In this document: piece by piece, positions 1 to 64,000 of the stretch | Layout of the letters: each line of letters opens with the position of its first letter | Position numbering within the stretch: position 1 is the first letter of the stretch | Source of the DNA: Pseudomonas asiatica | GTDB taxonomy: Bacteria; Pseudomonadota; Gammaproteobacteria; Pseudomonadales; Pseudomonadaceae | DNA length: 64,000 nucleotides | Assembly: GCF_009932335.1 (NCBI RefSeq) | Contig: NZ_BLJF01000001.1 | Location: 4,094,501 to 4,158,500, forward strand | Direction of reading: 5' to 3' | The notes under the pieces: model-generated | What the model saw: the letters and a program-made list of their open reading frames with translations, nothing else | Told to the model about the DNA's origin: nothing | The model's database searches: none | Made by a program: the position numbers and the translations under genes

Positions 1-298
1 TGGTGAAGCGCCGCAGCGAGAACGTGGTGGCCAGCCATGGCGCGAAGGCCATGGCCGAAACCGAGGCGGCGCTGTAGGCCGCCAGCAGCCAGGCGCCTTC
101 GTCGGCACCGATGCCCATGGCCCCACGGATATCGGCCAGGGAGATTTTGGTTACCGACTCGTTGAGGCCCGCGCACAACACGGCCAGCAGCACACCGAAC
201 AGCCCGACCACTACCTGCAGGCCGAACGCAGTCTGCGCAGGCGCGGCCGGCGCGGGGGCGGCGGCAATCGCGGCAGACGGGGCGGACAGGGAACTCAT
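1..298 (-). CDS. MFS drug transporter, DHA2/EmrB type (N-terminal part only)
   Basis: Only the first 99 codons are present; the gene continues past the left edge. The start is the ATG at 298-296. The N terminus is a loose Ala/Pro-rich stretch (residues 4-22), then a first membrane helix (about 25-45) containing LFGVLLAVLCAGLNESV, then the loop ADIRGAMGIGADEGAWL and a second helix. That loop, with a Trp just before helix 2, is typical of 14-helix DHA2 transporters of the EmrB/QacA type, which export drugs by proton antiport across the inner membrane. It lies downstream of the LysR gene at 526-1434 on the same strand, with a REP pair between, so it may be regulated by it but probably has its own promoter. 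The substrate cannot be told from this fragment. Confidence 0.8.
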   Translation of the reverse strand, partial: MSSLSAPSAAIAAAPAPAAPAQTAFGLQVVVGLFGVLLAVLCAGLNESVTKISLADIRGAMGIGADEGAWLLAAYSAASVSAMAFAPWLATTFSLRRFT

Positions 299-420
299 GG
301 GCAGACATCTCCAGCAACAAATTTGCGACTGGAGCAAGTCTAAGAAGGTCGAATGCTGACGAAAACTGACTTATCGGTAGGTTTATGTTGCGCTGGACGC
401 AATCCGCCTTTTGCAGGTCT

Positions 421-515
421 GGCCCTATCGCCGGCAAGCCAGCTCCCACAGGTACTGCGTAGTTTTCGAGATATGCAACGATCCTGTGGGAGCTGGCTTG
501 CCGGCGATGAGGCCC
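421..515. repeat. REP pair, class a
   Basis: Two inverted copies of a 30-35 base palindromic unit (421-454 and 484-514) built around GCCGGCAAGCCAGCTCCCAC. They lie between the LysR and MFS genes. This is the most common REP class in the window. Confidence 0.9.
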
Positions 516-525
516 TCATAGGCAA

Positions 526-1434
526 TCAAGGGTCAACGCTGCAACAGGCCTTCAGGGTCTGCCGCAACCACCGATGTGCCGGGTCATTGTGAAACCGTGG
601 GTGCCATGCCTGCAGCACGGTCACTCGCTCCAGCGGCACCGGGATCTCGAACGAGCGCAGCGGCAGCCCGAGCTTGTGCACGCTGTTGAGGATGTTGGCC
701 GGCATCGGCAGGATCAGGTCGGAATCCGGCAGCGAGAAAAGCGCCGAGTGAAAACTCGGGGTAATCAGCGCCACCCGCCGCTGCACCTTGAAGTTGGCCA
801 GCTCCACATCGATCGGCCCATTGGCCCGTCCACGGCGGGACACGCTGATCTGTGGATAACTGGCAAAACTGTGCGCCGTGATCGGCTGCTCGAAGATCGG
901 GTGGTCGCGCCGCGCCAGGCCCACATAGTAGGTCTGGAACAGGCTCTGTACCTTGATCTCCGGCCCCAGGTCCACGGTCGAGCTGATGATCAGGTCGGTA
1001 CGCCCGTCGCGCAGCACGCTGTCGTCATCGCCGCCGGGGCTTTCCGGCACGAAGCGCAGCACCGTGCGCGGTGCCTGCTCGTGCATGCGCCGCAGCAACT
1101 GGGCACCGTACAGGGCGATGAACAGGTCGTTGGTGCGGATGTTGAAGGCCCGGTCAAGCTTGGGCAGGTCGACCTCGTCGCCACTGCGGAACACCTCGCC
1201 GGCCTGCTCCACCAACGCCGCCACCTGCTCGCGCAGGGCCAGCGCCCGCGGCGTCGGCACCAGGCCACGGCCGGCGCGCACCAGGATCGGGTCACCCAAT
1301 GCATCGCGGATACGCCCCAGGGTCCGGCTCATCGCCGCCGGGCTGAGGTTCATGCGCTGCGCCGCGCCGACCACGCTGCCTTCGTCGAGCAGGGCATCGA
1401 GGGCGACGAGCAGGTTCATGTCCGGGAGTTGCAT
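526..1434 (-). CDS. LysR-family transcriptional regulator
   Basis: 302 aa, usual LysR length. Residues 5-65 form the winged helix-turn-helix (GSVVGAAQRMNLSPAAMSRT is the recognition region), followed by a linker helix and a substrate-binding domain from about residue 90. The start MQLPDMNLL is the ATG at 1434. The N-terminal phrase MNLLVALDALLDEGSV places it in the NodD/PcpR-like branch, whose members often control aromatic catabolism or efflux. The downstream MFS exporter is the obvious target. Effector unknown. No divergent partner gene is close: the universal stress gene starts 270 bases away with a REP pair between. Confidence 0.88.
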   Translation of the reverse strand: MQLPDMNLLVALDALLDEGSVVGAAQRMNLSPAAMSRTLGRIRDALGDPILVRAGRGLVPTPRALALREQVAALVEQAGEVFRSGDEVDLPKLDRAFNIRTNDLFIALYGAQLLRRMHEQAPRTVLRFVPESPGGDDDSVLRDGRTDLIISSTVDLGPEIKVQSLFQTYYVGLARRDHPIFEQPITAHSFASYPQISVSRRGRANGPIDVELANFKVQRRVALITPSFHSALFSLPDSDLILPMPANILNSVHKLGLPLRSFEIPVPLERVTVLQAWHPRFHNDPAHRWLRQTLKACCSVDP

Positions 1435-1562
1435 GGCCGTTTTCCGTTACAGCTGTGGGAGATGGCGATGGTAGCAGGTTGCTGGATTGCACCAGACGCA
1501 ATGCGCTCGTGCGTGGTGGGGCATTTATTTTGGACGGTGATTGGGTCATAAGATTTGCAGTG

Positions 1563-1674
1563 CCTGTACTGGCCCTATCGCCGGCAAGCCAGCTCCCACG
1601 GGGTCAACACAGCCCTTGGGCAATGCGGAGTACCTGTGGGAGCCGGCTTGCCGGCGATAGGGCCGGTACAGGCA
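1563..1674. repeat. REP pair, class a
   Basis: Inverted pair at 1571-1600 and 1633-1672 with the class a core, between the divergent LysR and universal stress genes. It leaves little room for a promoter close to the stress gene. Confidence 0.9.
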
Positions 1675-1706
1675 AATGATTAGCCAGCCTGAAACAAGGA
1701 TTCCGC

Positions 1707-2156
1707 ATGCCCAGCCCCGTCCTGATCGCCATCGACGCCTCCCCTGCATCCACTGCCCTGCTCACCCTCGCCCGCCACTACTGCCGCCCCGGCGAACACG
1801 AACTGCATGTGCTGCTGGCCATCGACTCTACCTTCGCCGTCCACGACCAACCCGCGCCTTACACCACAGAAGAACTGGAAGAATACCCCGCCGCCTGCAA
1901 AGAGCAGCACCAGGCCGACCAGGCCGTGGCCGAGGCGGTGCGCGAGTTGCAGCAAGCCGGCTTCGCCAGCCAGGGCTGCATGGTGGCCGGGCATCCGGTC
2001 GAGGCGATCGTGGCCAAGGCGCAGGAACTGAATTGTGAACTGATCATCATGGGCCACCGCCACCTGTCGCGGTTGGGGCGGATGCTGGACCCGTCGATCA
2101 GCACGAAGGTGATTGATCGGGTGAAGGTGCCAGTATTGGTAGGGGCAGCGAGCTAA
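1707..2156 (+). CDS. Universal stress protein (UspA family), degenerate nucleotide site
   Basis: 149 aa, single Usp domain. The N terminus VLIAIDASPAST matches the first strand and the Asp-containing loop of Usp folds, and the C terminus has the usual IMGHRHLSRL segment. In ATP-binding members this segment reads G-x2-G-x9-G-S/T. Here it is GHRHLSRLGRMLDPS, so the second Gly is His and the third is replaced, suggesting a UspA-like, non-ATP-binding protein. Probably a cytoplasmic stress or dormancy factor. It stands alone, with REP elements on both sides. Confidence 0.88.
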   Translation: MPSPVLIAIDASPASTALLTLARHYCRPGEHELHVLLAIDSTFAVHDQPAPYTTEELEEYPAACKEQHQADQAVAEAVRELQQAGFASQGCMVAGHPVEAIVAKAQELNCELIIMGHRHLSRLGRMLDPSISTKVIDRVKVPVLVGAAS

Positions 2157-2161
2157 CTGCA

Positions 2162-2236
2162 CCGCTCCCACAGGATTTGCGCCAGCCCCAAGAGCGGCGC
2201 ATCACTTGTGGGAGCGGGCAAGCCCGCGAAGAGGCC
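2162..2236. repeat. REP pair, class b (left copy truncated)
   Basis: The right copy (about 2209-2236) is complete: TGTGGGAGCGGGCAAGCCCG followed by CGAAGAGGCC. The left copy is reduced to CCGCTCCCACAGG. It lies between convergent genes. Confidence 0.8.
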
Positions 2237-2261
2237 AGTAGCTGCACCACCTCACCCCGGA

Positions 2262-3122
2262 TCATCCCTCGCTCGGCTTCACCACCACCGTACAAGTCGT
2301 CCCCGCCGCCAGCAAAAACCCGTCCGGCACTTCATCGATATGAATGCGCACCGGCACCCGCTGCGCCAGCCGAACCCAGTTGAAGGTCGGGTTCACATCG
2401 GCGATCAACTCGCGGCTTTGTGGGTTGTCGCGGTCGTAGATGCCGCGGGCGATGCTCTCCACATGGCCCTTGATGCGCTCGCCGCTCATCATCTGCAGCT
2501 CGGCCTGGTCACCCACCTTCACATGCGGCAGCTTGGTCTCCTCGAAGAACCCGTATACCCAGAACGAATTCTCGTCGACCACCGCCATCACCGCTTCACC
2601 GGTACGCGCATAGTCACCCTTGTGGATATTCAGGTTGGTCACGTAGCCGTCCACCGTGGCCACGATATGGGTGCGCTTGAGGTTCAGTTCGGCGGCAGCC
2701 AGCTCGGCAAGGGCCTGCTGGTAGTCCGCCTGGGCGGAGTTGGCGATGTTGCTGGCGTCGTCGCGGTTTTCCTTGGAGATCACCAGGTTGTCCATGTCGG
2801 CACGGCGCTTGGCGTTGACCTTGCGCATCTCCCAGGTGGCCTTGCGCGACGCAACCTGCGCCTTTGCCTGGTCGACCGCCAGCTGGTAGTGCTCAGGGTC
2901 GATCTGGATCAGCAGGTCGCCCTTCTTCACCCGCTGGTTGTCCTTGACCGGCACATCCACCACATAACCAGGCACGTCGGCAGCGACGTTGATGATGTCG
3001 GCACGCACACGGCCGTCGCGAGTCCAAGGCGTGGTCATGTAATGCAGCCACAACTGGCGACCGATCACCACGGCAGCGGCAAGCACCAACAGGGTGGCGA
3101 TCAGGCTGAAGAACTTTTTCAT
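2262..3122 (-). CDS. HlyD-family periplasmic adaptor of an efflux system (AaeA/EmrA-like)
   Basis: 286 aa. One N-terminal membrane anchor (residues 3-25), then PWTRDGRVRADIINVAADV, the conserved start of the AaeA/EmrA barrel-sandwich domain. A lipoyl-like half motif GYVVDVPVKDNQRVKKGDLL and a coiled-coil hairpin (about 80-150) follow, then a second lipoyl half (VDGYVTNLNIHKGDYA). It bridges the inner-membrane FUSC pump to the outer-membrane factor. It is the last gene of the operon OMF (7041), FUSC (5515), DUF1656 (3348), HlyD. The 10-base gap to DUF1656 supports one transcript. E. coli AaeAB exports hydroxylated aromatic acids; the substrate here is inferred only by family. Confidence 0.9.
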   Translation of the reverse strand: MKKFFSLIATLLVLAAAVVIGRQLWLHYMTTPWTRDGRVRADIINVAADVPGYVVDVPVKDNQRVKKGDLLIQIDPEHYQLAVDQAKAQVASRKATWEMRKVNAKRRADMDNLVISKENRDDASNIANSAQADYQQALAELAAAELNLKRTHIVATVDGYVTNLNIHKGDYARTGEAVMAVVDENSFWVYGFFEETKLPHVKVGDQAELQMMSGERIKGHVESIARGIYDRDNPQSRELIADVNPTFNWVRLAQRVPVRIHIDEVPDGFLLAAGTTCTVVVKPSEG

Positions 3123-3132
3123 CGAAGGATTC

Positions 3133-3348
3133 TCACCAGTAGAGCGACAGCGCCAGGGCGCCGAACAGGCAGACGAACAGGCTCAGGCGCAGCAGCGCCG
3201 GGTGCCAGAAGAAGCGGTAGCCATCATGGCTGGCGATGTACCGGTCCAGGCCCCAGGCCAGGCCCAGGGCGAACAGGAACATCAAGGTCATGGTGGGCAT
3301 GTACACGCCATGGAAGGCGATTTCACGGGGCATGGTTTCAGGGAGCAT
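3133..3348 (-). CDS. DUF1656 small membrane protein of a FUSC efflux operon
   Basis: 71 aa starting at the ATG at 3348, which overlaps the end of the FUSC gene by 11 bases (3338-3348). The sequence starts MLPETMPREIAFHGVYMPTM and has two hydrophobic helices (about 18-35 and 52-70). DUF1656 proteins (AaeX-like) are found next to FUSC pumps and HlyD adaptors and are thought to be accessory inner-membrane subunits. Role inferred from neighbourhood only. Confidence 0.88.
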   Translation of the reverse strand: MLPETMPREIAFHGVYMPTMTLMFLFALGLAWGLDRYIASHDGYRFFWHPALLRLSLFVCLFGALALSLYW

Positions 3349-5515
3349 CGTGCAGTCCTTTCGCCGGTGCCAACGGCGACTGTGGGTCGAGCAGGGAAGA
3401 TCGGATGAAGTGCAGGTAGCTTTGCGCGCGGCGCAGCACCGAAGTGTCGAAGTGGCGGGCGAAGGGCTCGTCGGTGGCCTGCACGCGGGCGATGGCGTGG
3501 TCCACTGCCACCAGCGCGCGTTCGTGGTTGCTGGCGCTGGGCTGCAGGAACAACCGGGCCAGGGCACGGCCCATCACGCGGATCGCCTGGCGCCAGGGCT
3601 GCGACTCGGCGTAGGCCGGATGCACCGGCGCGCGGGCCTGCTCCTTGCGCAGCTCGATGATGGCATGGCCGATTTCCAGCACGGTGAACATCCAGCCCAT
3701 CAACTGGCTCTGTACCTGTGGCTTGCCGGCTGCCAGGCCATAGGCCTGGTGCAGCAGGTCACGGGTGCGGCTTTCGAAGGCTGAACCCAGGCCGCGCAGG
3801 CGCCCGCTGATGGCGAACAGCACCTGCTCGCGCAGTTCCTGCTCCAGGCGGCTCCACAGCCAGCGGCTGTTGGGCGGCAGGATGATCGCCCCGGCAGCGG
3901 CACAGACGAACATGCCGATGACCATGCCGATGTAGTCGTTGATGAAGGTGTACGGGTCATACACGGTGAGGTTGTTCGGCACCGAGCCGATGGCGAAGAA
4001 CACCAGCAGGCCGATGCCGTAGCCGGCATACGCCGGCCGAGACGAAAGGAACGCGCCCAGCACGAACACCGGCGCCAGGACCATGCAAAGCAGTGGGAAA
4101 CCGTCGATCCAGGGGAACACGAAGAAGGTTTCGAAGAAGCCGACGACGGCACCAATCGCCGTGCCGCAGGCCATCTGGAACGACATGCGCTTGGGGTTCG
4201 GCGAGGCCGCCGACAGGCCCACGGTGACGGTGGCGATCAGGGTCATCATGGCGCCGCTGGGCCAGTCGCTGAGCAGCCAATAGCTGCCCAGCAACAACAG
4301 CACCGCCGAGGCGCGCACACCGGCGGCCAACGATACCAGCCAGCTGGTCTGCGCCACGTAGGGCTCATCCCACTGCTCGCGTTCGTGCCGGTGCGCGGCT
4401 AGCGAGGCATGGGTTTCGGCATAACTGTACATCTCGTCGACGAAGCGGTAGAGCAGCTCGAAGGCAGTGTGGAAGTCGAGCAGGTCGGACTCGCTCGGCT
4501 CGGTTGCCAGGTACTCGGCGCGCAAGCCGCGCACCTGTGCCTGCAAGCCTTCCTTGTAGGCGGCCAGCTCCAGGGTCAGGCGCAGCGCATCGGCGTCGGT
4601 CAGCGCCCGGCCCACGTAAGGCTGCAACAGCTCCACCAGGGTGTTCAGGCCTGGCTCGATGGCGCCGACGATCTGCAGCGGGCCGCGGGCGCGAAGGCGT
4701 TCCAGCAAACGGTGCAGGGCATTGAAGCGCGTGGTGATGGCCATGAACTCGCTATTCATGCGCACCAGGCGACCAGAGCGCCGGCGCATGTGCGGGTCTT
4801 CGAAGGCGGTGACGTTGCGCAGGCTCTCGAGGCCCACTGCTTCAGCGACGAAGCGCACGTTGCTGCTCTCGAAGCGGTCCCGCTGGCTTTCGCCGCGCAG
4901 GGCCTCGACCACCACCCCCGCGAAAACGCCAAAGCGCTGGTACAGGGCGTTGCGCATGGCGGCACTGGCCGACTGCGGCAGGATCGCGGCGCTGACAAAG
5001 GTCGACACCAGAATGCCCAGGGCAATTTCCAGCACCCGCCATACCGCCGCCATGAAAGCCTGGTCGGGGTGCTGCAGCACCGGCAGGCCGATCATCGCCG
5101 CTGTATAGCCGGCCAGCACGAAGCCATAGGCGCGGAAAGTGCGGTAGCGCATGGCACCGGCCGAGCACAGGCCTACCCACAGGGCCAGGCTGGGCAGGAA
5201 CAGCTCGGTGTTCTGCGGGAATATGGCGATCAGCGCCACCATCATCGCCGAGCCGGCCAGGGTGCCGAGCACTCGGTAGAAGCTCTTGGCGAACACATGC
5301 CCGCTTTGCGGCTGCATGACGATGAACACGGTGATCATCGCCGTGCGCGGTTGCGGCAACTCCAGGCGCATGGCCAGCCACAGGGTGATGAACGCAGCGG
5401 CCAGCACTTTGAAGATGTACACCCAGGTCACCCCGTCGGTGCGCGCCCAGGCAAAGAAACCCCGGCGCCATTCCAGGCTCTGCAGCCAGCGCACGGGCAA
5501 ACTGGAAGTGCTCAT
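3338..5515 (-). CDS. FUSC-family inner-membrane efflux protein (AaeB/fusaric acid resistance type)
   Basis: 725 aa, start ATG at 5515. Two blocks of membrane helices (about residues 35-180 and 385-540) separated by a long soluble region rich in charged helices, followed by a cytoplasmic tail. This two-block architecture is typical of the FUSC/AaeB aromatic acid exporter family. Its start overlaps the stop of the upstream outer-membrane factor by 4 bases (5512-5515) and its end overlaps DUF1656, so translation is probably coupled. Likely exports aromatic or weak organic acids with the HlyD adaptor. Confidence 0.9.
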   Translation of the reverse strand: MSTSSLPVRWLQSLEWRRGFFAWARTDGVTWVYIFKVLAAAFITLWLAMRLELPQPRTAMITVFIVMQPQSGHVFAKSFYRVLGTLAGSAMMVALIAIFPQNTELFLPSLALWVGLCSAGAMRYRTFRAYGFVLAGYTAAMIGLPVLQHPDQAFMAAVWRVLEIALGILVSTFVSAAILPQSASAAMRNALYQRFGVFAGVVVEALRGESQRDRFESSNVRFVAEAVGLESLRNVTAFEDPHMRRRSGRLVRMNSEFMAITTRFNALHRLLERLRARGPLQIVGAIEPGLNTLVELLQPYVGRALTDADALRLTLELAAYKEGLQAQVRGLRAEYLATEPSESDLLDFHTAFELLYRFVDEMYSYAETHASLAAHRHEREQWDEPYVAQTSWLVSLAAGVRASAVLLLLGSYWLLSDWPSGAMMTLIATVTVGLSAASPNPKRMSFQMACGTAIGAVVGFFETFFVFPWIDGFPLLCMVLAPVFVLGAFLSSRPAYAGYGIGLLVFFAIGSVPNNLTVYDPYTFINDYIGMVIGMFVCAAAGAIILPPNSRWLWSRLEQELREQVLFAISGRLRGLGSAFESRTRDLLHQAYGLAAGKPQVQSQLMGWMFTVLEIGHAIIELRKEQARAPVHPAYAESQPWRQAIRVMGRALARLFLQPSASNHERALVAVDHAIARVQATDEPFARHFDTSVLRRAQSYLHFIRSSLLDPQSPLAPAKGLHDAP

Positions 5516-7041
5516 TCGGCGTTATCCGGCTTCTTGTCGAAAATGGCCAGGGTGGCCGGGGTTTTCGGTGCGGCCTGGCGCTCCTCTTTCGGCGCATCCT
5601 GACCAGCCTGCAAGCCACCGCCCAGGGCAGTGACCAGCTCGGCATGGGCAATCAGGCGCGCGGCCTGCACCTGCTGCTGCACCTGCTGCTGGCGGAACAG
5701 CAAAGTCTGCGCATTGAGCACGTTGAGGTAGTCGGTAAGGCCACGCTGGAAGGCAACCATGGCGATGTCGTAGGTTTTCTGCGCGGCCGCGACCGACTCG
5801 GCGGCGAAGTGCGACTGCTCCTTCATCGACTCACGGCGGATCAGCTGGTCGGAGATGTTCTTCAGCGCACCGACCACGGTCTGGTTGTAGCGCGCCACGG
5901 CCACGTCATAGCCCGCCGAAGCCACGCCCAGTTGCGAACGCAGGCGGCCACCATCGAAGACCGGCAGGCTGATGGCCGGGCCGACGTTGTAGTTGAACTT
6001 GCGCCCGGTGAGGAATTCCAGCGGGCCACCACCGGTTGCCATGAAGCCAAGGCCGCCGACCAGGTCGACGTTGGGGAAGAAGCCGGCGTGGGCAACATCG
6101 ATGCCACGCGCCTGGGCGGCCACCTGCCAACGGCTGGCGACCACGTCGGGGCGCTGGCCGACCAGTTCGGCCGGCAGGTTCGACGGCAGCTTCAGCGGCG
6201 CGGCCAGGGCCAGGCTCGGGCGCTGCAACTGCGCGCCCTCCCCCGGGCCCTTGCCGGCCAGGGCGGCCAGCTGGTTGCGGGCCAGGGCAATTTCTTCGTC
6301 CAGGCTGTCGAGCTGGCGGTGGGTTTCCGGCAACGGCGCTTCAGCCTGGCTGACTTCGAAGTGGGTGCCGATGCCGGCATCCAGACGGCGCTTGGCCAGG
6401 GCCAGGATCTGCTCCTGCTGTTCCAGCTCGGCCTTGACGATATCGCGCTGGGCGAAGTGCAGGCTCAGCTGAATGTAGGCGCGCACCACGTTGTTCTGCA
6501 GCTCCAGCTGCGCCTGGCGGGCTTCGGCCACGCTCATGTGCGCCTGGTCCACGGCCTGCTCGCTGGCATTGCGTTCGCGGCCCCACAGGTCGAGCGCGTA
6601 GCTGAAGCCAATCGCGGCGTTGTTGTCCCAGGTGTTGGCGCCGGACAGTGCGCCCGGGCCGTAGAACTGGTCTTCAGGCCAGTTGTGGCGCTTGAGCGCG
6701 GCCTGGCCATTGGCCTGGAGCTTTTCCGCCGATTCGACCACACCGGCCATGGCCCTGGCTTCGCGTACCCGCGCCGCAGCCATGGCCAGGCTCGGGCTGC
6801 CGGCCACGGCCAGGGCAACCCAGCGGTCCAGCTGTGGGTCGCCATAGGCGCGCCACCATTGTTGATCGGGCCAGTGGGCGTCGGTCGCGGCTTCGCGTAT
6901 GGCCGCGTCGGTGGTCAGGGTGTTGGCTTGCAGCGTCTTGCTTTGCGGGGCAATGCCCCAGGTTCCGATACAGCCGCTCAAGGTGAGGGCAAGGGCACAG
7001 GCACTGAACGCATTGAGCGTTCTGATGATGCGACGCGGCAC
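5512..7041 (-). CDS. Outer-membrane efflux lipoprotein (NodT/OprM family)
   Basis: 509 aa beginning at a GTG codon (7041). A signal peptide ends in the lipobox LSGC with Cys at residue 24, so it should be a lipid-anchored outer-membrane channel. Two related OEP repeats follow, with helices such as RVREARAMAGVVESAEKLQA, and the conserved PDVVASRWQVAAQA start of the second half. First gene of the four-gene efflux operon; overlaps FUSC by 4 bases. The LysR gene at 7233 is divergent, 191 bases away, and is the likely regulator. The length matches OprM-type channels, and the last 30 residues are a Lys/Pro-rich tail. Confidence 0.9.
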   Translation of the reverse strand: MPRRIIRTLNAFSACALALTLSGCIGTWGIAPQSKTLQANTLTTDAAIREAATDAHWPDQQWWRAYGDPQLDRWVALAVAGSPSLAMAAARVREARAMAGVVESAEKLQANGQAALKRHNWPEDQFYGPGALSGANTWDNNAAIGFSYALDLWGRERNASEQAVDQAHMSVAEARQAQLELQNNVVRAYIQLSLHFAQRDIVKAELEQQEQILALAKRRLDAGIGTHFEVSQAEAPLPETHRQLDSLDEEIALARNQLAALAGKGPGEGAQLQRPSLALAAPLKLPSNLPAELVGQRPDVVASRWQVAAQARGIDVAHAGFFPNVDLVGGLGFMATGGGPLEFLTGRKFNYNVGPAISLPVFDGGRLRSQLGVASAGYDVAVARYNQTVVGALKNISDQLIRRESMKEQSHFAAESVAAAQKTYDIAMVAFQRGLTDYLNVLNAQTLLFRQQQVQQQVQAARLIAHAELVTALGGGLQAGQDAPKEERQAAPKTPATLAIFDKKPDNAE

Positions 7042-7232
7042 AGCTGCGATTTCCCGAGGAAGAGGTGAAGAGGCCGGGCAATTCTAGGGGGCGTCAGCAC
7101 TGGCGATAAGCGTGGATTCCTGCGAATCTTTGTTACCAAAACGGCGATAATCCGCCTTTGGTCGAAGGCAACTTTTCATCTCTTTTACGTTACTTCGTGA
7201 CACAATTTTGTCCTCTACATCGAGAGTGACCC

Positions 7233-8180
7233 ATGGACACCCTGCAAAACATGCGTGCTTTCAGTTGCGTAGCCCAACTCGGCAGCTTTACCGCTGCCGC
7301 CGGGCAACTGGATACGACCACCGCGAACGTGTCGCGGGCGGTCTCCAACCTGGAAGCCCATCTGCAAACAAGGCTGCTCAACCGTACCACCCGCCGCATT
7401 GCGCTGACCGAAGCCGGCAAGCGGTACCTGATGCGTTGCGAACAGATTCTTACCTATGTCGAAGAAGCCGAGGCCGAGGCCAGCGACGCCCATGCCCGCC
7501 CGGCCGGGATGTTGAAGGTGCACTCGATGACCGGGGTCGGTCAGCACTTCGTGGTCGACGCCATCGCCCGCTACCGCGAATCGCACCCGGACGTGACCTT
7601 CGACCTGACCATGGCCAACCGCGTGCCTGACCTGCTCGACGAGGGCTATGACGTGTCCATCGTGCTGGCCACCGAACTGCCCGACTCGGGGTTCGTGTCC
7701 CAGCGCCTGGGCATCACCTACAGCATCGTCTGCGCCTCGCCCGCCTACATTGCCCGCCACGGCGTTGCGCACAAGCCTGCCGACCTGCTCAAGCACGCCT
7801 GCCTGCGCATGGTCAGCCCGGTGATCCCGTTGGAGAAATGGCTGTTCGACGGGCCGGAAGGCCAGGAGATGGTCAACATCACCAGCTCGCCGTTCATGGT
7901 CAATACTGCCGATGCCATGAAGACCGCCATCCGCAGCGGCATGGGCGTGGGCGTGCTGCCGATCTATTCGGCCATCGACGGCCTGCGCGATGGCAGCCTG
8001 GTACGGGTGCTGCCCGAGTACCGGCTGCAGGAGCTGAACCTGTACGCCATCTACCCGTCGCGGCAGTACCTGGATGCCAAGATCAAGACCTGGGTGGAGT
8101 ACCTGCGCAACTCGCTGCCGGAGATTCTCGCGGCGCATGAGGCAGACCTGAAAACCCATCAGGTGATGATCGCCAACTAA
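7233..8180 (+). CDS. LysR-family regulator, likely of the divergent efflux operon
   Basis: 315 aa. HTH in residues 1-60 (GSFTAAAGQLDTTTANVSRA), linker helix, then a substrate-binding domain. The MDTLQNMRAFSCVAQLGSFT opening is typical of the AaeR/DhcR-like group common in Pseudomonas. It is transcribed away from the FUSC efflux operon, the arrangement in which a LysR protein senses the exported aromatic acid and activates the pump. No operator was identified with confidence in the 191-base gap. Confidence 0.87.
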   Translation: MDTLQNMRAFSCVAQLGSFTAAAGQLDTTTANVSRAVSNLEAHLQTRLLNRTTRRIALTEAGKRYLMRCEQILTYVEEAEAEASDAHARPAGMLKVHSMTGVGQHFVVDAIARYRESHPDVTFDLTMANRVPDLLDEGYDVSIVLATELPDSGFVSQRLGITYSIVCASPAYIARHGVAHKPADLLKHACLRMVSPVIPLEKWLFDGPEGQEMVNITSSPFMVNTADAMKTAIRSGMGVGVLPIYSAIDGLRDGSLVRVLPEYRLQELNLYAIYPSRQYLDAKIKTWVEYLRNSLPEILAAHEADLKTHQVMIAN

Positions 8181-8263
8181 AAAGCTGCTGCATTGCGGGG
8201 GCGGACAATGGTAGGTTGCTAACCATTGTTTCCAGCGCCAGGCCCCTGGGAGGGCTCCGCCCT

Positions 8264-8338
8264 CCATTCGCAGCACAAGGCTGCTCCTACAGAAGGCCCA
8301 GCGCCTGCCCCTTGTAGGAGCAGCCTTGTGCTGCGAAT
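8264..8338. repeat. REP pair, class e, perfect 27-base arms
   Basis: Arms 8264-8290 and 8312-8338 are perfect inverted copies around AGCAGCCTTGTGCTGCGAA, with a 21-base spacer. It lies in the leader of the dehydrogenase gene, ending 58 bases before its start. Confidence 0.92.
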
Positions 8339-8396
8339 GACCGCATCGCGGTCAACTGCCCGGCATTCCCCTAGCCTTGCAGAGAAGAAGTTGCCG

Positions 8397-9371
8397 ATGA
8401 AAAAGACCGTCCTGGCCTTCAGCCGTATCACCCCGGCCATGGCCGAACGCCTGCAGCAAGACTTCAACGTGATCGTGCCGAACCCCAAGCTCGGCGATAT
8501 CAACGCCCAGTTCAACGAAGCCCTGCCCGAGGCCCATGGCCTGATCGGCGTTGGCCGCAAGCTCGGCCGGGCGCAACTCGAAGGGGCGGCCAGGCTGGAG
8601 GTGGTATCCAGCGTGTCGGTCGGTTACGACAACTACGACCTGGACTACTTCAACGAACGCGGCATCGCCCTGACCAATACCCCCGACGTGCTGACCGAAA
8701 GCACCGCCGACCTGGGCTTCTCGCTGATCATGGGCTGCGCCCGCCGCACCGCCGAGCTGGATGCCTGGACCAAGGCCGGCAACTGGCAGGCCACCGTAGG
8801 TCCGGCCCATTTCGGCAGCGATGTGCACGGCAAGACCCTGGGTATCGTCGGCATGGGCAACATCGGTGCCGCCATTGCACGTCGCGGCCGGTTCGGTTTC
8901 AACATGCCGGTGATCTATTCCGGCAATAGCCGCAAGACCGCGCTGGAACAAGAGCTGGGCGCGCAGTTTCGCAGCCTGGAGCAACTGCTGGCCGAAGCCG
9001 ACTTCGTCTGCATCGTTGTGCCGTTGTCCGATGCCACCCGCAAGCTGATCGGTGCGCGTGAGTTGCAACTGATGAAGCCAAGCGCATTCCTGATCAACAT
9101 CGCCCGCGGGCCGGTGGTGGACGAGGCGGCGCTGATAGAGGCGCTTCAGAACGGCACCATTCGCGGTGCGGGCCTGGATGTATACGAGAAAGAGCCGCTG
9201 AGCGACTCGCCGCTGTTCAAACTGCCCAATGCCCTGACCTTGCCACACGTTGGCTCGGCCACTGCCGAAACCCGCGAGGCCATGGCCAACCGGGCAATCG
9301 ACAACCTGCGTGCGGCGCTGCTGGGTGAACGGCCGCGGGACCTCGTGAACCCGCAGGTGTGGAGGAGTTGA
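8397..9371 (+). CDS. tkrA: D-isomer-specific 2-hydroxyacid dehydrogenase (2-ketoaldonate/glyoxylate reductase)
   Basis: 324 aa from the ATG at 8397. A longer open frame upstream runs through the REP pair and is not coding. The Rossmann motif GIVGMGNIGAA lies near residue 147. The signature NIARGPVVDEAALIEAL and the catalytic LPHVGSAT (His) are intact. The whole resembles GhrB/TkrA proteins, which reduce 2-ketogluconate, hydroxypyruvate and glyoxylate with NADPH. In P. putida the orthologue (PP_1261, from memory) lies beside the same LysR and efflux genes. Cytoplasmic. The gene symbol is by similarity; the exact substrate is uncertain. Confidence 0.85.
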   Translation: MKKTVLAFSRITPAMAERLQQDFNVIVPNPKLGDINAQFNEALPEAHGLIGVGRKLGRAQLEGAARLEVVSSVSVGYDNYDLDYFNERGIALTNTPDVLTESTADLGFSLIMGCARRTAELDAWTKAGNWQATVGPAHFGSDVHGKTLGIVGMGNIGAAIARRGRFGFNMPVIYSGNSRKTALEQELGAQFRSLEQLLAEADFVCIVVPLSDATRKLIGARELQLMKPSAFLINIARGPVVDEAALIEALQNGTIRGAGLDVYEKEPLSDSPLFKLPNALTLPHVGSATAETREAMANRAIDNLRAALLGERPRDLVNPQVWRS

Positions 9372-9413
9372 TCGCTTCCCCACATCTGTTGAAACGGGCC
9401 ACCTAACTTTTAC

Positions 9414-9447
9414 GGCGCGCTCTGTGTGTGTGTGTACGGAGCGCGCC
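9414..9447. other. Hairpin with (TG)6 loop
   Basis: GGCGCGCTC (9414-9422) and GAGCGCGCC (9439-9447) are perfect inverted arms around a 16-base loop made of six TG repeats and TACG. It may end the dehydrogenase transcript, but no T run follows. Confidence 0.6.
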
Positions 9448-9548
9448 ACGAATAAGATTCAAAGCCATACGCGACAGGAACGTATCTGAAGCTGTTCCGC
9501 AACTGATAAAACTGCCAGTTCATCTTCTAGCGAACCGCAGCAACAATA

Positions 9549-9570
9549 ACACCTCAAAAATTGGAGGTGT
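9549..9570 (+). promoter_or_regulatory. Hairpin that encloses the ribosome binding site
   Basis: ACACCTC (9549-9555) pairs perfectly with GAGGTGT (9564-9570). The only good Shine-Dalgarno sequence of the next gene, GGAGG at 9563-9567, lies in the 3' arm. Folding would hide the ribosome site. Spacing favours the second of two adjacent ATG codons (9574; 6 bases) over the first (9571; 3 bases). Confidence 0.5.
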
Positions 9571-9573
9571 ATG

Positions 9574-10119
9574 ATGGAATCTAATCTTGGCACTATCAGA
9601 CCAGACATTAGCTTTGTAAGCCCGCAATACGAAATCAGCCTCTTTTCATCCTTGAAGAACCCAGAATGGGTTCTAGAAGGAGAGAAGCTAGGGACACTGC
9701 TGGGAAAGGACGGAGGAGCTGCCACTTACACCGCCCCAGATAGTATTGCAAAGGGAGATAGCTCCGATATCATTTCGTTTTTCAAAAAGGACATTGTGAC
9801 GGCTTTCGAAGATGGAAAATATTACAATGCGACCATACTAATATCCAACCTCCCTCGACCGGTCAGTTACAAGCTTGAGCTAAAGACCGACAACGACCAG
9901 AAACGGCTGGAATTTCTCGTAAACATCTTCGATAGCGGATGGACGAAAGTCCCAGAAGAACATACAGCTTGGTATACACTGGCCGGTAATGGCCGAATGA
10001 AGCAGAACGGCGATTACTATAGTTCCGGCGACCAGCCTACACCTACAGCCATTCTTGCATTCGACAAACGCCACGATAAAATTCCGGGGTTTGCAGTAAT
10101 CATCCTTGACGCTGACTAG
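9574..10119 (+). CDS. Unknown protein with an Ig-like motif, lower GC than neighbours
   Basis: 181 aa from the second ATG (9574), chosen for its 6-base spacing from GGAGG. I do not recognise a named family. Residues about 25-65 contain W, then LGTL, then a Gly-rich turn, then ATYTAP, the pattern of bacterial Ig-like beta-sandwich repeats. The rest alternates polar strands and ends in FAVIILDAD. There is no signal peptide or membrane segment, so it is probably soluble. Codon use is visibly less GC-biased than the neighbours: lines sampled inside it run from about 37 to 55 percent GC, against 60 or more around it. It stands alone between two hairpins. Probably acquired; function unknown. Confidence 0.65.
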   Translation: MESNLGTIRPDISFVSPQYEISLFSSLKNPEWVLEGEKLGTLLGKDGGAATYTAPDSIAKGDSSDIISFFKKDIVTAFEDGKYYNATILISNLPRPVSYKLELKTDNDQKRLEFLVNIFDSGWTKVPEEHTAWYTLAGNGRMKQNGDYYSSGDQPTPTAILAFDKRHDKIPGFAVIILDAD

Positions 10120-10196
10120 ATATTCCCGCGGCAGAGCTGCTTATGGCTCGAGGCCCCGGAGTCAAGAACAATCTCTTTTGAGAACTTCCTGCACTA

Positions 10197-10225
10197 GGCA
10201 CCTCTTGGCAAGCTCAAGAGGTGCC
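10197..10225. terminator. Hairpin between convergent genes
   Basis: GGCACCTCTTG (10197-10207) and CAAGAGGTGCC (10215-10225) form an 11-bp perfect stem with a 7-base loop, between the unknown gene and the convergent transporter gene. It has no T run, so termination is inferred from position only. Confidence 0.5.
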
Positions 10226-10245
10226 CGGTGCAAGCTATGTACGCT

Positions 10246-11148
10246 TCACTTCGCTAGCCCAGCGGCCTTAATGACTCGGCTCTTGGGCTTGCGAAACACC
10301 AGCACATTCCCCGCCATCACCGCCACCAATCCCAACAAGGCCGGCGCCGTCCACTGATACCCCTCGGCCACCGCCGACACATTCAATGCCACCAACGGGA
10401 ACAGCACGGTGCAGTAAGCTGCCCGCTCCGGCCCCATGCGCCCGACCAGGGTCAGGTAGGCGGTAAAGGCGATCACCGAGCCCGGCACCACCAGGTAAAG
10501 CAACGAGCCGATGTACCGCACGTTCCACTCCATGCTGAATGGCACACCGCTGACCACGCAGAACACCGCCAGCATCACCGCCCCGTAGACCATGCCCCAG
10601 GCATTGGTGGTCATGGGCTTGAGCCCGGCCTTCTGCTGCATGCTCGACAGCATGTTGCCAGCCGAGAAGCACAGCGTGCCGAGCAGGGCCAGGCCAAGGC
10701 CGTACAGGATTTCGCGGCTGGCCGCGTGGTGGGACAGCTCGGGCCAGAACAGCAGCCCCAGGCCAAGGAGCCCCAGGGCGCCGCCGCCGAGCACATTGCT
10801 GGCGATCTTCTGGCCGAAGAAGATCCGCGCGTTGAGCGCATTCCACAGGGTGGCGGTGGAGAACACCACGGCGATCAGGCCGCTGGCAATCCACTGGCTG
10901 GCGCTGAGGAAGCAGATGAAGTTGACGCAGAACAGGCACAGGCCCTGGGCCAGACAGATCTGGTGGCCACGCCGGTTCATTGGCTGCAGGCGGCGGGTGA
11001 GCAGCAGGAAGGCGAACAGGATCAGCCCGGCCAGGGCGAAGCGGTAGACGATCGAGACCGGAATGGCGACCACGCCCAATTGGAGTTTCAGGGCGATCCA
11101 GGTAGTGCCCCAGATCAGGACCGTTAGCAAGTAGAGTGACAGGTTCAT
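10246..11148 (-). CDS. EamA/DMT-family transporter
   Basis: 300 aa, ten predicted membrane helices in two EamA repeats (about 5-135 and 145-285). The opening LLTVLIWGTTWIALKLQLG with GTTW is the typical first helix of the DMT superfamily (RhtA, YedA and similar exporters of amino acids or metabolites). It is divergent from the AraC gene at 11422, with a REP pair between, a common arrangement for an exporter and its regulator. Substrate unknown. Confidence 0.87.
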   Translation of the reverse strand: MNLSLYLLTVLIWGTTWIALKLQLGVVAIPVSIVYRFALAGLILFAFLLLTRRLQPMNRRGHQICLAQGLCLFCVNFICFLSASQWIASGLIAVVFSTATLWNALNARIFFGQKIASNVLGGGALGLLGLGLLFWPELSHHAASREILYGLGLALLGTLCFSAGNMLSSMQQKAGLKPMTTNAWGMVYGAVMLAVFCVVSGVPFSMEWNVRYIGSLLYLVVPGSVIAFTAYLTLVGRMGPERAAYCTVLFPLVALNVSAVAEGYQWTAPALLGLVAVMAGNVLVFRKPKSRVIKAAGLAK

Positions 11149-11200
11149 CGGTGGAGCTCCTCAGGCGATCGACCATGCATCCCGGGGCCGCGATGCGGCC

Positions 11201-11286
11201 AATCGCCGGCAAGCCAGCTCCCACAAGTACAGCGCCAAGCTCCAGGCTGGCGCGGTCCCTGTAGGAGCTGGCTTGCCTGCGATCGA
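11201..11286. repeat. REP pair, class a, diverged
   Basis: The left copy (11201-11225) is normal. The right copy (about 11260-11286) reads TGTAGGAGCTGGCTTGCCTG, mixing class a with the GTAGGAGC end of other classes. It lies in the gap between the divergent DMT and AraC genes. Confidence 0.8.
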
Positions 11287-11421
11287 GGGCGCAGCCCTCG
11301 CCGAGGCCTCCAGTTTCTTCCGGGGGCCCCTCCCCGGCTTGCACAAACTTGCGCATTTGTCCCGCGGGTTGCTGTAAGCCTGCCCAAGGCGCAGTAGGAT
11401 GGCTGGCAAGAGGAACCGCCC

Positions 11422-12297
11422 ATGACCCCACTCACCCAGCTGCAAGTGTTCAACGCCATGCACGCCTCGCCCCACGCCCGGCTGGAGCTGAGCGCGCACC
11501 TGGGCGACGGGCTGGCGGCGGCGTTGTGGAGCAACCGCGACGATGCCCGCGACTACCAGGCACCGAGCCATCACACCCTGTCGTGCTACATCGCCGACGG
11601 CACCGGCACCTTCCGCCGCCAGCGCCCCGGCGATAAAGGGGCGCCCGACAAGCTGTGCGTGATGCCGGCCGGGCAGGAATCGAACTGGGTGGTCAATGGC
11701 GCGATCCGCCTGGCGCACCTGTATGTCAGCGAAACGCAATTCGCCCTGGGCTGCGTGCGCCTGCTCGACCGTGAACCGCGTGAGCTGCAACTGCGGGAAG
11801 CGACCTTTCTCGACGACCCGCAGCAAGCCAAGCGCTTTCGCCAGCTGATAACCCTGGACTGGGATGAACCTGGCGAACGCTTGCTGGCCAGCAGCCTGGC
11901 GCACGAGATCGTCGACCATGCGCTGCTCAACCAGGTTGGGCTGCGCCAGGGCCTGCGCCTGAAAGGCGGGCTGGCACCGAGCCTGCGCCGGCAAATGGTC
12001 GACTACATCGAAGCGCATCTCGACCAGCCCATCACCCTGGGTGAACTGGCCTTGCGCTGCAACCTGTCCGAATACCACTTTGCGCGCATGTTCCGCGCCA
12101 GTTTCGGGCTGCCGCCGCATCAGTACCTGCTGGCCCGGCGGCTGCATCGGGCCTGCCAGCTACTGCGGCTGGGGGTAATGCCGCTGGGGGAAATTGCCCT
12201 GTTGTGCGGGTTTGCCAGTGCCAGCCATTTCAGCAACCGGTTCCGCCAGGCGGTCGGAGCAACGCCTGGCGAATACCGTACGGCCATTCGCGGCTAA
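11422..12297 (+). CDS. AraC-family transcriptional regulator
   Basis: 291 aa. The C-terminal 100 residues hold two HTH motifs: ITLGELALRCNLSEYHFARM, and later LGEIALLCGFASASHFSNRF with the AraC signature GATPGEYR. The N-terminal 170 residues are an uncharacterised sensor part (LSCYIADGTGTFRRQRPG). It lies divergent from the DMT transporter and is probably its regulator. Its last codons, CGC GGC TAA, are the first bases of a class f REP element, so the stop codon is provided by the repeat. Confidence 0.87.
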   Translation: MTPLTQLQVFNAMHASPHARLELSAHLGDGLAAALWSNRDDARDYQAPSHHTLSCYIADGTGTFRRQRPGDKGAPDKLCVMPAGQESNWVVNGAIRLAHLYVSETQFALGCVRLLDREPRELQLREATFLDDPQQAKRFRQLITLDWDEPGERLLASSLAHEIVDHALLNQVGLRQGLRLKGGLAPSLRRQMVDYIEAHLDQPITLGELALRCNLSEYHFARMFRASFGLPPHQYLLARRLHRACQLLRLGVMPLGEIALLCGFASASHFSNRFRQAVGATPGEYRTAIRG

Positions 12298-12385
12298 AGC
12301 CGCTCCCACAGGGACCGCGCCACCCTCAAGGGCAGTGCAGTACCTGTGGGAGCGGCTTTAGCCGCGAAGAGGCCGGTTCAGGCTG
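12289..12385. repeat. REP pair, class f, overlapping the AraC stop codon
   Basis: Inverted pair built on CGGCTAAAGCCGCTCCCACA. The left copy starts inside the AraC coding region (stop at 12295-12297). The right copy ends at 12385, three bases before the stop of the receptor gene. Confidence 0.9.
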
Positions 12386-12387
12386 GC

Positions 12388-14778
12388 CTAGAACTCGAAG
12401 GTACTGGACAAGCTCACCTGCCGCGCATCGCCAATGGCCACAAAGTACTGGTTCACCGCCGAGCTGTAGTAAACTTTGTCGAACAGGTTCTTCACGTTCA
12501 GCTGCAGCAGCACCTTGTGCTCGTCGAGCCTGGTCTCGTAGCTGGCAAAGGCATCGGCCACGGTATAGGACGGCAGGTCGAAGGTGTTGGTCGAGTTACC
12601 CGCGCGCTCGCCGACATACCTTGCACCGGCACCGAGACGCAAGCGGTCGCCACCGAACAGGCTGCCGTAGTCATACACCGCCGACAGCGAACCACTGTGC
12701 CGGGCCACGTTCTGCAGGCGGTTGCCCTGCAGGGCCGGGTCCTTGGTCACCTTGGCATCGGTGTAGGCATAGCTGCCAATCAGGCTCCATCGCTCGCTCA
12801 GCTGGCCAGTCAGGTCCAGCTCAACGCCCCGTGAACCGACCTCCCCGGCATTGCTGTACACCGTTTCACGAGTACTGGTATCAAAGTTGGAAACCAGCAC
12901 GTTGCGCTTGGTGATATCGAACAACGCCAGAGTGCCTGTCAGGCGGCCCGGCATGTCGAGCTTGGCGCCCAGTTCCCACGATTTGCCCTCCTCCGGCGCC
13001 ACCGACGAGTCGAGCACCACATTGCCGACCAGCGGCGCGATAGTCGAGTTGGGCTTGAACGACTCGCTATAGCTGCCATAAAACGACAGTTGATCATCGA
13101 CCTTGTAGACGATACCTGCATGCGGCACCCACGCCTGGCCATTGATGTCGGTGTTGGCCTTGAAAGGGCGGCCACGGCCAGCGTACTGGTCGAACTGCTG
13201 GAAGCGCGCACCAGCCACCAGGATCCAGTGATCATCCAGGTGCAGCGCGTCCTGCACGAACAACGCGTCGGTGCGCAGCTTGTCGGTCTGGTCGCTGTCA
13301 CTGGCTTTGACGGTGGTGCCCTCCACTTCCTGCCCGTAGACCGGGTTCATATAGCTGAAGGTGGATTGGGCGGTCTGCCGGATCATGTCACCGCGGAAAA
13401 TCTTGCGGTCCTCGTGATCGATGCCGAACAGCAGGTCGTTCTGCATCCCGGCCAGTTGCACATTACCGGCCAGGCTCAGGGTGGCGAACTGGTCACGGCT
13501 CATGGCGTTGTGGGTGCCGTCGATGCTGCGCGACAGCGTGCCGCTTTTTTCATTCACGCCGGTCACCCGCACCTGGCTGGCATCATAGGTTTCGCGGTTG
13601 AAGCTGTAGCCGAAGTGCAGCTTCCAGTCATCGGCAAACCGGTGGTCGACTTCCAGACGGTACAGGTCGGAGCGCCCTTCCATGTCGTTGAAGGGCTCGT
13701 CCAGGCGCCGCGTGGCAGGGATGTCCAGCGGGTGGCCGTTGTTGCCGAACGCCGTGCCACGGTCGAAGGGGTAGAGAAACTCGCGATGCTCGTAGGCCAG
13801 TACCACCTGGGTGTCTTCGCCCAGCCAGGCCAGCGACGGCGCTACCAGCGATTCGCGGTGCACGCCGTAGTTGCGCCAGTAGTCCTCATCTTCGTGGTCG
13901 ACGATCAGGCGATAGGCGAAGTTGCTGTCGCCCAGCGCGCCGGTGCTGTCGAACCCGCCACCGCTGCCGTTCTTGCCGCTGCCGTAGGTCGACCCGCGCA
14001 CGGTCAGGGCGTTGTACTGCTCGAGTTGCGGGCGCTTGCTGACCACGTTGATCACCCCGCCCGGGTCCTGGATGCCGTACAGCAGCGAGGCCGGGCCCTT
14101 GAGCACTTCGACCCGCTCGGTGCTGGCGTTGAGGCTGCGGCCCTGCACGATGGGCATGCCATCGCGCATGATCGAGCCGTCGCGGTTGTCGCCGAAGCCG
14201 CGCTTCATCACGGTATCGGAGGTGCCACCGAAATTGTTGCCCTGGGTGATGCCGCTGACATTGGCCAGAGCGTCATCAAGATTGCGTGGGGCCTGGTCAC
14301 GGATGACCTGGGCCGGCACCACATTGATGGCCTGGGGGATGTCCTGGCTCGGGCCCTGCCCGCGCATGATCGAGGCGGTAGCCGGGGGCTGGTAGCTGTA
14401 GTCGTCCAGTTGCGAGGTCACGGTGATGGCCTGCAGGTTGAGGGCGCCGGAGGTGTCCACTGCTTCGAGGGTGAGCGTGCGTGCATCGACGCGGCGCCAG
14501 GCCAGCCCGGTAGTGCCCAGCAGCTGTTGCAGGGCCTGTTCGGCGCTGAACCTGCCGTTCAATGCCGGCGCCTGCACACCTGGCAGTTCCAGGGTGTAGA
14601 CCACGCTCTGGCCGGTGGTGCGGCTGAAGGCGCTGAGTGCCTGGGCAAGGGGTTGCGCCGGCTGGGCGAAGGGGTACACCTGCTGTTGCTCGACGGCGCA
14701 GGCCAGGGGAGCGGCAGCGAATGCCGGGAACGCGGAAAGGCCGAACCAGAGAGGGACGCAACGCGGGGTGAACTTCAT
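12388..14778 (-). CDS. TonB-dependent siderophore receptor with STN signalling domain
   Basis: 796 aa from the ATG at 14778; an 18-codon longer frame is open upstream but the signal peptide starts at MKFTPRCVPLWFGLSAF. In order: signal peptide; secretin/TonB short N-terminal domain (about 35-90, PLAQALSAFSRTTGQSVVYT), which talks to a FecR anti-sigma factor; a TonB box region; plug domain (DIPQAINVVPAQVIRDQAP to about 240); and a 22-strand barrel ending SLSSTFEF with terminal Phe. Imports a ferric siderophore across the outer membrane. It lies just downstream of fecI/fecR-type genes on the same strand, so it is the expected target of that sigma factor. Siderophore unknown; the sequence resembles FpvA/FiuA-type receptors. 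Confidence 0.92.
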   Translation of the reverse strand: MKFTPRCVPLWFGLSAFPAFAAAPLACAVEQQQVYPFAQPAQPLAQALSAFSRTTGQSVVYTLELPGVQAPALNGRFSAEQALQQLLGTTGLAWRRVDARTLTLEAVDTSGALNLQAITVTSQLDDYSYQPPATASIMRGQGPSQDIPQAINVVPAQVIRDQAPRNLDDALANVSGITQGNNFGGTSDTVMKRGFGDNRDGSIMRDGMPIVQGRSLNASTERVEVLKGPASLLYGIQDPGGVINVVSKRPQLEQYNALTVRGSTYGSGKNGSGGGFDSTGALGDSNFAYRLIVDHEDEDYWRNYGVHRESLVAPSLAWLGEDTQVVLAYEHREFLYPFDRGTAFGNNGHPLDIPATRRLDEPFNDMEGRSDLYRLEVDHRFADDWKLHFGYSFNRETYDASQVRVTGVNEKSGTLSRSIDGTHNAMSRDQFATLSLAGNVQLAGMQNDLLFGIDHEDRKIFRGDMIRQTAQSTFSYMNPVYGQEVEGTTVKASDSDQTDKLRTDALFVQDALHLDDHWILVAGARFQQFDQYAGRGRPFKANTDINGQAWVPHAGIVYKVDDQLSFYGSYSESFKPNSTIAPLVGNVVLDSSVAPEEGKSWELGAKLDMPGRLTGTLALFDITKRNVLVSNFDTSTRETVYSNAGEVGSRGVELDLTGQLSERWSLIGSYAYTDAKVTKDPALQGNRLQNVARHSGSLSAVYDYGSLFGGDRLRLGAGARYVGERAGNSTNTFDLPSYTVADAFASYETRLDEHKVLLQLNVKNLFDKVYYSSAVNQYFVAIGDARQVSLSSTFEF

Positions 14779-14915
14779 GGACGCTGACCTGTGAGAGGGA
14801 TGTGACTGCGAATGAATCGCACTTCCACTCATTACACGGATGCCACGTCCTGTTACCTCACCCGTTGCCTGAAAAAATTTTTTCCCTGTGCCCGCGAAGA
14901 GGCCGGCACAGGCGA
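14779..14915 (-). promoter_or_regulatory. Gap between fecR and receptor with a hairpin and A/T run
   Basis: 137 bases. On the minus strand TGTGCC and GGCACA form a small REP-derived hairpin, followed by GGGAAAAAATTTTTT. This could weaken read-through from fecR. A promoter for the ECF sigma factor is expected further downstream toward 14778, but I cannot identify one securely. Confidence 0.35.
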
Positions 14916-15899
14916 CTAACGGATGACAGTCAACCGCCCCAGCAAAGTCTGCCGCGAAAAGCCCATCACCTTGCCCAGCGAATCCAGCGCCAGCAACGGC
15001 TCGGCCACGGGGAAACTGCCACTGACCTTGCGCTGCCCCAACTCATCCTCGAGCAACAGGATGCGCCCCGGGTAATAGCGCCCCAGGTCTTCGACCACCT
15101 GAGCCAGCGGCACCTGGTAGTAATTCAGCCAGCCCTGGCGCCAGGCCAGGCGGTTGTCACTATCCACCGCCAGGGTGTCGCCGACTTGGCCGGCAGCATA
15201 GGCCACCTGCTGGTTGGCCGTCAGTTCACGCGCTGCTGCGCCCGGCGCCGGGCTCACCGCCACCCGCCCGCTGCTCACAGTGACCTGGGCTCCCTCGTCC
15301 TGCTCGCGCACTTCGAACTGGGTGCCAAGCACGCGCACCTCGCCACCGGCAGCTTCCACTACGAACGGCGTGCCGGTATGCGTGACCTGGAAGTACGCCG
15401 CGCCATGCAACAACCGCACGCGGCGCTCGCCCTGCACAAAATCGACTGCAATCGCGCTCCCCGCATCCAGCGTCACCTGCGACTGGTCGGCCAAGGTCAC
15501 CTGGCGAACTTGACCAGCACTGCTGTAGTCGGCCTGCAGGTCCTGCAGCCACAGGGCCGGGTGCCAACCACCGGCAACGCCCACGGCCAGTACCAGGCAC
15601 GCAGCCACCGCCAGCGCCGCGACCCGCTGCCGCCAGGGGTGCCTGGCCGGTGGCGTGGCCATCGCATCCAGGTAACGTTGCAGGCTTTCCTGTTCTTCAG
15701 CGGCCAGGCGCGCCGCCGGGGCGGCGCTGTTCTGCCACAGCGCCTGGGCCTGGGCGTAGGCCTCACGGTGCCCAGGTTCGGCCAGCAGCCAGCGCTTGAA
15801 CGCCGAGCCCTCGGCTTGCGCAGGCTGCTCGTTGATGCGGCTGAGCCATTGCAGTGCAGCCCGGGACTGCGCCTCGGTGATCGGCGGTAATCGGCTCAT
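14916..15899 (-). CDS. FecR-family anti-sigma/transmembrane sensor
   Basis: 327 aa starting at the ATG at 15899, which overlaps the sigma factor stop by 4 bases (15896-15899). Residues 10-55 are the DUF4880 cytoplasmic part that holds the sigma factor (ALQWLSRINEQPAQAEGSAF). A single membrane helix lies at about 87-108, then the FecR periplasmic domain (DQSQVTLDAGSAIAV, VRVLGTQFEV). The C-terminal part should contact the STN domain of the receptor at 12388. Classic cell-surface signalling partner of the two flanking genes. Confidence 0.92.
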   Translation of the reverse strand: MSRLPPITEAQSRAALQWLSRINEQPAQAEGSAFKRWLLAEPGHREAYAQAQALWQNSAAPAARLAAEEQESLQRYLDAMATPPARHPWRQRVAALAVAACLVLAVGVAGGWHPALWLQDLQADYSSAGQVRQVTLADQSQVTLDAGSAIAVDFVQGERRVRLLHGAAYFQVTHTGTPFVVEAAGGEVRVLGTQFEVREQDEGAQVTVSSGRVAVSPAPGAAARELTANQQVAYAAGQVGDTLAVDSDNRLAWRQGWLNYYQVPLAQVVEDLGRYYPGRILLLEDELGQRKVSGSFPVAEPLLALDSLGKVMGFSRQTLLGRLTVIR

Positions 15900-16471
15900 C
15901 GACGGGCACTCCCTGGCCGGCGTGGGGTGGACGCGGGCTCGGCAACACTCGCCTTGCACGCTTCGAGGGCGCGCATCATATGCTTTTCCACAGCACTCTG
16001 GGACAGTTGCATGGCCTTGGCGATCTCGCCGTACTTGCAGCCGTGGATACGGTTGAGCAGGAAGATCTGCCGGGTGCGCTCGGGCAAGGCGCGCAAGGCA
16101 GCGTCGATGCGCTGCAAGTCGTGATCGACCTCCACGGCCTGTTCCGGGGCCTGGGCCATGGCCGCTTCATCCAGCGGCAACACAGCTTCGGCTGCGCGCT
16201 CGCGGCTGCCTTCGCTGCGCAGGTGGTCGATGGCGAGGTTCCCGGCGCAACGCAGCAGGTAGGTATCCAGCGCCTCGACCTTGACCTCAGGGCGACGCCA
16301 GAAGCGCAGGAACAGCTCCTGGACCAGGTCCGATGCCGTGGCCCGGCAGCCTACCCGGCGGCTCACCAGGGCCTCCATGCGTGCCCGCTGGGCCTGGAAC
16401 ACCTGGACGAAGCGCGCACGCCCACCGCCGCTTTCGGCATCCGCCTCGATCATGTCGCCCGGCTCGCTCAC
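15896..16471 (-). CDS. ECF sigma factor, FecI type
   Basis: 191 aa from a GTG at 16471; an ATG six codons in (16453) is an alternative. Sigma region 2 is TASDLVQELFLRFWRRPE and region 4 is TRQIFLLNRIHGCKYGEIAK followed by AMQLSQSAVEKHMMRAL. It directs RNA polymerase to the receptor gene when the FecR sensor signals siderophore binding. The stop overlaps fecR; the DUF3325 gene ends 4 bases upstream, so it also belongs to the Fur-controlled transcript. Confidence 0.93.
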   Translation of the reverse strand: MSEPGDMIEADAESGGGRARFVQVFQAQRARMEALVSRRVGCRATASDLVQELFLRFWRRPEVKVEALDTYLLRCAGNLAIDHLRSEGSRERAAEAVLPLDEAAMAQAPEQAVEVDHDLQRIDAALRALPERTRQIFLLNRIHGCKYGEIAKAMQLSQSAVEKHMMRALEACKASVAEPASTPRRPGSARR

Positions 16472-16475
16472 CTGG

Positions 16476-16814
16476 TCACTCGGCGAACACGGCCAGCAAC
16501 GGCCCCAGCACCACGCTGGCGGCGGCCAGGCCCAGCAACAGGCGGGGCTGGTATGGCAGGCCGAACACCCACAGGGTCACCCCGGCCATCATCACTGCGG
16601 TCCACTCCACCAAGCCATGGGCCCAGCCCCGCAGGTGCACGCTGAGCACCAGCGACAGCACCAGCGACAGCACCAGCAACAGCCAACCGGCGCTGCGCAA
16701 CAGGCGCAACTGCCCGGGGCGCGGCTTGCGCCCGAGCAGGTCGACGAAGTGCTTCTCCATGGCCAGGCACAGGGCAACGAAGCCGGCGTAAGCGATCAGT
16801 GCATTACCCAGCAT
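16476..16814 (-). CDS. DUF3325 membrane protein of iron operon
   Basis: 112 aa with three or four hydrophobic helices (residues 2-20, 40-60, 68-85, 90-110). The first contains YAGFVALCLAMEKHFVDLLG, typical of DUF3325. The family is nearly always found beside PepSY and DUF3649 genes in siderophore-uptake operons. The start overlaps the PepSY stop by one base (TGATG at 16812-16816), implying coupling. Its role in ferric-siderophore handling at the inner membrane is inferred. Confidence 0.85.
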   Translation of the reverse strand: MLGNALIAYAGFVALCLAMEKHFVDLLGRKPRPGQLRLLRSAGWLLLVLSLVLSLVLSVHLRGWAHGLVEWTAVMMAGVTLWVFGLPYQPRLLLGLAAASVVLGPLLAVFAE

Positions 16815-18391
16815 CAGCTCGCCTCCGCCGTCTCAGTGCTTGGCTTCCTTGCCGCACGAGGGGCCCGCATGGCCACAGCCTTCGGGCTGTGTAACATCTT
16901 GCCGGCCAACCAGGCCAGGAACAGGCCGGTGCCCAGCGCTGTCAGGTCGAAACCAGCCATGGCCCAGTCACCCGCAGGTAGCGAATGGTTCAGGCCCTGG
17001 CCGGTGGTCAGGCCGTTAAGCAGCGGCAGCAAGGCGAAGGCCAGCGCGCCCAGTGCCAGTTGCTCGCCCCATGCCCGTCGCCCACTGCGCAACACGGCAT
17101 GCACCAGCGACAGGCCCCAGACGGTGAAGAAGGCGTTGACCTCCCAGTCGGCCCGGCCTTCGACGCCCATCGGGATCAGGCGGTTGGCCCAGAAGAAGCC
17201 CGCCACGGCCAGCAACAGGCCGCTCATGCTGGCGATATTGAGCACCTCGACCAGGCGCAGTTCGCCCGGCAGGCGTTCGCTTCTGGCATGCTTGAGCTGG
17301 CGCTTGCCCAGCCACATCACCAGGCCGGTGCCAATCACCGCAGTACCGGCCACGCCAAAGAAGAAGTACAGCCAGCGCAGCCAGGGCCCGGCGAAATTGC
17401 CCATGTGCAGGCCAGCAAAGCTGAAGGCGGTCATCATTGCCCCACTCTCCGGTTTGCCCTGGCCCAGCAGAGCACCGCTGACGCCATCGAAGGTCCAGTT
17501 GGCGCTACGCCGGTAAGCCACGTGGTCGGCAGCCGATTGCGTGAAGGTAACGCGGGCATTGCTGTCGCCGGCATTTTCCACCTGGATACGGCCGATACGC
17601 GCGCCCGGTTGCAGGTCCTGCACCTTGGCATAGAGGCTCGGCAACGGTACCAGCGGCGCGGCCACATGGGCCGCCTTGGGCGCATTGTTACGGCCGAACA
17701 GTTCGTTGAAGTACTTGCCGGTGTCGTTGCCGTAGCTGGCCATGATGCCCGCCGGCATCACCATGTACATGAACAACACCAGGCTGCTGTAGCTGATCAT
17801 CAGGTGGAAGGGCAGCACCAGCACGCCAATGGCGTTGTGCCCGTCCAGCCAGGAGCGCTGGCCCTTGCCTGGACGGAAAGTGAAGAACTCCTTGAAGATT
17901 TTCTTATGGGTGATGATGCCGGTGACCAGCCCCAACAGCATGATGAAGGCGCACAACGTCGATAGCCATCGGCCGAAAGGGTGTGGCATCTGCAACTGGA
18001 AGTGGAAACGGTAGAAGAACTCGCCACCGCGACTGTCGCGTGCCGCCACCGGCTGCCCGGTCTGGGTATCAAGGGTCTTGGTGACGAAACCGCGTGGCCC
18101 GCCATTTGGGTCGCGATAACCCACGTTCAAGGCGGCCTCGCGTGCGTTGGGCATGCGGATCAGCCAGGTGCCCGAATGCCCGGCGTTGTCCTGCAGGTAC
18201 CGCTGGGCCACCTCCAGGCTATGGGTCGGGTCCAATGCATGGCTGCGCACTTCTGGCTGCGACCAGTGGGTGATTTCTTCCTTGAAATACGACAGCGTGC
18301 CGGTGAGGAAGATGGCGAACAACAGCCAGCCGAAGATCAGGCCGGTCCAGGTGTGCAGCCAGGCCATGGCCTGGCGGAAGCCTTCTTTCAT
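16814..18391 (-). CDS. PepSY-domain membrane protein (putative ferric-siderophore reductase)
   Basis: 525 aa, start ATG at 18391, overlapping the DUF3649 stop by 4 bases. It opens MKEGFRQAMAWLHTWTGLIF, the first PepSY_TM helix with a conserved His, and has four main membrane segments plus a long periplasmic region between the first and second, as in FoxB/PiuB-like proteins. Conserved His residues in the helices (HTWTG, AGLHMGNFAG) suggest heme binding and electron transfer to release iron in the periplasm. Central gene of the iron operon. Confidence 0.88.
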   Translation of the reverse strand: MKEGFRQAMAWLHTWTGLIFGWLLFAIFLTGTLSYFKEEITHWSQPEVRSHALDPTHSLEVAQRYLQDNAGHSGTWLIRMPNAREAALNVGYRDPNGGPRGFVTKTLDTQTGQPVAARDSRGGEFFYRFHFQLQMPHPFGRWLSTLCAFIMLLGLVTGIITHKKIFKEFFTFRPGKGQRSWLDGHNAIGVLVLPFHLMISYSSLVLFMYMVMPAGIMASYGNDTGKYFNELFGRNNAPKAAHVAAPLVPLPSLYAKVQDLQPGARIGRIQVENAGDSNARVTFTQSAADHVAYRRSANWTFDGVSGALLGQGKPESGAMMTAFSFAGLHMGNFAGPWLRWLYFFFGVAGTAVIGTGLVMWLGKRQLKHARSERLPGELRLVEVLNIASMSGLLLAVAGFFWANRLIPMGVEGRADWEVNAFFTVWGLSLVHAVLRSGRRAWGEQLALGALAFALLPLLNGLTTGQGLNHSLPAGDWAMAGFDLTALGTGLFLAWLAGKMLHSPKAVAMRAPRAARKPSTETAEAS

Positions 18392-18693
18392 GGGGTTTTC
18401 ATCCAGTATGCCAACCCGCTGATCACCCCCAGCAGCACGCTTGGCGCCAGTACGCCCAGCCAGGCGCGCAAAGCGCTGCGGCAGGCAAAGCACCAGATGA
18501 ACGCCAGCAGGTAGAAAACGAATGACAGCAGCAGGCCGGTGAGCGTGGCATCGACCCGTGGCAGCGGCGCTACCAGGGAAATGCAGACGCTGGCCACGGA
18601 CGCCAGCAGGTAGCCACCCAGCAGCGCGGCAAGGCTGCGTGACGTCACGGCCAGGCGATAGCTGAGCGAGAGACCGGCGGTTTTGCGCGTCAT
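18388..18693 (-). CDS. DUF3649 small membrane protein, first gene of the iron operon
   Basis: 101 aa from the ATG at 18693 (MTRKTAGLSLSYRLAVTSRS). The longer open frame reaching 18753 runs through the Fur-like site and is not likely translated. Three helices (about 18-40, 48-68, 78-98). DUF3649 genes precede PepSY genes in iron-regulated operons of Pseudomonas. It is 34 bases downstream of the Fur-box-like sequence. Confidence 0.83.
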   Translation of the reverse strand: MTRKTAGLSLSYRLAVTSRSLAALLGGYLLASVASVCISLVAPLPRVDATLTGLLLSFVFYLLAFIWCFACRSALRAWLGVLAPSVLLGVISGLAYWMKTP

Positions 18694-18726
18694 GTGCGAT
18701 GGTCCGGGCGTTTTCGGGGCTGCAAT

Positions 18727-18745
18727 AATAATGATTTCAATTCTC
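18727..18745. promoter_or_regulatory. Fur-box-like operator
   Basis: AATAATGATTTCAATTCTC matches 13 of 19 bases of the consensus GATAATGATAATCATTATC. It sits just upstream of DUF3649, the first gene of the six-gene iron operon on the minus strand, so iron repression of the whole operon is likely. Confidence 0.7.
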
Positions 18746-18926
18746 ATAAGCAAAGGCCACGCGATGAGTCGCCTGCTGCCTTGAATGCAACAAGAAATTT
18801 ATTTTCAAAAAGGGCTTGAATTCGTTTCGCCGTTGCCTGACCTTAGAGTCAAGAGACGCAGAAATACCAAGGGTCTCAGAGGCCTAGGCGCGTCTCCATG
18901 CGAGCAAGCTGAATAAGGATTGAATC

Positions 18927-19274
18927 ATGCAAATCCAGGTCAACAGCAGCAACCATTTCGAAGGCAACGCCCGGCTCGACCAGTGGGTCCGCAGCACACT
19001 GCAGAACTCGCTGGAACGTTACGAAGACGACCTCACCCGCATCGAGGTCCACCTGCGCGACGAGAACGGCGCCAAGCCCGGACCGCATGACAAACGCTGC
19101 CAGATGGAGGCTCGCCCCAAAGGCCATCAACCGATTTCCGTGACCCACACCGCCACTTCGCTGGACCAGGCGGTCGATGGTGCCGCCACCAAGCTCAACC
19201 ACGCGCTGGAACACTTCTACGGCAAACTGCGCAGCAAGCGCGGCGCCCTGGAACTGAGTGACCCAGACGCCTGA
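18927..19274 (+). CDS. HPF/RaiA-family ribosome-associated protein (short form)
   Basis: 115 aa. The beta-alpha-beta-beta-beta-alpha fold of HPF is recognisable: MQIQVNSSNHFEGNARLDQW, then LTRIEVHLRDENGAKPGPHD, then RCQMEARPKGHQPISVTHTA and a final helix. Short HPF/RaiA proteins bind the 30S decoding centre in stationary phase and inactivate or protect ribosomes. This copy stands alone, not in the rpoN cluster where hpf normally lies, so it is probably a paralogue. It ends at a strong terminator. Confidence 0.85.
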   Translation: MQIQVNSSNHFEGNARLDQWVRSTLQNSLERYEDDLTRIEVHLRDENGAKPGPHDKRCQMEARPKGHQPISVTHTATSLDQAVDGAATKLNHALEHFYGKLRSKRGALELSDPDA

Positions 19275-19287
19275 TCGGCAACACAAG

Positions 19288-19314
19288 ACGCCCGGCCTGA
19301 TGCCGGGCGTTTTC
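19288..19314 (+). terminator. Rho-independent terminator of the HPF gene
   Basis: ACGCCCGGC and GCCGGGCGT form a 9-bp stem with a 5-base loop, followed by TTTTCGTTTG. Confidence 0.9.
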
Positions 19315-19389
19315 GTTTGTATCGATCGATGGCGCTGAACCAACAGGTAATTTCCCCGGTCAACTTCTGCATTCATTCAGCGCAGAAGC

Positions 19390-19686
19390 ATGACCATGAA
19401 CAACCCATTCGAACGAATCAGTGCTGCATTCGCCCCCGAATACCGGGTCAACCTGAGCATTGCAAACCTCGACGGCAGCATCATGCTGACCCTGTCCGAC
19501 GACGCTGGCGTGGTCGCCAAGCGCCTCATCACCCAGGCCCAGCGCAATGACCCGGTGCGCCTGCAGCGGGTGATCGACAGCATCCGCCTGGGCCTGGCCA
19601 TCGAGCACAACCAGAACCCCCTTCAGGTGCTGGCCGCGCTGACCCGTGACGCCCGCCACGAGCCGCGCCTTTTCATCGCCAACTGA
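19390..19686 (+). CDS. Small conserved Pseudomonas protein (possibly DUF3509)
   Basis: 98 aa; a second ATG at 19396 (MNNPFERI) may be the true start. Soluble: FERISAAFAPEYRVNLSIAN, LDGSIMLTLSDDAGVV, then a helix RLQRVIDSIRLGLAIEH. The length and the strand-strand-helix pattern resemble DUF3509, a small Pseudomonas-only family, but I am not certain. No known function. Convergent with psiE, three bases apart. Confidence 0.7.
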   Translation: MTMNNPFERISAAFAPEYRVNLSIANLDGSIMLTLSDDAGVVAKRLITQAQRNDPVRLQRVIDSIRLGLAIEHNQNPLQVLAALTRDARHEPRLFIAN

Positions 19687-19689
19687 GGG

Positions 19690-20160
19690 CTACTTGCCCT
19701 CCTCCACTTCCTTGCCGCTGGCATCCAGTACCTTGGTCGAGGGGTAGCGGTACGAGGCGTAGCGCACCACCAGGATCGCGAACGCCAGCAACAGGATGCC
19801 ACCGCACAGGTACAACAGCCCTACGTCCGGCGCCTTGTGGTGCGAGACGTCGCCGATCAGCAGGCGGGTCAGCGCGGTGATGGCCACGTACAGCAGGAAG
19901 CGGATCGGCATGTGGTTGGTCTTGAAGTAGATACCGACCATCGCCCCCAGCTCCAGGTAGATGAACAGCAGCAGGATGTCATCGACACTGACCCCGCCCT
20001 TGCCGAGCATGTCGAGGAACGTCATCACCGCCGCATAGGCGGTGATCGCGCCAATGCCGAACAGCGCCAGGTAATGGAATGCCTCGACGCACAGGTTTCC
20101 CAGCGAGTCGGCCGAGCCGTGCAGCCCCTTTCGCAGCTTTTCTGCCCATTTGATGTTCAC
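19690..20160 (-). CDS. psiE: PsiE-family phosphate-starvation-inducible membrane protein
   Basis: 156 aa if translation starts at the GTG at 20160, preceded by GGGGAA; another GTG at 20202 gives 170 aa. Four membrane helices (about 28-50, 55-75, 85-105, 115-140) with conserved EAFHYLALFGIGAITAYAAV and LEVLGAMVGIYFKTNH-like blocks typical of PsiE. In E. coli the gene is under PhoB and cAMP-CRP control; no Pho box was identified here. Function unknown beyond induction by phosphate starvation. Confidence 0.82.
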   Translation of the reverse strand: MNIKWAEKLRKGLHGSADSLGNLCVEAFHYLALFGIGAITAYAAVMTFLDMLGKGGVSVDDILLLFIYLELGAMVGIYFKTNHMPIRFLLYVAITALTRLLIGDVSHHKAPDVGLLYLCGGILLLAFAILVVRYASYRYPSTKVLDASGKEVEEGK

Positions 20161-20572
20161 GATGTTCCATTCCCCGATACGTCTTGAAGGATGATGCGTC
20201 ACCGGTGTGACGCTTGTGCCATGCAGTTAAAGGGCCAGGCCCCTGCCTTGGAAGGCGACCGATTGCCGCAAGGCACCTTGAGGCGTGGCAAGTTGCCAGA
20301 AACACGACCATGCGCTGGGGAAAAATCAGATTTAACCCCTTCCTTGTAGGGCATTTCCCAAAGATACTCCCTGCCATTGTGGTGTTCGGGGATGAGCACT
20401 AGTCTCGGATCGTCGCTGCCAAACAGCGACCGGCTTTGATTTGATGATGACCTCAATGCATGAGCTGGAGACGTTGCGGGCTTTGCTTGAGTCGGCACTG
20501 GTTCAGGTGCAGATGCCCGCTGAGCCTCGGAGTTTGCACTGAGGTTTGAGTGTTGCGTTGTCTGGGCTGGCC

Positions 20573-20595
20573 TCTTCGCGGGTAAACCCGCGAAA
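20573..20595. repeat. Single REP element, class c
   Basis: CTTCGCGGGTAAACCCGCGAAAG-type palindrome without an inverted partner, unlike most REP loci here. Confidence 0.75.
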
Positions 20596-20704
20596 GTGCC
20601 CGGATGGCCAGGCGCTGATGGATGATGCTGAGTTGGGCATGAAGCAGTAAGCGCTCTGCACCACGCTACAATTTCTGCTTGCGAAGCAATCAACATTGCC
20701 ATTA

Positions 20705-20720
20705 CTGTATATAGATACAG
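20705..20720 (+). promoter_or_regulatory. LexA (SOS) box of yebG
   Basis: CTGTATATAGATACAG fits the CTG-N10-CAG rule and differs from the E. coli ideal CTGTATATATATACAG at only one position. It lies 40 bases before the yebG start. Confidence 0.92.
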
Positions 20721-20760
20721 CAAATCGAAACGCAACCAGCAAAAGGCATAGAGGTGATGA

Positions 20761-21024
20761 ATGGCCGTCGAAGTGGTGTACCGCAGCAGCCGCGACCCGG
20801 AGCGCTTGTTCATGGATAAGGCCGAAGCAGACCGTCACGACAAGATGCTCGAACTGGCCGAGCGCCTGGCCGAAGTACTGCACAAGGCAGTGCCCTCGCT
20901 GAGCGAGAAACAGGTCGAGGAAGCCGGTATCTACATGGCCAAAAACCGCGATGTGTTCGCCCGGGCGTTCAAGAGCCAGCCGGATGCGCTGGCCGAGTTG
21001 CTCGAAGCGCCAGCGGCCGAGTAA
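20761..21024 (+). CDS. yebG: YebG-family SOS-induced protein
   Basis: 87 aa. MAVEVVYRSSRDPERLFMDK and the helix KMLELAERLAEVLHKAVPSL match YebG, with KQVEEAGIYMAKNRDVFARA near the end. YebG is a small cytoplasmic protein of unknown activity that is among the classic LexA-regulated DNA-damage genes. The near-ideal LexA box 40 bases upstream supports SOS control here too. Monocistronic. Confidence 0.92.
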   Translation: MAVEVVYRSSRDPERLFMDKAEADRHDKMLELAERLAEVLHKAVPSLSEKQVEEAGIYMAKNRDVFARAFKSQPDALAELLEAPAAE

Positions 21025-21027
21025 TTG

Positions 21028-21245
21028 CCTGCACTGGCCTCATCGCCAGCAAGCTCCACGGGGGTACATGGCTTGCTCCATTGCTCAGGTCACCTCATTA
21101 CCCTGTAGGAGCAGCCTTGTGCTGCGAAGAGGGTAGTTGAGCAACAGATATTCTTCGGCAGTAATGGCCTCTTCGCAGCGCAAGGCTGCTCCTACAAGTC
21201 GGCGCGACAGGGGTGGGCGCTGGCTTGCCGGCGATAGGGCCAGTG
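21028..21245. repeat. Nested REP locus: class e pair inside a class a pair
   Basis: Outer left class a copy (degraded, about 21037-21061) and outer right class a copy (about 21218-21243) flank a class e inverted pair (about 21103-21131 and 21168-21199). The same nested order is found at 56925-57235. Confidence 0.8.
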
Positions 21246-21262
21246 CAAGAACACAAATTACA

Positions 21263-22282
21263 TCAGCCGTAGAGCAACCGCTCCGCCAACATCTGCGCCA
21301 CCCGCGCCGGCGAGCGCTTCTCTGCCTGTGCATGGCCAAACACTTCGGTCAGCCGTGAAGGTATCCGCGCCAGGTGCGCGGTGATGGTGCCCAGGTCTTC
21401 GCCACGATGGGTAAGTGCCACGTAGATCAACCCACCGGCATTGATCACGTAATCGGGCGCATACAGTATCCCGCGCGACTCCAACTGGTCGGCTACCTGC
21501 AAGGTGGTCAGCTGGTTGTTCGCCGCCCCCGCCACGGCCGCACAACGCAACTGCATCACGCTCTGCCCGTTCAACACCGGCCCCACACCGCAAGGGGCAA
21601 AGATGTCGCAAGGGGTGCTGATCAACGCATCGTTGGTCACCGGATGGGCATTGAACTGCTCCACCGCCAGCCGCACTCGTCCAGGGTCCAGATCGCTCAC
21701 CAGCAGGTCCGCCCCTGCCGCATGCAGCTGCTCCGCCAGCGCATAACCGACATTGCCCAGCCCTTGCACCGCAACCCGCAGCCCTTGCAGGTCATCACTG
21801 CCAAGGCGGAACGAAGTGGTGGCACGAATGCCAGCAAAAACCCCCATCGCCGCATGCGGTGAGGGGTCACCCGAGGCCGTGGTGCTGGTCACATGCGGTG
21901 TGCTCTGGGCAATGCAGTCCATGTCCAGGGTCGAGGTGCCGCTGTCCACGGCGATGATGAAGCGCCCTTGCAAGGTGTCGATGAAGCGGCCAAAGGCCTC
22001 GAACAGCGCGGCACGGTTTTCCACATGCGGGTTGCGCATGATCACCGCCTTGCCGCCCCCCAATGGCAGGCCAGCCAGCGCCGCCTTGTAGCTCATACCC
22101 TGGGCAAGGCGAATGGCGTCTGTCATGGCGCTTTCATCATCGGCATAAGGCAGGTAGCGGCAACCGCCCATGGCGGGGCCCAACTGCTCGCTGTGGATCA
22201 CCACCACAGCCTTCAGGCCGGTAGGCGGATCGGTGAACAAGTGCAGCGACTGGGTACGGGTGCTTTGCATCAGCGCGAACAT
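21263..22282 (-). CDS. Glu/Leu/Phe/Val dehydrogenase (leucine dehydrogenase-like)
   Basis: 339 aa. The catalytic region is MSYKAALAGLPLGGGKAVIM, with the Gly-rich loop and catalytic Lys of the family, followed by the dimer/dinucleotide domain with VAVQGLGNVGYALAEQL. NAD-dependent oxidative deamination of branched-chain amino acids to 2-oxo acids is the likely reaction, feeding branched-chain catabolism or amino acid interconversion. Slightly shorter than Bacillus LeuDH (about 364). Flanked by REP elements; divergent from the SirB1 gene. Confidence 0.88.
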   Translation of the reverse strand: MFALMQSTRTQSLHLFTDPPTGLKAVVVIHSEQLGPAMGGCRYLPYADDESAMTDAIRLAQGMSYKAALAGLPLGGGKAVIMRNPHVENRAALFEAFGRFIDTLQGRFIIAVDSGTSTLDMDCIAQSTPHVTSTTASGDPSPHAAMGVFAGIRATTSFRLGSDDLQGLRVAVQGLGNVGYALAEQLHAAGADLLVSDLDPGRVRLAVEQFNAHPVTNDALISTPCDIFAPCGVGPVLNGQSVMQLRCAAVAGAANNQLTTLQVADQLESRGILYAPDYVINAGGLIYVALTHRGEDLGTITAHLARIPSRLTEVFGHAQAEKRSPARVAQMLAERLLYG

Positions 22283-22406
22283 CGACAGGCTCCCCTACGA
22301 GGTGCTCTTTCCAGTATAGGCACGGCCCTTGGGCTGGTAGCGCCGCCGGACCACTGGACGAAACCGCGCGCCACGGCTAATACTCAAACGTGTGTGGAGA
22401 AGCCCC

Positions 22407-23213
22407 ATGAAGCCACGTCAAGCCTGCCTGGCCTGCCTGGAACGCGAGCCCGTCGCCCTGCTGGAAGCCGCATTATGGATTGCCGCCGAGCACGACCGAA
22501 GCGTCGAGCCCGCGGCCAGCCTTGCCAAGCTGCATGACCTGCAGCGTGAGATAAGCACCAATCTGCCGATGCTGCCGCTGTGCGAACTGGCACAGCCACT
22601 GCTGCGCCAACTCAATGCCCTGGGCTTCCAGCAGGATGAATATCACCCGCTGCGCCCGCATGCCGCGATGATGGACAAGGTGCTGCAACGCCGCCGTGGC
22701 CAACCACTGACACTTGCCATCCTCGCCCTGGAACTGGCCCGGCGTCTGTCCATACCCCTTGAGGGCGTAGGCTTCCCTGGCCATTTCCTGCTGCGCGTGC
22801 CGGGTGCCGATCACCTGCTTGACCCCTGTGGCGGCCGGCGTCTCTACCCCAACGACTGCCGTGAGCTGCTGGCTCGCCAGTTCGGCCCGCATGTAGCGCT
22901 GACTGCCGAACACATGCGCAGTGCCAGCCCGCTGCAGATGCTGCAACGCCTGTCACGCAACCTGCGCCAGTTGCATATAAGCAACGACAACCACCTGGCG
23001 GCACTGATCGATGCCGAGCGGGTCATGCAACTGGGCCCGGTGCAGGTCAGCGACTATGTGACTCGCGCTTCGCTATACCAGCATCTGGATTGCCCGCAGG
23101 CCGAGCGCTTTGATCTGGAGCATGCGTTATTGCTGACAGAGGACCCGGTCCAGCGCCTGAAGCTTTCCGAACGTATCGGCAAGCTTCCGGCGGCGAACCG
23201 TTCCATTCACTGA
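22407..23213 (+). CDS. SirB1-family protein (transglutaminase-like plus TPR)
   Basis: 268 aa from the ATG at 22407, preceded by GGAGAAG. The N-terminal two thirds match the Transglut_core2 domain (RRGQPLTLAILALELARRLS, then GVGFPGHFLLRVPGADHLLD with a conserved His and Asp), and the C-terminal part is a TPR-like helical region. Despite the name, SirB1 proteins have no proven enzymatic role in bacteria. Its end overlaps the convergent hmgC by 7 bases. Confidence 0.87.
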   Translation: MKPRQACLACLEREPVALLEAALWIAAEHDRSVEPAASLAKLHDLQREISTNLPMLPLCELAQPLLRQLNALGFQQDEYHPLRPHAAMMDKVLQRRRGQPLTLAILALELARRLSIPLEGVGFPGHFLLRVPGADHLLDPCGGRRLYPNDCRELLARQFGPHVALTAEHMRSASPLQMLQRLSRNLRQLHISNDNHLAALIDAERVMQLGPVQVSDYVTRASLYQHLDCPQAERFDLEHALLLTEDPVQRLKLSERIGKLPAANRSIH

Positions 23214-23839
23214 GCCGGGCTGTCCGGCTGCAGGGCGGGGTGGGCCTGGGCGAACGCCGCGTGCTCGGCCGCAAGGGCGGCAACCCGAAGGATGCGCGGG
23301 AAACTGTCGAGGTCGATGTTGAAGCGTTCGGCCGCGTACAACTGCGGGATCAGATAGACATCCGCCAGGCCCGGCTCATCGCCGAAGCAGAAGCCATGAT
23401 CGCCTATCAGTTGCTCAACTGCCGCCAGCCCTTGGCTGATCCAGTGACCAATCCACTGGTTGACCTGGCTTTCGTCCTGGCCGGCCTGGCGCAGCCGGTT
23501 GAGCACGCTTACGTTGTGCAGCGGGTGGATGTCGCAGCCGATGATCGCCGCCACGCCCCGTACCTTGGCGCGCGCCTCGGCCGCAGAAGGCAGCAGCGCG
23601 GGCTGTGGATAAACCTCCTCCAGGTACTCGATGATCGCCGGCGACTGCACCAGCAGCTCACCGCCATCGGTGCGCAAGGCCGGCACGCGGCCCTGCGGGT
23701 TGACCGCGACATAGCCCGAACCGCGCTGCTCACCCTGCAACAGGTTGACCGGCACGGACTGGTAGGCCAGCCCCTTCAGCGCCAGGGCAATGCGCACCCG
23801 GTAGGACGAGGTGGAACGGTAATAGGTGTACAGCTCCAT
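23207..23839 (-). CDS. hmgC: Maleylacetoacetate isomerase
   Basis: 210 aa, zeta-class glutathione S-transferase fold. The N-terminal thioredoxin-like domain opens MELYTYYRSTSSYRVRIALA, whose STSSYRVR corresponds to the active-site SSCSWRVR motif, followed by an all-helical domain with GHWISQGLAAVEQLI. Converts maleylacetoacetate to fumarylacetoacetate using glutathione. Third gene of hmgA-hmgB-hmgC, 12 bases after hmgB. Cytoplasmic; part of phenylalanine and tyrosine degradation. Confidence 0.94.
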   Translation of the reverse strand: MELYTYYRSTSSYRVRIALALKGLAYQSVPVNLLQGEQRGSGYVAVNPQGRVPALRTDGGELLVQSPAIIEYLEEVYPQPALLPSAAEARAKVRGVAAIIGCDIHPLHNVSVLNRLRQAGQDESQVNQWIGHWISQGLAAVEQLIGDHGFCFGDEPGLADVYLIPQLYAAERFNIDLDSFPRILRVAALAAEHAAFAQAHPALQPDSPAQ

Positions 23840-23851
23840 GCCCGTGCCTCC

Positions 23852-25144
23852 TCAGTTGGCCGCGATGACCGTGCCGCGGCATTCACCGAAACCGATGCTG
23901 GCCACGCCATCACGCACGCAGCGGGCACGCAGGATGATCTCGTCGCCGTCTTCGAGGAACTTGCGCACCTCGCCACTGGCCAGTTCCACCGGGTGCTTGC
24001 CCCCTTCGGTTATCTCCAGCAGGCTGCCGAACGAACCTGGAGTGGCGCCCGACAGCGTGCCCGAACCGAACAGGTCGCCCGGTTGCAACTGGCAGCCGTT
24101 GACGCTGTGGTGCGCGACCAGCTGCGCCACGGTCCAGTACATGCTGCGGGTGTTGCTCAGGGTCAGGCGGTGCGGGGCAAGATCCTGCTCGCGCATGCGC
24201 TCGGTCAGCAGCAGTACCTCAAGCTCGATATCGAATGCACCAGCGGCCTGGTCGCGCTTGTCCAGCAGGTACGAAAGTGGCTGCGGGTCGCCTTCCGGGC
24301 GTGAGGGCTGGGCACAACGGAACGGCTCAAGCGCTTCGGCGGTAACTACCCAAGGCGAGATGGTGGTGATGAAGCTCTTGGACAGGAACGGCCCCAGCGG
24401 CTGGTATTCCCAGGCCTGGATATCGCGCGCCGACCAGTCGTTGAGCAGGCACAGGCCAGCCACGTGCTCGGCGGCATCGCCTACCGGGATCGCCTGACCA
24501 ATGTCGTTGCCCTGGCCGATCCAGATACCCAGCTCCAGCTCGTAGTCCAGGCGCGCGCAGGGGCCGAAGCTTGGCTCGGTGTGCCCGGCCGGCAGCGTCT
24601 GGCCCTTGGGCCGGCGCACATCGGTGCCGGACGGGCGGATGGTCGAGGCACGGCCGTGATAACCGATCGGCACGTACTTGTAGTTGGGCAGCAGCGGGTT
24701 GTCGGGGCGGAACAGCTTGCCCACGTTCTTGGCGTGCTCGATGCCCACGTAGAAGTCGGTGTAGTCACCGATCTGCGCCGGTACATGCAGCTGGCAGGCG
24801 CTGGCCGGGTACAGGGCGGCCTGCAGTGCCGCCTTATGTTCACTGTGTTCGCCCAGCAGCACCAGCAGGCGCTCGCGCAGGGCGACGCGGGCACCGCGGC
24901 CGAGGGCGAAGAATGCGTTCAAGACCCCACCACGGGTGGCCTCGACCGCGGCCTTGGCGGCACCGTCGAACAGGCCTGCGGCCAGCACCGCCTCCAGGTC
25001 GAGGATCGCGTCGCCGATGGCCACGCCACAGCGCTTGGCTTCACCCGGCCGGCTGAAGATGCCCAACGGCAGGTTCTGCAGCGGGAAGTCGCTGTGCCCG
25101 TTGGCGTGCTCGACCCAGCTACGGGCAATGGCGGTCTGATTCAT
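23852..25144 (-). CDS. hmgB: Fumarylacetoacetase
   Basis: 430 aa, usual length (about 420-435). The N-terminal SH3-like part is followed by the catalytic FAH domain, with YTDFYVGIEHAKNVGKLF (Asp and His of the active site), DYELELGIWIGQGNDIG (metal-binding Glu residues) and DWSARDIQAWEY. Hydrolyses fumarylacetoacetate to fumarate and acetoacetate, the last step of homogentisate degradation. Three bases downstream of hmgA. Confidence 0.95.
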   Translation of the reverse strand: MNQTAIARSWVEHANGHSDFPLQNLPLGIFSRPGEAKRCGVAIGDAILDLEAVLAAGLFDGAAKAAVEATRGGVLNAFFALGRGARVALRERLLVLLGEHSEHKAALQAALYPASACQLHVPAQIGDYTDFYVGIEHAKNVGKLFRPDNPLLPNYKYVPIGYHGRASTIRPSGTDVRRPKGQTLPAGHTEPSFGPCARLDYELELGIWIGQGNDIGQAIPVGDAAEHVAGLCLLNDWSARDIQAWEYQPLGPFLSKSFITTISPWVVTAEALEPFRCAQPSRPEGDPQPLSYLLDKRDQAAGAFDIELEVLLLTERMREQDLAPHRLTLSNTRSMYWTVAQLVAHHSVNGCQLQPGDLFGSGTLSGATPGSFGSLLEITEGGKHPVELASGEVRKFLEDGDEIILRARCVRDGVASIGFGECRGTVIAAN

Positions 25145-25147
25145 GGG

Positions 25148-26449
25148 TTATCTCCGGTTCGGGTTGAAGGTGCTCGGCAAGGTGGCCCAGCAACTATCGT
25201 AGTCGGCCTGCAACTGCGGGCATTCAAGGGCTTGCAGGCTCGGGCGCAGCACCTGGCTGGTCTCGAACATGAAGGCCATGGTGTTGTCGATCTTGTGCGG
25301 TGCCAGGTCGGCAGCAATAGCCTTTTCGCAGGTTTCGGCGTCGGGGCCATGGGCGCTCATAACCCCGTGCAGCGAGGCGCCACCCGGCAGGAAGCCCTCG
25401 GCCTTGGCGTCGTAGGCACCATTGATCAGGCCCATGAACTCGTTCATCAGGTTGCGGTGGAACCATGGTGGACGGAAGGTGTTCTCGGCCACCATCCAGC
25501 GTGGCGGGAAGATCACGAAGTCCATGTTGGCCATGCCATGCACGCTGGTCGGCGAGGTCAGCACAGTGAAGATCGACGGGTCCGGGTGGTCGAAGCTGAC
25601 CGTACCGATGGTGTTGAAGCGACGCAGGTCGTACTTGTACGGCACGTTGCTGCCATGCCAGGCGACCACGTCCAGTGGCGAGTGCTGCAGTTCGCAGGCC
25701 CAATGTTCGCCCAGGAACTTCTGCACCAGCTGCACCGGGCCATCGGCCTCTTCGTAGCGCGCCACAGGGGTGAGGAAGTCGCGCGGGTTGGCCAGCCCGT
25801 TGCTGCCGATCGGGCCCAGGTCCGGGATGCGCAGCGGCGCGCCGTGGTTTTCGGCGATATAGCCGCGGGCCTCGCCGTCGAGCAGTTCCACCCGAAACTT
25901 CATGCCACGCGGGATGACCGCGATTTCCAGCGGCTCGACTTCCATCACCCCCAGTTCGGTGGCAATGCGCAGGCGGCCCTGTTGCGGCACCAGCAGTAGT
26001 TCACCGTCGGCGTTGAAGAACACCCGCTCCATCGACCGGTTGGCGCGGTAGATGTAGATGCTCACGCCGGCCGGTTTTTCCGCAGCGGCGTTGGCCACCA
26101 TGGGCAGCCAGCCCTCGATGAAATCGGTCGGTTCGACGGGGATCGGCTGGGGGTTCCAGCGCAGGCGGTTGGGGGTGATGGCCCCCAGCGGGCCGGTCAG
26201 CGGCTGGCGCGCCAGGCGCTCGAAACGGGGATGCAAGGCAGATGGGCGAATACGGTACAGCCACGTGCGGCGCAGTTCGCTGCGGGTCATGGTGAACGCC
26301 GTCCCCGAGAGCAGCTCGGCGTACAGCCCATAGGGCGCCTTCTGCGGCGAGTTCTGCCCGACCGGCAAGGCCCCTGGCAGCGCTTCGCTGGCAAACTCGT
26401 TGCCGAAGCCGCTGAGGTAGTGAAGGTCGGGTGACGTATCGCGATTCAT
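25148..26449 (-). CDS. hmgA: Homogentisate 1,2-dioxygenase
   Basis: 433 aa, matching the family (about 430-445). Landmarks include [20 protein letters not shown] at the N terminus, the cupin core, and the iron-site region [20 protein letters not shown]. Opens the aromatic ring of homogentisate to maleylacetoacetate. First gene of the hmgABC operon. The promoter region carries the perfect 17-bp palindrome (26535-26551) expected for the repressor HmgR, encoded divergently. Loss of this enzyme gives brown pyomelanin. Confidence 0.96.
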
Positions 26450-26534
26450 CGATGCCTCCGGGCTCTGGCCGAGCCGTTGCTGGCAGCTGGCTGCTGGCCC
26501 GGGGCGGGGTGGCAGCGCGTCTGCATTGTTTTTA

Positions 26535-26551
26535 TCGTAATCAGATTACGA
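26535..26551. promoter_or_regulatory. HmgR operator palindrome
   Basis: TCGTAATCAGATTACGA is a perfect 17-bp palindrome in the gap between divergent hmgA and hmgR. A further half-like ACGTAATT follows at 26554-26561. The published HmgR operator in P. putida is, as I recall, a 17-bp palindrome. Confidence 0.88.
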
Positions 26552-26623
26552 ATAACGTAATTTGCTACGGGCAATGCGTCAAGCTATAAAGGCGCGACTC
26601 GAAGAATCCGGAAGAAGATGTCC

Positions 26624-27406
26624 ATGGCAAAAGCCAGCTCCCCCGCCGACAACGGCAAGCAGAAAGTCCGCTCGGCGGAGGTCGGCACCGACATCCTGAA
26701 GGCTCTTGCCGAGCTCTCCCCGTCCACCTCCCTGTCGCGTCTGGCGGAACATGTGCAGATGCCAGCGAGCAAGGTGCACCGTTACCTGCAGGCGTTGATC
26801 GCCAGCGGTTTTGCCGAACAGGATGCGGCCACCAACCATTACGCCCTGGGGCGCGAGGCTCTTCGGGTAGGGCTGGCGGCGCTGGGCAGCATCGATGTGC
26901 TGAAGATTGCCGCGCTGCCATTGTCACAGCTGCGCGATGAACTGAACGAGAGCTGCTTCGTTGCCGTATGGGGCAACCAGGGCGCGACAGTGGTCAGCAT
27001 CGAGCCGGCAGTACGCGCGGTCACGGTGGTAACGCAGATCGGCTCGGTTCTGCCGCTGCTCACTTCGTCCACCGGGCTGGTGTTCGCCGCCTATCTTCCC
27101 CAGCGCGAGACCGTGGAATTGCGTGACCGGGAACTGGCCGCCCTGCAGCACAGCGCCGCCGACTACCAGGCAGTACTGGCGGGCATTCGTGAACGTGGCC
27201 TGCACCATGTGCACGGGCTGTTGATGCCGGGCGTGGATGCGCTGTCGGCCCCGGTGTTCAATGCCATGGGGCAGATCGCCGCGGTGATGACGGTGGTCGG
27301 GCCGACCTCGATCTTCCATGCCGACGAGCATGGTCCGGCGGCGCAACGGTTGCTGGCAGCAGCACGGGAAACCAGCTGGCGCATGGGCTATTCGCCCGCC
27401 AACTGA
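26624..27406 (+). CDS. hmgR: IclR-family repressor of the hmg operon
   Basis: 260 aa from the ATG at 26624. The GGAAGAAG at 26610-26617 sits 6 bases before it, whereas the ATG at 26618 is too close. The N-terminal winged HTH (GTDILKALAELSPSTSLSRL, then HVQMPASKVHRYLQALIASG) is followed by the IclR effector domain, whose ligand in this pathway is homogentisate. Divergent from hmgABC; represses it through the 17-bp palindrome until homogentisate accumulates. Confidence 0.93.
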   Translation: MAKASSPADNGKQKVRSAEVGTDILKALAELSPSTSLSRLAEHVQMPASKVHRYLQALIASGFAEQDAATNHYALGREALRVGLAALGSIDVLKIAALPLSQLRDELNESCFVAVWGNQGATVVSIEPAVRAVTVVTQIGSVLPLLTSSTGLVFAAYLPQRETVELRDRELAALQHSAADYQAVLAGIRERGLHHVHGLLMPGVDALSAPVFNAMGQIAAVMTVVGPTSIFHADEHGPAAQRLLAAARETSWRMGYSPAN

Positions 27407-27586
27407 GCGCCTTCGGCACTATTGCCCGATACGTAAAGGTGAATGTCATAAGCGGCTATTTTTCCTGCAGGATCAGGCGCTTATTCTTACCTCACTGGCC
27501 GGCATGAAGGGCTCTCCCCCCCGCCTTTCAGGCCTGCGAGGTTCACCGACGTAGATTTTGAAGCTCCTTGATCTGACGTCTCGATT
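27407..27586 (+). ncRNA. Possible small RNA or long 3' UTR after hmgR
   Basis: 180 bases without a credible gene that lead straight into a strong terminator. A weak promoter-like TTGCCC (27422) with CATAAG about 20 bases on could start an RNA of roughly 130-150 nt. A pyrimidine-rich stretch (about 27512-27530) could be single-stranded. It could equally be only the hmgR 3' UTR. Confidence 0.35.
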
Positions 27587-27616
27587 GGCCGCTGCGGCTT
27601 GCAGCGGCCTTTTTTA
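27587..27616 (+). terminator. Rho-independent terminator
   Basis: GGCCGCTGC and GCAGCGGCC form a perfect 9-bp stem with loop GGCTT, followed by TTTTTTATTT. It is 180 bases after the hmgR stop. Confidence 0.92.
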
Positions 27617-27638
27617 TTTGCCCTGAAAATTTCCGTCG

Positions 27639-27748
27639 CCTGTGCTGGCCTCTTCGCGGGCTGGCCCGCTCCCACAGGGATATCACCAAGCCTGAGGGCA
27701 GTGATATCCCTGTGGGAGCGGGCAAGCCCGCGAAGAGGCCAGCACAGG
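27639..27748. repeat. REP pair, class b, with extended arms
   Basis: The two copies extend beyond the usual unit: CCTGTGCTGGCCTCTTCGCG on the left is mirrored on the right, and GGGATATCAC is mirrored inside. The pair lies between the terminator after hmgR and the SDR gene. Confidence 0.9.
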
Positions 27749-27759
27749 TAGTACAAAGC

Positions 27760-28680
27760 TCAGCCCAGCGGATACTTCTGCAAGTTCGCCATCATCTGCT
27801 GCAACGCCTGCAAGCTGTCCTGTGGGTGCACTGCCCCGTCGAAGTCGCCAATCCGTGCCCAGTTCTCCGCCACCTGCTCCGGAGTAAAGCCTTCACGCGG
27901 ATCGAAGCCTACCCCCAGGCTGCGCTCCCAACGCACCTTGCCCACCCAACCGCCACCCACTTCGAACAGCTCACCACTGCCCTGGCACTGCTCGCTGCCC
28001 AAATACACCACCAGCGGGCTGACCAGCTCAGGCTTGAGCCGCTCGAACACCTGGGGCGGGATCAACCCTTCGGTCATGCGGGTGCCACCCGTGGGGGCGA
28101 TGGCGTTGACCAGGATGCCGTGCTTGCGCCCTTCGATCGCCAGGGTACGTGTCAGCCCATACAGGCCCAGTTTGGCCATGCCGTAATTGGCCTGGCCGAA
28201 GTTGCCGTAGATGCCGGACGTGGAAGCGGTGAAGATCACCCGCCCCCAGTTCTGCTCGCGCAGGTGCGGCCAGGCGGCGCGGGTGACCTTGTAAGCCCCC
28301 TCGACATGCACCTGATACACCTGCTCCCAGTCGCTGTCTTCCATCTTGTGGAAGGTTTTGTCACGCAGGATGCCGGCATTGTTCACCAGCACATCGACCC
28401 GGCCGAAGCTGTCCAGGGCCTGCTCGACAATACGCGCGCCGTGGCTGACCGAATCATGGTTGGCAATGGCACTGCCCCCGGCAGCGCGGATCTCCTCTAC
28501 TACCCGGTCGGCGGCGGAGGCGCTGGCACCTTCACCGTGGGTGGACCCGCCGAGGTCGTTGACCACCACCCGCGCACCACGGGCAGCGAACAGCAGCGCA
28601 TGGGCACGGCCCAGGCCGCCCCCGGCTCCGGTGACTATCACCACGCGATCTTGCAGACAGACAGGCTCGCTCATGCTCAT
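27760..28680 (-). CDS. Short-chain dehydrogenase, MFE-2/HSD17B4-like
   Basis: 306 aa from the ATG at 28680 (MSMSEP; a second ATG lies two codons in). The longer frame upstream crosses a REP pair and is not coding. NAD-binding TGAGGGLGRAHALLF, the NNAG loop (VLVNNAGILRDKTFHK) and the catalytic YGMAKLG are intact. The long insertion VVVNDLGGSTHGEGAS and the C-terminal extension (about 50 residues past the SDR core) match the 3-hydroxyacyl-CoA dehydrogenase part of peroxisomal multifunctional enzyme 2. Probably oxidises a 3-hydroxyacyl-CoA. Confidence 0.88.
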   Translation of the reverse strand: MSMSEPVCLQDRVVIVTGAGGGLGRAHALLFAARGARVVVNDLGGSTHGEGASASAADRVVEEIRAAGGSAIANHDSVSHGARIVEQALDSFGRVDVLVNNAGILRDKTFHKMEDSDWEQVYQVHVEGAYKVTRAAWPHLREQNWGRVIFTASTSGIYGNFGQANYGMAKLGLYGLTRTLAIEGRKHGILVNAIAPTGGTRMTEGLIPPQVFERLKPELVSPLVVYLGSEQCQGSGELFEVGGGWVGKVRWERSLGVGFDPREGFTPEQVAENWARIGDFDGAVHPQDSLQALQQMMANLQKYPLG

Positions 28681-28800
28681 GGCTCCAGGCAGGTTCAGGT
28701 AGGCCGAGTGTCCGCCGCCAGCGGCGGGCGGACAATCAAGCTCACGCAGGCTGAATGCCTGGCAATAACGCAGCACGATGGTTATGGGGCCGCTTTGCGG

Positions 28801-28892
28801 CCCATCGCCGGCAAGCCAGCTCCCACACCAACCGCGCCGGCCTCCAGGCATGCGCTGTACCTGTGGGAGCCGCCTTGCCGGCGATGAGGCCC
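28801..28892. repeat. REP pair, class a
   Basis: Inverted copies at 28803-28827 and 28860-28892, between the hydrolase and SDR genes. Confidence 0.88.
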
Positions 28893-28894
28893 TG

Positions 28895-29800
28895 TCAGGA
28901 CCACGCCACTTTCTGCTGGAAACAGCTCAGCGGTTGTTCACGAAAGGCCAGGTAATGGCGTAGCACCTGCACCGGCGCTTCGGTATGCGGGTAATGGCCG
29001 ATGCCCTGCAACTGCACGGTGTCCGGCTCCGGCACCAGTTGCCGGTAGCGCTCCACCATGTGTGCGCCGGAAAGCGGGTCGTCCACGCCATTGATGAAAC
29101 GCAGCGGCACGCCTTCGTGCTGCATCGCGCCAACCCAGCGGTCCCGGTGCAACCTGCGCTCTGGCATATAACCCACCAGCTTGTGCAGGATGCGCGTGCC
29201 ACGGTTGGCGGCTATCAGGCTCCAGAAGTCATCCAGCGCACTTTCACTAGGGTGGGTGCAAGGGCCGTAGACCTGGGTCACGTTGCGCACCAGGTCGTCG
29301 CGACCGAACGAGCGCCCTACCAGCCAGCCCAGGCGGCTGAGCAACAGCTTCTGTACCAGCAGCATGCGGCAGCTTTCGGGGAACAGCCCGCTGTTGAGGA
29401 ACACGCAGCTGGCAATGCTGGCGCGCTGTTCATGATGCCGCGCCAGCATTTCCTGGGCCACACTGCCGCCGTAGTCATGGGCCAACAGATGCACCGGCTG
29501 GTCGACCTTCAGCTCGGCGAGCAAAGCCTGCTGCAGGTCGGCCTGCTCCATCAGGCTATACACGTGATCGACCGGTTTGGCCGAATCGCCAAAGCCGAGC
29601 ATGTCACAGGCGATAACCCGGAAGCGCTGGGCCAAAGGCCCCCAAAGGTAGTGCCAATCCCAGCTGGCGGTGGGGAAACCGTGCAACAGAAGCAGGGGCT
29701 CTCCTTGCCCTGCGGTCCAGTAACGGATGCTCTGGCCCCGGAAGCTGAAACTCTGTCCCCGGGTACGCCAGACGCACAATGGAATTTCGGCCATGGGCAT
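28895..29800 (-). CDS. Alpha/beta-fold hydrolase
   Basis: 301 aa from the ATG at 29800 (MPMAEIPLCVWRTRG); the start could also be two codons later. The oxyanion loop LLLHGFPTASWDWHYLW and the DMLGFGDSAKP segment are typical. The nucleophile elbow is AHDYGGS with Asp rather than Ser, and the terminal His lies in GIGHYPHTE. An Asp nucleophile followed by Trp or Tyr places it with haloalkane dehalogenases or epoxide hydrolases. Substrate unknown. Same strand as the SDR gene, separated by a REP pair. Confidence 0.85.
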   Translation of the reverse strand: MPMAEIPLCVWRTRGQSFSFRGQSIRYWTAGQGEPLLLLHGFPTASWDWHYLWGPLAQRFRVIACDMLGFGDSAKPVDHVYSLMEQADLQQALLAELKVDQPVHLLAHDYGGSVAQEMLARHHEQRASIASCVFLNSGLFPESCRMLLVQKLLLSRLGWLVGRSFGRDDLVRNVTQVYGPCTHPSESALDDFWSLIAANRGTRILHKLVGYMPERRLHRDRWVGAMQHEGVPLRFINGVDDPLSGAHMVERYRQLVPEPDTVQLQGIGHYPHTEAPVQVLRHYLAFREQPLSCFQQKVAWS

Positions 29801-29976
29801 CAGAACGGTCCCGGTGAAGTGGTGTTGGCGGAATAGAGCAAGGCTGCGGTCATTGCATGTCACCTCGGCACTTACATGTGCTCTCTATGTCGAGGCTGAG
29901 TCTAGCCAGCAGCCCATGGGCTGGAACTTGCGTTGCCAGCCAGCTTGATGACTTGGCGAGTCAGTGGCACGAACGG

Positions 29977-30663
29977 TCAGAGCAGCACAGCCAGCAGCGG
30001 TGCCGCGAACAGGTTCAACAGCCCGGTCAGGACCATGACCAGGCCGGCCACCGAACCCTCCTCCCGGCCTACCTCCTGTGCCCGGCTGACACCGGCACCA
30101 TGGGCGCCCACACCGAACAGCGCGCCCCGCGCCAGCGGCGTGCGCAACGGCAACCAGCGCAGTAGCACGCCGCCGAGCATGGCGCCCAGTACGCCGGTGA
30201 ACATCACGAACACCGCCGTGAGCTCCGGTACGCCACCCAGGTCATGGGCCAGTGGCATGGCAAAGGGCGTGGTGATAGAACGCGGCACCAGCGACAGGCT
30301 GGTCGCGCTGTCCAGCGCCAACATATGAGCCAACCCCCAGGAACTGGCGATCGAAGCGCTACTACCGGCGACCATACCCATCATCAGTGCCGGCCAGTGG
30401 CGCGCCAGCATGGCCCGTTGCTGCCAGATCGGCACCGCAAATGCCACGGTCACCGGGCCAAGCACACTCATCAGCCAGTGGGTGTTGCGGGCGTACTCGG
30501 CATAAGCGGTGTGCAGCGGCACGGCCACCGCCAGCAACAGTACCGGCACCAGGATCAGCGGCGACAGCAGGTAGCGCCCGCTGCGCCGGTACAGCCAGCG
30601 GCTGCCCAGGTACGCCAGCAAGGTCAGGGCCAGCCAGAACAGCGGCATGGGTTCAAGGCTCAT
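29977..30663 (-). CDS. lrgB: LrgB/CidB-family membrane protein
   Basis: 228 aa with six or seven membrane helices and the conserved PKSITTPFAM-like block (here PRSITTPFAMPLAHDLGG). LrgB works with the holin-like LrgA; together they influence murein hydrolase activity, and in several bacteria they also move pyruvate or other small acids. The start overlaps lrgA by 11 bases (30653-30663). Divergent LysR regulator upstream of lrgA. Confidence 0.92.
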   Translation of the reverse strand: MSLEPMPLFWLALTLLAYLGSRWLYRRSGRYLLSPLILVPVLLLAVAVPLHTAYAEYARNTHWLMSVLGPVTVAFAVPIWQQRAMLARHWPALMMGMVAGSSASIASSWGLAHMLALDSATSLSLVPRSITTPFAMPLAHDLGGVPELTAVFVMFTGVLGAMLGGVLLRWLPLRTPLARGALFGVGAHGAGVSRAQEVGREEGSVAGLVMVLTGLLNLFAAPLLAVLL

Positions 30664-31039
30664 GGCGCAACCTCCAGCGGCACACCAGTTCCACAGTCAA
30701 CGCGGTCACCACCATTACCGTCAGGGTGCTCACGGCAATCACCAGCAGGATGCGCCAGCCCTCGTCACGGATCAGAGCGCCATAATCGAGCAGGCTCATC
30801 AGCGCCGGAATGAAGAACAGCAGCATCTCAGCCATCAGCCAGCCTGCGCCCAGTTGCAGCATGGCTGGCTTGAGCACACCTGAGGCAAACAGCAACAGCA
30901 GCAATGCCAAGCCCATCACTCCGCCAGGAATCGGCCAGCCCAACCAAGTGGCAAGCTGGCCACCGAGCAGGAACAGAGCACAGAGGATCGCCAGCTCGAC
31001 GAGCAGGCGCAGGGCTTTTTTCAACAACGCAGGTTTCAT
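30653..31039 (-). CDS. lrgA: CidA/LrgA holin-like protein
   Basis: 128 aa, four helices. The core GWPIPGGVMGLALLLLLFAS contains the PGGVMG motif of the family, and LLFIPALMSLLDY-type sequence (LLFFIPALMSLLDYG) follows. Holin-like inner-membrane protein, first gene of lrgAB. A 15-bp palindrome lies in the 96-base gap to the divergent LysR gene. Confidence 0.92.
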   Translation of the reverse strand: MKPALLKKALRLLVELAILCALFLLGGQLATWLGWPIPGGVMGLALLLLLFASGVLKPAMLQLGAGWLMAEMLLFFIPALMSLLDYGALIRDEGWRILLVIAVSTLTVMVVTALTVELVCRWRLRHEP

Positions 31040-31113
31040 GGGGGGGTCCTCTACAGGCCCTCATTTTAAGTTTTGGCTGCCTAGGCCAGAAGCGAATTGT
31101 TAGACTGAACAAC

Positions 31114-31128
31114 ATTCCAGAATGGAAT
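31114..31128. promoter_or_regulatory. Palindrome between lrgA and its LysR gene
   Basis: ATTCCAGAATGGAAT is a perfect inverted repeat (ATTCCA/TGGAAT with GAA between), of T-N11-A type. It lies just 8 bases before the LysR start and is a likely LysR binding site. Confidence 0.6.
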
Positions 31129-31135
31129 TGTGATC

Positions 31136-32017
31136 ATGGAATTCAAACAGCTGCGCAGCTTTATCGAAGTGGTCCACCGCGGCGGTTTTACCCAGGCCGC
31201 GCAGACCCTGCACATCAGCCAGTCGGCGGTGAGCAAGCAGGTGGCTCAGTTGGAGCAAGATGTGGGCCAGCCGCTGCTGGAGCGCCAGGCCTCGCAGTTG
31301 CACCTGACCGCTGCCGGGCGCATCGTCCTGGAGCGCGGCGAAGCCTTGCTGCGTCAACGTCAGGCATTGCTCGGCGAACTGGACGACCTCAGCCAGATGA
31401 GCCGCGGCGAACTGCGGCTGGGCCTGCCGATGCTGGGCAGCGACGCGCTGTTCGCCGGGTTGTTCGCCGAATATCGGCGGCGTCACCCGAACATTGCAAT
31501 CCACTTGCTAGAAGGTGGCAGTCGCAGCATCGAACAGGCGGTCAGAAGTGGCGAACTGGAACTGGGAGGCAGCCTGACGCCCAGTGACGAGGCGTTCGAC
31601 TACCAGCCGTTCTGCAACGAGCCAATGGATGCACTGTTGCCTGCCGGGCACGAGCTGGCAGGCCAGGAAGCGGTAGATCTGTGGCAGCTGGCCGATACCC
31701 CGTTCCTGCTTTACCAACGCAGCTTCGTGCTCAATGACCGGCTGCTGAAGGCGTGCCAGCAGCAGGGTTTTACCCCCAAGGAAGGCGGTCGCAGTGGCCA
31801 GGCGGATTTCCTCACGGCGCTGGCAGCGGCGGGCCAGGGTGTGGTGTTGCTGCCCCGTGTGGTGGCGAAAGCGCTGGGGCGCCCCGGTGTGGTGCGCCTG
31901 CCCCTTCGCTCACCGGCGGATTTGCGTTGGGATATCGCGTTCATCTGGCGGCGCGGGGCGTATCTGTCACGGGCGGCGCAGGCGTGGTTGTCTTTACTAC
32001 GCAAACATCACGGCTGA
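31136..32017 (+). CDS. LysR-family regulator divergent from lrgAB
   Basis: 294 aa from the ATG at 31136; a GTG at 31130 is a less likely start. HTH at residues 1-60 (GGFTQAAQTLHISQSAVSKQ), then a substrate-binding domain. Its position matches CidR-like regulators, which control cidAB/lrgAB in response to acetate or pyruvate. The palindrome at 31114-31128 is a candidate site for autoregulation and lrgAB control. Confidence 0.9.
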   Translation: MEFKQLRSFIEVVHRGGFTQAAQTLHISQSAVSKQVAQLEQDVGQPLLERQASQLHLTAAGRIVLERGEALLRQRQALLGELDDLSQMSRGELRLGLPMLGSDALFAGLFAEYRRRHPNIAIHLLEGGSRSIEQAVRSGELELGGSLTPSDEAFDYQPFCNEPMDALLPAGHELAGQEAVDLWQLADTPFLLYQRSFVLNDRLLKACQQQGFTPKEGGRSGQADFLTALAAAGQGVVLLPRVVAKALGRPGVVRLPLRSPADLRWDIAFIWRRGAYLSRAAQAWLSLLRKHHG

Positions 32018-32026
32018 CGCGATCCC

Positions 32027-32142
32027 TGTAGGAGCGGCCTTGTGTCGCGAAAGGGCTGCAAAGCAGCCCCAGCAATATCTGCTGCGCTGCCGAATCCAGG
32101 GGCTGCTTTGCAGCCCTTTCGCGACACAAGGCCGCTCCTACA
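32027..32142. repeat. REP pair, class d, perfect 43-base arms
   Basis: Arms 32027-32069 and 32100-32142 are perfect inverted copies containing AGCGGCCTTGTGTCGCGA. 30-base spacer. Confidence 0.93.
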
Positions 32143-32164
32143 AGGGCTCGCGTGAAGCCTCGAG

Positions 32165-32620
32165 TCAGGCCTTCAGTGCTTGAACAAGCTCAGCCAACCA
32201 AGGCTCTGCATCCGCCTCCGGAGTCACCGTCTCGCTGGCATCCAGGCGCAACATCGGTTGCACTTCGCGCACGCCCAGTTCGGCAAAAAGTTCGCGCATC
32301 TGCTCGCCACCACCGCAATAGGTATCGCCATAACTGCTGTCGCCCAAGGCAATCACCGCACCCGGCAGACCACGCCAGGCCGCAGGCAGGGTATCGCGAA
32401 TGCTGCAATACAACGGCATGAGGTTGTCCGGCAGTTCGCCCATGCCAGTGGTCGAGGTCACGGCCAGCAAGGCGTCGGGGGCGAAACCTTCAAGGTCCTG
32501 CAAGGTGGCGCGCGCCGCATGCCAGGCCTCCAGGCCCGCAGCCTTGAGCAGCGATTCAGCGTGACGGGCGACTTCTTCGGCGGTGCCGTAGACCGATCCG
32601 GAAATAATGGCGACTTTCAT
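32165..32620 (-). CDS. MioC-family flavodoxin
   Basis: 151 aa. The FMN phosphate loop is ISGSVYGTAEEVARHAE, the second loop STTGMGELPDNLMP and the third LGDSSYGDTYCGGGEQM. The MioC group carries electrons for biotin synthase and similar enzymes. Cytoplasmic. It lies convergent to the LysR gene across a REP pair and divergent from the LOV photoreceptor gene, 128 bases apart. Being a flavoprotein beside a flavin photosensor may be chance. Confidence 0.9.
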   Translation of the reverse strand: MKVAIISGSVYGTAEEVARHAESLLKAAGLEAWHAARATLQDLEGFAPDALLAVTSTTGMGELPDNLMPLYCSIRDTLPAAWRGLPGAVIALGDSSYGDTYCGGGEQMRELFAELGVREVQPMLRLDASETVTPEADAEPWLAELVQALKA

Positions 32621-32748
32621 CGGGTAGTGGATTCCGAAACTGAGTGAAAACGTAGGATACTAGCATCCGGCGCTGGCAAAAGGCCGCCTCTACCAAAGTC
32701 ACCATCCTAAGCCCTGCTTCGCACCCTTGTTTATTCAATGGCCCGAAC

Positions 32749-33177
32749 ATGATCAACGCGCAACTACTGCAATCCATGGTCGATGCGTCCAATGACGGCA
32801 TCGTGGTCGCCGAACAGGAAGGCGACGACACCATCCTCATCTACGTGAACGCGGCCTTCGAACGCCTGACCGGCTACAGCCGTGACGAAATCCTCTACCA
32901 GGATTGCCGCTTCCTGCAGGCCGACGACCGCGACCAGCTTGGCCGCGCCCGCATCCGCAAGGCCCTGGCCGAAGGCCGACCGTGCCGCGAAGTGCTGCGC
33001 AACTACCGCAAGGATGGCAGCGCTTTCTGGAACGAACTGTCGATCACCCCGGTAAGGCACGACGCCGAACAGCGCACCTACTTCATCGGTATCCAGAAAG
33101 ACGTCACTCGCCAGGTCGAACTGGAGCGGGAACTGGCGCAACTGCGCGTTCGTCGGAAACCCGACGAACGCACCTGA
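32749..33177 (+). CDS. Short LOV blue-light photoreceptor (PpSB1-LOV orthologue)
   Basis: 142 aa: a single LOV/PAS core (about 17-118) with short N-terminal and C-terminal helices and no effector domain. The photoactive Cys is residue 53 in YQDCRFLQADD. FMN contacts seen at the expected places are Arg61, Arg66, Asn85, Asn95 and Gln116. The C-terminal helix QVELERELAQLRVRRKPDER forms the dimer coiled coil. It is nearly identical to P. putida PpSB1-LOV, known for a very slow dark recovery. In KT2440 this protein is reported to be needed, with LitR-type regulators, for light-induced transcription. The regulator gene lies two genes on. Confidence 0.95.
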   Translation: MINAQLLQSMVDASNDGIVVAEQEGDDTILIYVNAAFERLTGYSRDEILYQDCRFLQADDRDQLGRARIRKALAEGRPCREVLRNYRKDGSAFWNELSITPVRHDAEQRTYFIGIQKDVTRQVELERELAQLRVRRKPDERT

Positions 33178-33233
33178 ACCAAGTACGCCACGCACGGTCA
33201 ATCCCGTTGAAGAAATCGCCATCGAGTTCGATC

Positions 33234-33851
33234 ATGCAAGCAGAAGCGCTCCTGACCCAGGACGAGCTGGATTTCATACAGAACATGCAGCATTCGCCGC
33301 AGTTGAACCTGGCCGACCCCATGTCGAGCCTGCTGGTCAATGGCGACCGCCGCATCCAGAGCTTGCTCACCCGCTTGGTGGCCAACGAGCAGGTAACCCT
33401 GCAGGCCCAGTTCAACAACCAGCAAATCAGCTTCCCGCTGCAACTGGTGGAAGACGAGTTCCACGCCCTGCACCTGCAACTGGGCTCACCGGAAATCTAC
33501 GAGGACGGCCCCATGCTGCGCCCCTGGCGCCTGTCGATGGAGAAGCCGAGCGCACTGCTCGATGCCCATGGGCAGGAAACTGGCCTGTGGGTTCGCGAGA
33601 TCTCGTTCAAGGGTACATTGCTGGAAGTCCGTGGCCTGCCAGCGGCACCAGCCCACTTCGAATTGCGCTTCGCCCCTGATGGCATCCCCCCCATCGAACT
33701 GCATGGCGTGCTGGGCCGGCGCATCGGCCCGGACCTGGCAGCCTACGACCTCAGCCAAAGCCCGGCCGAAGAGATCGAACGCCTGCGCGACTACATCCTC
33801 CAGGCCCATCGCCGGGCCCACCCCGAGCTACACACTCAGGTATCGAACTGA
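33234..33851 (+). CDS. Unknown protein, PilZ-like C-terminal part, next to the LOV gene
   Basis: 205 aa from the ATG at 33234, 56 bases after the LOV stop and probably co-transcribed. No signal peptide or membrane segment. Residues 1-30 (LLTQDELDFIQNMQHSPQLN) form a helix, then a mostly beta region. Around residue 120 is LWVREISFKGTLLEV, resembling the second PilZ motif (D/N-x-S-x-x-G), but the first Arg-rich PilZ motif is not recognisable. The C terminus is a helix EEIERLRDYILQAHRRAHPE. Its end overlaps the convergent MerR gene by 16 bases. Could be a YcgR-like or degenerate PilZ protein; function not known. Confidence 0.75.
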   Translation: MQAEALLTQDELDFIQNMQHSPQLNLADPMSSLLVNGDRRIQSLLTRLVANEQVTLQAQFNNQQISFPLQLVEDEFHALHLQLGSPEIYEDGPMLRPWRLSMEKPSALLDAHGQETGLWVREISFKGTLLEVRGLPAAPAHFELRFAPDGIPPIELHGVLGRRIGPDLAAYDLSQSPAEEIERLRDYILQAHRRAHPELHTQVSN

Positions 33852-34768
33852 CCGGCCAGAAACTGCCGCAAACGCTGGCGCATCACGCTACCCTGCGCAC
33901 CCAGGCAAGCGATCGGGCTGCCAGCCAGGCTGTCCTGTGCCAGTTCCGCCGCTTCACCCGCCAGTAACAACGGGCACTCCAGCCCAGCCACCAGGCGCGT
34001 CAGCCGCCGTGTGAGCTCCGTCGTGGGCGGCTGATGGGAAAACAGCACCAGGGCATCCGGTTTCAGGCGTTCGCAGACCAGTGCCAGTTCTGCCAGCGGC
34101 TGCGCGCTCGCCAGTGGCGTCACGCCAACTTCATCGCAGCCCAAGGTCAGGCTGGTCACCAGCAAATCCAACTCGTGGCACTGCCCCGGCAATGGCGCCA
34201 GCAGCACCATGCGGCTGCGCGGCGCGCGGGCGAGTTGCAAGCGGGTATACACCCGGCCACGCAGGAACTGATCGAGGAACAGCCACTCGCTGGCCTGCCC
34301 GTAGCCGCCCTGACCGGCCGCCAGGTCATGCCACACAGGCATGAACACTTCACTGAATACCTGGTCCAGGGTGCAGGCGGCAAATACCTCGTCGAACAGG
34401 CGGTCCAGGCCGACAAGGTCAAAACGTTGTAACGCCTGGCGAATTTGCTGCTGCCAGCGCCCCCATGCGCCAGTCGCGACACCTGCCTGCCCGGCACGGG
34501 CATGGTCGCGCGCGAGGATGCTGGCAACCTTGCTTACCGCAACGCCGCGCTCCAGCCAGCCAAGGATGCGGCGGATGTCATCGATGTCGGCCTGGGAATA
34601 CAGGCGGTGGCCGCTGTCGGTGCGGGTAGGCTGGATCAGACCGTGGCGGCGCTCCCAGGCGCGCAAGGTCACGGCATTGACGCCAGTCAGGCGGGAAACC
34701 TCACGGATCGGAAACAGGTCCTGCGCGAGGCCCGCATCGATTACCGGATTCAGTCCCTGTTCGTTCAT
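33836..34768 (-). CDS. MerR-family regulator of the LitR/CarH type, class II (PplR3-like)
   Basis: 310 aa from the ATG at 34768; the frame is open 24 codons further but the family begins near here. The winged HTH (FPIREVSRLTGVNAVTLRAW, then ERRHGLIQPTRTDSGHRLYS) is canonical. The C-terminal 190 residues have the helical plus Rossmann B12-domain shape, but the cobalamin motifs are altered: SEWLFLD stands where class I proteins have an E-H pair, and the ligand segment is PGQCHELD rather than x-H-x-x-G. This fits class II LitR proteins, which depend on LOV photoreceptors instead of adenosylcobalamin. Lies beside the short LOV gene, as pplR3 does in KT2440. Confidence 0.88.
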   Translation of the reverse strand: MNEQGLNPVIDAGLAQDLFPIREVSRLTGVNAVTLRAWERRHGLIQPTRTDSGHRLYSQADIDDIRRILGWLERGVAVSKVASILARDHARAGQAGVATGAWGRWQQQIRQALQRFDLVGLDRLFDEVFAACTLDQVFSEVFMPVWHDLAAGQGGYGQASEWLFLDQFLRGRVYTRLQLARAPRSRMVLLAPLPGQCHELDLLVTSLTLGCDEVGVTPLASAQPLAELALVCERLKPDALVLFSHQPPTTELTRRLTRLVAGLECPLLLAGEAAELAQDSLAGSPIACLGAQGSVMRQRLRQFLAGQFDT

Positions 34769-34987
34769 CTGCACGGGGTTCCCTGTGTGTCCAAGTTGAA
34801 CACCTAGTCTACTACGGCAATACCAGGCGCTGGGGCGCAACCGTTTGCCGGCTTACAGTTGCCGAAGATCGCAGATGGGCGATAATCCGCGCCCGATTCT
34901 TGCATGCATGCCTGTGTCGCCCACCACCCCGGGCCACTCAGCCAAAGGGGCCGGCTACCCGCCAGCCCCGTTGCCAGGAGATACACG

Positions 34988-35548
34988 ATGTCTACCCCAC
35001 CCGTCACCTTGATGGTGTCGCGCCGCGCCGCCCATGGCCGCTACCAGGACCTGCTGGCCTGGCTGCATGAAGGCGAGCAGCTGGCCACCGACTTCCCCGG
35101 CTACCTTGGCTCGGGCATCCTCGCGCCACCCCGCGACAGCGACGAATTCCAGATCATCTTTCGTTTCAGCGACGAGCCGACTCTGCATGCCTGGGAACAT
35201 TCCGCCTCGCGTCGGGCCTGGTTGCAACGCGGCAACGGCCTTTTCGAACGCCCCAAGGAAGCGCGCGTGAGCGGCATCGACGACTGGTTTGGCACCAACA
35301 TGGTGCAAAAACCACCACGCTGGAAGCAGGCTGTGGCCATCTGGCTGGCCTTCTTCCCGGTCTCGCTGGTGTTCAACCTGGTGTTCGGCCACTGGCTCGC
35401 TGCGCTGGACCTGGTACCACGGGTATTGCTCAGCACCCTGGGCCTGACGCCGGTGATGGTCTACCTGTTCATCCCCCTGTCCACCCGTCTGCTGGCCGGC
35501 TGGCTGCATGCGTCCCCCGCCCCTGCCGGCGCCCTGCGCAGCCGCTGA
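34988..35548 (+). CDS. Antibiotic-biosynthesis-monooxygenase-like protein with C-terminal membrane helices
   Basis: 186 aa from the ATG at 34988, preceded by CAGGAGA. Residues 5-100 are an ABM ferredoxin-like domain (PVTLMVSRRAAHGRYQDLLA, then EFQIIFRFSDEPTLHAWEHS). Two membrane helices follow (about 117-140 and 146-168), so the domain is tethered to the inner membrane. ABM domains act as small monooxygenases or heme-degrading-type folds; no catalytic residues can be assigned. Divergent from the LitR-type regulator, 219 bases between starts, so it is a candidate target of light control. Confidence 0.83.
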   Translation: MSTPPVTLMVSRRAAHGRYQDLLAWLHEGEQLATDFPGYLGSGILAPPRDSDEFQIIFRFSDEPTLHAWEHSASRRAWLQRGNGLFERPKEARVSGIDDWFGTNMVQKPPRWKQAVAIWLAFFPVSLVFNLVFGHWLAALDLVPRVLLSTLGLTPVMVYLFIPLSTRLLAGWLHASPAPAGALRSR

Positions 35549-35611
35549 GGCCAGGCCGTACACGCGGTAGACAGTTCGGGTATGCTGGGCGGCAACCAAA
35601 GGACAGACAAG

Positions 35612-36319
35612 TTGACCGCCCCGAACATGAACAGCCCCATTCTCGTTACCGGAGCCAGCCAGCGCGTCGGGCTGGCCCTGGCCCTTGAACTGGCGCAGGC
35701 CGGCCATACGGTGGTCAGTGCCAGCCGCAGCGTCCAGCCACAAGCGGCTCACCCGAACATCGTGCAGTTCCAGGCTGACCTGTGCCAGCTGGCCGATCGA
35801 CAGGCCCTGATCGACTACTTGCACAACCATTACGACGGCCTGCGCGCGATCATCCACAACGCCTCGTTGTGGCTCGACGATGGCCTCGACAACCTCGAGA
35901 CCATGTTCCGCCTTCACGTCGAAGCGCCCTACCACCTCAACCTGGCCTTGGGCGACCTGCTGGCCAAGGTGGAAAAGGCCGACATCATCCACATTTGCGA
36001 CGAAACCTCTTCGCGCGGCAGCAAAAGCCACATCGGCTACGCCGCGACCAAGGCCGCGTTGCAGAACATGGTGCTGTCTTTCGCCGAAAAATATGCGCCC
36101 AAGGTGCGTGTGAACGGTATCCTGCCCGGGCTGCTGATCCTCAAGGAAGGGGGTGACGAAACCTACCGCCAGCAGACCCTGAAAAAGGCCCTGCTGGAGT
36201 TCGAACCCGGCGCCGGCCCGCTGATCGAGACGGTCAAGTACCTGCTCGCCAGCCAGTACAGCACCGGCAGCCAGGTGGTCATCAACGGTGGCCGCCACCT
36301 GAAGAACCGCATGACCTGA
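35612..36319 (+). CDS. folM: Dihydromonapterin reductase (FolM-type SDR)
   Basis: 235 aa if it starts at TTG 35612, which has AAGGA eight bases upstream; an ATG at 35627 (MNSPILVT) is the alternative. SDR core with VTGASQRVGLALALELAQ, HNASLWLDDGL and a catalytic YAATKAAL. The GASQRVG loop with Arg is the pteridine-reductase signature. It reduces dihydromonapterin to tetrahydromonapterin, the phenylalanine hydroxylase cofactor in Pseudomonas, which links it to the Tyr/homogentisate route nearby. First of a tight folM-DUF1244-HopJ run. Confidence 0.87.
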   Translation: MTAPNMNSPILVTGASQRVGLALALELAQAGHTVVSASRSVQPQAAHPNIVQFQADLCQLADRQALIDYLHNHYDGLRAIIHNASLWLDDGLDNLETMFRLHVEAPYHLNLALGDLLAKVEKADIIHICDETSSRGSKSHIGYAATKAALQNMVLSFAEKYAPKVRVNGILPGLLILKEGGDETYRQQTLKKALLEFEPGAGPLIETVKYLLASQYSTGSQVVINGGRHLKNRMT

Positions 36320-36328
36320 GAGAAGCCC

Positions 36329-36625
36329 ATGACCCCACAGCAACAGCTCGAACTCGAGGCCGCCGCGTTCCGGCGCCTGGTCGAACACCTGCAGAAGCGC
36401 ACCGACGTGCAGAACATCGACCTGATGAACCTGTCCGGCTTCTGCCGCAACTGCCTGTCCAAGTGGTACAAGGCCGCGGCTGACGAGCGCCAGCTCGACC
36501 TGAGCCTGGATGACGCCCGCGAAGCGGTGTACGGCATGCCTTACGCCGAGTGGAAAGCCCAATACCAGAAAGAAGCCAGCGCCGACCAACAAGCGGCGTT
36601 CGAAAAAGGAAAACCTCGTGACTGA
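36329..36625 (+). CDS. DUF1244 small protein
   Basis: 98 aa. The DUF1244 core FRRLVEHLQKRTDVQNIDLM is followed by NLSGFCRNCLSKWYKAAADE, with a CxxC pair that may bind metal or form a disulfide, and then YGMPYAEWKAQYQKEAS. Nine bases after folM and overlapping the HopJ start by 8 bases. Conserved small cytoplasmic protein of unknown function. Confidence 0.92.
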   Translation: MTPQQQLELEAAAFRRLVEHLQKRTDVQNIDLMNLSGFCRNCLSKWYKAAADERQLDLSLDDAREAVYGMPYAEWKAQYQKEASADQQAAFEKGKPRD

Positions 36626-36959
36626 CCTGAACACCCTGCGCGCCAGCCTGGCCAGCGGCCAACACGTGTTTGCCGACACCCTGGCGTTCATTGCCGACAA
36701 CTACAGCTACCAGCCACAGGCCTTCGACAATGGCGGCGTGGCGAATGCAGCCGGGCAGAACGAAGGTTCGTGCAAGACCCTGGGCCTGGCGCTGCTGGAA
36801 GGGCTGAGCGACCAGGAAGCGCTGCTGGCCTTTGGCGAGCACTACCGTGACGTGGTGGCCACGCCCGAGGGCAGCGACCATGGCAATATCCGTGCGCTGA
36901 TCAAGCATGGGCTGGCGGGCGTCAAGTTCGCCGAGCTGCCGCTTGCGCGCAAGGCTTGA
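36618..36959 (+). CDS. HopJ-family protein
   Basis: 113 aa from the GTG at 36618, inside the last codons of DUF1244. Conserved FADTLAFIADNYSYQPQAFD and NEGSCKTLGLALLEGLSDQE, FGEHYRDVVATPEGSDHGNI. The family is named after a proposed type III effector, but it is common in free-living bacteria with no secretion system nearby, so an effector role is unlikely here. Third gene of the folM run; ends at a class d REP pair. Confidence 0.9.
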   Translation: MTDLNTLRASLASGQHVFADTLAFIADNYSYQPQAFDNGGVANAAGQNEGSCKTLGLALLEGLSDQEALLAFGEHYRDVVATPEGSDHGNIRALIKHGLAGVKFAELPLARKA

Positions 36960-36965
36960 GATAGC

Positions 36966-37070
36966 CGGGGCTGCTTTGCAGCCCATCGCGACACAAGGCC
37001 GCTCCTACAGAAGACCGCGTTCCCTTGTAGGAGCGGCCTTGTGTCGCGATAGGGCCGCAGAGCGGCCCCA
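36966..37070. repeat. REP pair, class d
   Basis: Inverted copies around GCGACACAAGGCCGCTCCTA (about 36966-37009 and 37025-37070) between convergent genes. Confidence 0.9.
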
Positions 37071-37087
37071 AAATCTCGAAACCAACC

Positions 37088-37996
37088 TCAGCTGATGATG
37101 GTTCCCGGCACCCCTCCCGCCAAGCCACCCTGCTGCAACCACTGCAAGGCCACCGGCCACAAACTTTCGCGAAAGCGGTCATGGAAGAACGCGAAATGGC
37201 CAATTTCATCGACCGAGATATCCACAGGCGCAATACGCAGGTGCTGGCGCTCGGCGCCCTGCAGATAACCCAGCAAACGCTCGGTCGCCGCCACGGTACC
37301 AAAGGGATCATCGGTCAGGCTGATGGCCAGCGTCGCCGCCCGCACCTGGGCGAACGGTAGTGCCTCCAGTGCACGCCCGCTGGGTCGGTGCTCATAGCGC
37401 GGGGTACGGGTGGTCCAATCGTGCACCACGCCGGATGGCGTGTCCTCCAGCCAACCCAGACGCTTGCCGGGAAAATAACCGAACACACGGGTGAGCAGCG
37501 GCATTACCACATGCCACTTGCAGAACAGCTGCCAACGCTGGTCAGCCGCATAATCGCGCCAGTAGGCGAATTGCGCGCCAACCATCACCACCCGGCGTAC
37601 CTTGTGCGCCGACGGTGCCAGCCCCACTGCGCAGCCGCCAAAACTGTGCCCCACCACATCCACCGGCTGGCCGGGGAAATGTTCTGCGGCATTCACCAGC
37701 ATGGCTTCGAAATCCAGCCGGCCCCAGTCGCTCCAGGATGCCTGGAAGCCACGCAGCGAGGCCGGGCGGGATTCGCCAATGCCACGGTAGTCGTATGTCA
37801 GCACATCGCACCCCTGGGCGAACAGGTAGTCGGCGAAACGCGAGTAGTAGTGGCAGCGTACCGAAGTGGCAGCGTTGATGATCACCAGCGGGCGCTGGGG
37901 GTCAGGTCGGGCGTGGCGCCAGCGGAAACCGCCGAGGCTGTAGCCGTCGGCTGCGGTGTGGCGAAAGGCAGTGGCGGGTTGGGTGAGGCTGCTCAT
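37088..37996 (-). CDS. Alpha/beta-fold hydrolase
   Basis: 302 aa from the ATG at 37996. The nucleophile elbow is VVGHSFGGCAVGLAP with Ser, and the final part contains EIGHFAFFHDRFRESLWP with the catalytic His. TYDYRGIGESRPASLRGF is the usual Asp-containing strand. The family includes esterases and lipases of the YheT/monoacylglycerol type. No pathway neighbours that name a substrate. Confidence 0.85.
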   Translation of the reverse strand: MSSLTQPATAFRHTAADGYSLGGFRWRHARPDPQRPLVIINAATSVRCHYYSRFADYLFAQGCDVLTYDYRGIGESRPASLRGFQASWSDWGRLDFEAMLVNAAEHFPGQPVDVVGHSFGGCAVGLAPSAHKVRRVVMVGAQFAYWRDYAADQRWQLFCKWHVVMPLLTRVFGYFPGKRLGWLEDTPSGVVHDWTTRTPRYEHRPSGRALEALPFAQVRAATLAISLTDDPFGTVAATERLLGYLQGAERQHLRIAPVDISVDEIGHFAFFHDRFRESLWPVALQWLQQGGLAGGVPGTIIS

Positions 37997-38042
37997 GGCA
38001 CATTCCCTGTTGTTGTGCGCCAAAGCTAGCAAAGATTTTATA

Positions 38043-38156
38043 GCCTGTACCGGCCTCTTCGCGGGTAAACCCGCTCCTACAGGTACTCCATCTCCCTCAA
38101 GTTAAAAGGGATCCCTGTGGGAGCGGGTTTACCCGCGAAAGGGCCGGTACAGGCCG
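38043..38156. repeat. REP pair, class c
   Basis: Inverted copies built on GCGGGTAAACCCGCTCCTAC and its mirrored partner, between the hydrolase and fabV genes. Confidence 0.9.
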
Positions 38157-38163
38157 GCATCGA

Positions 38164-39375
38164 TTACAGCTCGATGCAGTCGAACTTCACATCGGTAGCC
38201 ACGTCTTCGTCGTAGTTGACGTCAGCGCGCTCGAAGCCGAACAGGTTGAGGAACTGCTTCTTGTAACCGGCATAGTCGGTCAGCTCGAACAGGTTCTCGG
38301 TGGTCACCTGTGGCCACAGCGCCTTGCAAGCGTCCTGCACGTCATCACGCAGTTCCCAGTCGTCCAGGCGCAGGCGGCCCTTCTCGTCGACCTCGGCCGG
38401 CGCGCCGTCGGCACGGTACATGCGGTCGCGGTACATGCGGTCCAGCTGGTCCTGGGTGCCTTCGTGAACACCCTTCTCCTGCATGATCTTGAACACCATC
38501 GACAGGTACAGCGGCATCACCGGGATTGCCGAGCTGGCCTGGGTAACCACCGACTTCAGCACCGCCACGTTGGCGCCGCCCTTGACTTCACCGGCCAGCT
38601 TCTTGTCCAGGCGCAGGGCGGTTTCGTCCAGGTCCTGCTTGGCCTGGCCCAGCGCACCGTGCCAGTAGATCGGCCAGGTGATGTCGCTGCCGATGTAGCT
38701 GAAGGCCACGGTGCGGGCGCCTTCGGCCAGCACGTTGGCGCCAGCCAGGGCGTCGATCCACAACTGCCAGTCCTGGCCACCCATGACGGTGACGGTATCG
38801 GCGATTTCCTGCTCGGTAGCCGGCTCGATGCTGGCCTCGATGATGGTGTCCTTGTTGGTGTCGATGGCGGTCGACTTGTACGGCTGGCCGATCGGCTTCA
38901 GGGCCGAACGCACCAGTTCACCGGTCTGCGGCAGCTTGCGCACTGGCGAGGCCAGCGAGTAGATGACCAGGTCGACCTTGCCGCCCATTTCGTTCTTGAT
39001 CAGTTCGATGACCTTGGCACGAGCTTCGTCGGAGAAGGCGTCACCATTGATCGATTTGCTGTACAGGCCCTCGGCCTTGGCGAACTTGTCGAAGGCTGCA
39101 GCGTTGTACCAGCCAGCGGTGCCGGCCTTGGTCTCGGTGCCTGGTTTTTCGAAGAACACGCCCAAGGTGTCGGCCTTGAAGCCGAACGCCGCGGTGATGC
39201 GAGCTGCCAGGCCGTAGCCGCTGGAAGCACCGATGACCAGAACCTTCTTCGGGCCATCCTCGCGCACGCCCAGCTTGCGGGTGGCTTCGATCTGGTCACG
39301 GACGTTGAGCTCGCAGCCCTTCGGGTGAGTCGTGGTGCAGATGAAACCGCGGACCTTAGGATGAATGATGGCCAA
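38164..39375 (-). CDS. fabV: Trans-2-enoyl-ACP/CoA reductase FabV
   Basis: 403 aa (family about 400). The start is TTG at 39375, giving the expected N terminus [20 protein letters not shown], with GAGG eight bases upstream. NAD-binding [20 protein letters not shown] and the long Y-x8-K type active site are in family order; [20 protein letters not shown] is diagnostic. It catalyses the last reduction of fatty acid elongation with NADH. FabV-type enzymes are insensitive to triclosan. Monocistronic between two REP pairs. Confidence 0.94.
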
Positions 39376-39510
39376 TGTCTGTACCTCGTCAGGTTTATGC
39401 CGGGGGAAGCGCCGCCATGGGCGATTCCGGTTGATCAGAGGGTGAGACTACCCCCGCAGGTTATCCGACACATATTACGGGGTGATCAAAGGGATTCAAA
39501 ACCAAGGTTT

Positions 39511-39606
39511 GCCTGTGCCGGCCTCCTCGCGGGTAAACCTGCCCACAGAGACCGCGCAGATCTTGAGGGCTGCGCAGTAGCTGTGGGAGCAGGTTCAGCC
39601 GGGAAG
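39511..39606. repeat. REP pair, class c, degraded
   Basis: The left copy has GCGGGTAAACCTGCCCAC and the right TGTGGGAGCAGGTTCAGCC; both carry several mismatches to the class c core. Confidence 0.7.
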
Positions 39607-39618
39607 TGGCTGCCAACG

Positions 39619-40152
39619 TCAATCGCGGTGCCGACGGCGCCCCGTGATCATCGACCACGGCAGGTTTTCCCGCATGCGCACGCTCTCGTAGATGGCCGCC
39701 AGCACATGCACGCAAACCAGCACCAGCAGCGCGTTGGCCAGCCAGCTGTGCAGGTCCATCGGCCAGTCGACACCAAACAGTGCGTCCACCTCCTGCGACG
39801 CCCACCCGGTAAGGCCCAGGCCGGCGATACAAGTCAGCATCAGCACCATCACCAGGGCGCCAATCGGCGAATGCCCCATATGATGGTCAAGCCCCCCATG
39901 CAGCAGCGCACGGGCATGTCCGACCAGGCTTGCCGGGGATGGCCAGAAATCGGCCCAGCGCGCGCTGCGTGGCCCGACAAAGCCCCAGACCACACGCACC
40001 ACCACAACGGCTAGTGCGTAGTAGCCCAGCCACTGGTGCCAGCCTTCACCCTCTTCGTTGAAGAAGTAGTTGGCGAAGAACACCACGGCGATCGACCAGT
40101 GGCACAGCCGCAGCAGGGGGTCCCACAGCTGTACCGTGCCGTCGCTGTTCAA
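39619..40152 (-). CDS. Cytochrome b561-type membrane protein
   Basis: 177 aa starting at TTG 40152, overlapping the PepSY stop by 4 bases. Four helices with heme-ligand His residues: LLRLCHWSIAVVFFANYF, EGWHQWLGYYALAVVVV, DHHMGHSPIGALVMVLML and LHSWLANALLVLVCVHVLAA. The Ni/Fe-hydrogenase b-type/b561 family passes electrons across the inner membrane, here probably with the small periplasmic PepSY protein encoded just upstream. Electron donor and acceptor unknown. Confidence 0.88.
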   Translation of the reverse strand: MNSDGTVQLWDPLLRLCHWSIAVVFFANYFFNEEGEGWHQWLGYYALAVVVVRVVWGFVGPRSARWADFWPSPASLVGHARALLHGGLDHHMGHSPIGALVMVLMLTCIAGLGLTGWASQEVDALFGVDWPMDLHSWLANALLVLVCVHVLAAIYESVRMRENLPWSMITGRRRHRD

Positions 40153-40415
40153 TCGTGGTACTCGGTCTTGACTGCCTTGCCCGTCACTGGGTCATGGTAG
40201 ATCTCGACCTTCTTGCCATCCTTGTCGAAACCGTAGATCTCGTAGCAGTTACCCTTGGTGACCTTGAACTTGTTGATCTTGTAGCCCTGCTCCTTGAGCT
40301 GCGCCTGGAATTTTTCCTGATCCTGCCAGGTGTTTTTGTCAGCGGTGGTGCATTCGGTGGCGGCGAATGCAGCGCTGCTGCCGATCAGGAGGGTCATGGC
40401 GATCAATGTACGCAT
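40149..40415 (-). CDS. Small periplasmic PepSY-domain protein
   Basis: 88 aa from the ATG at 40415 (an ATG two codons earlier is possible). Signal peptide MRTLIAMTLLIGSSAAFA, then one PepSY unit: QEKFQAQLKEQGYKINKFKV, GNCYEIYGFDKDGKKVEIYH. Two Cys residues may pair. PepSY-plus-b561 pairs are common in Pseudomonas and often respond to metals or to a two-component system. Convergent neighbours absent; divergent from the thiolase gene. Confidence 0.88.
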   Translation of the reverse strand: MRTLIAMTLLIGSSAAFAATECTTADKNTWQDQEKFQAQLKEQGYKINKFKVTKGNCYEIYGFDKDGKKVEIYHDPVTGKAVKTEYHD

Positions 40416-40591
40416 GGGCATGTGCTCCCATCCAGATGAGTGTAATAGCGCATCCCTGAGCATAGTTCCGCAGGTCGCTTCGCGCTCATTCATTTGCTTT
40501 ACACATCAATCGCAAAGAAAAACAAACTTAACAAATGAGCCAAAGCCACCGATGCTTGAGGCATTACGCCCATCGCACGGAGAACAACAAC

Positions 40592-41770
40592 ATGAACGAC
40601 GTGGTCATCGTCGCCGCAACCCGTACCGCCATCGGCAGCTTCCAGGGCGCCTTGGCCACTGTGCCTGCAGTAGACCTCGGTGCCGCCGTGATCAAGCGCC
40701 TGCTGGAACAGACCGGGTTGGCCCCGGCGCAGGTCGATGAAGTCATCCTCGGCCAGGTGCTTACCGCCGGCGCCGGGCAGAACCCGGCACGCCAGGCCGC
40801 GATCAAGGCCGGCCTGCCCTTCAGCGTGCCGGCAATGACCCTGAACAAGGTCTGCGGCTCGGGCCTGAAGGCACTGCACCTGGCCGCTCAGGCCATTCGC
40901 TGCGGTGATGCCGAGGTGGTCATCGCCGGCGGCCAGGAGAACATGAGCCTTGCCCCTTATGTGATGCCTTCAGCCCGCACCGGCCAGCGCATGGGCCATG
41001 GCCAGCTGATCGACAGCATGATCAGCGACGGCCTGTGGGATGCCTTCAACGACTACCACATGGGTATCACCGCCGAAAACCTGGTGGACCAGTACGGCCT
41101 CAGCCGTGAGCAGCAGGATGCCTTTGCCGCCGAGTCGCAGCGCAAGGCGGTGGCGGCGATGGAAGCCGGCCGCTTCGATGATGAAATCACCCCGATCGTG
41201 CTGCCGCAGAAGAAGGGAGAACCCAAGGTGTTCGCGCGGGACGAACAGCCACGCCCGGATACCACCGCTGAATCCCTGGGCAAACTTCGCCCGGCGTTCA
41301 AGAAGGACGGCAGCGTCACCGCTGGCAACGCCTCGAGCCTGAATGACGGTGCCGCCGCCGTACTGCTGATGAGCGCCGCCAAGGCCAAGGCCCTGGGCCT
41401 GCCGGTGCTGGCCAGGATCGCGGCTTACGCCAGTGCCGGTGTAGATCCGGCGATCATGGGCATCGGCCCGGTGTCGGCCACCCAGCGCTGCCTGGACAAG
41501 GCCGGCTGGCAACTGGCCGATCTGGACCTGATCGAAGCCAACGAAGCCTTTGCCGCGCAGGCGCTGGCCGTGGGCAAGGCGCTGGAATGGGATGCCACGC
41601 GGGTCAACGTGAATGGCGGGGCGATTGCCCTTGGCCACCCGATTGGTGCGTCCGGGTGCCGGGTGCTGGTGACCCTGCTGCACGAGATGATCAAGCGGGA
41701 CGCCAGGAAAGGCCTGGCAACCCTGTGCATTGGTGGCGGGCAAGGCGTGGCCTTGGCAATCGAGCGGTGA
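40592..41770 (+). CDS. atoB: Acetyl-CoA acetyltransferase (thiolase)
   Basis: 392 aa from the ATG at 40592, preceded by CGGAGAA. The acyl-binding Cys lies in [16 protein letters not shown], the His in [18 protein letters not shown] and the second Cys in [15 protein letters not shown]. Condenses two acetyl-CoA to acetoacetyl-CoA or runs in reverse to use acetoacetate. Together with the acetoacetate made by HmgB this links aromatic degradation to acetyl-CoA, though the genes are 14 kb apart. Likely monocistronic. Confidence 0.92.
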
Positions 41771-41793
41771 TCTCGGACTGACTCAAGCAGGCT

Positions 41794-41895
41794 CGGCCTC
41801 TTCGCGGGCTTGCCCGCTCCCACAGGGACCCCACTGAGCTGAATCCAGTGATATCCCTGTTGGAGCGGGCAAGCCCGCGAAGAGGCCGGTACAGG
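41794..41895. repeat. REP pair, class b
   Basis: Inverted copies on GCGGGCTTGCCCGCTCCCAC and its mirror (about 41794-41828 and 41860-41895), between convergent thiolase and metE genes. Confidence 0.9.
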
Positions 41896-41906
41896 CAACA
41901 AGAAAA

Positions 41907-44198
41907 TCAGGCAGTGGCACGCAGCTCGCGGGCAGCTGCGACCATGTTCACCAGCGCTGCCTCGGTCTCCGGCCAGCCGCGGGTCTTCAGCCCGCAATCC
42001 GGGTTGACCCACAGGCGCTCGGCCGGGATACGCTGGGCAGCCTTGTGCAGCAGCTTGACCATTTCCTCACGGGTCGGCACCCGTGGCGAGTGAATGTCAT
42101 ACACACCCGGGCCGATCTCGTTGGGGTAGGCGAACCGTTCGAAAGCCGCCAGCAGTTCCATGTCGGACCGCGAGGTCTCGATGGTGATGACGTCGGCATC
42201 CATCGCCGCGATCGACTCAATCACGTCGTTGAACTCGCTGTAGCACATGTGGGTGTGAATCTGGGTTTCGTCACGCACCCCCGAAGCACACAGGCGGAAG
42301 GCCTCGGTGGCCCACTCCAGATAATGGGCCCAGGCGCCGTGGCGTAGCGGCAAGCCTTCACGGAACGCCGCTTCGTCGATCTGCACGATCCTGATACCCG
42401 CCGCTTCCAGGTCGACCACTTCGTCGCGGATCGCCAGCGCCAGCTGGCGCGCCTGCACTTCGCGGCTCACGTCCTCACGCGGGAACGACCACATCAGCAT
42501 GGTCACCGGGCCGGTCAGCATGCCCTTCATCACCTTGCTGGTCAGGCCCTGGGCATAAGTGATCCACTCCACGGTCATGGCCTTCGGCCGGCTCAGGTCG
42601 CCAACGATCACCGCAGGCTTCACACATCGCGAACCATAGCTCTGCACCCAACCAAAGCGGGTGAATACATAGCCATCGATCTGCTCGGCGAAGTACTCGA
42701 CCATGTCGTTGCGCTCGGCCTCGCCGTGCACCAGCACATCCAGGCCCAGGTCCTCCTGGATTTTCACCGCATGGCGGATCTCGCTGTGCATGGCCTCGAC
42801 GTAATCGGCCTCGGTCAGCTTGCCCTGCCTGTAGGCCTGGCGTGCCAGACGAATCGCCGAGGTCTGCGGGAACGAACCGATGGTGGTGGTCGGGAACGCC
42901 GGCAGGTCGAGCCCCGCACGTTGCTTGACGATACGTTGGGCAAAGGCTGATTTTCGCTGGCTGTCAGCGGGCTTGATGGCTGCCAGGCGGGCCTGCACGC
43001 CAGGCTTGTGAATACGCGGCGAAGCGGCGCGGCTGGCCTGCACGGCCTGGCTCTGGGCCAATGCGGCGGCCACGTCGGCGGCGTGCGGGGCATTGATGGC
43101 CTTGGCCAGCAGCGCCACTTCCTGGCACTTCTGCACGGCGAAGGCCAGCCAGCTGTGCAGTTCGGCATCGAGCTGGTCTTCACGGTCCAGGTCCACCGGG
43201 CTGTGCAGCAGCGAGCAGGACGGCGCCACCCACAGCCGCTCACCCAGGCGCTCATGGGCATGGCGCAGTACCTCCAGCGCCTTTTCCAGGTCGCAGCGCC
43301 AGACGTTGCGGCCGTTGACCAGGCCCAGCGACAGCACCTTGTAGGCCGGCAGGCGGTCGAGGATGGTCGGGTACTGCTCGGGCGCCCGCACCAGGTCGAT
43401 GTGCAGGCCATCGACTGGAAGGTTGGCGGCCAGGCCCAGGTTGTCTTCCAGGCCGCCGAAGTAGGTGGCGATCAGCTTCTTCAGTGGCGCCCGCTGAAGG
43501 ATGTTGTAGACGCGCTCGTAGGCATTCTTCCAGTCCTGAGGCAGGTCCAGGGCCAGGATCGGCTCATCGATCTGCACCCACTCCACGCCCTGGGCAGCCA
43601 GGCGGTTGAGGATCTGGTCATACAGCGGCAGCAGGCGGTCGAGCAGCTCCAGCTTGTCGAAATTGCCACCTTTGGCCTTGCCCAGCCACAGGTAGGTCAG
43701 CGGGCCGATTACCACCGGTTTGACCGCATGGCCCAGGGCCTGGGCTTCAGCCACTTCTTCGAACAGTTGCTCCCAGCTCAGGGCAAACTGTTGGTCGGCA
43801 GTGAATTCGGGGACCAGGTAGTGGTAGTTGGTGTCGAACCACTTGGTCATTTCCTGGGCGTGCGCGCCGCCGCAGCAATTGTCACCCACGGCGCCACGGG
43901 CCATGGCGAACAGGGTCTGGAGAGTGGGCCTGGCAGCGTCGTGGCTGCGGAAGCGCTGCGGGATCACGCCGAAGGTCAGCGAGTGGGTGAGCACCTGGTC
44001 GTACCAGGCGAAGTCGCCAACCGGCAGCAGTTCGATGCCAGCGTCTTTCTGCACCTGCCAGTGGCGGGCACGCAGCTCGCGGCCGACGGCGCGCAGGCCG
44101 GCTTCGTCGAGTTCGCCCTTCCAGAAGGCTTCCTGGGCCTTTTTCAGCTCGCGGTCGCGGCCGATACGTGGAAAGCCCAGGTTGTGTGCCAGTGCCAT
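41907..44198 (-). CDS. metE: Cobalamin-independent methionine synthase
   Basis: 763 aa from the ATG at 44198 ([20 protein letters not shown]), matching MetE length. Two barrel domains: the N-terminal half begins with the folate-binding [15 protein letters not shown], and the C-terminal catalytic half has zinc ligands in [15 protein letters not shown] and [16 protein letters not shown]. Transfers the methyl group of 5-methyltetrahydropteroyl-triglutamate to homocysteine. The gap to the next gene carries inverted repeats that may be MetR sites. The MTHFR-like gene is divergent. Confidence 0.96.
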
Positions 44199-44250
44199 GT
44201 CTTGTCCCTCAGCATGCATAAATGAATGAGGGGATTTTCCGGGCACTTTC

Positions 44251-44309
44251 ATCTTGAGACAAACTCATTAAATTTGATATGAACTCAAGATTTATTCATG
44301 TTCGTGAAT
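44251..44309. promoter_or_regulatory. Inverted repeats upstream of metE
   Basis: ATCTTGAG (44251-44258) is mirrored by CTCAAGAT (44284-44291). Next to it ATTCA (44294-44298) is mirrored by TGAAT (44305-44309) around TGTTCG. MetR-type sites are TGAA-N5-TTCA, so the second element is similar but inverted in order. AT-rich promoter zone; regulator not certain. Confidence 0.4.
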
Positions 44310-44316
44310 TTGTACT

Positions 44317-44409
44317 GCCTGTACGGGCCCTTTCGCGGCTAAAGCCGCTCCTACAGGTACCGCGCCACCCTGCGGGAGCGGCTTTAGCCGCGAAAGGGCC
44401 GGCACAGGC
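44317..44409. repeat. REP pair, class f
   Basis: Inverted copies on CGCGGCTAAAGCCGCTCCTA (left) and GCGGGAGCGGCTTTAGCCGC (right), between divergent metE and the MTHFR-like gene. Confidence 0.9.
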
Positions 44410-44513
44410 AAGCCCGGATGTCTCATTCAGAGCACCAGCCTGCGCATCCGGACATGACCGCACCCGCCTTCTGCCGCACAATGCCAGCCTGACCAAATCA
44501 GGTACCCGGCCCC

Positions 44514-46001
44514 ATGAGCCTGCTGAAAACCGCGCTGCGCGAAAAAACCTTCGTCTGCGTCATGGAGTTCGTCCCCAAGCCCTCCACAGAGCGCTTCGCC
44601 GCCATGGACGCGATCCTGGCCCGTGCGCACCTGTGCGGCTGGCCGATGACCGTGGCAATCGGCGACCGCGTCGGCAGCCCGCTGGACATGTCGCCACTGG
44701 ACGCCCTCGCCTCGTTCAGCAACCCGGTACCCGCCCTGCCGCACTTCTCCGGCAAGGACCGCGAACGCCACCACCTGCTCGCCCAACTGCAACGCATGGA
44801 TGCCGCAGGCCTCGACCAACTGTTGCTGCTTACCGGCGACCGCCTGCCCGGCCACCAGCCTGGCCAACGCCCGGTGCGCTACCTGGAATCGGTCGCAGCC
44901 CTGCAGATCGCCCGCCAGGCCTGCCCACACTGGCTGCTTGGCGCGGCGCTCAACCCGTTCAAGTACTGCGAGGACGAAGGCGGTGCCCAATACTTCAAGG
45001 CCGAGAAAAAACTGGCGGCGGGCGCCGACTTCCTCACCCTGCAACTGGGCTTCGATGCCGGCAAACACCAGGAAGCCATGCATTGGATGAACCGCCAGGC
45101 CGCGCCCAGGCCGATGCTGGCCTGCCTGATGAGCCTCACTCACGGGCGCGCGACGATGCTCGAACACGTGGCCGGCGTGACCGTCACGCCGTCCATGCGC
45201 GACATGCTGGAAGCGGAAGCGGCGCAGTCCAAGGCCTTTGCCCAGGCGCGCAGCGTCGACCGCCTGGCCTTGCAGATCATCGGCGTGAAGCTGATGGGCT
45301 ACGCCGGCGTGCATCTGTCGGGGGTTCACGAACTCAAGCAACTGCTGGCCCTGGAGGCACGCATCGAGCACTGGCAGGCGCAAATCCACACACTGGAACA
45401 ATGGGCGCCGGCCTGGCAGGCCAGCTGGCAGATGCCCGGCCTGCCGGCAGTCAGCTTCCATCCGCCGCAGGCAAGCTGGCGCCAGGGCGAGTCACGGGTC
45501 GATGCCTCGTTCAAGGAGAAAGCGCGCTATCACCTGATGCACGGCATGCATTCGCTGCTGTTCAGCCGCCGCAATAGCCTGAGCAAGGCATTTGGCTGGG
45601 CCGTGCGCCAACCGATGTGGGCTACCCGCCTTGGCGCACAGGTGCTGCACAAGGTGGAACACGCGGTTAAGCACCCGCTGGTAGGCTGCGAAACCTGTGG
45701 CCGCTGCCGCCTGGAAGACACCCTGTACATCTGCCCGGAAACCTGCCCCAAGGGCCTGGCCAACGGCCCCTGCGGCGGCACCGCGCTGAACCGCTGCGAG
45801 TTCGGCGACCGCGAATGCATCCACAGCGTCAAGTACCGCACCGCCAAGGCGGTGCGGCAGACGGCGCTGCTGACCGAGCGCCTGATCCCGTGCATCGAGC
45901 TCGAGACACGCCACCGCAGCTCATGGCCGCAGTGGTTCCAGGCCCAGACGCCGCGTCAGCTCAGCCCGCAGCCAGCGCCTCGAACCCAGCCCGAATCGTA
46001 G
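44514..46001 (+). CDS. Methylenetetrahydrofolate reductase-like protein with C-terminal cysteine-rich domain
   Basis: 495 aa. Residues 1-300 have the MTHFR barrel: KTFVCVMEFVPKPSTERFAA at the start, LLLLTGDRLPGHQPGQRPVR, and ADFLTLQLGFDAGKH (flavin/folate side). From about residue 350 to 470 lies the MTHFR_C cysteine-rich domain (GCETCGRCRLEDTLYICPET and onward, at least eight Cys) that in acetogens and in demethylation systems is a separate subunit (MetV-like) or fused. So this is not the housekeeping MetF (about 290 aa). It probably works on one-carbon units or methyl transfer with iron-sulfur or zinc help. Divergent from metE. Confidence 0.82.
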   Translation: MSLLKTALREKTFVCVMEFVPKPSTERFAAMDAILARAHLCGWPMTVAIGDRVGSPLDMSPLDALASFSNPVPALPHFSGKDRERHHLLAQLQRMDAAGLDQLLLLTGDRLPGHQPGQRPVRYLESVAALQIARQACPHWLLGAALNPFKYCEDEGGAQYFKAEKKLAAGADFLTLQLGFDAGKHQEAMHWMNRQAAPRPMLACLMSLTHGRATMLEHVAGVTVTPSMRDMLEAEAAQSKAFAQARSVDRLALQIIGVKLMGYAGVHLSGVHELKQLLALEARIEHWQAQIHTLEQWAPAWQASWQMPGLPAVSFHPPQASWRQGESRVDASFKEKARYHLMHGMHSLLFSRRNSLSKAFGWAVRQPMWATRLGAQVLHKVEHAVKHPLVGCETCGRCRLEDTLYICPETCPKGLANGPCGGTALNRCEFGDRECIHSVKYRTAKAVRQTALLTERLIPCIELETRHRSSWPQWFQAQTPRQLSPQPAPRTQPES

Positions 46002-46947
46002 CCTCGGGCAATTCGTCAGCGATGAACACCATCACGCTCTCGCGAGTTTCACCCTCGGCCCACTCGGCGTCCCAGTCAAAGCCATAGAGCTTGAGCACAC
46101 CCTGGAACACCAGCTTGCGCGCTTCACCGGCAATGTTCAGCACGCCCTTGTAGCGCAGCAGCTGCTTGCCGTGGGTTTCCAGCAGTTCGTTCATGAAGTC
46201 GCTGAGGCGGTCGATGTCCAGCGCGCTTTCCGTGCGCAGCACCAAGGTGGAGATCCGGTCCGGGGTAGCGGGCTTGAGCAACGGGCGTAGCGCTGGCTTC
46301 AGGTTCGCGCCCAGATCGGGGTTGAGGTTGAAACCACGCACATCCAGCAGCTCGGCCAGGTCGATGCGACCATGCTCGACCACGCGGATCGCCGCCCGGC
46401 CATTGATGCGGGCCAGGCGCTCGCGCAGGGCCTCCACCGCAGCGGGCTCGACCAGGTCGGTCTTGCTCAGCAGCAGGCGATCGGCAAAGCCGACCTGGGC
46501 CTGGGCGATGGTCTGGGTCAGGTGCAGCTCGGCGTGGGCGGCATCGACCAGGGTGATGATGCCATCGAGGATGTAGCGCTCACGCAGTTCCTCGTCGATG
46601 AAGAAGGTTTGGGCCACCGGCGCCGGGTCGGCCAGGCCGGTGCATTCGATTACCAGGCGGTCGAAGGCGATCTCGCCGGCATCCAGGCGTTCGAGCAGCA
46701 GGTACAAGGCGCGGGTCAGGTCGCCGTGGATGCTGCAGCACACGCAGCCATTGGCCAGGGTCATCACCTGCACCGGCTCGTCGCCCAGCAGCTGGCTGTC
46801 GATGCCGGCCTCGCTGAATTCGTTTTCGATCACGGCGATCTTCAGGCCGTGCTCGGCCTTGAGCATGTGCTTGAGCAAGGTGGTCTTGCCGGCACCGAGG
46901 AAGCCAGTGAGTACGGTTACGGGGATAGGCGTCTGCACGCAGAACAT
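45961..46947 (-). CDS. yjiA: COG0523 GTPase (YjiA/CobW family)
   Basis: 328 aa from the ATG at 46947. Walker A is VLTGFLGAGKTTLLKHML, the metal-binding CxCC motif is NGCVCCSIHGDL, and the GTPase NKxD equivalent is SKTDLVEP. A CobW_C domain ends the protein. Such proteins deliver metals, often zinc, to target enzymes. The order yjiA-yjiX-cstA/btsT is also found in E. coli. Its last 41 bases overlap the tail of the convergent MTHFR-like gene. Confidence 0.9.
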   Translation of the reverse strand: MFCVQTPIPVTVLTGFLGAGKTTLLKHMLKAEHGLKIAVIENEFSEAGIDSQLLGDEPVQVMTLANGCVCCSIHGDLTRALYLLLERLDAGEIAFDRLVIECTGLADPAPVAQTFFIDEELRERYILDGIITLVDAAHAELHLTQTIAQAQVGFADRLLLSKTDLVEPAAVEALRERLARINGRAAIRVVEHGRIDLAELLDVRGFNLNPDLGANLKPALRPLLKPATPDRISTLVLRTESALDIDRLSDFMNELLETHGKQLLRYKGVLNIAGEARKLVFQGVLKLYGFDWDAEWAEGETRESVMVFIADELPEATIRAGFEALAAG

Positions 46948-46984
46948 CTCCTGTGCAGTGAAATGGACGGGGAGAGCGCGATCC

Positions 46985-47103
46985 ATGTAGGAGCGGCCTT
47001 GTGTCGCGATCGGGCCGCAACGCGGCCCCGGATTTTCAGCTTCGCAGCCAAAATTGCCGGGGCCGCGTTGCGGCCCGATCGCGACACAAGGCCGCTCCTA
47101 CAT
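46985..47103. repeat. REP pair, class d, perfect 47-base arms
   Basis: Arms 46985-47031 and 47057-47103 are perfect inverted copies with a 25-base loop, the longest perfect inverted repeat I found in the window. It lies inside the putative yjiX-yjiA operon. Confidence 0.93.
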
Positions 47104-47123
47104 AGCACCGCGCTAGCCTGGAC

Positions 47124-47321
47124 TTAGCAGCACTTGGGCCCGGACTTGCCGCCGTAACGCGCCTCCTGGCGTTCGCGGAAGAACTCCTCGTACGTCATGA
47201 CCGGCTTGTCCGGGTGCTTGGTCTGCATGTGCTCGACGTAGTTGTCGTAGTCGGGCATGCCGACCATCAGGCGGGCTGCCTGCCCCAGGTATTTACCCAG
47301 TCGACCCAGGTCGTTGAACAT
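47124..47321 (-). CDS. yjiX: YbdD/YjiX-family (DUF466) small protein
   Basis: 65 aa. [40 protein letters not shown] and [18 protein letters not shown] match the family, which ends in a short Cys tail (PKCC). It is always next to CstA/BtsT transporters and required for their function in E. coli. 13 bases after the transporter gene. Confidence 0.95.
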
Positions 47322-47334
47322 CGCAGCAGTCCTC

Positions 47335-49401
47335 TCAAGCGTCAGGCAGGGCCTGGAACGGGGTTTCCTTGTCGGTGCGCTCTTTGCGGCCGAGGGCGGC
47401 GAAGCCGACCTTTACAGCGAAGAACAGCACGCTGAACACCACCACCAGGAACAGCACGGTCAGGCCGGCATTGGTGTAGGCGTTGAAGATCACGTGCTGC
47501 ATCTGCCCGATGTCCTTGGCCGGGGCCAGTACCTGGCCGGCGTCCAGCGCGGCGCTGTACTTCTTGGCCAGGGCCAGGAAGCCCACTGCCGGGTTCGGAT
47601 CGAACAGCTTGATCAGGCCGGCAGTGGTGGTGCAGATCAGCAGCCACACGGCCGGCAGCAGGGTGACCCAGACGTAGCGCTGACGCTTCATCTTGATCAG
47701 CACCACGGTGCCGAGCATCAGGGCGATACCCGCCAGCATCTGGTTGGAAATGCCGAACAGCGGCCACAGGGTATTGATGCCACCCAGCGGGTCGATCACG
47801 CCCTGGTACAGCAGGTAGCCCCACAGGGCCACGCAGCCGGCAGTACCGATCAGGTTGGCAGTCCACGATTCGGTGCGCTTGAGCGCCGGCACGAAGCTGC
47901 CCAGCAGGTCCTGCAGCATGAAGCGCCCGGCACGGGTGCCGGCGTCCACTGCGGTGAGGATGAACAGCGCCTCGAACAGGATCGCGAAGTGGTACCAGAA
48001 GGCCATGGTGTTTTCACCCGGCAGCACCTGGTGCAGGATCTGCGCGATACCCACAGCCAGGGTCGGCGCACCACCGGCACGAGCCAGCACGGTGTGCTCG
48101 CCAATGTCGCGGGCAGTGGCCTCGAGTTGCTCAGGGGTGATCAGGAAGCCCCAGCTGCTGACCGTCTGCGCCACCGACGCCACATCGGCACCGACCACCG
48201 CGGCCGGGCTGTTCATGGCGAAGTACACGCCTGGTTCGATCACCGAGGCGGCGACCATGGCCATGATGGCAACGAACGATTCCATCAGCATGCCGCCGTA
48301 GCCGATGTAGCGAGCGTTGGTTTCGTTGTCCAGCAGCTTCGGCGTGGTCCCCGAGGAGATCAGCGCGTGGAAGCCGGACACCGCACCACAGGCGATGGTG
48401 ATGAACAGGAACGGGAACAGGGTGCCCTTCCACACCGGGCCAGTGCCGTCGGTGAACTGGGTCAGCGCCGGCATCTTCAGCTCGGGCGCGATGATCAGGA
48501 TACCGATGGCCAGGCCGACGATGGTGCCGATCTTGAGGAAGGTCGACAGGTAGTCACGTGGCGCAAGTACCAGCCATACAGGCAGTACCGCGGCGACGAA
48601 ACCGTAGCCCACCAGCATCCAGGTGATCTGCACACCGGTAAAGGTAAACGCCGGGCCCCAGGTCGGGTCTGCGGCAATCTGGCCCCCCAGCCAGATCGAA
48701 GCCAGCAGCAGCACCACGCCGATGACCGATATCTCACCGATATGGCCCGGACGGATGTAGCGCATGTAGATGCCCATGAACATCGCGATCGGGATGGTCG
48801 CCATCACCGTGAACATGCCCCAAGGGCTTTCGGCCAGGGCCTTGACCACGATCAATGCCAGCACCGCAAGGATGATGATCATGATCAGGAAGCAACCGAA
48901 CAGCGCGATGGTGCCTGGAATGCGGCCCATCTCCTCGCGCACCATGTCGCCCAGCGAGCGGCCGTTGCGGCGGGTGGACAGGAACAGGACCATGAAGTCC
49001 TGCACCGCACCAGCCAGCACCACGCCGGCGATCAGCCACAGCGTACCGGGCAGGTAGCCCATCTGCGCGGCGAGTACCGGGCCGACCAAGGGGCCTGCGC
49101 CAGCGATGGCGGCGAAATGGTGACCGAAGAGGATGTGTTTGTTGGTCGGAACGTAGTCCAGGCCGTCGTTGTTGAGCACCGCCGGGGTGGCACGGCGAGG
49201 GTCGAGCTGCATCACCTTGGTGGCGATGAACAGGCTGTAGTAACGATAGGCGACCAGGTAGATGGCCACTGCCGCGACCACGATCCACAAGGCATTGATC
49301 GCCTCGCCGCGACGCAGGGCAACCACACCCAGCGCACAGGCTCCTATGACTGCCAGCGCCAGCCACGGAATGTGGCGTAGCAGGCTATTATTGTTGTTCA
49401 T
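47335..49401 (-). CDS. CstA/BtsT-family pyruvate or peptide transporter
   Basis: 688 aa from the ATG at 49401, about 16 to 18 membrane helices. The N terminus [20 protein letters not shown] and the blocks [20 protein letters not shown] and [19 protein letters not shown] are diagnostic of carbon-starvation protein CstA and BtsT. BtsT imports pyruvate with protons. The E. coli btsT-yjiX-yjiA order is conserved here, which favours BtsT over peptide-transporting CstA. First gene of the operon. No gene for a sensing two-component pair lies nearby. Confidence 0.92.
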
Positions 49402-49579
49402 GGTTTGCTTCCAGCTGGTGGATTGGAAAAGACCGCCCATCGAGTCTAGGGCGAGTCATCGCGCATTGCCACACTTGCTTTGGTCTAGAGCCTCTGCGGC
49501 CAGATTGCGGTACCTGATGTACATACCACTCTAACTATAGTCAGGATGTCACCTGAAGACCTATGCGAGGATCTAACCC

Positions 49580-49942
49580 ATGAGCGACCACGACGAACGC
49601 CGCCGTTTCCAGCGCATCGATTTCGACGCCCCCACCGAGCTGCGCCAGGGCCTGCGACGCTGGCCTGCGAAGCTGCTGGACCTTTCCCTCAAGGGTTTGC
49701 TGATCGAACGACCGGCCAATTGGGATGTCGACCTGACCCAGGACTTCGATGCCATCATTCACCTGGGCCCCGATGCACGCGTGCAGATGCAGGTTGAACT
49801 ACGCCATGAGGAACCAGACCGCCTGGGTTTCATCTGCTTGTACATCGACCTCGATTCGATGAGCCATCTGCACCGTCTTGTGGAATTGAACGTGGCCGAC
49901 AGCACCGAAATGATGCGTGAGCTGCGCGAACTGATCGAATAA
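49580..49942 (+). CDS. PilZ-domain protein (c-di-GMP binding)
   Basis: 120 aa, a single PilZ domain. The Arg motif ERRRFQRIDFDAPTEL (RxxxR) and the second motif LLDLSLKGLLIE (D-x-S-x-x-G) are both intact, so c-di-GMP binding is expected. A C-terminal helix HLHRLVELNVADSTEMMREL may mediate interaction. No fused output domain, so it likely works by contacting a partner. Divergent from the transporter gene; followed by the nucleobase permease gene. Partner unknown. Confidence 0.93.
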   Translation: MSDHDERRRFQRIDFDAPTELRQGLRRWPAKLLDLSLKGLLIERPANWDVDLTQDFDAIIHLGPDARVQMQVELRHEEPDRLGFICLYIDLDSMSHLHRLVELNVADSTEMMRELRELIE

Positions 49943-49989
49943 TGAAATCTCTTAGCTAGCTAATCGCTTCCCCACCTTTTGTTTCCTGT

Positions 49990-50017
49990 CTACCCAGACA
50001 GCTTTAAGCCTGGGTAG
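49990..50017 (+). terminator. Hairpin after the PilZ gene
   Basis: CTACCCAG (49990-49997) and CTGGGTAG (50010-50017), an 8-bp stem with a 12-base loop, 48 bases after the PilZ stop. No T run follows, so it is only a candidate. Confidence 0.4.
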
Positions 50018-50126
50018 CAGCGCTTTGTACACACCCCTCTAGTACAGCCTCTGACAAGTTGGTACGCCTTCTGCATTGAGCTCTCGCACACCTTGCGGGC
50101 GCTCTTGTGCGCGCTCCGATCAAAAT

Positions 50127-50138
50127 ATTGTATACAAT
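50127..50138. promoter_or_regulatory. Palindrome upstream of the nucleobase permease
   Basis: ATTGTATACAAT is a perfect 12-bp palindrome 68 bases before the permease start. TTGTATACAA-like sites are typical of GntR-family regulators (and of some purine catabolism controls). Confidence 0.5.
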
Positions 50139-50205
50139 TCTTGTGGCAATCATTTGTAGGAAGTGTCTACAGTAGCACCACAACAATAAACAGAGAGCCT
50201 GCTCC

Positions 50206-51723
50206 ATGACTACGTCCCCTAGCACGTCTCCCGCCAAGCGCCCCGAGGATGAAAACCTCGGCCTTGGTGCCAACCTGGCCTATGGTCTGCAGCATGTGCT
50301 GACCATGTACGGGGGGATCGTCGCGGTACCCCTGATCCTGGGGCAGGCCGCGGGCCTGAACGGTGCCGAAATCGGCATGCTGATCGCCGCTTCGCTGTTT
50401 GCCGGTGGCCTGGCCACCCTGCTGCAAACCCTCGGTCTGCCGTTCTTCGGCTGCCAGTTGCCGCTGGTGCAGGGCGTTTCGTTCGCCGGCGTGGCAACCA
50501 TGGGTGCAATCCTCAGCAGCGAGGGCGGCGGTGGTCTGCCGGGCGTGCTCGGTGCGGTCATGGCAGCATCGCTGATCGGCTTTCTGATCACCCCGGTGTT
50601 CTCGCGCATCACCAAGTTCTTCCCGCCGCTGGTGACCGGCATCGTCATCACCACCATCGGCCTGACCCTGATGCCCGTGGCCGCTCGCTGGGTGATGGGT
50701 GGCAACAGCGCCTCGCCGGAATTCGGCAGCGTGGCCAACATCGGCCTGGCGGCCCTGACCTTCGCCATCGTGCTGCTGCTGAGCAAGCTGGGCAGCGCGG
50801 CGATTTCACGCCTGTCGATCCTGCTGGCCATGGTGGTCGGCACCCTGATCGCCTGGGCGCTGGGCATGGCCGACTTCAGCAAGGTCACAGAGGGCCCGAT
50901 GTTCGCCTTCCCCACGCCGTTCCATTTCGGCATGCCGGAATTCCACATCGCCGCGATCCTGTCGATGTGCATCGTGATCATGGTGACCTTGGTGGAAACC
51001 TCGGCCGACATCCTCGCCGTGGGTGAGATCATCGACACCAAGGTCGACTCCAAACGCCTGGGCAATGGCCTGCGCGCCGACATGGCATCGAGCATCCTGG
51101 CGCCAATCTTCGGCTCGTTCACCCAGAGCGCGTTCGCCCAGAACGTCGGCCTGGTAGCCGTGACCGGGGTCAAGAGCCGCTACGTGGTGGCCACCGGTGG
51201 CTTGATCCTGGTGGTGCTCGGCCTGCTGCCGATCATGGGCCGGGTGATTGCCGCAGTCCCTACTCCGGTACTGGGTGGCGCGGGCATCGTGCTGTTTGGC
51301 ACCGTGGCAGCCAGCGGTATCCGCACCTTGTCCAAGGTCAGCTACAAGAACAACGTCAACCTGATCATCGTCGCTGCCTCGCTGGGCTTCGGCATGATCC
51401 CGATTGCCGCACCGACCTTCTACCACCACTTCCCGAACTGGTTCGAGACCATCTTCCACTCGGGCATCAGCTCGGCGGCGATCATGGCCATCCTGCTGAA
51501 CCTGATCTTCAACCACTTCACCGCCGGCAACTCGGACCAGCAGTCGGTGTTTGCCGCCGCGTACGAGCGCACCATCCAGTACTCGGACATTTCAGCGCTG
51601 CGTGATGGCGACTACTTCAAGGATGGCAAGCTGTTCGATGCCGAGGGTAATGAGGTGCCGATGCTGGAACTGGACGAGCATGGCAATGAAACGGTCAGGC
51701 GCAGTGCGGTTGCCGAGCATTGA
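50206..51723 (+). CDS. NCS2-family nucleobase permease (uracil/xanthine type)
   Basis: 505 aa, 12 to 14 helices. Substrate-site block GFLITPVFSRITKFFPPLVT, then QSAFAQNVGLVAVTGVKSRYVVATGG (shown in pieces: QSAFAQNVGLVAVTG, VKSRYVVATGG) is the NCS2 signature; the Gln and Asn contact the base in UraA-type proteins. The sequence LVETSADILAVGEIIDTKVD is typical of the UapA/xanthine-type branch. Imports purine or uracil with protons. Divergent neighbour absent; terminator at 51747. Substrate not settled. Confidence 0.88.
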   Translation: MTTSPSTSPAKRPEDENLGLGANLAYGLQHVLTMYGGIVAVPLILGQAAGLNGAEIGMLIAASLFAGGLATLLQTLGLPFFGCQLPLVQGVSFAGVATMGAILSSEGGGGLPGVLGAVMAASLIGFLITPVFSRITKFFPPLVTGIVITTIGLTLMPVAARWVMGGNSASPEFGSVANIGLAALTFAIVLLLSKLGSAAISRLSILLAMVVGTLIAWALGMADFSKVTEGPMFAFPTPFHFGMPEFHIAAILSMCIVIMVTLVETSADILAVGEIIDTKVDSKRLGNGLRADMASSILAPIFGSFTQSAFAQNVGLVAVTGVKSRYVVATGGLILVVLGLLPIMGRVIAAVPTPVLGGAGIVLFGTVAASGIRTLSKVSYKNNVNLIIVAASLGFGMIPIAAPTFYHHFPNWFETIFHSGISSAAIMAILLNLIFNHFTAGNSDQQSVFAAAYERTIQYSDISALRDGDYFKDGKLFDAEGNEVPMLELDEHGNETVRRSAVAEH

Positions 51724-51746
51724 CCGCTGACTGAGCGGTGAGGTGG

Positions 51747-51776
51747 GGGGCCGATGCGCATCGTCGGCCCCTTTTT
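51747..51776 (+). terminator. Rho-independent terminator of the permease gene
   Basis: GGGGCCGA and TCGGCCCC form an 8-bp stem, followed by TTTTT. Confidence 0.9.
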
Positions 51777-51782
51777 CATTTA

Positions 51783-51893
51783 CCTGTACCGGCCTCTTCG
51801 CGGGCGCGCCCGCTCCCACAGGGACTGCACAAGTTTCGGAGACTGAGGTGATCCTGTGGGAGCGGGCGTACCCGCGAAGAGGCCGGTACAGGC
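51783..51893. repeat. REP pair, mixed class b/c
   Basis: Inverted copies with GCGGGCGCGCCCGCTCCCAC (left) and GAGCGGGCGTACCCGC (right), differing from the main b and c cores in the inner bases. Confidence 0.88.
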
Positions 51894-51899
51894 GACAAA

Positions 51900-53270
51900 C
51901 TATTCGAACAACGCATCCAGAGCCTGCTCCAGCCGGGTAACGGCAATCACCTGCAACCCGGCCGGAGCCTCTTTCGGGGCATTGCCCTTGGGCACGATGG
52001 CCCGCTTGAAACCATGCTTGGCGGCCTCCTTCAAACGCTCCTGACCACTGGGCACCGGCCGTACCTCGCCAGACAGGCCGATCTCGCCAAACACCAGCAG
52101 GCCATGGGCCAGGGGCCGGTTGCGCAGGCTGGACATCACCGCCGCCAGCAACGCCAGGTCAGAAGCGGTTTCCAGCACCTTCACCCCGCCCACCACGTTG
52201 AGGAACACGTCTTGGTCATGGGTGGGAATACCGCCGTGGCGGTGCAGCACTGCCAGCAACATGGCCAGGCGATTCTGGTCCAGGCCCAGGGTCACCCGGC
52301 GCGGGTTGGCCAGGTGGCTGTCGTCGACCAGCGCCTGCACCTCCACCAGCATCGGTCGGGTGCCCTCCCAGGTCGCCATCACCACGCTGCCCGGTACTTC
52401 CTCCTGGGTGCGGTTGAGGAAGATCGCCGAGGGGTTGGACACCTCCTTCAGGCCCCGGTCGGTCATGCCGAACACACCCAGCTCGTTGACCGCGCCAAAG
52501 CGGTTCTTGACTGCCCGCAGCAGGCGCAGGCGGCCATCGGACTCGCCCTCGAAATACAGCACGGTGTCGACCATGTGCTCGAGTACCCGCGGGCCGGCCA
52601 GCGAACCTTCCTTGGTCACATGGCCGACCAGGAAGATCGCCGTGCCGCTCTGCTTGGCGTAGCGCACCAGCAACGCCGTGCTTTCGCGCACCTGGGCCAC
52701 GCCGCCGGGTGCCGATTGCAGCTGCTCGGTGAAAATGGTCTGGATCGAGTCGATCACCATGACCCGCGGTTTCTCGACGCGGGCCGTGGCGATGATGGTC
52801 TCGATGCAGGTTTCGGTCATCACCTTGAGCTGGTCCTGGGGCAGGCCCAGGCGCCGGGAGCGCATGGCCACCTGCTGCTGCGACTCCTCGCCGGTCACAT
52901 ACAGCGCCGGCATGCCCACGGCAATGTTGCACAAGGTCTGCAGCAGGATGGTCGATTTGCCGATGCCGGGGTCACCACCGATCAACACCACCGAGCCATC
53001 CACCAGGCCACCGCCCAGCACGCGGTCCAGTTCGGTGCTGCTGGTGGTGAAGCGCGGGATCTCCTCGACGCTGACTTCGGCCAGGGTCTTGATCTGCGCC
53101 TGCTGCCCGGTCCAGCCGGCACGGCCGGTACTGGGCGCAGCGGCACCGCCGCTTTCGATCATGGTCTCGACCAGGGTGTTCCAGGCCCCGCATTCGCCAC
53201 ACTGGCCGGCCCATTTGGGGAAGGTCGCACCGCACTCGGTGCAGCCATACAAGCGCTTGGCCTTGGCCAT
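51900..53270 (-). CDS. radA: DNA repair protein RadA
   Basis: 456 aa from the ATG at 53270. N-terminal C4 zinc motif CTECGATFPKWAGQCGECGA, Walker A GGDPGIGKSTILLQ, the KNRFG motif (AVKNRFGAVNELGVFGMT) that distinguishes RadA from RecA, and a C-terminal Lon-like domain. Branch-migration helicase helper in homologous recombination. Divergent from mscL; flanked by a REP pair. Usual length. Confidence 0.96.
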   Translation of the reverse strand: MAKAKRLYGCTECGATFPKWAGQCGECGAWNTLVETMIESGGAAAPSTGRAGWTGQQAQIKTLAEVSVEEIPRFTTSSTELDRVLGGGLVDGSVVLIGGDPGIGKSTILLQTLCNIAVGMPALYVTGEESQQQVAMRSRRLGLPQDQLKVMTETCIETIIATARVEKPRVMVIDSIQTIFTEQLQSAPGGVAQVRESTALLVRYAKQSGTAIFLVGHVTKEGSLAGPRVLEHMVDTVLYFEGESDGRLRLLRAVKNRFGAVNELGVFGMTDRGLKEVSNPSAIFLNRTQEEVPGSVVMATWEGTRPMLVEVQALVDDSHLANPRRVTLGLDQNRLAMLLAVLHRHGGIPTHDQDVFLNVVGGVKVLETASDLALLAAVMSSLRNRPLAHGLLVFGEIGLSGEVRPVPSGQERLKEAAKHGFKRAIVPKGNAPKEAPAGLQVIAVTRLEQALDALFE

Positions 53271-53447
53271 GGCTGGGGTCTCCTGGAAAAAAACCGCCAT
53301 GATAGCCGAGCTGGACGTGCCTCGAACGCCTCGGGATGCGACAAAACTATTCGTTCTAACAGCAGTCTGTGGCCCTGAGCACAACGCATGAAGCGTTTGA
53401 GTGGCTTACACTGCGTAAACCTTACCTTTTGTTACAAGGAACCAAAC

Positions 53448-53867
53448 ATGGGCATGATCAGTGAATTCAAGGCCTTCGCGGTCAAAGGCAATGTCGTCGA
53501 CATGGCGGTTGGTATCATCATCGGCGCGGCCTTCGGCAAGATCGTCTCGTCTTTCGTCGGTGACGTGGTCATGCCGCCATTGGGCCTGTTGATCGGTGGC
53601 GTGGACTTCAGCGACCTGGCAATTACCCTGAAGGCTGCCGAAGGTGACGTTCCGGCGGTGATGCTGGCGTATGGCAAGTTCATCCAGACCGTGATCGACT
53701 TCCTGATCGTGGCCTTTGCCATCTTCATGGGGGTGAAGGCGATCAACCAGCTCAAGCGTGAAGAGGCCGTGGCGCCGACTGCACCGCCTGTGCCAACTGC
53801 AGAAGAGACCTTGCTGACCGAGATTCGCGACCTTCTCAAGGCGCAGAACCAGAACCGCTTGCCTTGA
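53448..53867 (+). CDS. mscL: Large-conductance mechanosensitive channel
   Basis: 139 aa from the ATG at 53448. Signature [20 protein letters not shown] for helix 1 and [20 protein letters not shown], then a second helix ([18 protein letters not shown]) and a soluble C-terminal helix ending [16 protein letters not shown]. Homopentameric pore that opens on membrane tension in hypo-osmotic shock. Length matches (E. coli 136). Monocistronic; followed by a class d REP pair. Confidence 0.97.
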
Positions 53868-53872
53868 GATTG

Positions 53873-53994
53873 CCGGGGGCTGCCTTGCAGCCCTATCGCG
53901 ACACAAGGCCGCTCCTACAAGGTTTTTGCATCTCCCAGGAATCGCGGTTCCTGTAGGAGCGGCCTTGTGTCGCGATGGGCCGCAAAGCGGCCCC
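53873..53994. repeat. REP pair, class d
   Basis: Inverted copies on GCGACACAAGGCCGCTCCTA (about 53877-53920) and TGTAGGAGCGGCCTTGTG (about 53951-53994), between convergent mscL and fpr. Confidence 0.9.
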
Positions 53995-54001
53995 AACGGC
54001 C

Positions 54002-54778
54002 TTACCAGTAGTTTTCCACAGCCACCTGCCCCGGCCGCTTGCTCAGGCTCAATTGCAGGTCGCGCGCCTTCAGTACCTTGCGCGTCTCATCAATCATCTC
54101 CGGGTTGCCACACAGCATCACCCGCGAATGTTCCGGCGACAGTTCCAGCCCCGCCGCCTTCTCCAGCTCGCCATTCTCGATCAGCGTGGTAATCCGCTGG
54201 TTCAACGCCCCTGGGTGCTGTTCACGGGTCACCACCGGAATGAACTGCAACTTGCCGGCGAATTCGGACAGGTAATCGCGCTGCTCCAGCCCGGCAATCT
54301 CGTCCACATAGGCCAGCTCTTTCGCTTCGCGCACCGAGTACACAAGCTTGATGTTGTCGAAACGCTCCCAGGCCTCGAAGTCCTGCAGGATCGACATGAA
54401 CGGCGCAATACCAGTACCGGTCGCCAGCAACCACAGGTCACGGCCACCAACGAAGCGGTCGAGGGTAAGGAAGCCGAAGGCCTGGCGGTCGATCAGCAGG
54501 GTATCGCCTGCCCCCAGCCGGCTCAGTTCGCTGGTGAACTCCCCGCCTGGCACCACGATGGAGAAAAAATCGAGGTGCTCGTCATGGGGCGCGCTGACCA
54601 TGGAATAAGCGCGCCACACCACACTGCCATCAGCCTTGGTCACACCCAGGCGGGCAAACTGGCCGGAACGGAAGCGGAACCCCGCATCGCGCGTAACCCG
54701 CAGGCTGAAGAGGTTCGGCGTGAGTGGCTGAACATCGAGCAGGGTCTGGCGGGTGAACTTTTCGGCGCTAGCGGTCAT
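54002..54778 (-). CDS. fpr: Ferredoxin-NADP reductase
   Basis: 258 aa from the ATG at 54778. FAD-binding RAYSMVSAPHDEHLDFFSIV (RxYS) and NADP-binding LLATGTGIAPFMSILQDFEA, VYSVREAKELAY, MLCGNPEMIDETRKVL, with a C terminus VAVENYW of bacterial subclass I FNR. Exchanges electrons between NADPH and ferredoxin or flavodoxin, supporting oxidative-stress defence and iron-sulfur assembly. Divergent from ppoR. Confidence 0.93.
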   Translation of the reverse strand: MTASAEKFTRQTLLDVQPLTPNLFSLRVTRDAGFRFRSGQFARLGVTKADGSVVWRAYSMVSAPHDEHLDFFSIVVPGGEFTSELSRLGAGDTLLIDRQAFGFLTLDRFVGGRDLWLLATGTGIAPFMSILQDFEAWERFDNIKLVYSVREAKELAYVDEIAGLEQRDYLSEFAGKLQFIPVVTREQHPGALNQRITTLIENGELEKAAGLELSPEHSRVMLCGNPEMIDETRKVLKARDLQLSLSKRPGQVAVENYW

Positions 54779-54920
54779 ATCGGGCTCCAGGTTTGGCGTA
54801 CGCACAGTGTCGCGCAAAGTGACGCGGATAAAAACCACTGCTTTGTAGGGCCTCGTCTGCGGCGATCCTGCCCAAGTCGCATCGGATCCTGACCGCTATA
54901 ACAAAAAAATCTCAGCACAT

Positions 54921-54940
54921 TGGTAGGTCTTTTCCTACAA
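54921..54940. promoter_or_regulatory. lux-box-like palindrome upstream of ppoR
   Basis: TGGTAGGTCTTTTCCTACAA contains GTAGG-N6-CCTAC, a 20-base lux-box-like inverted repeat, 50 bases before the ppoR start. Confidence 0.45.
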
Positions 54941-54990
54941 TCATGCGGGCACCCAAACGGACTGGACCTGAGGCTCTAGGAGTATTTCAG

Positions 54991-55698
54991 ATGCGCCACT
55001 GGAAACCCGAGTATCTTCGTGCGTTCGACGCCGAACGCTGCCCACAGAAGTTGTTCGGCATGGCCGTACATATGGTGCAGGATCTGGGCATGGAGTACCT
55101 GGGGTTGAACATTCGCATCCAGATCGCTACGCAAACACCCCACCTGTTCCTGTACAGCAACTACCCCCAAGAATGGATCGAGCGCTACCAGCGCGATGAC
55201 CTGCACAAGCAGGACCCGGCTGCCGATTTGAGCCACAAATCCACCATGCCTGTGCTATGGACCGATGACCTGTATCGCGGGGCTCCGCTATTTCGTGAAG
55301 CTGCCTGCCAGAGCGGTTTGCGCCATGGCTGGACGCAGTCATTGCATGACCAGCAGCACAACGAAAGCCAGATAAGCGTGGCCAGGTCCACCAGGCCCAT
55401 CAGTATTGTCGAACTCTACAGAAAGGCCGGCAATGTGCAGTGGTTGAGTCACAAACTGCATGAGGTGATCAGCGCACATCACCTCACTGCACTATGCCCG
55501 CCGCAGCCGAAACTGAGCGAGCGGGAGCTGGAAGTGCTGAAATGGTCGGCCGCCGGCAAGACCGCCGCCGAGTGCGCCTGCATCCTGTCACTGTCGCAAA
55601 GCACGGTGAACTTCCATATCCGCAGTGTCATCACCAAGACCAACGCCGCCAACAAGGCCGGCGCCATCGCCATCGCCGTCATGCGTGGCTGGATCTGA
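54991..55698 (+). CDS. ppoR: Unpaired LuxR-family quorum-sensing regulator
   Basis: 235 aa from the ATG at 54991, preceded by AGGAG (the frame is open 16 codons earlier). The autoinducer domain keeps the six residues of acyl-homoserine-lactone binders: Trp and Tyr in PQEWIERY, Asp-Pro in KQDPAAD, Trp in PVLWTDD and Gly in SGLRHGW. The C-terminal LuxR HTH is LSERELEVLKWSAAGKTAAE. No luxI gene is in the window. It matches PpoR, a conserved LuxR solo of P. putida that binds 3-oxo-acyl homoserine lactones. Divergent from fpr. Confidence 0.88.
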   Translation: MRHWKPEYLRAFDAERCPQKLFGMAVHMVQDLGMEYLGLNIRIQIATQTPHLFLYSNYPQEWIERYQRDDLHKQDPAADLSHKSTMPVLWTDDLYRGAPLFREAACQSGLRHGWTQSLHDQQHNESQISVARSTRPISIVELYRKAGNVQWLSHKLHEVISAHHLTALCPPQPKLSERELEVLKWSAAGKTAAECACILSLSQSTVNFHIRSVITKTNAANKAGAIAIAVMRGWI

Positions 55699-55794
55699 CC
55701 TTCAAACCTGCGACCTTGGGCAAAGCCCTGTAGAATCGCCCGGCAAAGCCCGGGGCGAACCGCAACGGGCAGTTTCGTACCCGAGCCAGACGCC

Positions 55795-56919
55795 ATGCCC
55801 CTGTTGACCACCCCCTACGCCGAACTCGACCTGATCCGCCAGCCGGAACAGGCCAACGACCCACTGCAGGCTTTCGATGCCGCCGACGAGTACCTGCTTG
55901 CGCAGCTGCACGAACAGGCCCCAGGGGCCGACTGCCGGGTGCTGGTGCTCAATGACAGCTTCGGCGCCCTGGCCGCCAGCCTGGCAGGCAAGCTGCAGGT
56001 GGTCAGCAGTGGCGATTCGCACCTGGCGCACCTGGCACTGGAAAAGAACCTGGCACGCAATGGCCTGCCGTTCGACAGCGTGCCGTTCGTGCCGGCCAGC
56101 GAACATTGGCAAGGCCCGTTCGACCGGGTACTGGTGCGCGTGCCCAAGACCCTGGCCCTGCTCGAAGAACAGCTGATCCGCCTGCAGGGCCACCTGGCAC
56201 CCGGTGCGCAGGTGATTGCCGGGGCGATGATAAAGCACCTGCCACGGGCGGCCGGAGACCTGATGGAGAAGTACATCGGCCCGGTGCAAGCCTCGCTGGC
56301 GCAGAAAAAGGCCCGCTTGCTGACCGCGACGGTGGCCGAACGGCCGGTCGCCCGCTCGCCCTACCCTAGCCGCTACCGCCTCGACGCGCCGGCGCTGGAG
56401 CTGCTCAACCACGCCAACGTGTTCTGCCGGGAGGGGCTCGATATCGGCACGCGGGCGTTCCTGCCGCACCTGCCCCGCGAATTGGGCCGCGCGCGGGTGG
56501 CGGACCTGGGCTGCGGCAACGGCGTGCTGGCGATAGCCAGCGCCCTGGCCAACCCGGATGCCCAGTACACCCTGGTCGACGAGTCGTACATGGCGGTGCA
56601 ATCGGCGCGGGAGAACTGGCAGGCCGCGCTGGGCGAGCGCCCGGCGGTGTTCGAGGCAGCCGATGGGTTGGCGGGGGTAGAGAAGCAGTCGCTGGACGTG
56701 GTGCTGTGCAACCCGCCGTTCCACCAGCAGCAGGTGGTGGGCGATTTCCTCGCCTGGCGCATGTTCCAGCAGGCGCGTGAGGCGTTGGTGGTGGGCGGGG
56801 CGCTGTATATCGTGGGTAACCGGCACCTGGGCTATCACAGCAAGCTGGCGCGGTTGTTCCGGGGGGTGGAACAGGTGGCGGCAACGCCCAAGTTCGTTAT
56901 CCTGAAAGCCCGCAAGTAA
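55795..56919 (+). CDS. rlmG: 23S rRNA (guanine-1835-N2) methyltransferase RlmG
   Basis: 374 aa, two Rossmann domains. The N-terminal half is a degenerate methyltransferase. The C-terminal half has the SAM motif VADLGCGNGVLAIASAL and the catalytic NPPF motif in VVLCNPPFHQQQVVG. Methylates G1835 of 23S rRNA. Length matches the family (about 375). Flanked by REP elements. Confidence 0.94.
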   Translation: MPLLTTPYAELDLIRQPEQANDPLQAFDAADEYLLAQLHEQAPGADCRVLVLNDSFGALAASLAGKLQVVSSGDSHLAHLALEKNLARNGLPFDSVPFVPASEHWQGPFDRVLVRVPKTLALLEEQLIRLQGHLAPGAQVIAGAMIKHLPRAAGDLMEKYIGPVQASLAQKKARLLTATVAERPVARSPYPSRYRLDAPALELLNHANVFCREGLDIGTRAFLPHLPRELGRARVADLGCGNGVLAIASALANPDAQYTLVDESYMAVQSARENWQAALGERPAVFEAADGLAGVEKQSLDVVLCNPPFHQQQVVGDFLAWRMFQQAREALVVGGALYIVGNRHLGYHSKLARLFRGVEQVAATPKFVILKARK

Positions 56920-57238
56920 GCCTGTACCGGCCCTATCACCGGCAAGCCAGCTCTCATGGAACAACACATGACTCATTGGTTCGGCGAGGTTCTGTAGGAG
57001 CAGCCTTGTGCTGCGAAGAGGCCGGTACTGACAAAGCCTGTCTGTTGCTTGTACCGGCCTCTTCGCAGCACAAGGCTGCTCCTACAAAGGCCGCGTCAAA
57101 CGAGCGATATTTGTTCTCTGCGCGACAGCGCAGCCCAAAAGGGCTGGGTAATCTCCCACAGGTACTGCACTGCATTCAAGGACAGTGACTTACCTGTGGG
57201 AGCTGGCTTGCCGGCGATAGGGCCAGAGCAGGCTTACC
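56920..57238. repeat. 319-base gap: nested REP locus, class e pair inside a class a pair
   Basis: Between rlmG and the cio operon. A class a copy (about 56930-56957, with substitutions), then a class e inverted pair (about 56994-57028 and 57053-57086), then the second class a copy (about 57194-57228). A small GCGC-rich palindrome lies near 57120-57150. No gene is recognisable. Same nested order as 21028-21245. Confidence 0.8.
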
Positions 57239-57394
57239 TCAATGGGTGGTCAGCCCCGCAGCCCCCATGAACAGGCGCATCACGTAGGCCGCCACGCCCA
57301 GGGCCGCCACGCTCATCGCCCAGATCAGCAGCAGCCAGCCCAACCGCTGCCACAGGGGTTTCTTCTCCTCCAAGCCAGGCTTGCCGGTCATCAT
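57239..57394 (-). CDS. DUF2474 small protein of the CIO oxidase operon
   Basis: 51 aa, start ATG at 57394. Polar N terminus MMTGKPGLEEKKPLWQRLGW, then one membrane helix (about 18-43, LLLIWAMSVAALGVAAYVMR) and a short tail. DUF2474 and CydX-like peptides are single-helix subunits that stabilise bd-type oxidases. Nine bases after cioB, same strand, clearly in the operon. Confidence 0.9.
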   Translation of the reverse strand: MMTGKPGLEEKKPLWQRLGWLLLIWAMSVAALGVAAYVMRLFMGAAGLTTH

Positions 57395-57403
57395 GCAGCC
57401 CTC

Positions 57404-58411
57404 CTAGTGATAGCCGTCTTCATGGGTCACCTTGCCGCGGAACACGTAGTAGCTCCAGAAGGTATACATGAGGATGAACGGCAGGATGAACAGTGTGCCC
57501 ACCAGCATGAAGCCCTGGCTCTGCGGTGGCGCCGCGGCATCCCAGATCGAGATCGATGGCGGGATGATGTTCGGCCACAGACTGATGCCCAGGCCGCTGT
57601 AGCCGAGGAAGATCAGCACCAACGTCAGCAGGAACGGCGTGTAGTGCGCATTGCGCGCCACCGCCTTGAGCAACCCGTAGAAGGTTACCAGCACCAGGAT
57701 CGGCACTGGCATGAACCAGACCAGATTAGGCATGCTGAACCAGCGCTCGGCGATCTGCGGGTAGGCGATCGGTGTCCACAGGCTGACAATGCCGATCACC
57801 ACCAGCAGCACCAGCGCCAGCGGCCGGGCAATGTCGTGCATCTTCTGCTGCAGCGCCCCTTCGGTCTTCATGATCAGCCAAGTGCAGCCCAGCAGGGTGT
57901 AGGCAACGATCAGCCCCAGGCCACAGAACAGGCTGAACGGGGTCAGCCAGTCAAGGGTGCCACCGGCGAAATGCCGGTCGACCACCTTGAAACCCTCGAG
58001 GAATGCACCCAGCGCCACGCCCTGGAAGAAGGTGGCGATCAACGAGCCCCAGATGAACGCCTTGTCCCAGATGTGGCGCTTGTCGGCCTTGGCCTTGAAG
58101 CGGAACTCGAAGGCCACGCCGCGGAAGATCAGACCGATCAGCATCAGGATCAATGGCAGGTACAGGGCCTCCAGCACCACCGAGTAAGCCATCGGGAACG
58201 CCCCGAACAGCCCGGCACCGCCCAGCACCAGCCAGGTCTCGTTACCATCCCAAACGGGGGCGACGGTGTTCATCATCACATCACGGTCATGCTCGCCCTT
58301 GACGAACGGGAAGAGCATGCCGATCCCCAGGTCGAAACCATCCATCACCACGTACATCATGACGCCGAAGATAATGATCACGGCCCAGATCAGCGGAAGG
58401 TCGATACCCAT
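57404..58411 (-). CDS. cioB: Cyanide-insensitive terminal oxidase subunit II
   Basis: 335 aa, eight or nine helices: LIWAVIIIFGVMMYVVMDGF with the FDLGIGMLFPF motif of CydB-like subunits, and WDGNETWLVLGGAGLFGAFP (the WDGNETWL loop). Part of the quinol oxidase that reduces oxygen to water without pumping protons and tolerates cyanide. Three bases after cioA. Confidence 0.94.
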   Translation of the reverse strand: MGIDLPLIWAVIIIFGVMMYVVMDGFDLGIGMLFPFVKGEHDRDVMMNTVAPVWDGNETWLVLGGAGLFGAFPMAYSVVLEALYLPLILMLIGLIFRGVAFEFRFKAKADKRHIWDKAFIWGSLIATFFQGVALGAFLEGFKVVDRHFAGGTLDWLTPFSLFCGLGLIVAYTLLGCTWLIMKTEGALQQKMHDIARPLALVLLVVIGIVSLWTPIAYPQIAERWFSMPNLVWFMPVPILVLVTFYGLLKAVARNAHYTPFLLTLVLIFLGYSGLGISLWPNIIPPSISIWDAAAPPQSQGFMLVGTLFILPFILMYTFWSYYVFRGKVTHEDGYH

Positions 58412-58414
58412 GGC

Positions 58415-59851
58415 TCAGTTCCCCTTGCTCAGGCTGGCGGAGTTGGCCTCTCGGCCATCATCGGCGGCGGACAGCGGTCGCGCCGGCGTGCGTTTGGTGC
58501 CAGGGCCACCAGGGTTGTGCTCGTCTCCCTCACCGGTCCGCGGCCCTTTGCGCACCAGGCGCATCATGTAGCCAAGGCCGGTGCCGAACAGGGCGAAGTA
58601 CACGACCACGAAGGCCACCAGGGTGAAGCCGAGCTGGGCGTAGCTATGGTTGGACACACCGTCTGCGGTGCGCATCAGGCCATACACCACCCAAGGCTGG
58701 CGGCCGATTTCGGTGGTGAACCAGCCGGCCAGCAGCGCGATCAACCCGGAAGGGCCCATCCACAGGGCCACGTACAGGAACGGCCGCGAGGTGTAAAGCG
58801 TGCCGCGCTTGCGCAGCCAGAGGCTCCACAGGCCGACGAAGATCATCAGGAAACCCAGCCCGACCATGATCCGGAACGACCAGAAGACGATGGTCGAGTT
58901 GGGCCGGTCTTCGGGCGGAAACTCCTTCATCGCCGGCACCTGCTTGTCCAGGCTGTGGGTCAGGATCAGGCTGCCGAGTGCCGGGATCTCGAGCTTGAAG
59001 CGGGTGGTTTCGGCCTGCATGTCGGGGATGCCGAACAAGATCAGCGGGGTCGGCTCGCCGGGCACGTTCTCCCAGTGGCCTTCGATCGCGGCAATTTTCA
59101 CCGGCTGGTGCTTGAGAGTGTTCAGGCCATGGAAGTCACCGATCACCGCCTGGATCGGGGCGACGATCAGCGCCATCCACATGGCCATCGACAGCATCTT
59201 GCGCACGGCCGGGTTGTCACGCCCGCGCAGCAGGTGCCAGGCCGCCGAGGCACCGACGAAGAACGCGGTGGAAACGAACGCGGCAGTGGCCATGTGCATC
59301 AGGCGGTAGGGGAACGAGGGGTTGAATACCACTGCCAGCCAGTCCACCGGCACAACCCGGCCGTCGATGATCTCGTGACCTTGCGGGGTCTGCATCCAAC
59401 TGTTGGAGGCGAGGATCCAGAAGGTCGAGACCAAGGTGCCGAGCGCCACCATCACCGTGGAGAAGAAGTGCAGGCCACGGCCGACACGGTTCCAGCCAAA
59501 CAGCATGACCCCCAGGAAGCCAGCCTCGAGGAAGAACGCGGTCAATACCTCGTAGGTGAGCAGCGGGCCGGTGATAGCGCCGGCGAAGTCGGAGAAACGA
59601 CTCCAGTTGGTACCGAACTGGTAGGCCATGACCAGGCCGGAGACCACCCCCATGCCGAAGTTGACGGCGAAGATTTTCGACCAGAAGTGATAGAGGTCAC
59701 GGTAGACCTGGTTATTGGTCCGCAGCCAGAGGCCTTCGAGGACTGCCAGGTAGCTCGCCAGGCCAATGGTGATGGCCGGGAACAGGATATGGAACGACAC
59801 GGTAAAGGCAAACTGCATTCGGGCGAGCTCTAAGGCCTCTATTCCGAACAT
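58415..59851 (-). CDS. cioA: Cyanide-insensitive terminal oxidase subunit I
   Basis: 478 aa. Helix 1 is ARMQFAFTVSFHILFPAITI with the heme-ligand His; the GRQPW motif is in TTEIGRQPWVVYGLMRT. The quinol-binding Q loop is short, as in CIO-type rather than E. coli CydA. Ends with a polar tail. First gene of cioAB-DUF2474. The ANR-like site at 59998-60011 is about 150 bases upstream. Confidence 0.94.
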   Translation of the reverse strand: MFGIEALELARMQFAFTVSFHILFPAITIGLASYLAVLEGLWLRTNNQVYRDLYHFWSKIFAVNFGMGVVSGLVMAYQFGTNWSRFSDFAGAITGPLLTYEVLTAFFLEAGFLGVMLFGWNRVGRGLHFFSTVMVALGTLVSTFWILASNSWMQTPQGHEIIDGRVVPVDWLAVVFNPSFPYRLMHMATAAFVSTAFFVGASAAWHLLRGRDNPAVRKMLSMAMWMALIVAPIQAVIGDFHGLNTLKHQPVKIAAIEGHWENVPGEPTPLILFGIPDMQAETTRFKLEIPALGSLILTHSLDKQVPAMKEFPPEDRPNSTIVFWSFRIMVGLGFLMIFVGLWSLWLRKRGTLYTSRPFLYVALWMGPSGLIALLAGWFTTEIGRQPWVVYGLMRTADGVSNHSYAQLGFTLVAFVVVYFALFGTGLGYMMRLVRKGPRTGEGDEHNPGGPGTKRTPARPLSAADDGREANSASLSKGN

Positions 59852-59997
59852 GGTGCTTCCTCTTCAGATAATCCGGCGTCCGGGCCGCTGGCCCCGTCGC
59901 CCACTGCCCCCACGGTAGTCGAGTGCGGCGCGTTGGAATTGTTCTGTTCGATCGCAGGGATTTCGGCCCAAGGGCCCGATCGTTACATCTGGAACGA

Positions 59998-60011
59998 TTG
60001 ACCCAGATCAA
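59998..60011. promoter_or_regulatory. ANR/FNR-like box
   Basis: TTGACCCAGATCAA matches TTGAT-N4-ATCAA in nine of ten conserved positions. In Pseudomonas, ANR represses cioAB under low oxygen, so the site fits the downstream operon. Confidence 0.7.
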
Positions 60012-60121
60012 CGATTGCTAGGAAGCATAGTCCTGAATGGCCCGCCGGGCCGTGTGGTTGATTGCCGCGTGACCGGTTGCCCCACCCCCTTTCATGAGAC
60101 GAGAAAAAGTGCCGTCCCCGG

Positions 60122-60148
60122 CAAACAGTAACTGTTTGTTACAAACAG
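60122..60148. promoter_or_regulatory. Overlapping palindromes, three half-sites, upstream of MFS gene
   Basis: Half-sites CAAACAG (60122-60128), CTGTTTG (60132-60138) and CAAACAG (60142-60148), alternating in orientation and separated by TAA and TTA. Any two neighbours make a perfect 17-bp palindrome. Ends 47 bases before the MFS start. TetR-like binding is likely. Confidence 0.75.
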
Positions 60149-60195
60149 ATGATACGCTGCGCCCCCCTCTACTGCGCCGAGGCCCCTGGTTTCCG

Positions 60196-61416
60196 ATGTC
60201 CGATTCCGCACCGCAGTTGTTGCGTCACCACCGCCCTTTCCTGGCCTTCTGGCTGGCCCGCGTGTTCACCGCCAGCGGCTTCCAGATGCTCACCGTGGCC
60301 ATTGGCTGGCACCTCTACCAGCTGACCGGCAATGTGCTGGACCTGGGCCTGGTCGGCCTGGTCGAATTCGCCCCACGGGTGCTGTTCATGCTGCACACCG
60401 GGCATGTCGCCGACCGCTATGACCGGCGCAAGGTCGCTGCGCTGTGCCAGAGCCTGCAGGGGCTGATAGCCCTGGCATTGGCGCTGGGCAGTGCCACCGA
60501 CAACGTTACCCGCGAGCTGATCTTTGCTCTTGCCTTCCTGCTCGGTGCCACGCGTTCGTTCGAAATGCCGGCGACCCAGGCGCTGCTGCCCAACGTGGTA
60601 CCAGCCGGGCTCTTCCCACGCGCGGTGGCGGCTTCGGCATCGGCCACCCAATCGGCAACCATCGTGGCGCCGGCGGTAGGCGGCTTCCTGTATGCCTTCG
60701 GCAGCATCTGGGTATACGGCCCCACCGTGGCCCTTTACGCCATCGCCTGCGTGCTGACCCTGAGCCTGCAGGCACGCGGCCAGGTGGCACAGCGCGGGCG
60801 CGCCAGCATCGAATCGTTGCTGGCCGGCATCCGCTTCATCCGCAGCCGGCCCGACATCCTCGGCGCCATCTCGCTGGACCTGTTCGCCGTACTGCTGGGT
60901 GGGGCCACCGCGCTGCTGCCCGTGTTCGCCAAGGACATCCTGCTGACCGGCCCGCTGGGCCTCGGCCTGCTGCGCTCTGCGCCAGCGGTGGGGGCGTTGC
61001 TGATGTCGCTGTGGCTGGCGCGCTTCCCGTTCGAGCGCAACGTGGGGCGGACCATGTTCACGGCAGTGGGCGTGTTCGGCGTGGCGACCATTGCCTTCGG
61101 CCTGTCTACCTCGTTCTGGTTCTCGCTGGCAGTGCTGGTGGTGCTGGGCGCGGCGGACATGATCAGCATGGTCATCCGCGGCGCTTTGGTGCAATTGGAG
61201 ACGCCGGATGAAATGCGCGGGCGGGTGAGTGCGGTGAACGGCTTGTTCATTGGTGCCTCGAATCAGCTCGGCGAGTTCGAATCGGGGGTGACCGCGCACT
61301 GGTTTGGCACAGTGCCGGCGGTGGTGCTGGGTGGGGTGGGCACTTTGGTGGTGACTGGGGTGTGGATAAAGCTGTTCCCGACACTGGCCAAGCGAGATCG
61401 ATTGCATAACGGTTGA
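60196..61416 (+). CDS. MFS transporter, MFS_3/EntS-like
   Basis: 406 aa from the ATG at 60196; the frame is open 34 codons earlier but crosses the operator region. Twelve helices: FWLARVFTASGFQMLTVAIG starts helix 1, and HVADRYDRRKVAAL is the loop 2-3 motif of MFS drug exporters (D-R-x-x-R/K-R/K). Exporter of a siderophore or drug. Divergent from cioA. The operator with three half-sites upstream suggests strong repression, but no repressor gene is adjacent. Confidence 0.9.
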   Translation: MSDSAPQLLRHHRPFLAFWLARVFTASGFQMLTVAIGWHLYQLTGNVLDLGLVGLVEFAPRVLFMLHTGHVADRYDRRKVAALCQSLQGLIALALALGSATDNVTRELIFALAFLLGATRSFEMPATQALLPNVVPAGLFPRAVAASASATQSATIVAPAVGGFLYAFGSIWVYGPTVALYAIACVLTLSLQARGQVAQRGRASIESLLAGIRFIRSRPDILGAISLDLFAVLLGGATALLPVFAKDILLTGPLGLGLLRSAPAVGALLMSLWLARFPFERNVGRTMFTAVGVFGVATIAFGLSTSFWFSLAVLVVLGAADMISMVIRGALVQLETPDEMRGRVSAVNGLFIGASNQLGEFESGVTAHWFGTVPAVVLGGVGTLVVTGVWIKLFPTLAKRDRLHNG

Positions 61417-61430
61417 TCGTAGGCCTGTTC

Positions 61431-61535
61431 TGGCCCTATCGCCGGCAAGCCAGCTCCCACAGGTACACCACAGTTTCCGAACCCTGTGCAGTACTTGTGG
61501 GAGCTGGCTTGCCGGCGATAGGGCCGGTACAGGCT
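61431..61535. repeat. REP pair, class a
   Basis: Inverted copies at about 61431-61463 and 61495-61535 between the MFS and purine permease genes, both reading toward the same strand order. Confidence 0.9.
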
Positions 61536-61697
61536 ATAGAGAACCCATTCCCCAACGGCCATAGGCCCCCGCCGAGCATGCTGGTATGATGCGCGGCTTT
61601 TTTCCGCCCCACACAAAACCACGGCAACCGGTACGGTCTGTGCTTTGCTGATGGGGTCGATATATTCATGGCGCCGGGGGCGCCTTGGGGAGCGGGC

Positions 61698-62993
61698 ATG
61701 CTGGAAAGGCTGTTTCAACTAAAAGCACACAACACCAATGTGCGCACCGAGATTCTCGCGGGCGTCACCACCTTCCTGGCCATGGCCTACATCCTGTTCG
61801 TCAACCCGAGCATCCTCGGCGAGACCGGCATGGACAAGGGCGCGATCTTCGTCGCCACCTGCCTGGCCGCGGCCATCGGCTCGGTGACCATGGGCCTGAT
61901 CGCCAACTACCCGATCGCCCTGGCGCCGGGCATGGGCCTGAACGCGTTCTTCACCTACACCGTGGTCCTGCACATGGGCCACACCTGGCAGGTGGCACTG
62001 GGTGCGGTGTTCCTGTCGGCGGTGATGTTCTTCCTGCTGTCGATCTTCCGCATCCGCGAATGGATCGTGAACAGCATCCCGCTGCCGCTGCGTTCGGCCA
62101 TTGCCGCGGGTATCGGCCTGTTCCTGGCACTGATCGCCCTGCATAACGCAGGCATCGTCGTCGATAACCCAGCCACCCTGGTGGGCCTGGGCGACCTCAA
62201 GCAGCCGGCACCGATCCTCGCCACCCTGGGCTTCTTCCTGATCGTCGGCCTTGAGTCGCTGAAAGTGCGCGGTGCCGTGCTGATCGGCATTCTCGCCGTA
62301 ACCATCGCCTCGATCCTGATGGGCGTGACGCCCTTCGGCGGCGTGGTCTCCATGCCGCCTTCGCTGGCCCCGACCTTCCTGCAACTGGACATCGCCGGCG
62401 CGCTGGACGTGGGCCTGGTCAGCGTGATCTTCGCCTTCCTGTTCGTCGACCTGTTCGACAACTCCGGCACCCTGATCGGTGTGGCCAAGCGCGCCGGGCT
62501 GATGGGCAAGGACGGCCACATGCCGAAAATGGGCCGTGCCCTGATCGCCGACAGTACCGCCGCCATGGCCGGTTCCCTGCTGGGCACCTCGACCACTACC
62601 AGCTACATCGAATCCGCAGCGGGCGTGAGCGCCGGTGGCCGCACCGGCCTGACCGCCATCGTGGTCGCCGTGCTGTTCCTGCTGGCGCTGTTCTTCGCCC
62701 CGCTGGCCGGTAGCGTGCCGGCCTTCGCCACCGCCCCGGCGCTGCTGTTCGTCGCGGTGCTGATGGCCTCGGGCCTGGCGGAAATAAACTGGGACGACGT
62801 CACCGAAGCCGCACCGGTGGTAGTGACCGCCCTGGCCATGCCGCTGACCTACTCGATCGCCAACGGCATCGCCTTCGGCTTCATTTCCTGGACCGCCGTC
62901 AAGCTGATCTCCGGCCGCCACCGCGACCTGAACCCGGCCCTGGTGATCCTTTCCATCCTGTTCGTCATCAAGCTGGGCTGGTTCAACGCATGA
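61698..62993 (+). CDS. Purine permease, AzgA/GhxP-type NCS2 protein
   Basis: 431 aa from the ATG at 61698 (an ATG at 61668 is less likely). Twelve to fourteen helices. Opens [40 protein letters not shown], the signature of guanine/hypoxanthine/adenine permeases, with the substrate block [20 protein letters not shown] and [20 protein letters not shown]. Imports a purine base with protons. The stop overlaps the trmA start by 4 bases. Confidence 0.93.
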
Positions 62994-64000
62994 GTGCTGC
63001 TTTCGACCCCTCCTCCTACACCACCCAGCTGGACGCCAAGGTGGCCCGGCTGCGCGAGCTGCTGGCGCCGTTCGGCGCGCCGGAGCCGGCTGTTTTCGAC
63101 TCGCCGCGCGAGCATTACCGCCTGCGCGCCGAATTCCGCCTGTGGCGCGAGGATGGCCAGCGCCACTACGCCATGTTCGCCCCGGGCGAGAAGCACAAGG
63201 CGATCCTGATCGAGGACTTCCCTATCGCCAGCCAGCGCATCAATGCACTGATGCCGCGCCTGAAGGCGGCCTGGCAGGCCAGCGAGGAGCTGGGCAACCG
63301 CCTGTTCCAGGTGGAGTTCCTCACCACCCTGGCTGGCGATGCCATGGTCACCCTGTGCTACCACCGCCCGCTGGACGAGGCGTGGGAAACGGCCGCACGG
63401 CAGCTGGCCGAAGACCTGGGCGTCAGCATTATCGGCCGCTCCAAGGGCAAACGCCTGGTCATCGGCCGAGACTACGCGGTGGAAAAACTCGAAGTCGCTG
63501 GCCGTGTGTTCAGCTACCGCCAGCCGGAAGGCGCGTTCACCCAGCCCAACGGCGCGGTGAACCAGAAGATGCTGAGCTGGGCCTTCGAGGCCATGGGCGA
63601 ACGCAAGGACGACCTTCTGGAGCTTTACTGCGGCAACGGCAACTTCACCCTGCCGCTGGCCACCCGCGTGCGCCAGGTGCTGGCCACGGAAATCAGCAAG
63701 ACCTCGGTCAATGCCGCGCTGAGCAACCTCGACGAGAACGCTGTAGATAACGTGCGGCTGGTGCGCCTGTCGGCAGAAGAGCTGACCCAGGCGCTGAATG
63801 AGGTGCGGCCGTTCCGCCGGCTGGAAGGCATCGACCTTAAGAGCTACGAGTTCGGTACGGTGTTCGTCGACCCGCCGCGGGCGGGGATGGACCCGGATAC
63901 CTGCGAGCTGACCCGGCGTTTCGAGCGGATCCTGTACATCTCGTGCAACCCGGAGACGCTGGCGGCGAACATTGCCCAGCTGCAGGACACTCACCGCATC
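62990..64000 (+). CDS. trmA: tRNA (uracil-54-C5)-methyltransferase TrmA (3' end missing)
   Basis: 337 codons from the ATG at 62990; the last residues lie beyond the window (E. coli TrmA is 366 aa). [17 protein letters not shown] at the N terminus, SAM-binding [19 protein letters not shown], the FxxPPRxG-type [19 protein letters not shown] and the catalytic Cys in [18 protein letters not shown] are all in place. Makes ribothymidine at position 54 of tRNA. Translationally coupled to the permease gene (ATGA). Confidence 0.95.

Follow-up and report, generated by a model that had tools for sequence, protein, structure and literature searches.

A short LOV photoreceptor and a LitR-type regulator flank the gene for a predicted PilZ-fold protein in Pseudomonas asiatica

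The window, by which we mean the whole stretch of 64,000 nucleotides of Pseudomonas asiatica DNA that was analysed, contains three adjacent genes between positions 32749 and 34768. All three frames are open, which confirms the three-gene reading of the original prediction. The gene for a short LOV blue-light photoreceptor (32749–33177, plus strand; 142 amino acids) is separated by 56 bases from a second gene on the same strand (33234–33851; 205 amino acids), designated here the middle gene. The gene for a LitR/CarH-type MerR regulator (33836–34768, minus strand; 310 amino acids) is convergent with these two, as had been predicted, and its 3′ end overlaps that of the middle gene by 16 bases. 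A flavodoxin gene lies upstream (32165–32620, minus strand; NF004343 above its cut-off), and genes for ABM-like, FolM (dihydromonapterin reductase), DUF1244, and HopJ-family proteins follow downstream (34988–36959, plus strand). Scans of positions 32550–35000 revealed one promoter site (0.5 expected) and three terminator sites (1.9 expected). In loci L049 and L066, approximately 2 kb of extra sequence separates the middle gene from the MerR gene.

The LOV protein retains the cysteine required for adduct formation, Cys53, which sits in the sequence YQDCRFLQ and is accompanied by R61 and R66. Arginines of the R61/R66 type go with slow dark recovery of LOV proteins. The protein gives PAS matches and comprises a LOV/PAS domain with no effector domain. 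Its best sequence matches in the PDB are two chains designated "Sensory box protein", 29lw (E = 2.3e-83) and 3sw1 (E = 3.8e-83), the latter of which we take to be PpSB1-LOV of P. putida; chains of the short LOV type match the window protein over nearly full length. The same genome contains a second short LOV gene (L064, approximately 8431–7988, minus strand; C1:1625430–1624987) that encodes H61 and L66. This gene carries a TAG in frame, at approximately codon 105, ahead of the last part of the domain, and the frame is open beyond it. The LOV protein in the window may be the strain's only intact short LOV protein, or the TAG in the second gene may be a sequence error.

Alignment of the MerR protein with Thermus CarH extends over residues 15–244 and bears out the claim that its cobalamin motifs are altered. 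SEW at residue 160 lies over EEH of CarH, such that EH becomes EW, and QCHELD at residue 196 lies over ERHEIG, with the histidine kept and the E and G different. Pfam identified a MerR HTH domain (PF13411; E = 5.5e-16). B12-binding_2 appears as no more than a trace that falls below the cut-off (E = 0.08), and a B12-binding Rossmann domain was not listed among Pfam matches with E up to 0.1. Class II LitR proteins keep the MerR HTH and, of the B12-related domains, the 4-helix B12-binding_2 domain alone. In NCBIfam, the protein matches CarH (2.8e-30) and MlrA (1.2e-23) best, both with scores well below the curated cut-offs. The protein shares the MerR DNA-binding domain with class I LitR/CarH, the photoreceptor-repressors that use AdoB12, but differs from them in both motifs and in having no B12-binding Pfam domain above cut-off. 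The altered motifs in the CarH alignment do not favour B12-based sensing by this regulator.

The middle protein is predicted to have a PilZ fold. This assignment is based on the fold model and its PDB matches, on a Pfam match to PF07238 in 7 of 18 relatives, and on database names. PF07238 is precomputed for 6 of 120 listed homologues and is not found in the window protein, for which Pfam and NCBIfam listed nothing with E up to 0.1. No PDB sequence matched the family profile at better than E = 0.14, and hhalign gave no significant match between the family and three PilZ proteins encoded in the same genome as the window. The N-terminal part of the protein is barely covered in the fold comparison. 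When this part was checked for a YcgR-type N-terminal domain, residues 55–90 were predicted to form strands, within a region (residues 31–100) that has a pLDDT of approximately 51–74 and is covered by few rows.

Two motifs set the middle protein apart. RPWR (codons 96–99; 33519–33530, plus strand) is located where PilZ proteins have RxxxR. The residues R96, W98, and R99 are present in 183 of 183 sequences of the family, so that RxWR, with a spacing of three, stands in every member and the canonical c-di-GMP-receptor motif RxxxR in none. EISFKG (codons 122–127; 33597–33614, plus strand) corresponds to the [D/N]xSxxG motif of PilZ proteins. Position 122 is E in 97 of the 183 sequences, including the window protein, and D in 80; the serine and glycine of this [E/D]xSxxG motif are found in 180 and 179 sequences, respectively. 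Compared with the PilZ proteins YcgR, MotI/DgrA, MapZ, and MrkH, to which it is 9–17% identical, the middle protein differs in having RxWR rather than RxxxR, E or D before xSxxG, and a FliM-like peptide at its N-terminus. Our literature search returned no paper that assigns a function to the middle gene and none that combines PilZ, "short LOV", and Pseudomonas. An unnamed gene that occurs in nearly every searched genome of the genus can now be described as encoding a specific PilZ-type protein, as predicted from its fold, with two odd features.

The N-terminal peptide is a predicted helix, LLTQDELDFIQN (codons 6–17; 33249–33284, plus strand), that resembles the CheY-docking peptide of FliM in similarity only. 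The start of the middle protein, MQAEALLTQDELDFIQNM, is much like the start of FliM from the same genome, MAVQDLLSQDEIDALLHG. LLTQDELDFI in the middle protein corresponds to LLSQDEIDALL in FliM, both at the N-terminus, but FI replaces ALL and the remainder of the protein is unrelated to FliM. FliM and FliY use an EIDALL motif to bind phosphorylated CheY (PMC9126983). The equivalent sequences are ELDFIQ in the window and EIDFIQ in L069, both of which are missing the ALL part. Within the middle-protein family, E11 is found in 183 of 183 sequences and L7 in 182. We counted the pattern L[ST]xxE[ILM][DE] among 615 ORFs of at least 120 amino acids from the window and 40 loci, a greedily chosen set that includes some ORFs that are not real genes and does not include FliM. 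The pattern occurs within the first 26 residues 21 times; 19 of these occurrences fit the middle-protein family pattern, and the remaining two, in L050 and L069, occupy the position of the middle gene. Patterns of this type are also common helix caps, and the likeness of the N-terminus to a FliM docking helix is therefore a lead only. The middle protein probably acts as a PilZ-type adaptor, in which a PilZ barrel with a changed motif would be joined to a short N-terminal docking helix.

The arrangement of the three genes is not due to chance, since they are found together in 50 of 69 genomes of the same genus and in 59 of 80 named loci. The middle gene is present in 168 of 298 genomes of the family and in 102 of 103 same-genus genomes (rows counted by hand). 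The sole exception, G286, has no MerR match at 1e-12 and contains a LOV domain only within a 1301-amino-acid frame. Of these 102 genomes, the first 80 in order of handle were searched for short LOV (E ≤ 1e-40) and LitR (E ≤ 1e-50) proteins. Both were found in 71 genomes, LitR only in one, LOV only in none, and neither in eight, a class that may hold more distant LitR proteins given that G014, G102, G167, G209, and G214 have one at 31–38% identity. This co-occurrence (Fisher 3e-10, kinship ignored) upholds the earlier view that the LOV and LitR-type proteins belong together.

The place of the middle gene is listed for 69 of the 80 genomes; in the other 11, the LOV and MerR genes are 726–2925 bases apart. 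Besides the 50 genomes that have all three genes together, the 69 comprise five in which LOV adjoins the middle gene and LitR lies elsewhere, five in which LOV and LitR lie together elsewhere (130–162 bases apart), one in which LitR adjoins the middle gene and LOV was not found, and eight in which neither was found at these cut-offs. In locus L036 (G265:C19), LitR and the middle gene are side by side and the genome gives no LOV match at 1e-20; G265 may be a natural LOV-less strain. Nine genomes of other genera were picked because their middle-gene locus is without the pair. Eight of them (G010, G015, G016, G032, G039, G160, G168, and G227) encode a short LOV and a LitR protein (54–58% identity) together elsewhere, with a spacing of approximately 55–225 bases in six; the two genes are approximately 2.0 kb apart in G160 and 4.3 kb apart in G168. 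In the ninth, G124, which does carry the middle gene, searches for LOV (at 1e-20) and MerR (at 1e-12) gave no match. Among the named loci, which are the best 80 of 412 and, having been brought in by the middle gene, are close relatives, 59 have both neighbours, 17 have neither, three have MerR only, and one has LOV only. The flavodoxin gene adjoins the middle gene both with and without the light pair, and the genome of the window carries a second LOV/LitR locus and a single copy of the middle gene. The expectation that all three genes would co-occur across Pseudomonas thus holds for most genomes, but the pair and the middle gene are separable in both directions.

The systems closest to the locus are the PmSB-LOV/PmlR2 cluster of Pseudomonas mendocina NBRC 14162 and PpSB-LOV/PplR of P. 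putida KT2440. All share with the window a short LOV protein with Cys53, a LitR-type MerR gene, putatively of class II in the window, and one gene between the two, near folM. The original prediction described the path of the signal from LOV to MerR as unexplained; for P. mendocina, direct binding had already been published (PMC9758184). In that report, PmSB-LOV in its lit state binds PmlR2 at the N-terminal domain and inhibits the binding of PmlR2 to DNA as judged by surface plasmon resonance, whereas the C53A variant does neither (PMC9758184). Transcription was restored in vitro with only LOV, the MerR protein, DNA, and RNA polymerase (PMC9758184). Two further results of the same study count against this explanation: the two-hybrid interaction of LOV and MerR was present in the dark as well as in light, and gel shifts gave a super-shift rather than a loss of binding (PMC9758184). 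The three-gene cluster is called conserved in Pseudomonas, and the gene between the P. mendocina LOV and MerR genes, PME15565, which from gene order would be the homologue of the middle gene, is named once in the available part of the paper, as conserved and with no function given (PMC9758184).

We estimate at roughly 80% the probability that the locus belongs to the PmSB-LOV/PmlR2 kind of Pseudomonas blue-light switch and that the middle gene has its own job. The light switch itself is already known, and the window provides another instance of it. According to this model, the LitR-type repressor (34768–33836) would keep light-inducible promoters shut in the dark. Blue light would cause a Cys53-FMN adduct to form in the short LOV protein (32749–33177), and the lit LOV protein would then bind directly to the N-terminal domain of the repressor and take it off DNA, with no carrier needed between the two. 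LOV very probably releases the flanking repressor, and by analogy with P. mendocina we infer that the same LOV-MerR chemistry operates in this strain. In this model, the middle gene belongs to the flavodoxin-folM locus, around which the LOV and LitR genes are in most cases either both there or both missing.

The original prediction put the middle gene forward as an obvious candidate for the link that relays the signal from LOV to MerR. Gene order is consistent with such a relay, and with the middle gene in nearly every genome of the genus, the protein is available wherever the pair is. However, the published in vitro system works without the middle protein (PMC9758184), the pair lies elsewhere with no middle gene between in eight other-genus and five same-genus genomes, and the middle gene is retained in genomes that gave no pair (8 of 80 genomes, and G124), which argues that it is not an obligate link. 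On the strength of this separability and of the reconstitution in P. mendocina (PMC9758184), we reject an obligate relay as highly improbable. The middle gene appears dispensable for the light switch. The comparison thereby tells which genes of a conserved Pseudomonas light locus form the switch, among which the middle gene is not a required relay.

Codon analysis, in which only pairs with dS of 0.15–0.9 were counted, bears on the same point. The median omega of the middle gene is 0.196 with the local pair (51 sequences; 8 of the 59 both-neighbour loci were left out because of a stop codon within the aligned stretch) and 0.184 without it (17 sequences). Omega of flavodoxin is 0.087 with and 0.086 without the pair; the loci used were 52 of 59 and 16 of 17 for FolM, and 52 of 59 and 14 of 17 for ABM. 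Loci without the pair may have a LOV/LitR pair elsewhere, as do G200, G242, G246, G255, and G270, which have another pair and are without the local one, and the test therefore argues against dependence on the local pair only. A tree of flavodoxin, the middle gene, DUF1244, and FolM, made by a quick method with single-neighbour rows left out, implies at least five switches between both and neither. Partial distance correlations in a mirror-tree comparison of 51 loci are 0.64 for LOV and the middle protein, 0.43 for the middle protein and MerR, and 0.23 for LOV and MerR. At face value, these values go against the preferred switch; we draw no conclusion from them because neighbouring genes share their history.

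The higher correlations with the middle protein than between LOV and MerR would fit better if the middle protein were a non-obligate third component of the light module that serves as a PilZ-type output or a second input, a reading that we consider unlikely. The LOV and middle genes would be read together, and the protein would couple blue light to c-di-GMP or motility or feed c-di-GMP into the LitR-type regulator. The common strand and the short gap between these genes agree with this arrangement, as do the 5 of 69 genomes in which the MerR gene is elsewhere and LOV still adjoins the middle gene, the predicted PilZ fold, and the appearance of MlrA, although below cut-off, among the NCBIfam matches of the MerR protein. 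MlrA of Escherichia coli, a relative of the MerR protein, is controlled by c-di-GMP enzymes. Presumably PpSB1-LOV is PP_4629, and we infer from this that PP_4630 is the KT2440 counterpart of the MerR protein in the window. A c-di-GMP colony screen that hit PP_4630 also speaks for a further role: a transposon in this MerR-family gene removed three c-di-GMP phenotypes of KT2440 (crinkly colony, flocculation, and extra biofilm) that additional copies of the diguanylate cyclase gene rup4959 bring about (PMC4951495). The initial isolation had yielded about eighty clones from some fifteen thousand, and PP_4630 is represented by one mutant (PMC4951495). Against membership in the light module, the middle gene persists under similar constraint where the pair is absent, canonical RxxxR is absent, and the literature search found no paper that ties the gene to light. 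It is tempting to speculate that the LOV/LitR locus is a two-output switch, in which a post-translational branch stands beside the known transcriptional one: a LOV-linked PilZ-fold protein docks a CheY-like receiver through its FliM-like peptide and, with its changed nucleotide motif, allows blue light to converge with c-di-GMP, either at the flagellum or on the LitR-type regulator, but we regard this extension as doubtful. If light or chemotaxis were coupled to c-di-GMP in this manner, two signalling systems would be joined at one locus. A second branch through the middle protein, to c-di-GMP or motility, may exist.

The window differs from the P. mendocina cluster with respect to operators. 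A TGTACA-type operator is named before folM in P. mendocina (PMC9758184), whereas in the window the scan returned only a single site with two mismatches, at 44293, which is at chance level. Across the genome of the window, operators of the TGTACA-N12-TGTACA type with at most one mismatch occur at 17 places, compared with five for a control pattern. Operators of the TGTACA-N12-TGTA type at C1:1624901–1624975 (L064) lie just before a row of minus-strand genes beside the second LOV gene, which by eye encode SnoaL-like, SDR, amine oxidase, and cyclopropane synthase-like proteins. Others of this type, at C1:61095–62237 (L065), are near a cluster that contains a photolyase and a third LitR-type gene (names by eye). 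A perfect TGTACA-N12-TGTACA site at C2:511377–511400 (L117, approximately 1501–1524) is located approximately 74 bases upstream of a gene judged by eye to encode a receiver-LuxR response regulator, which is possibly a further light-controlled regulator.
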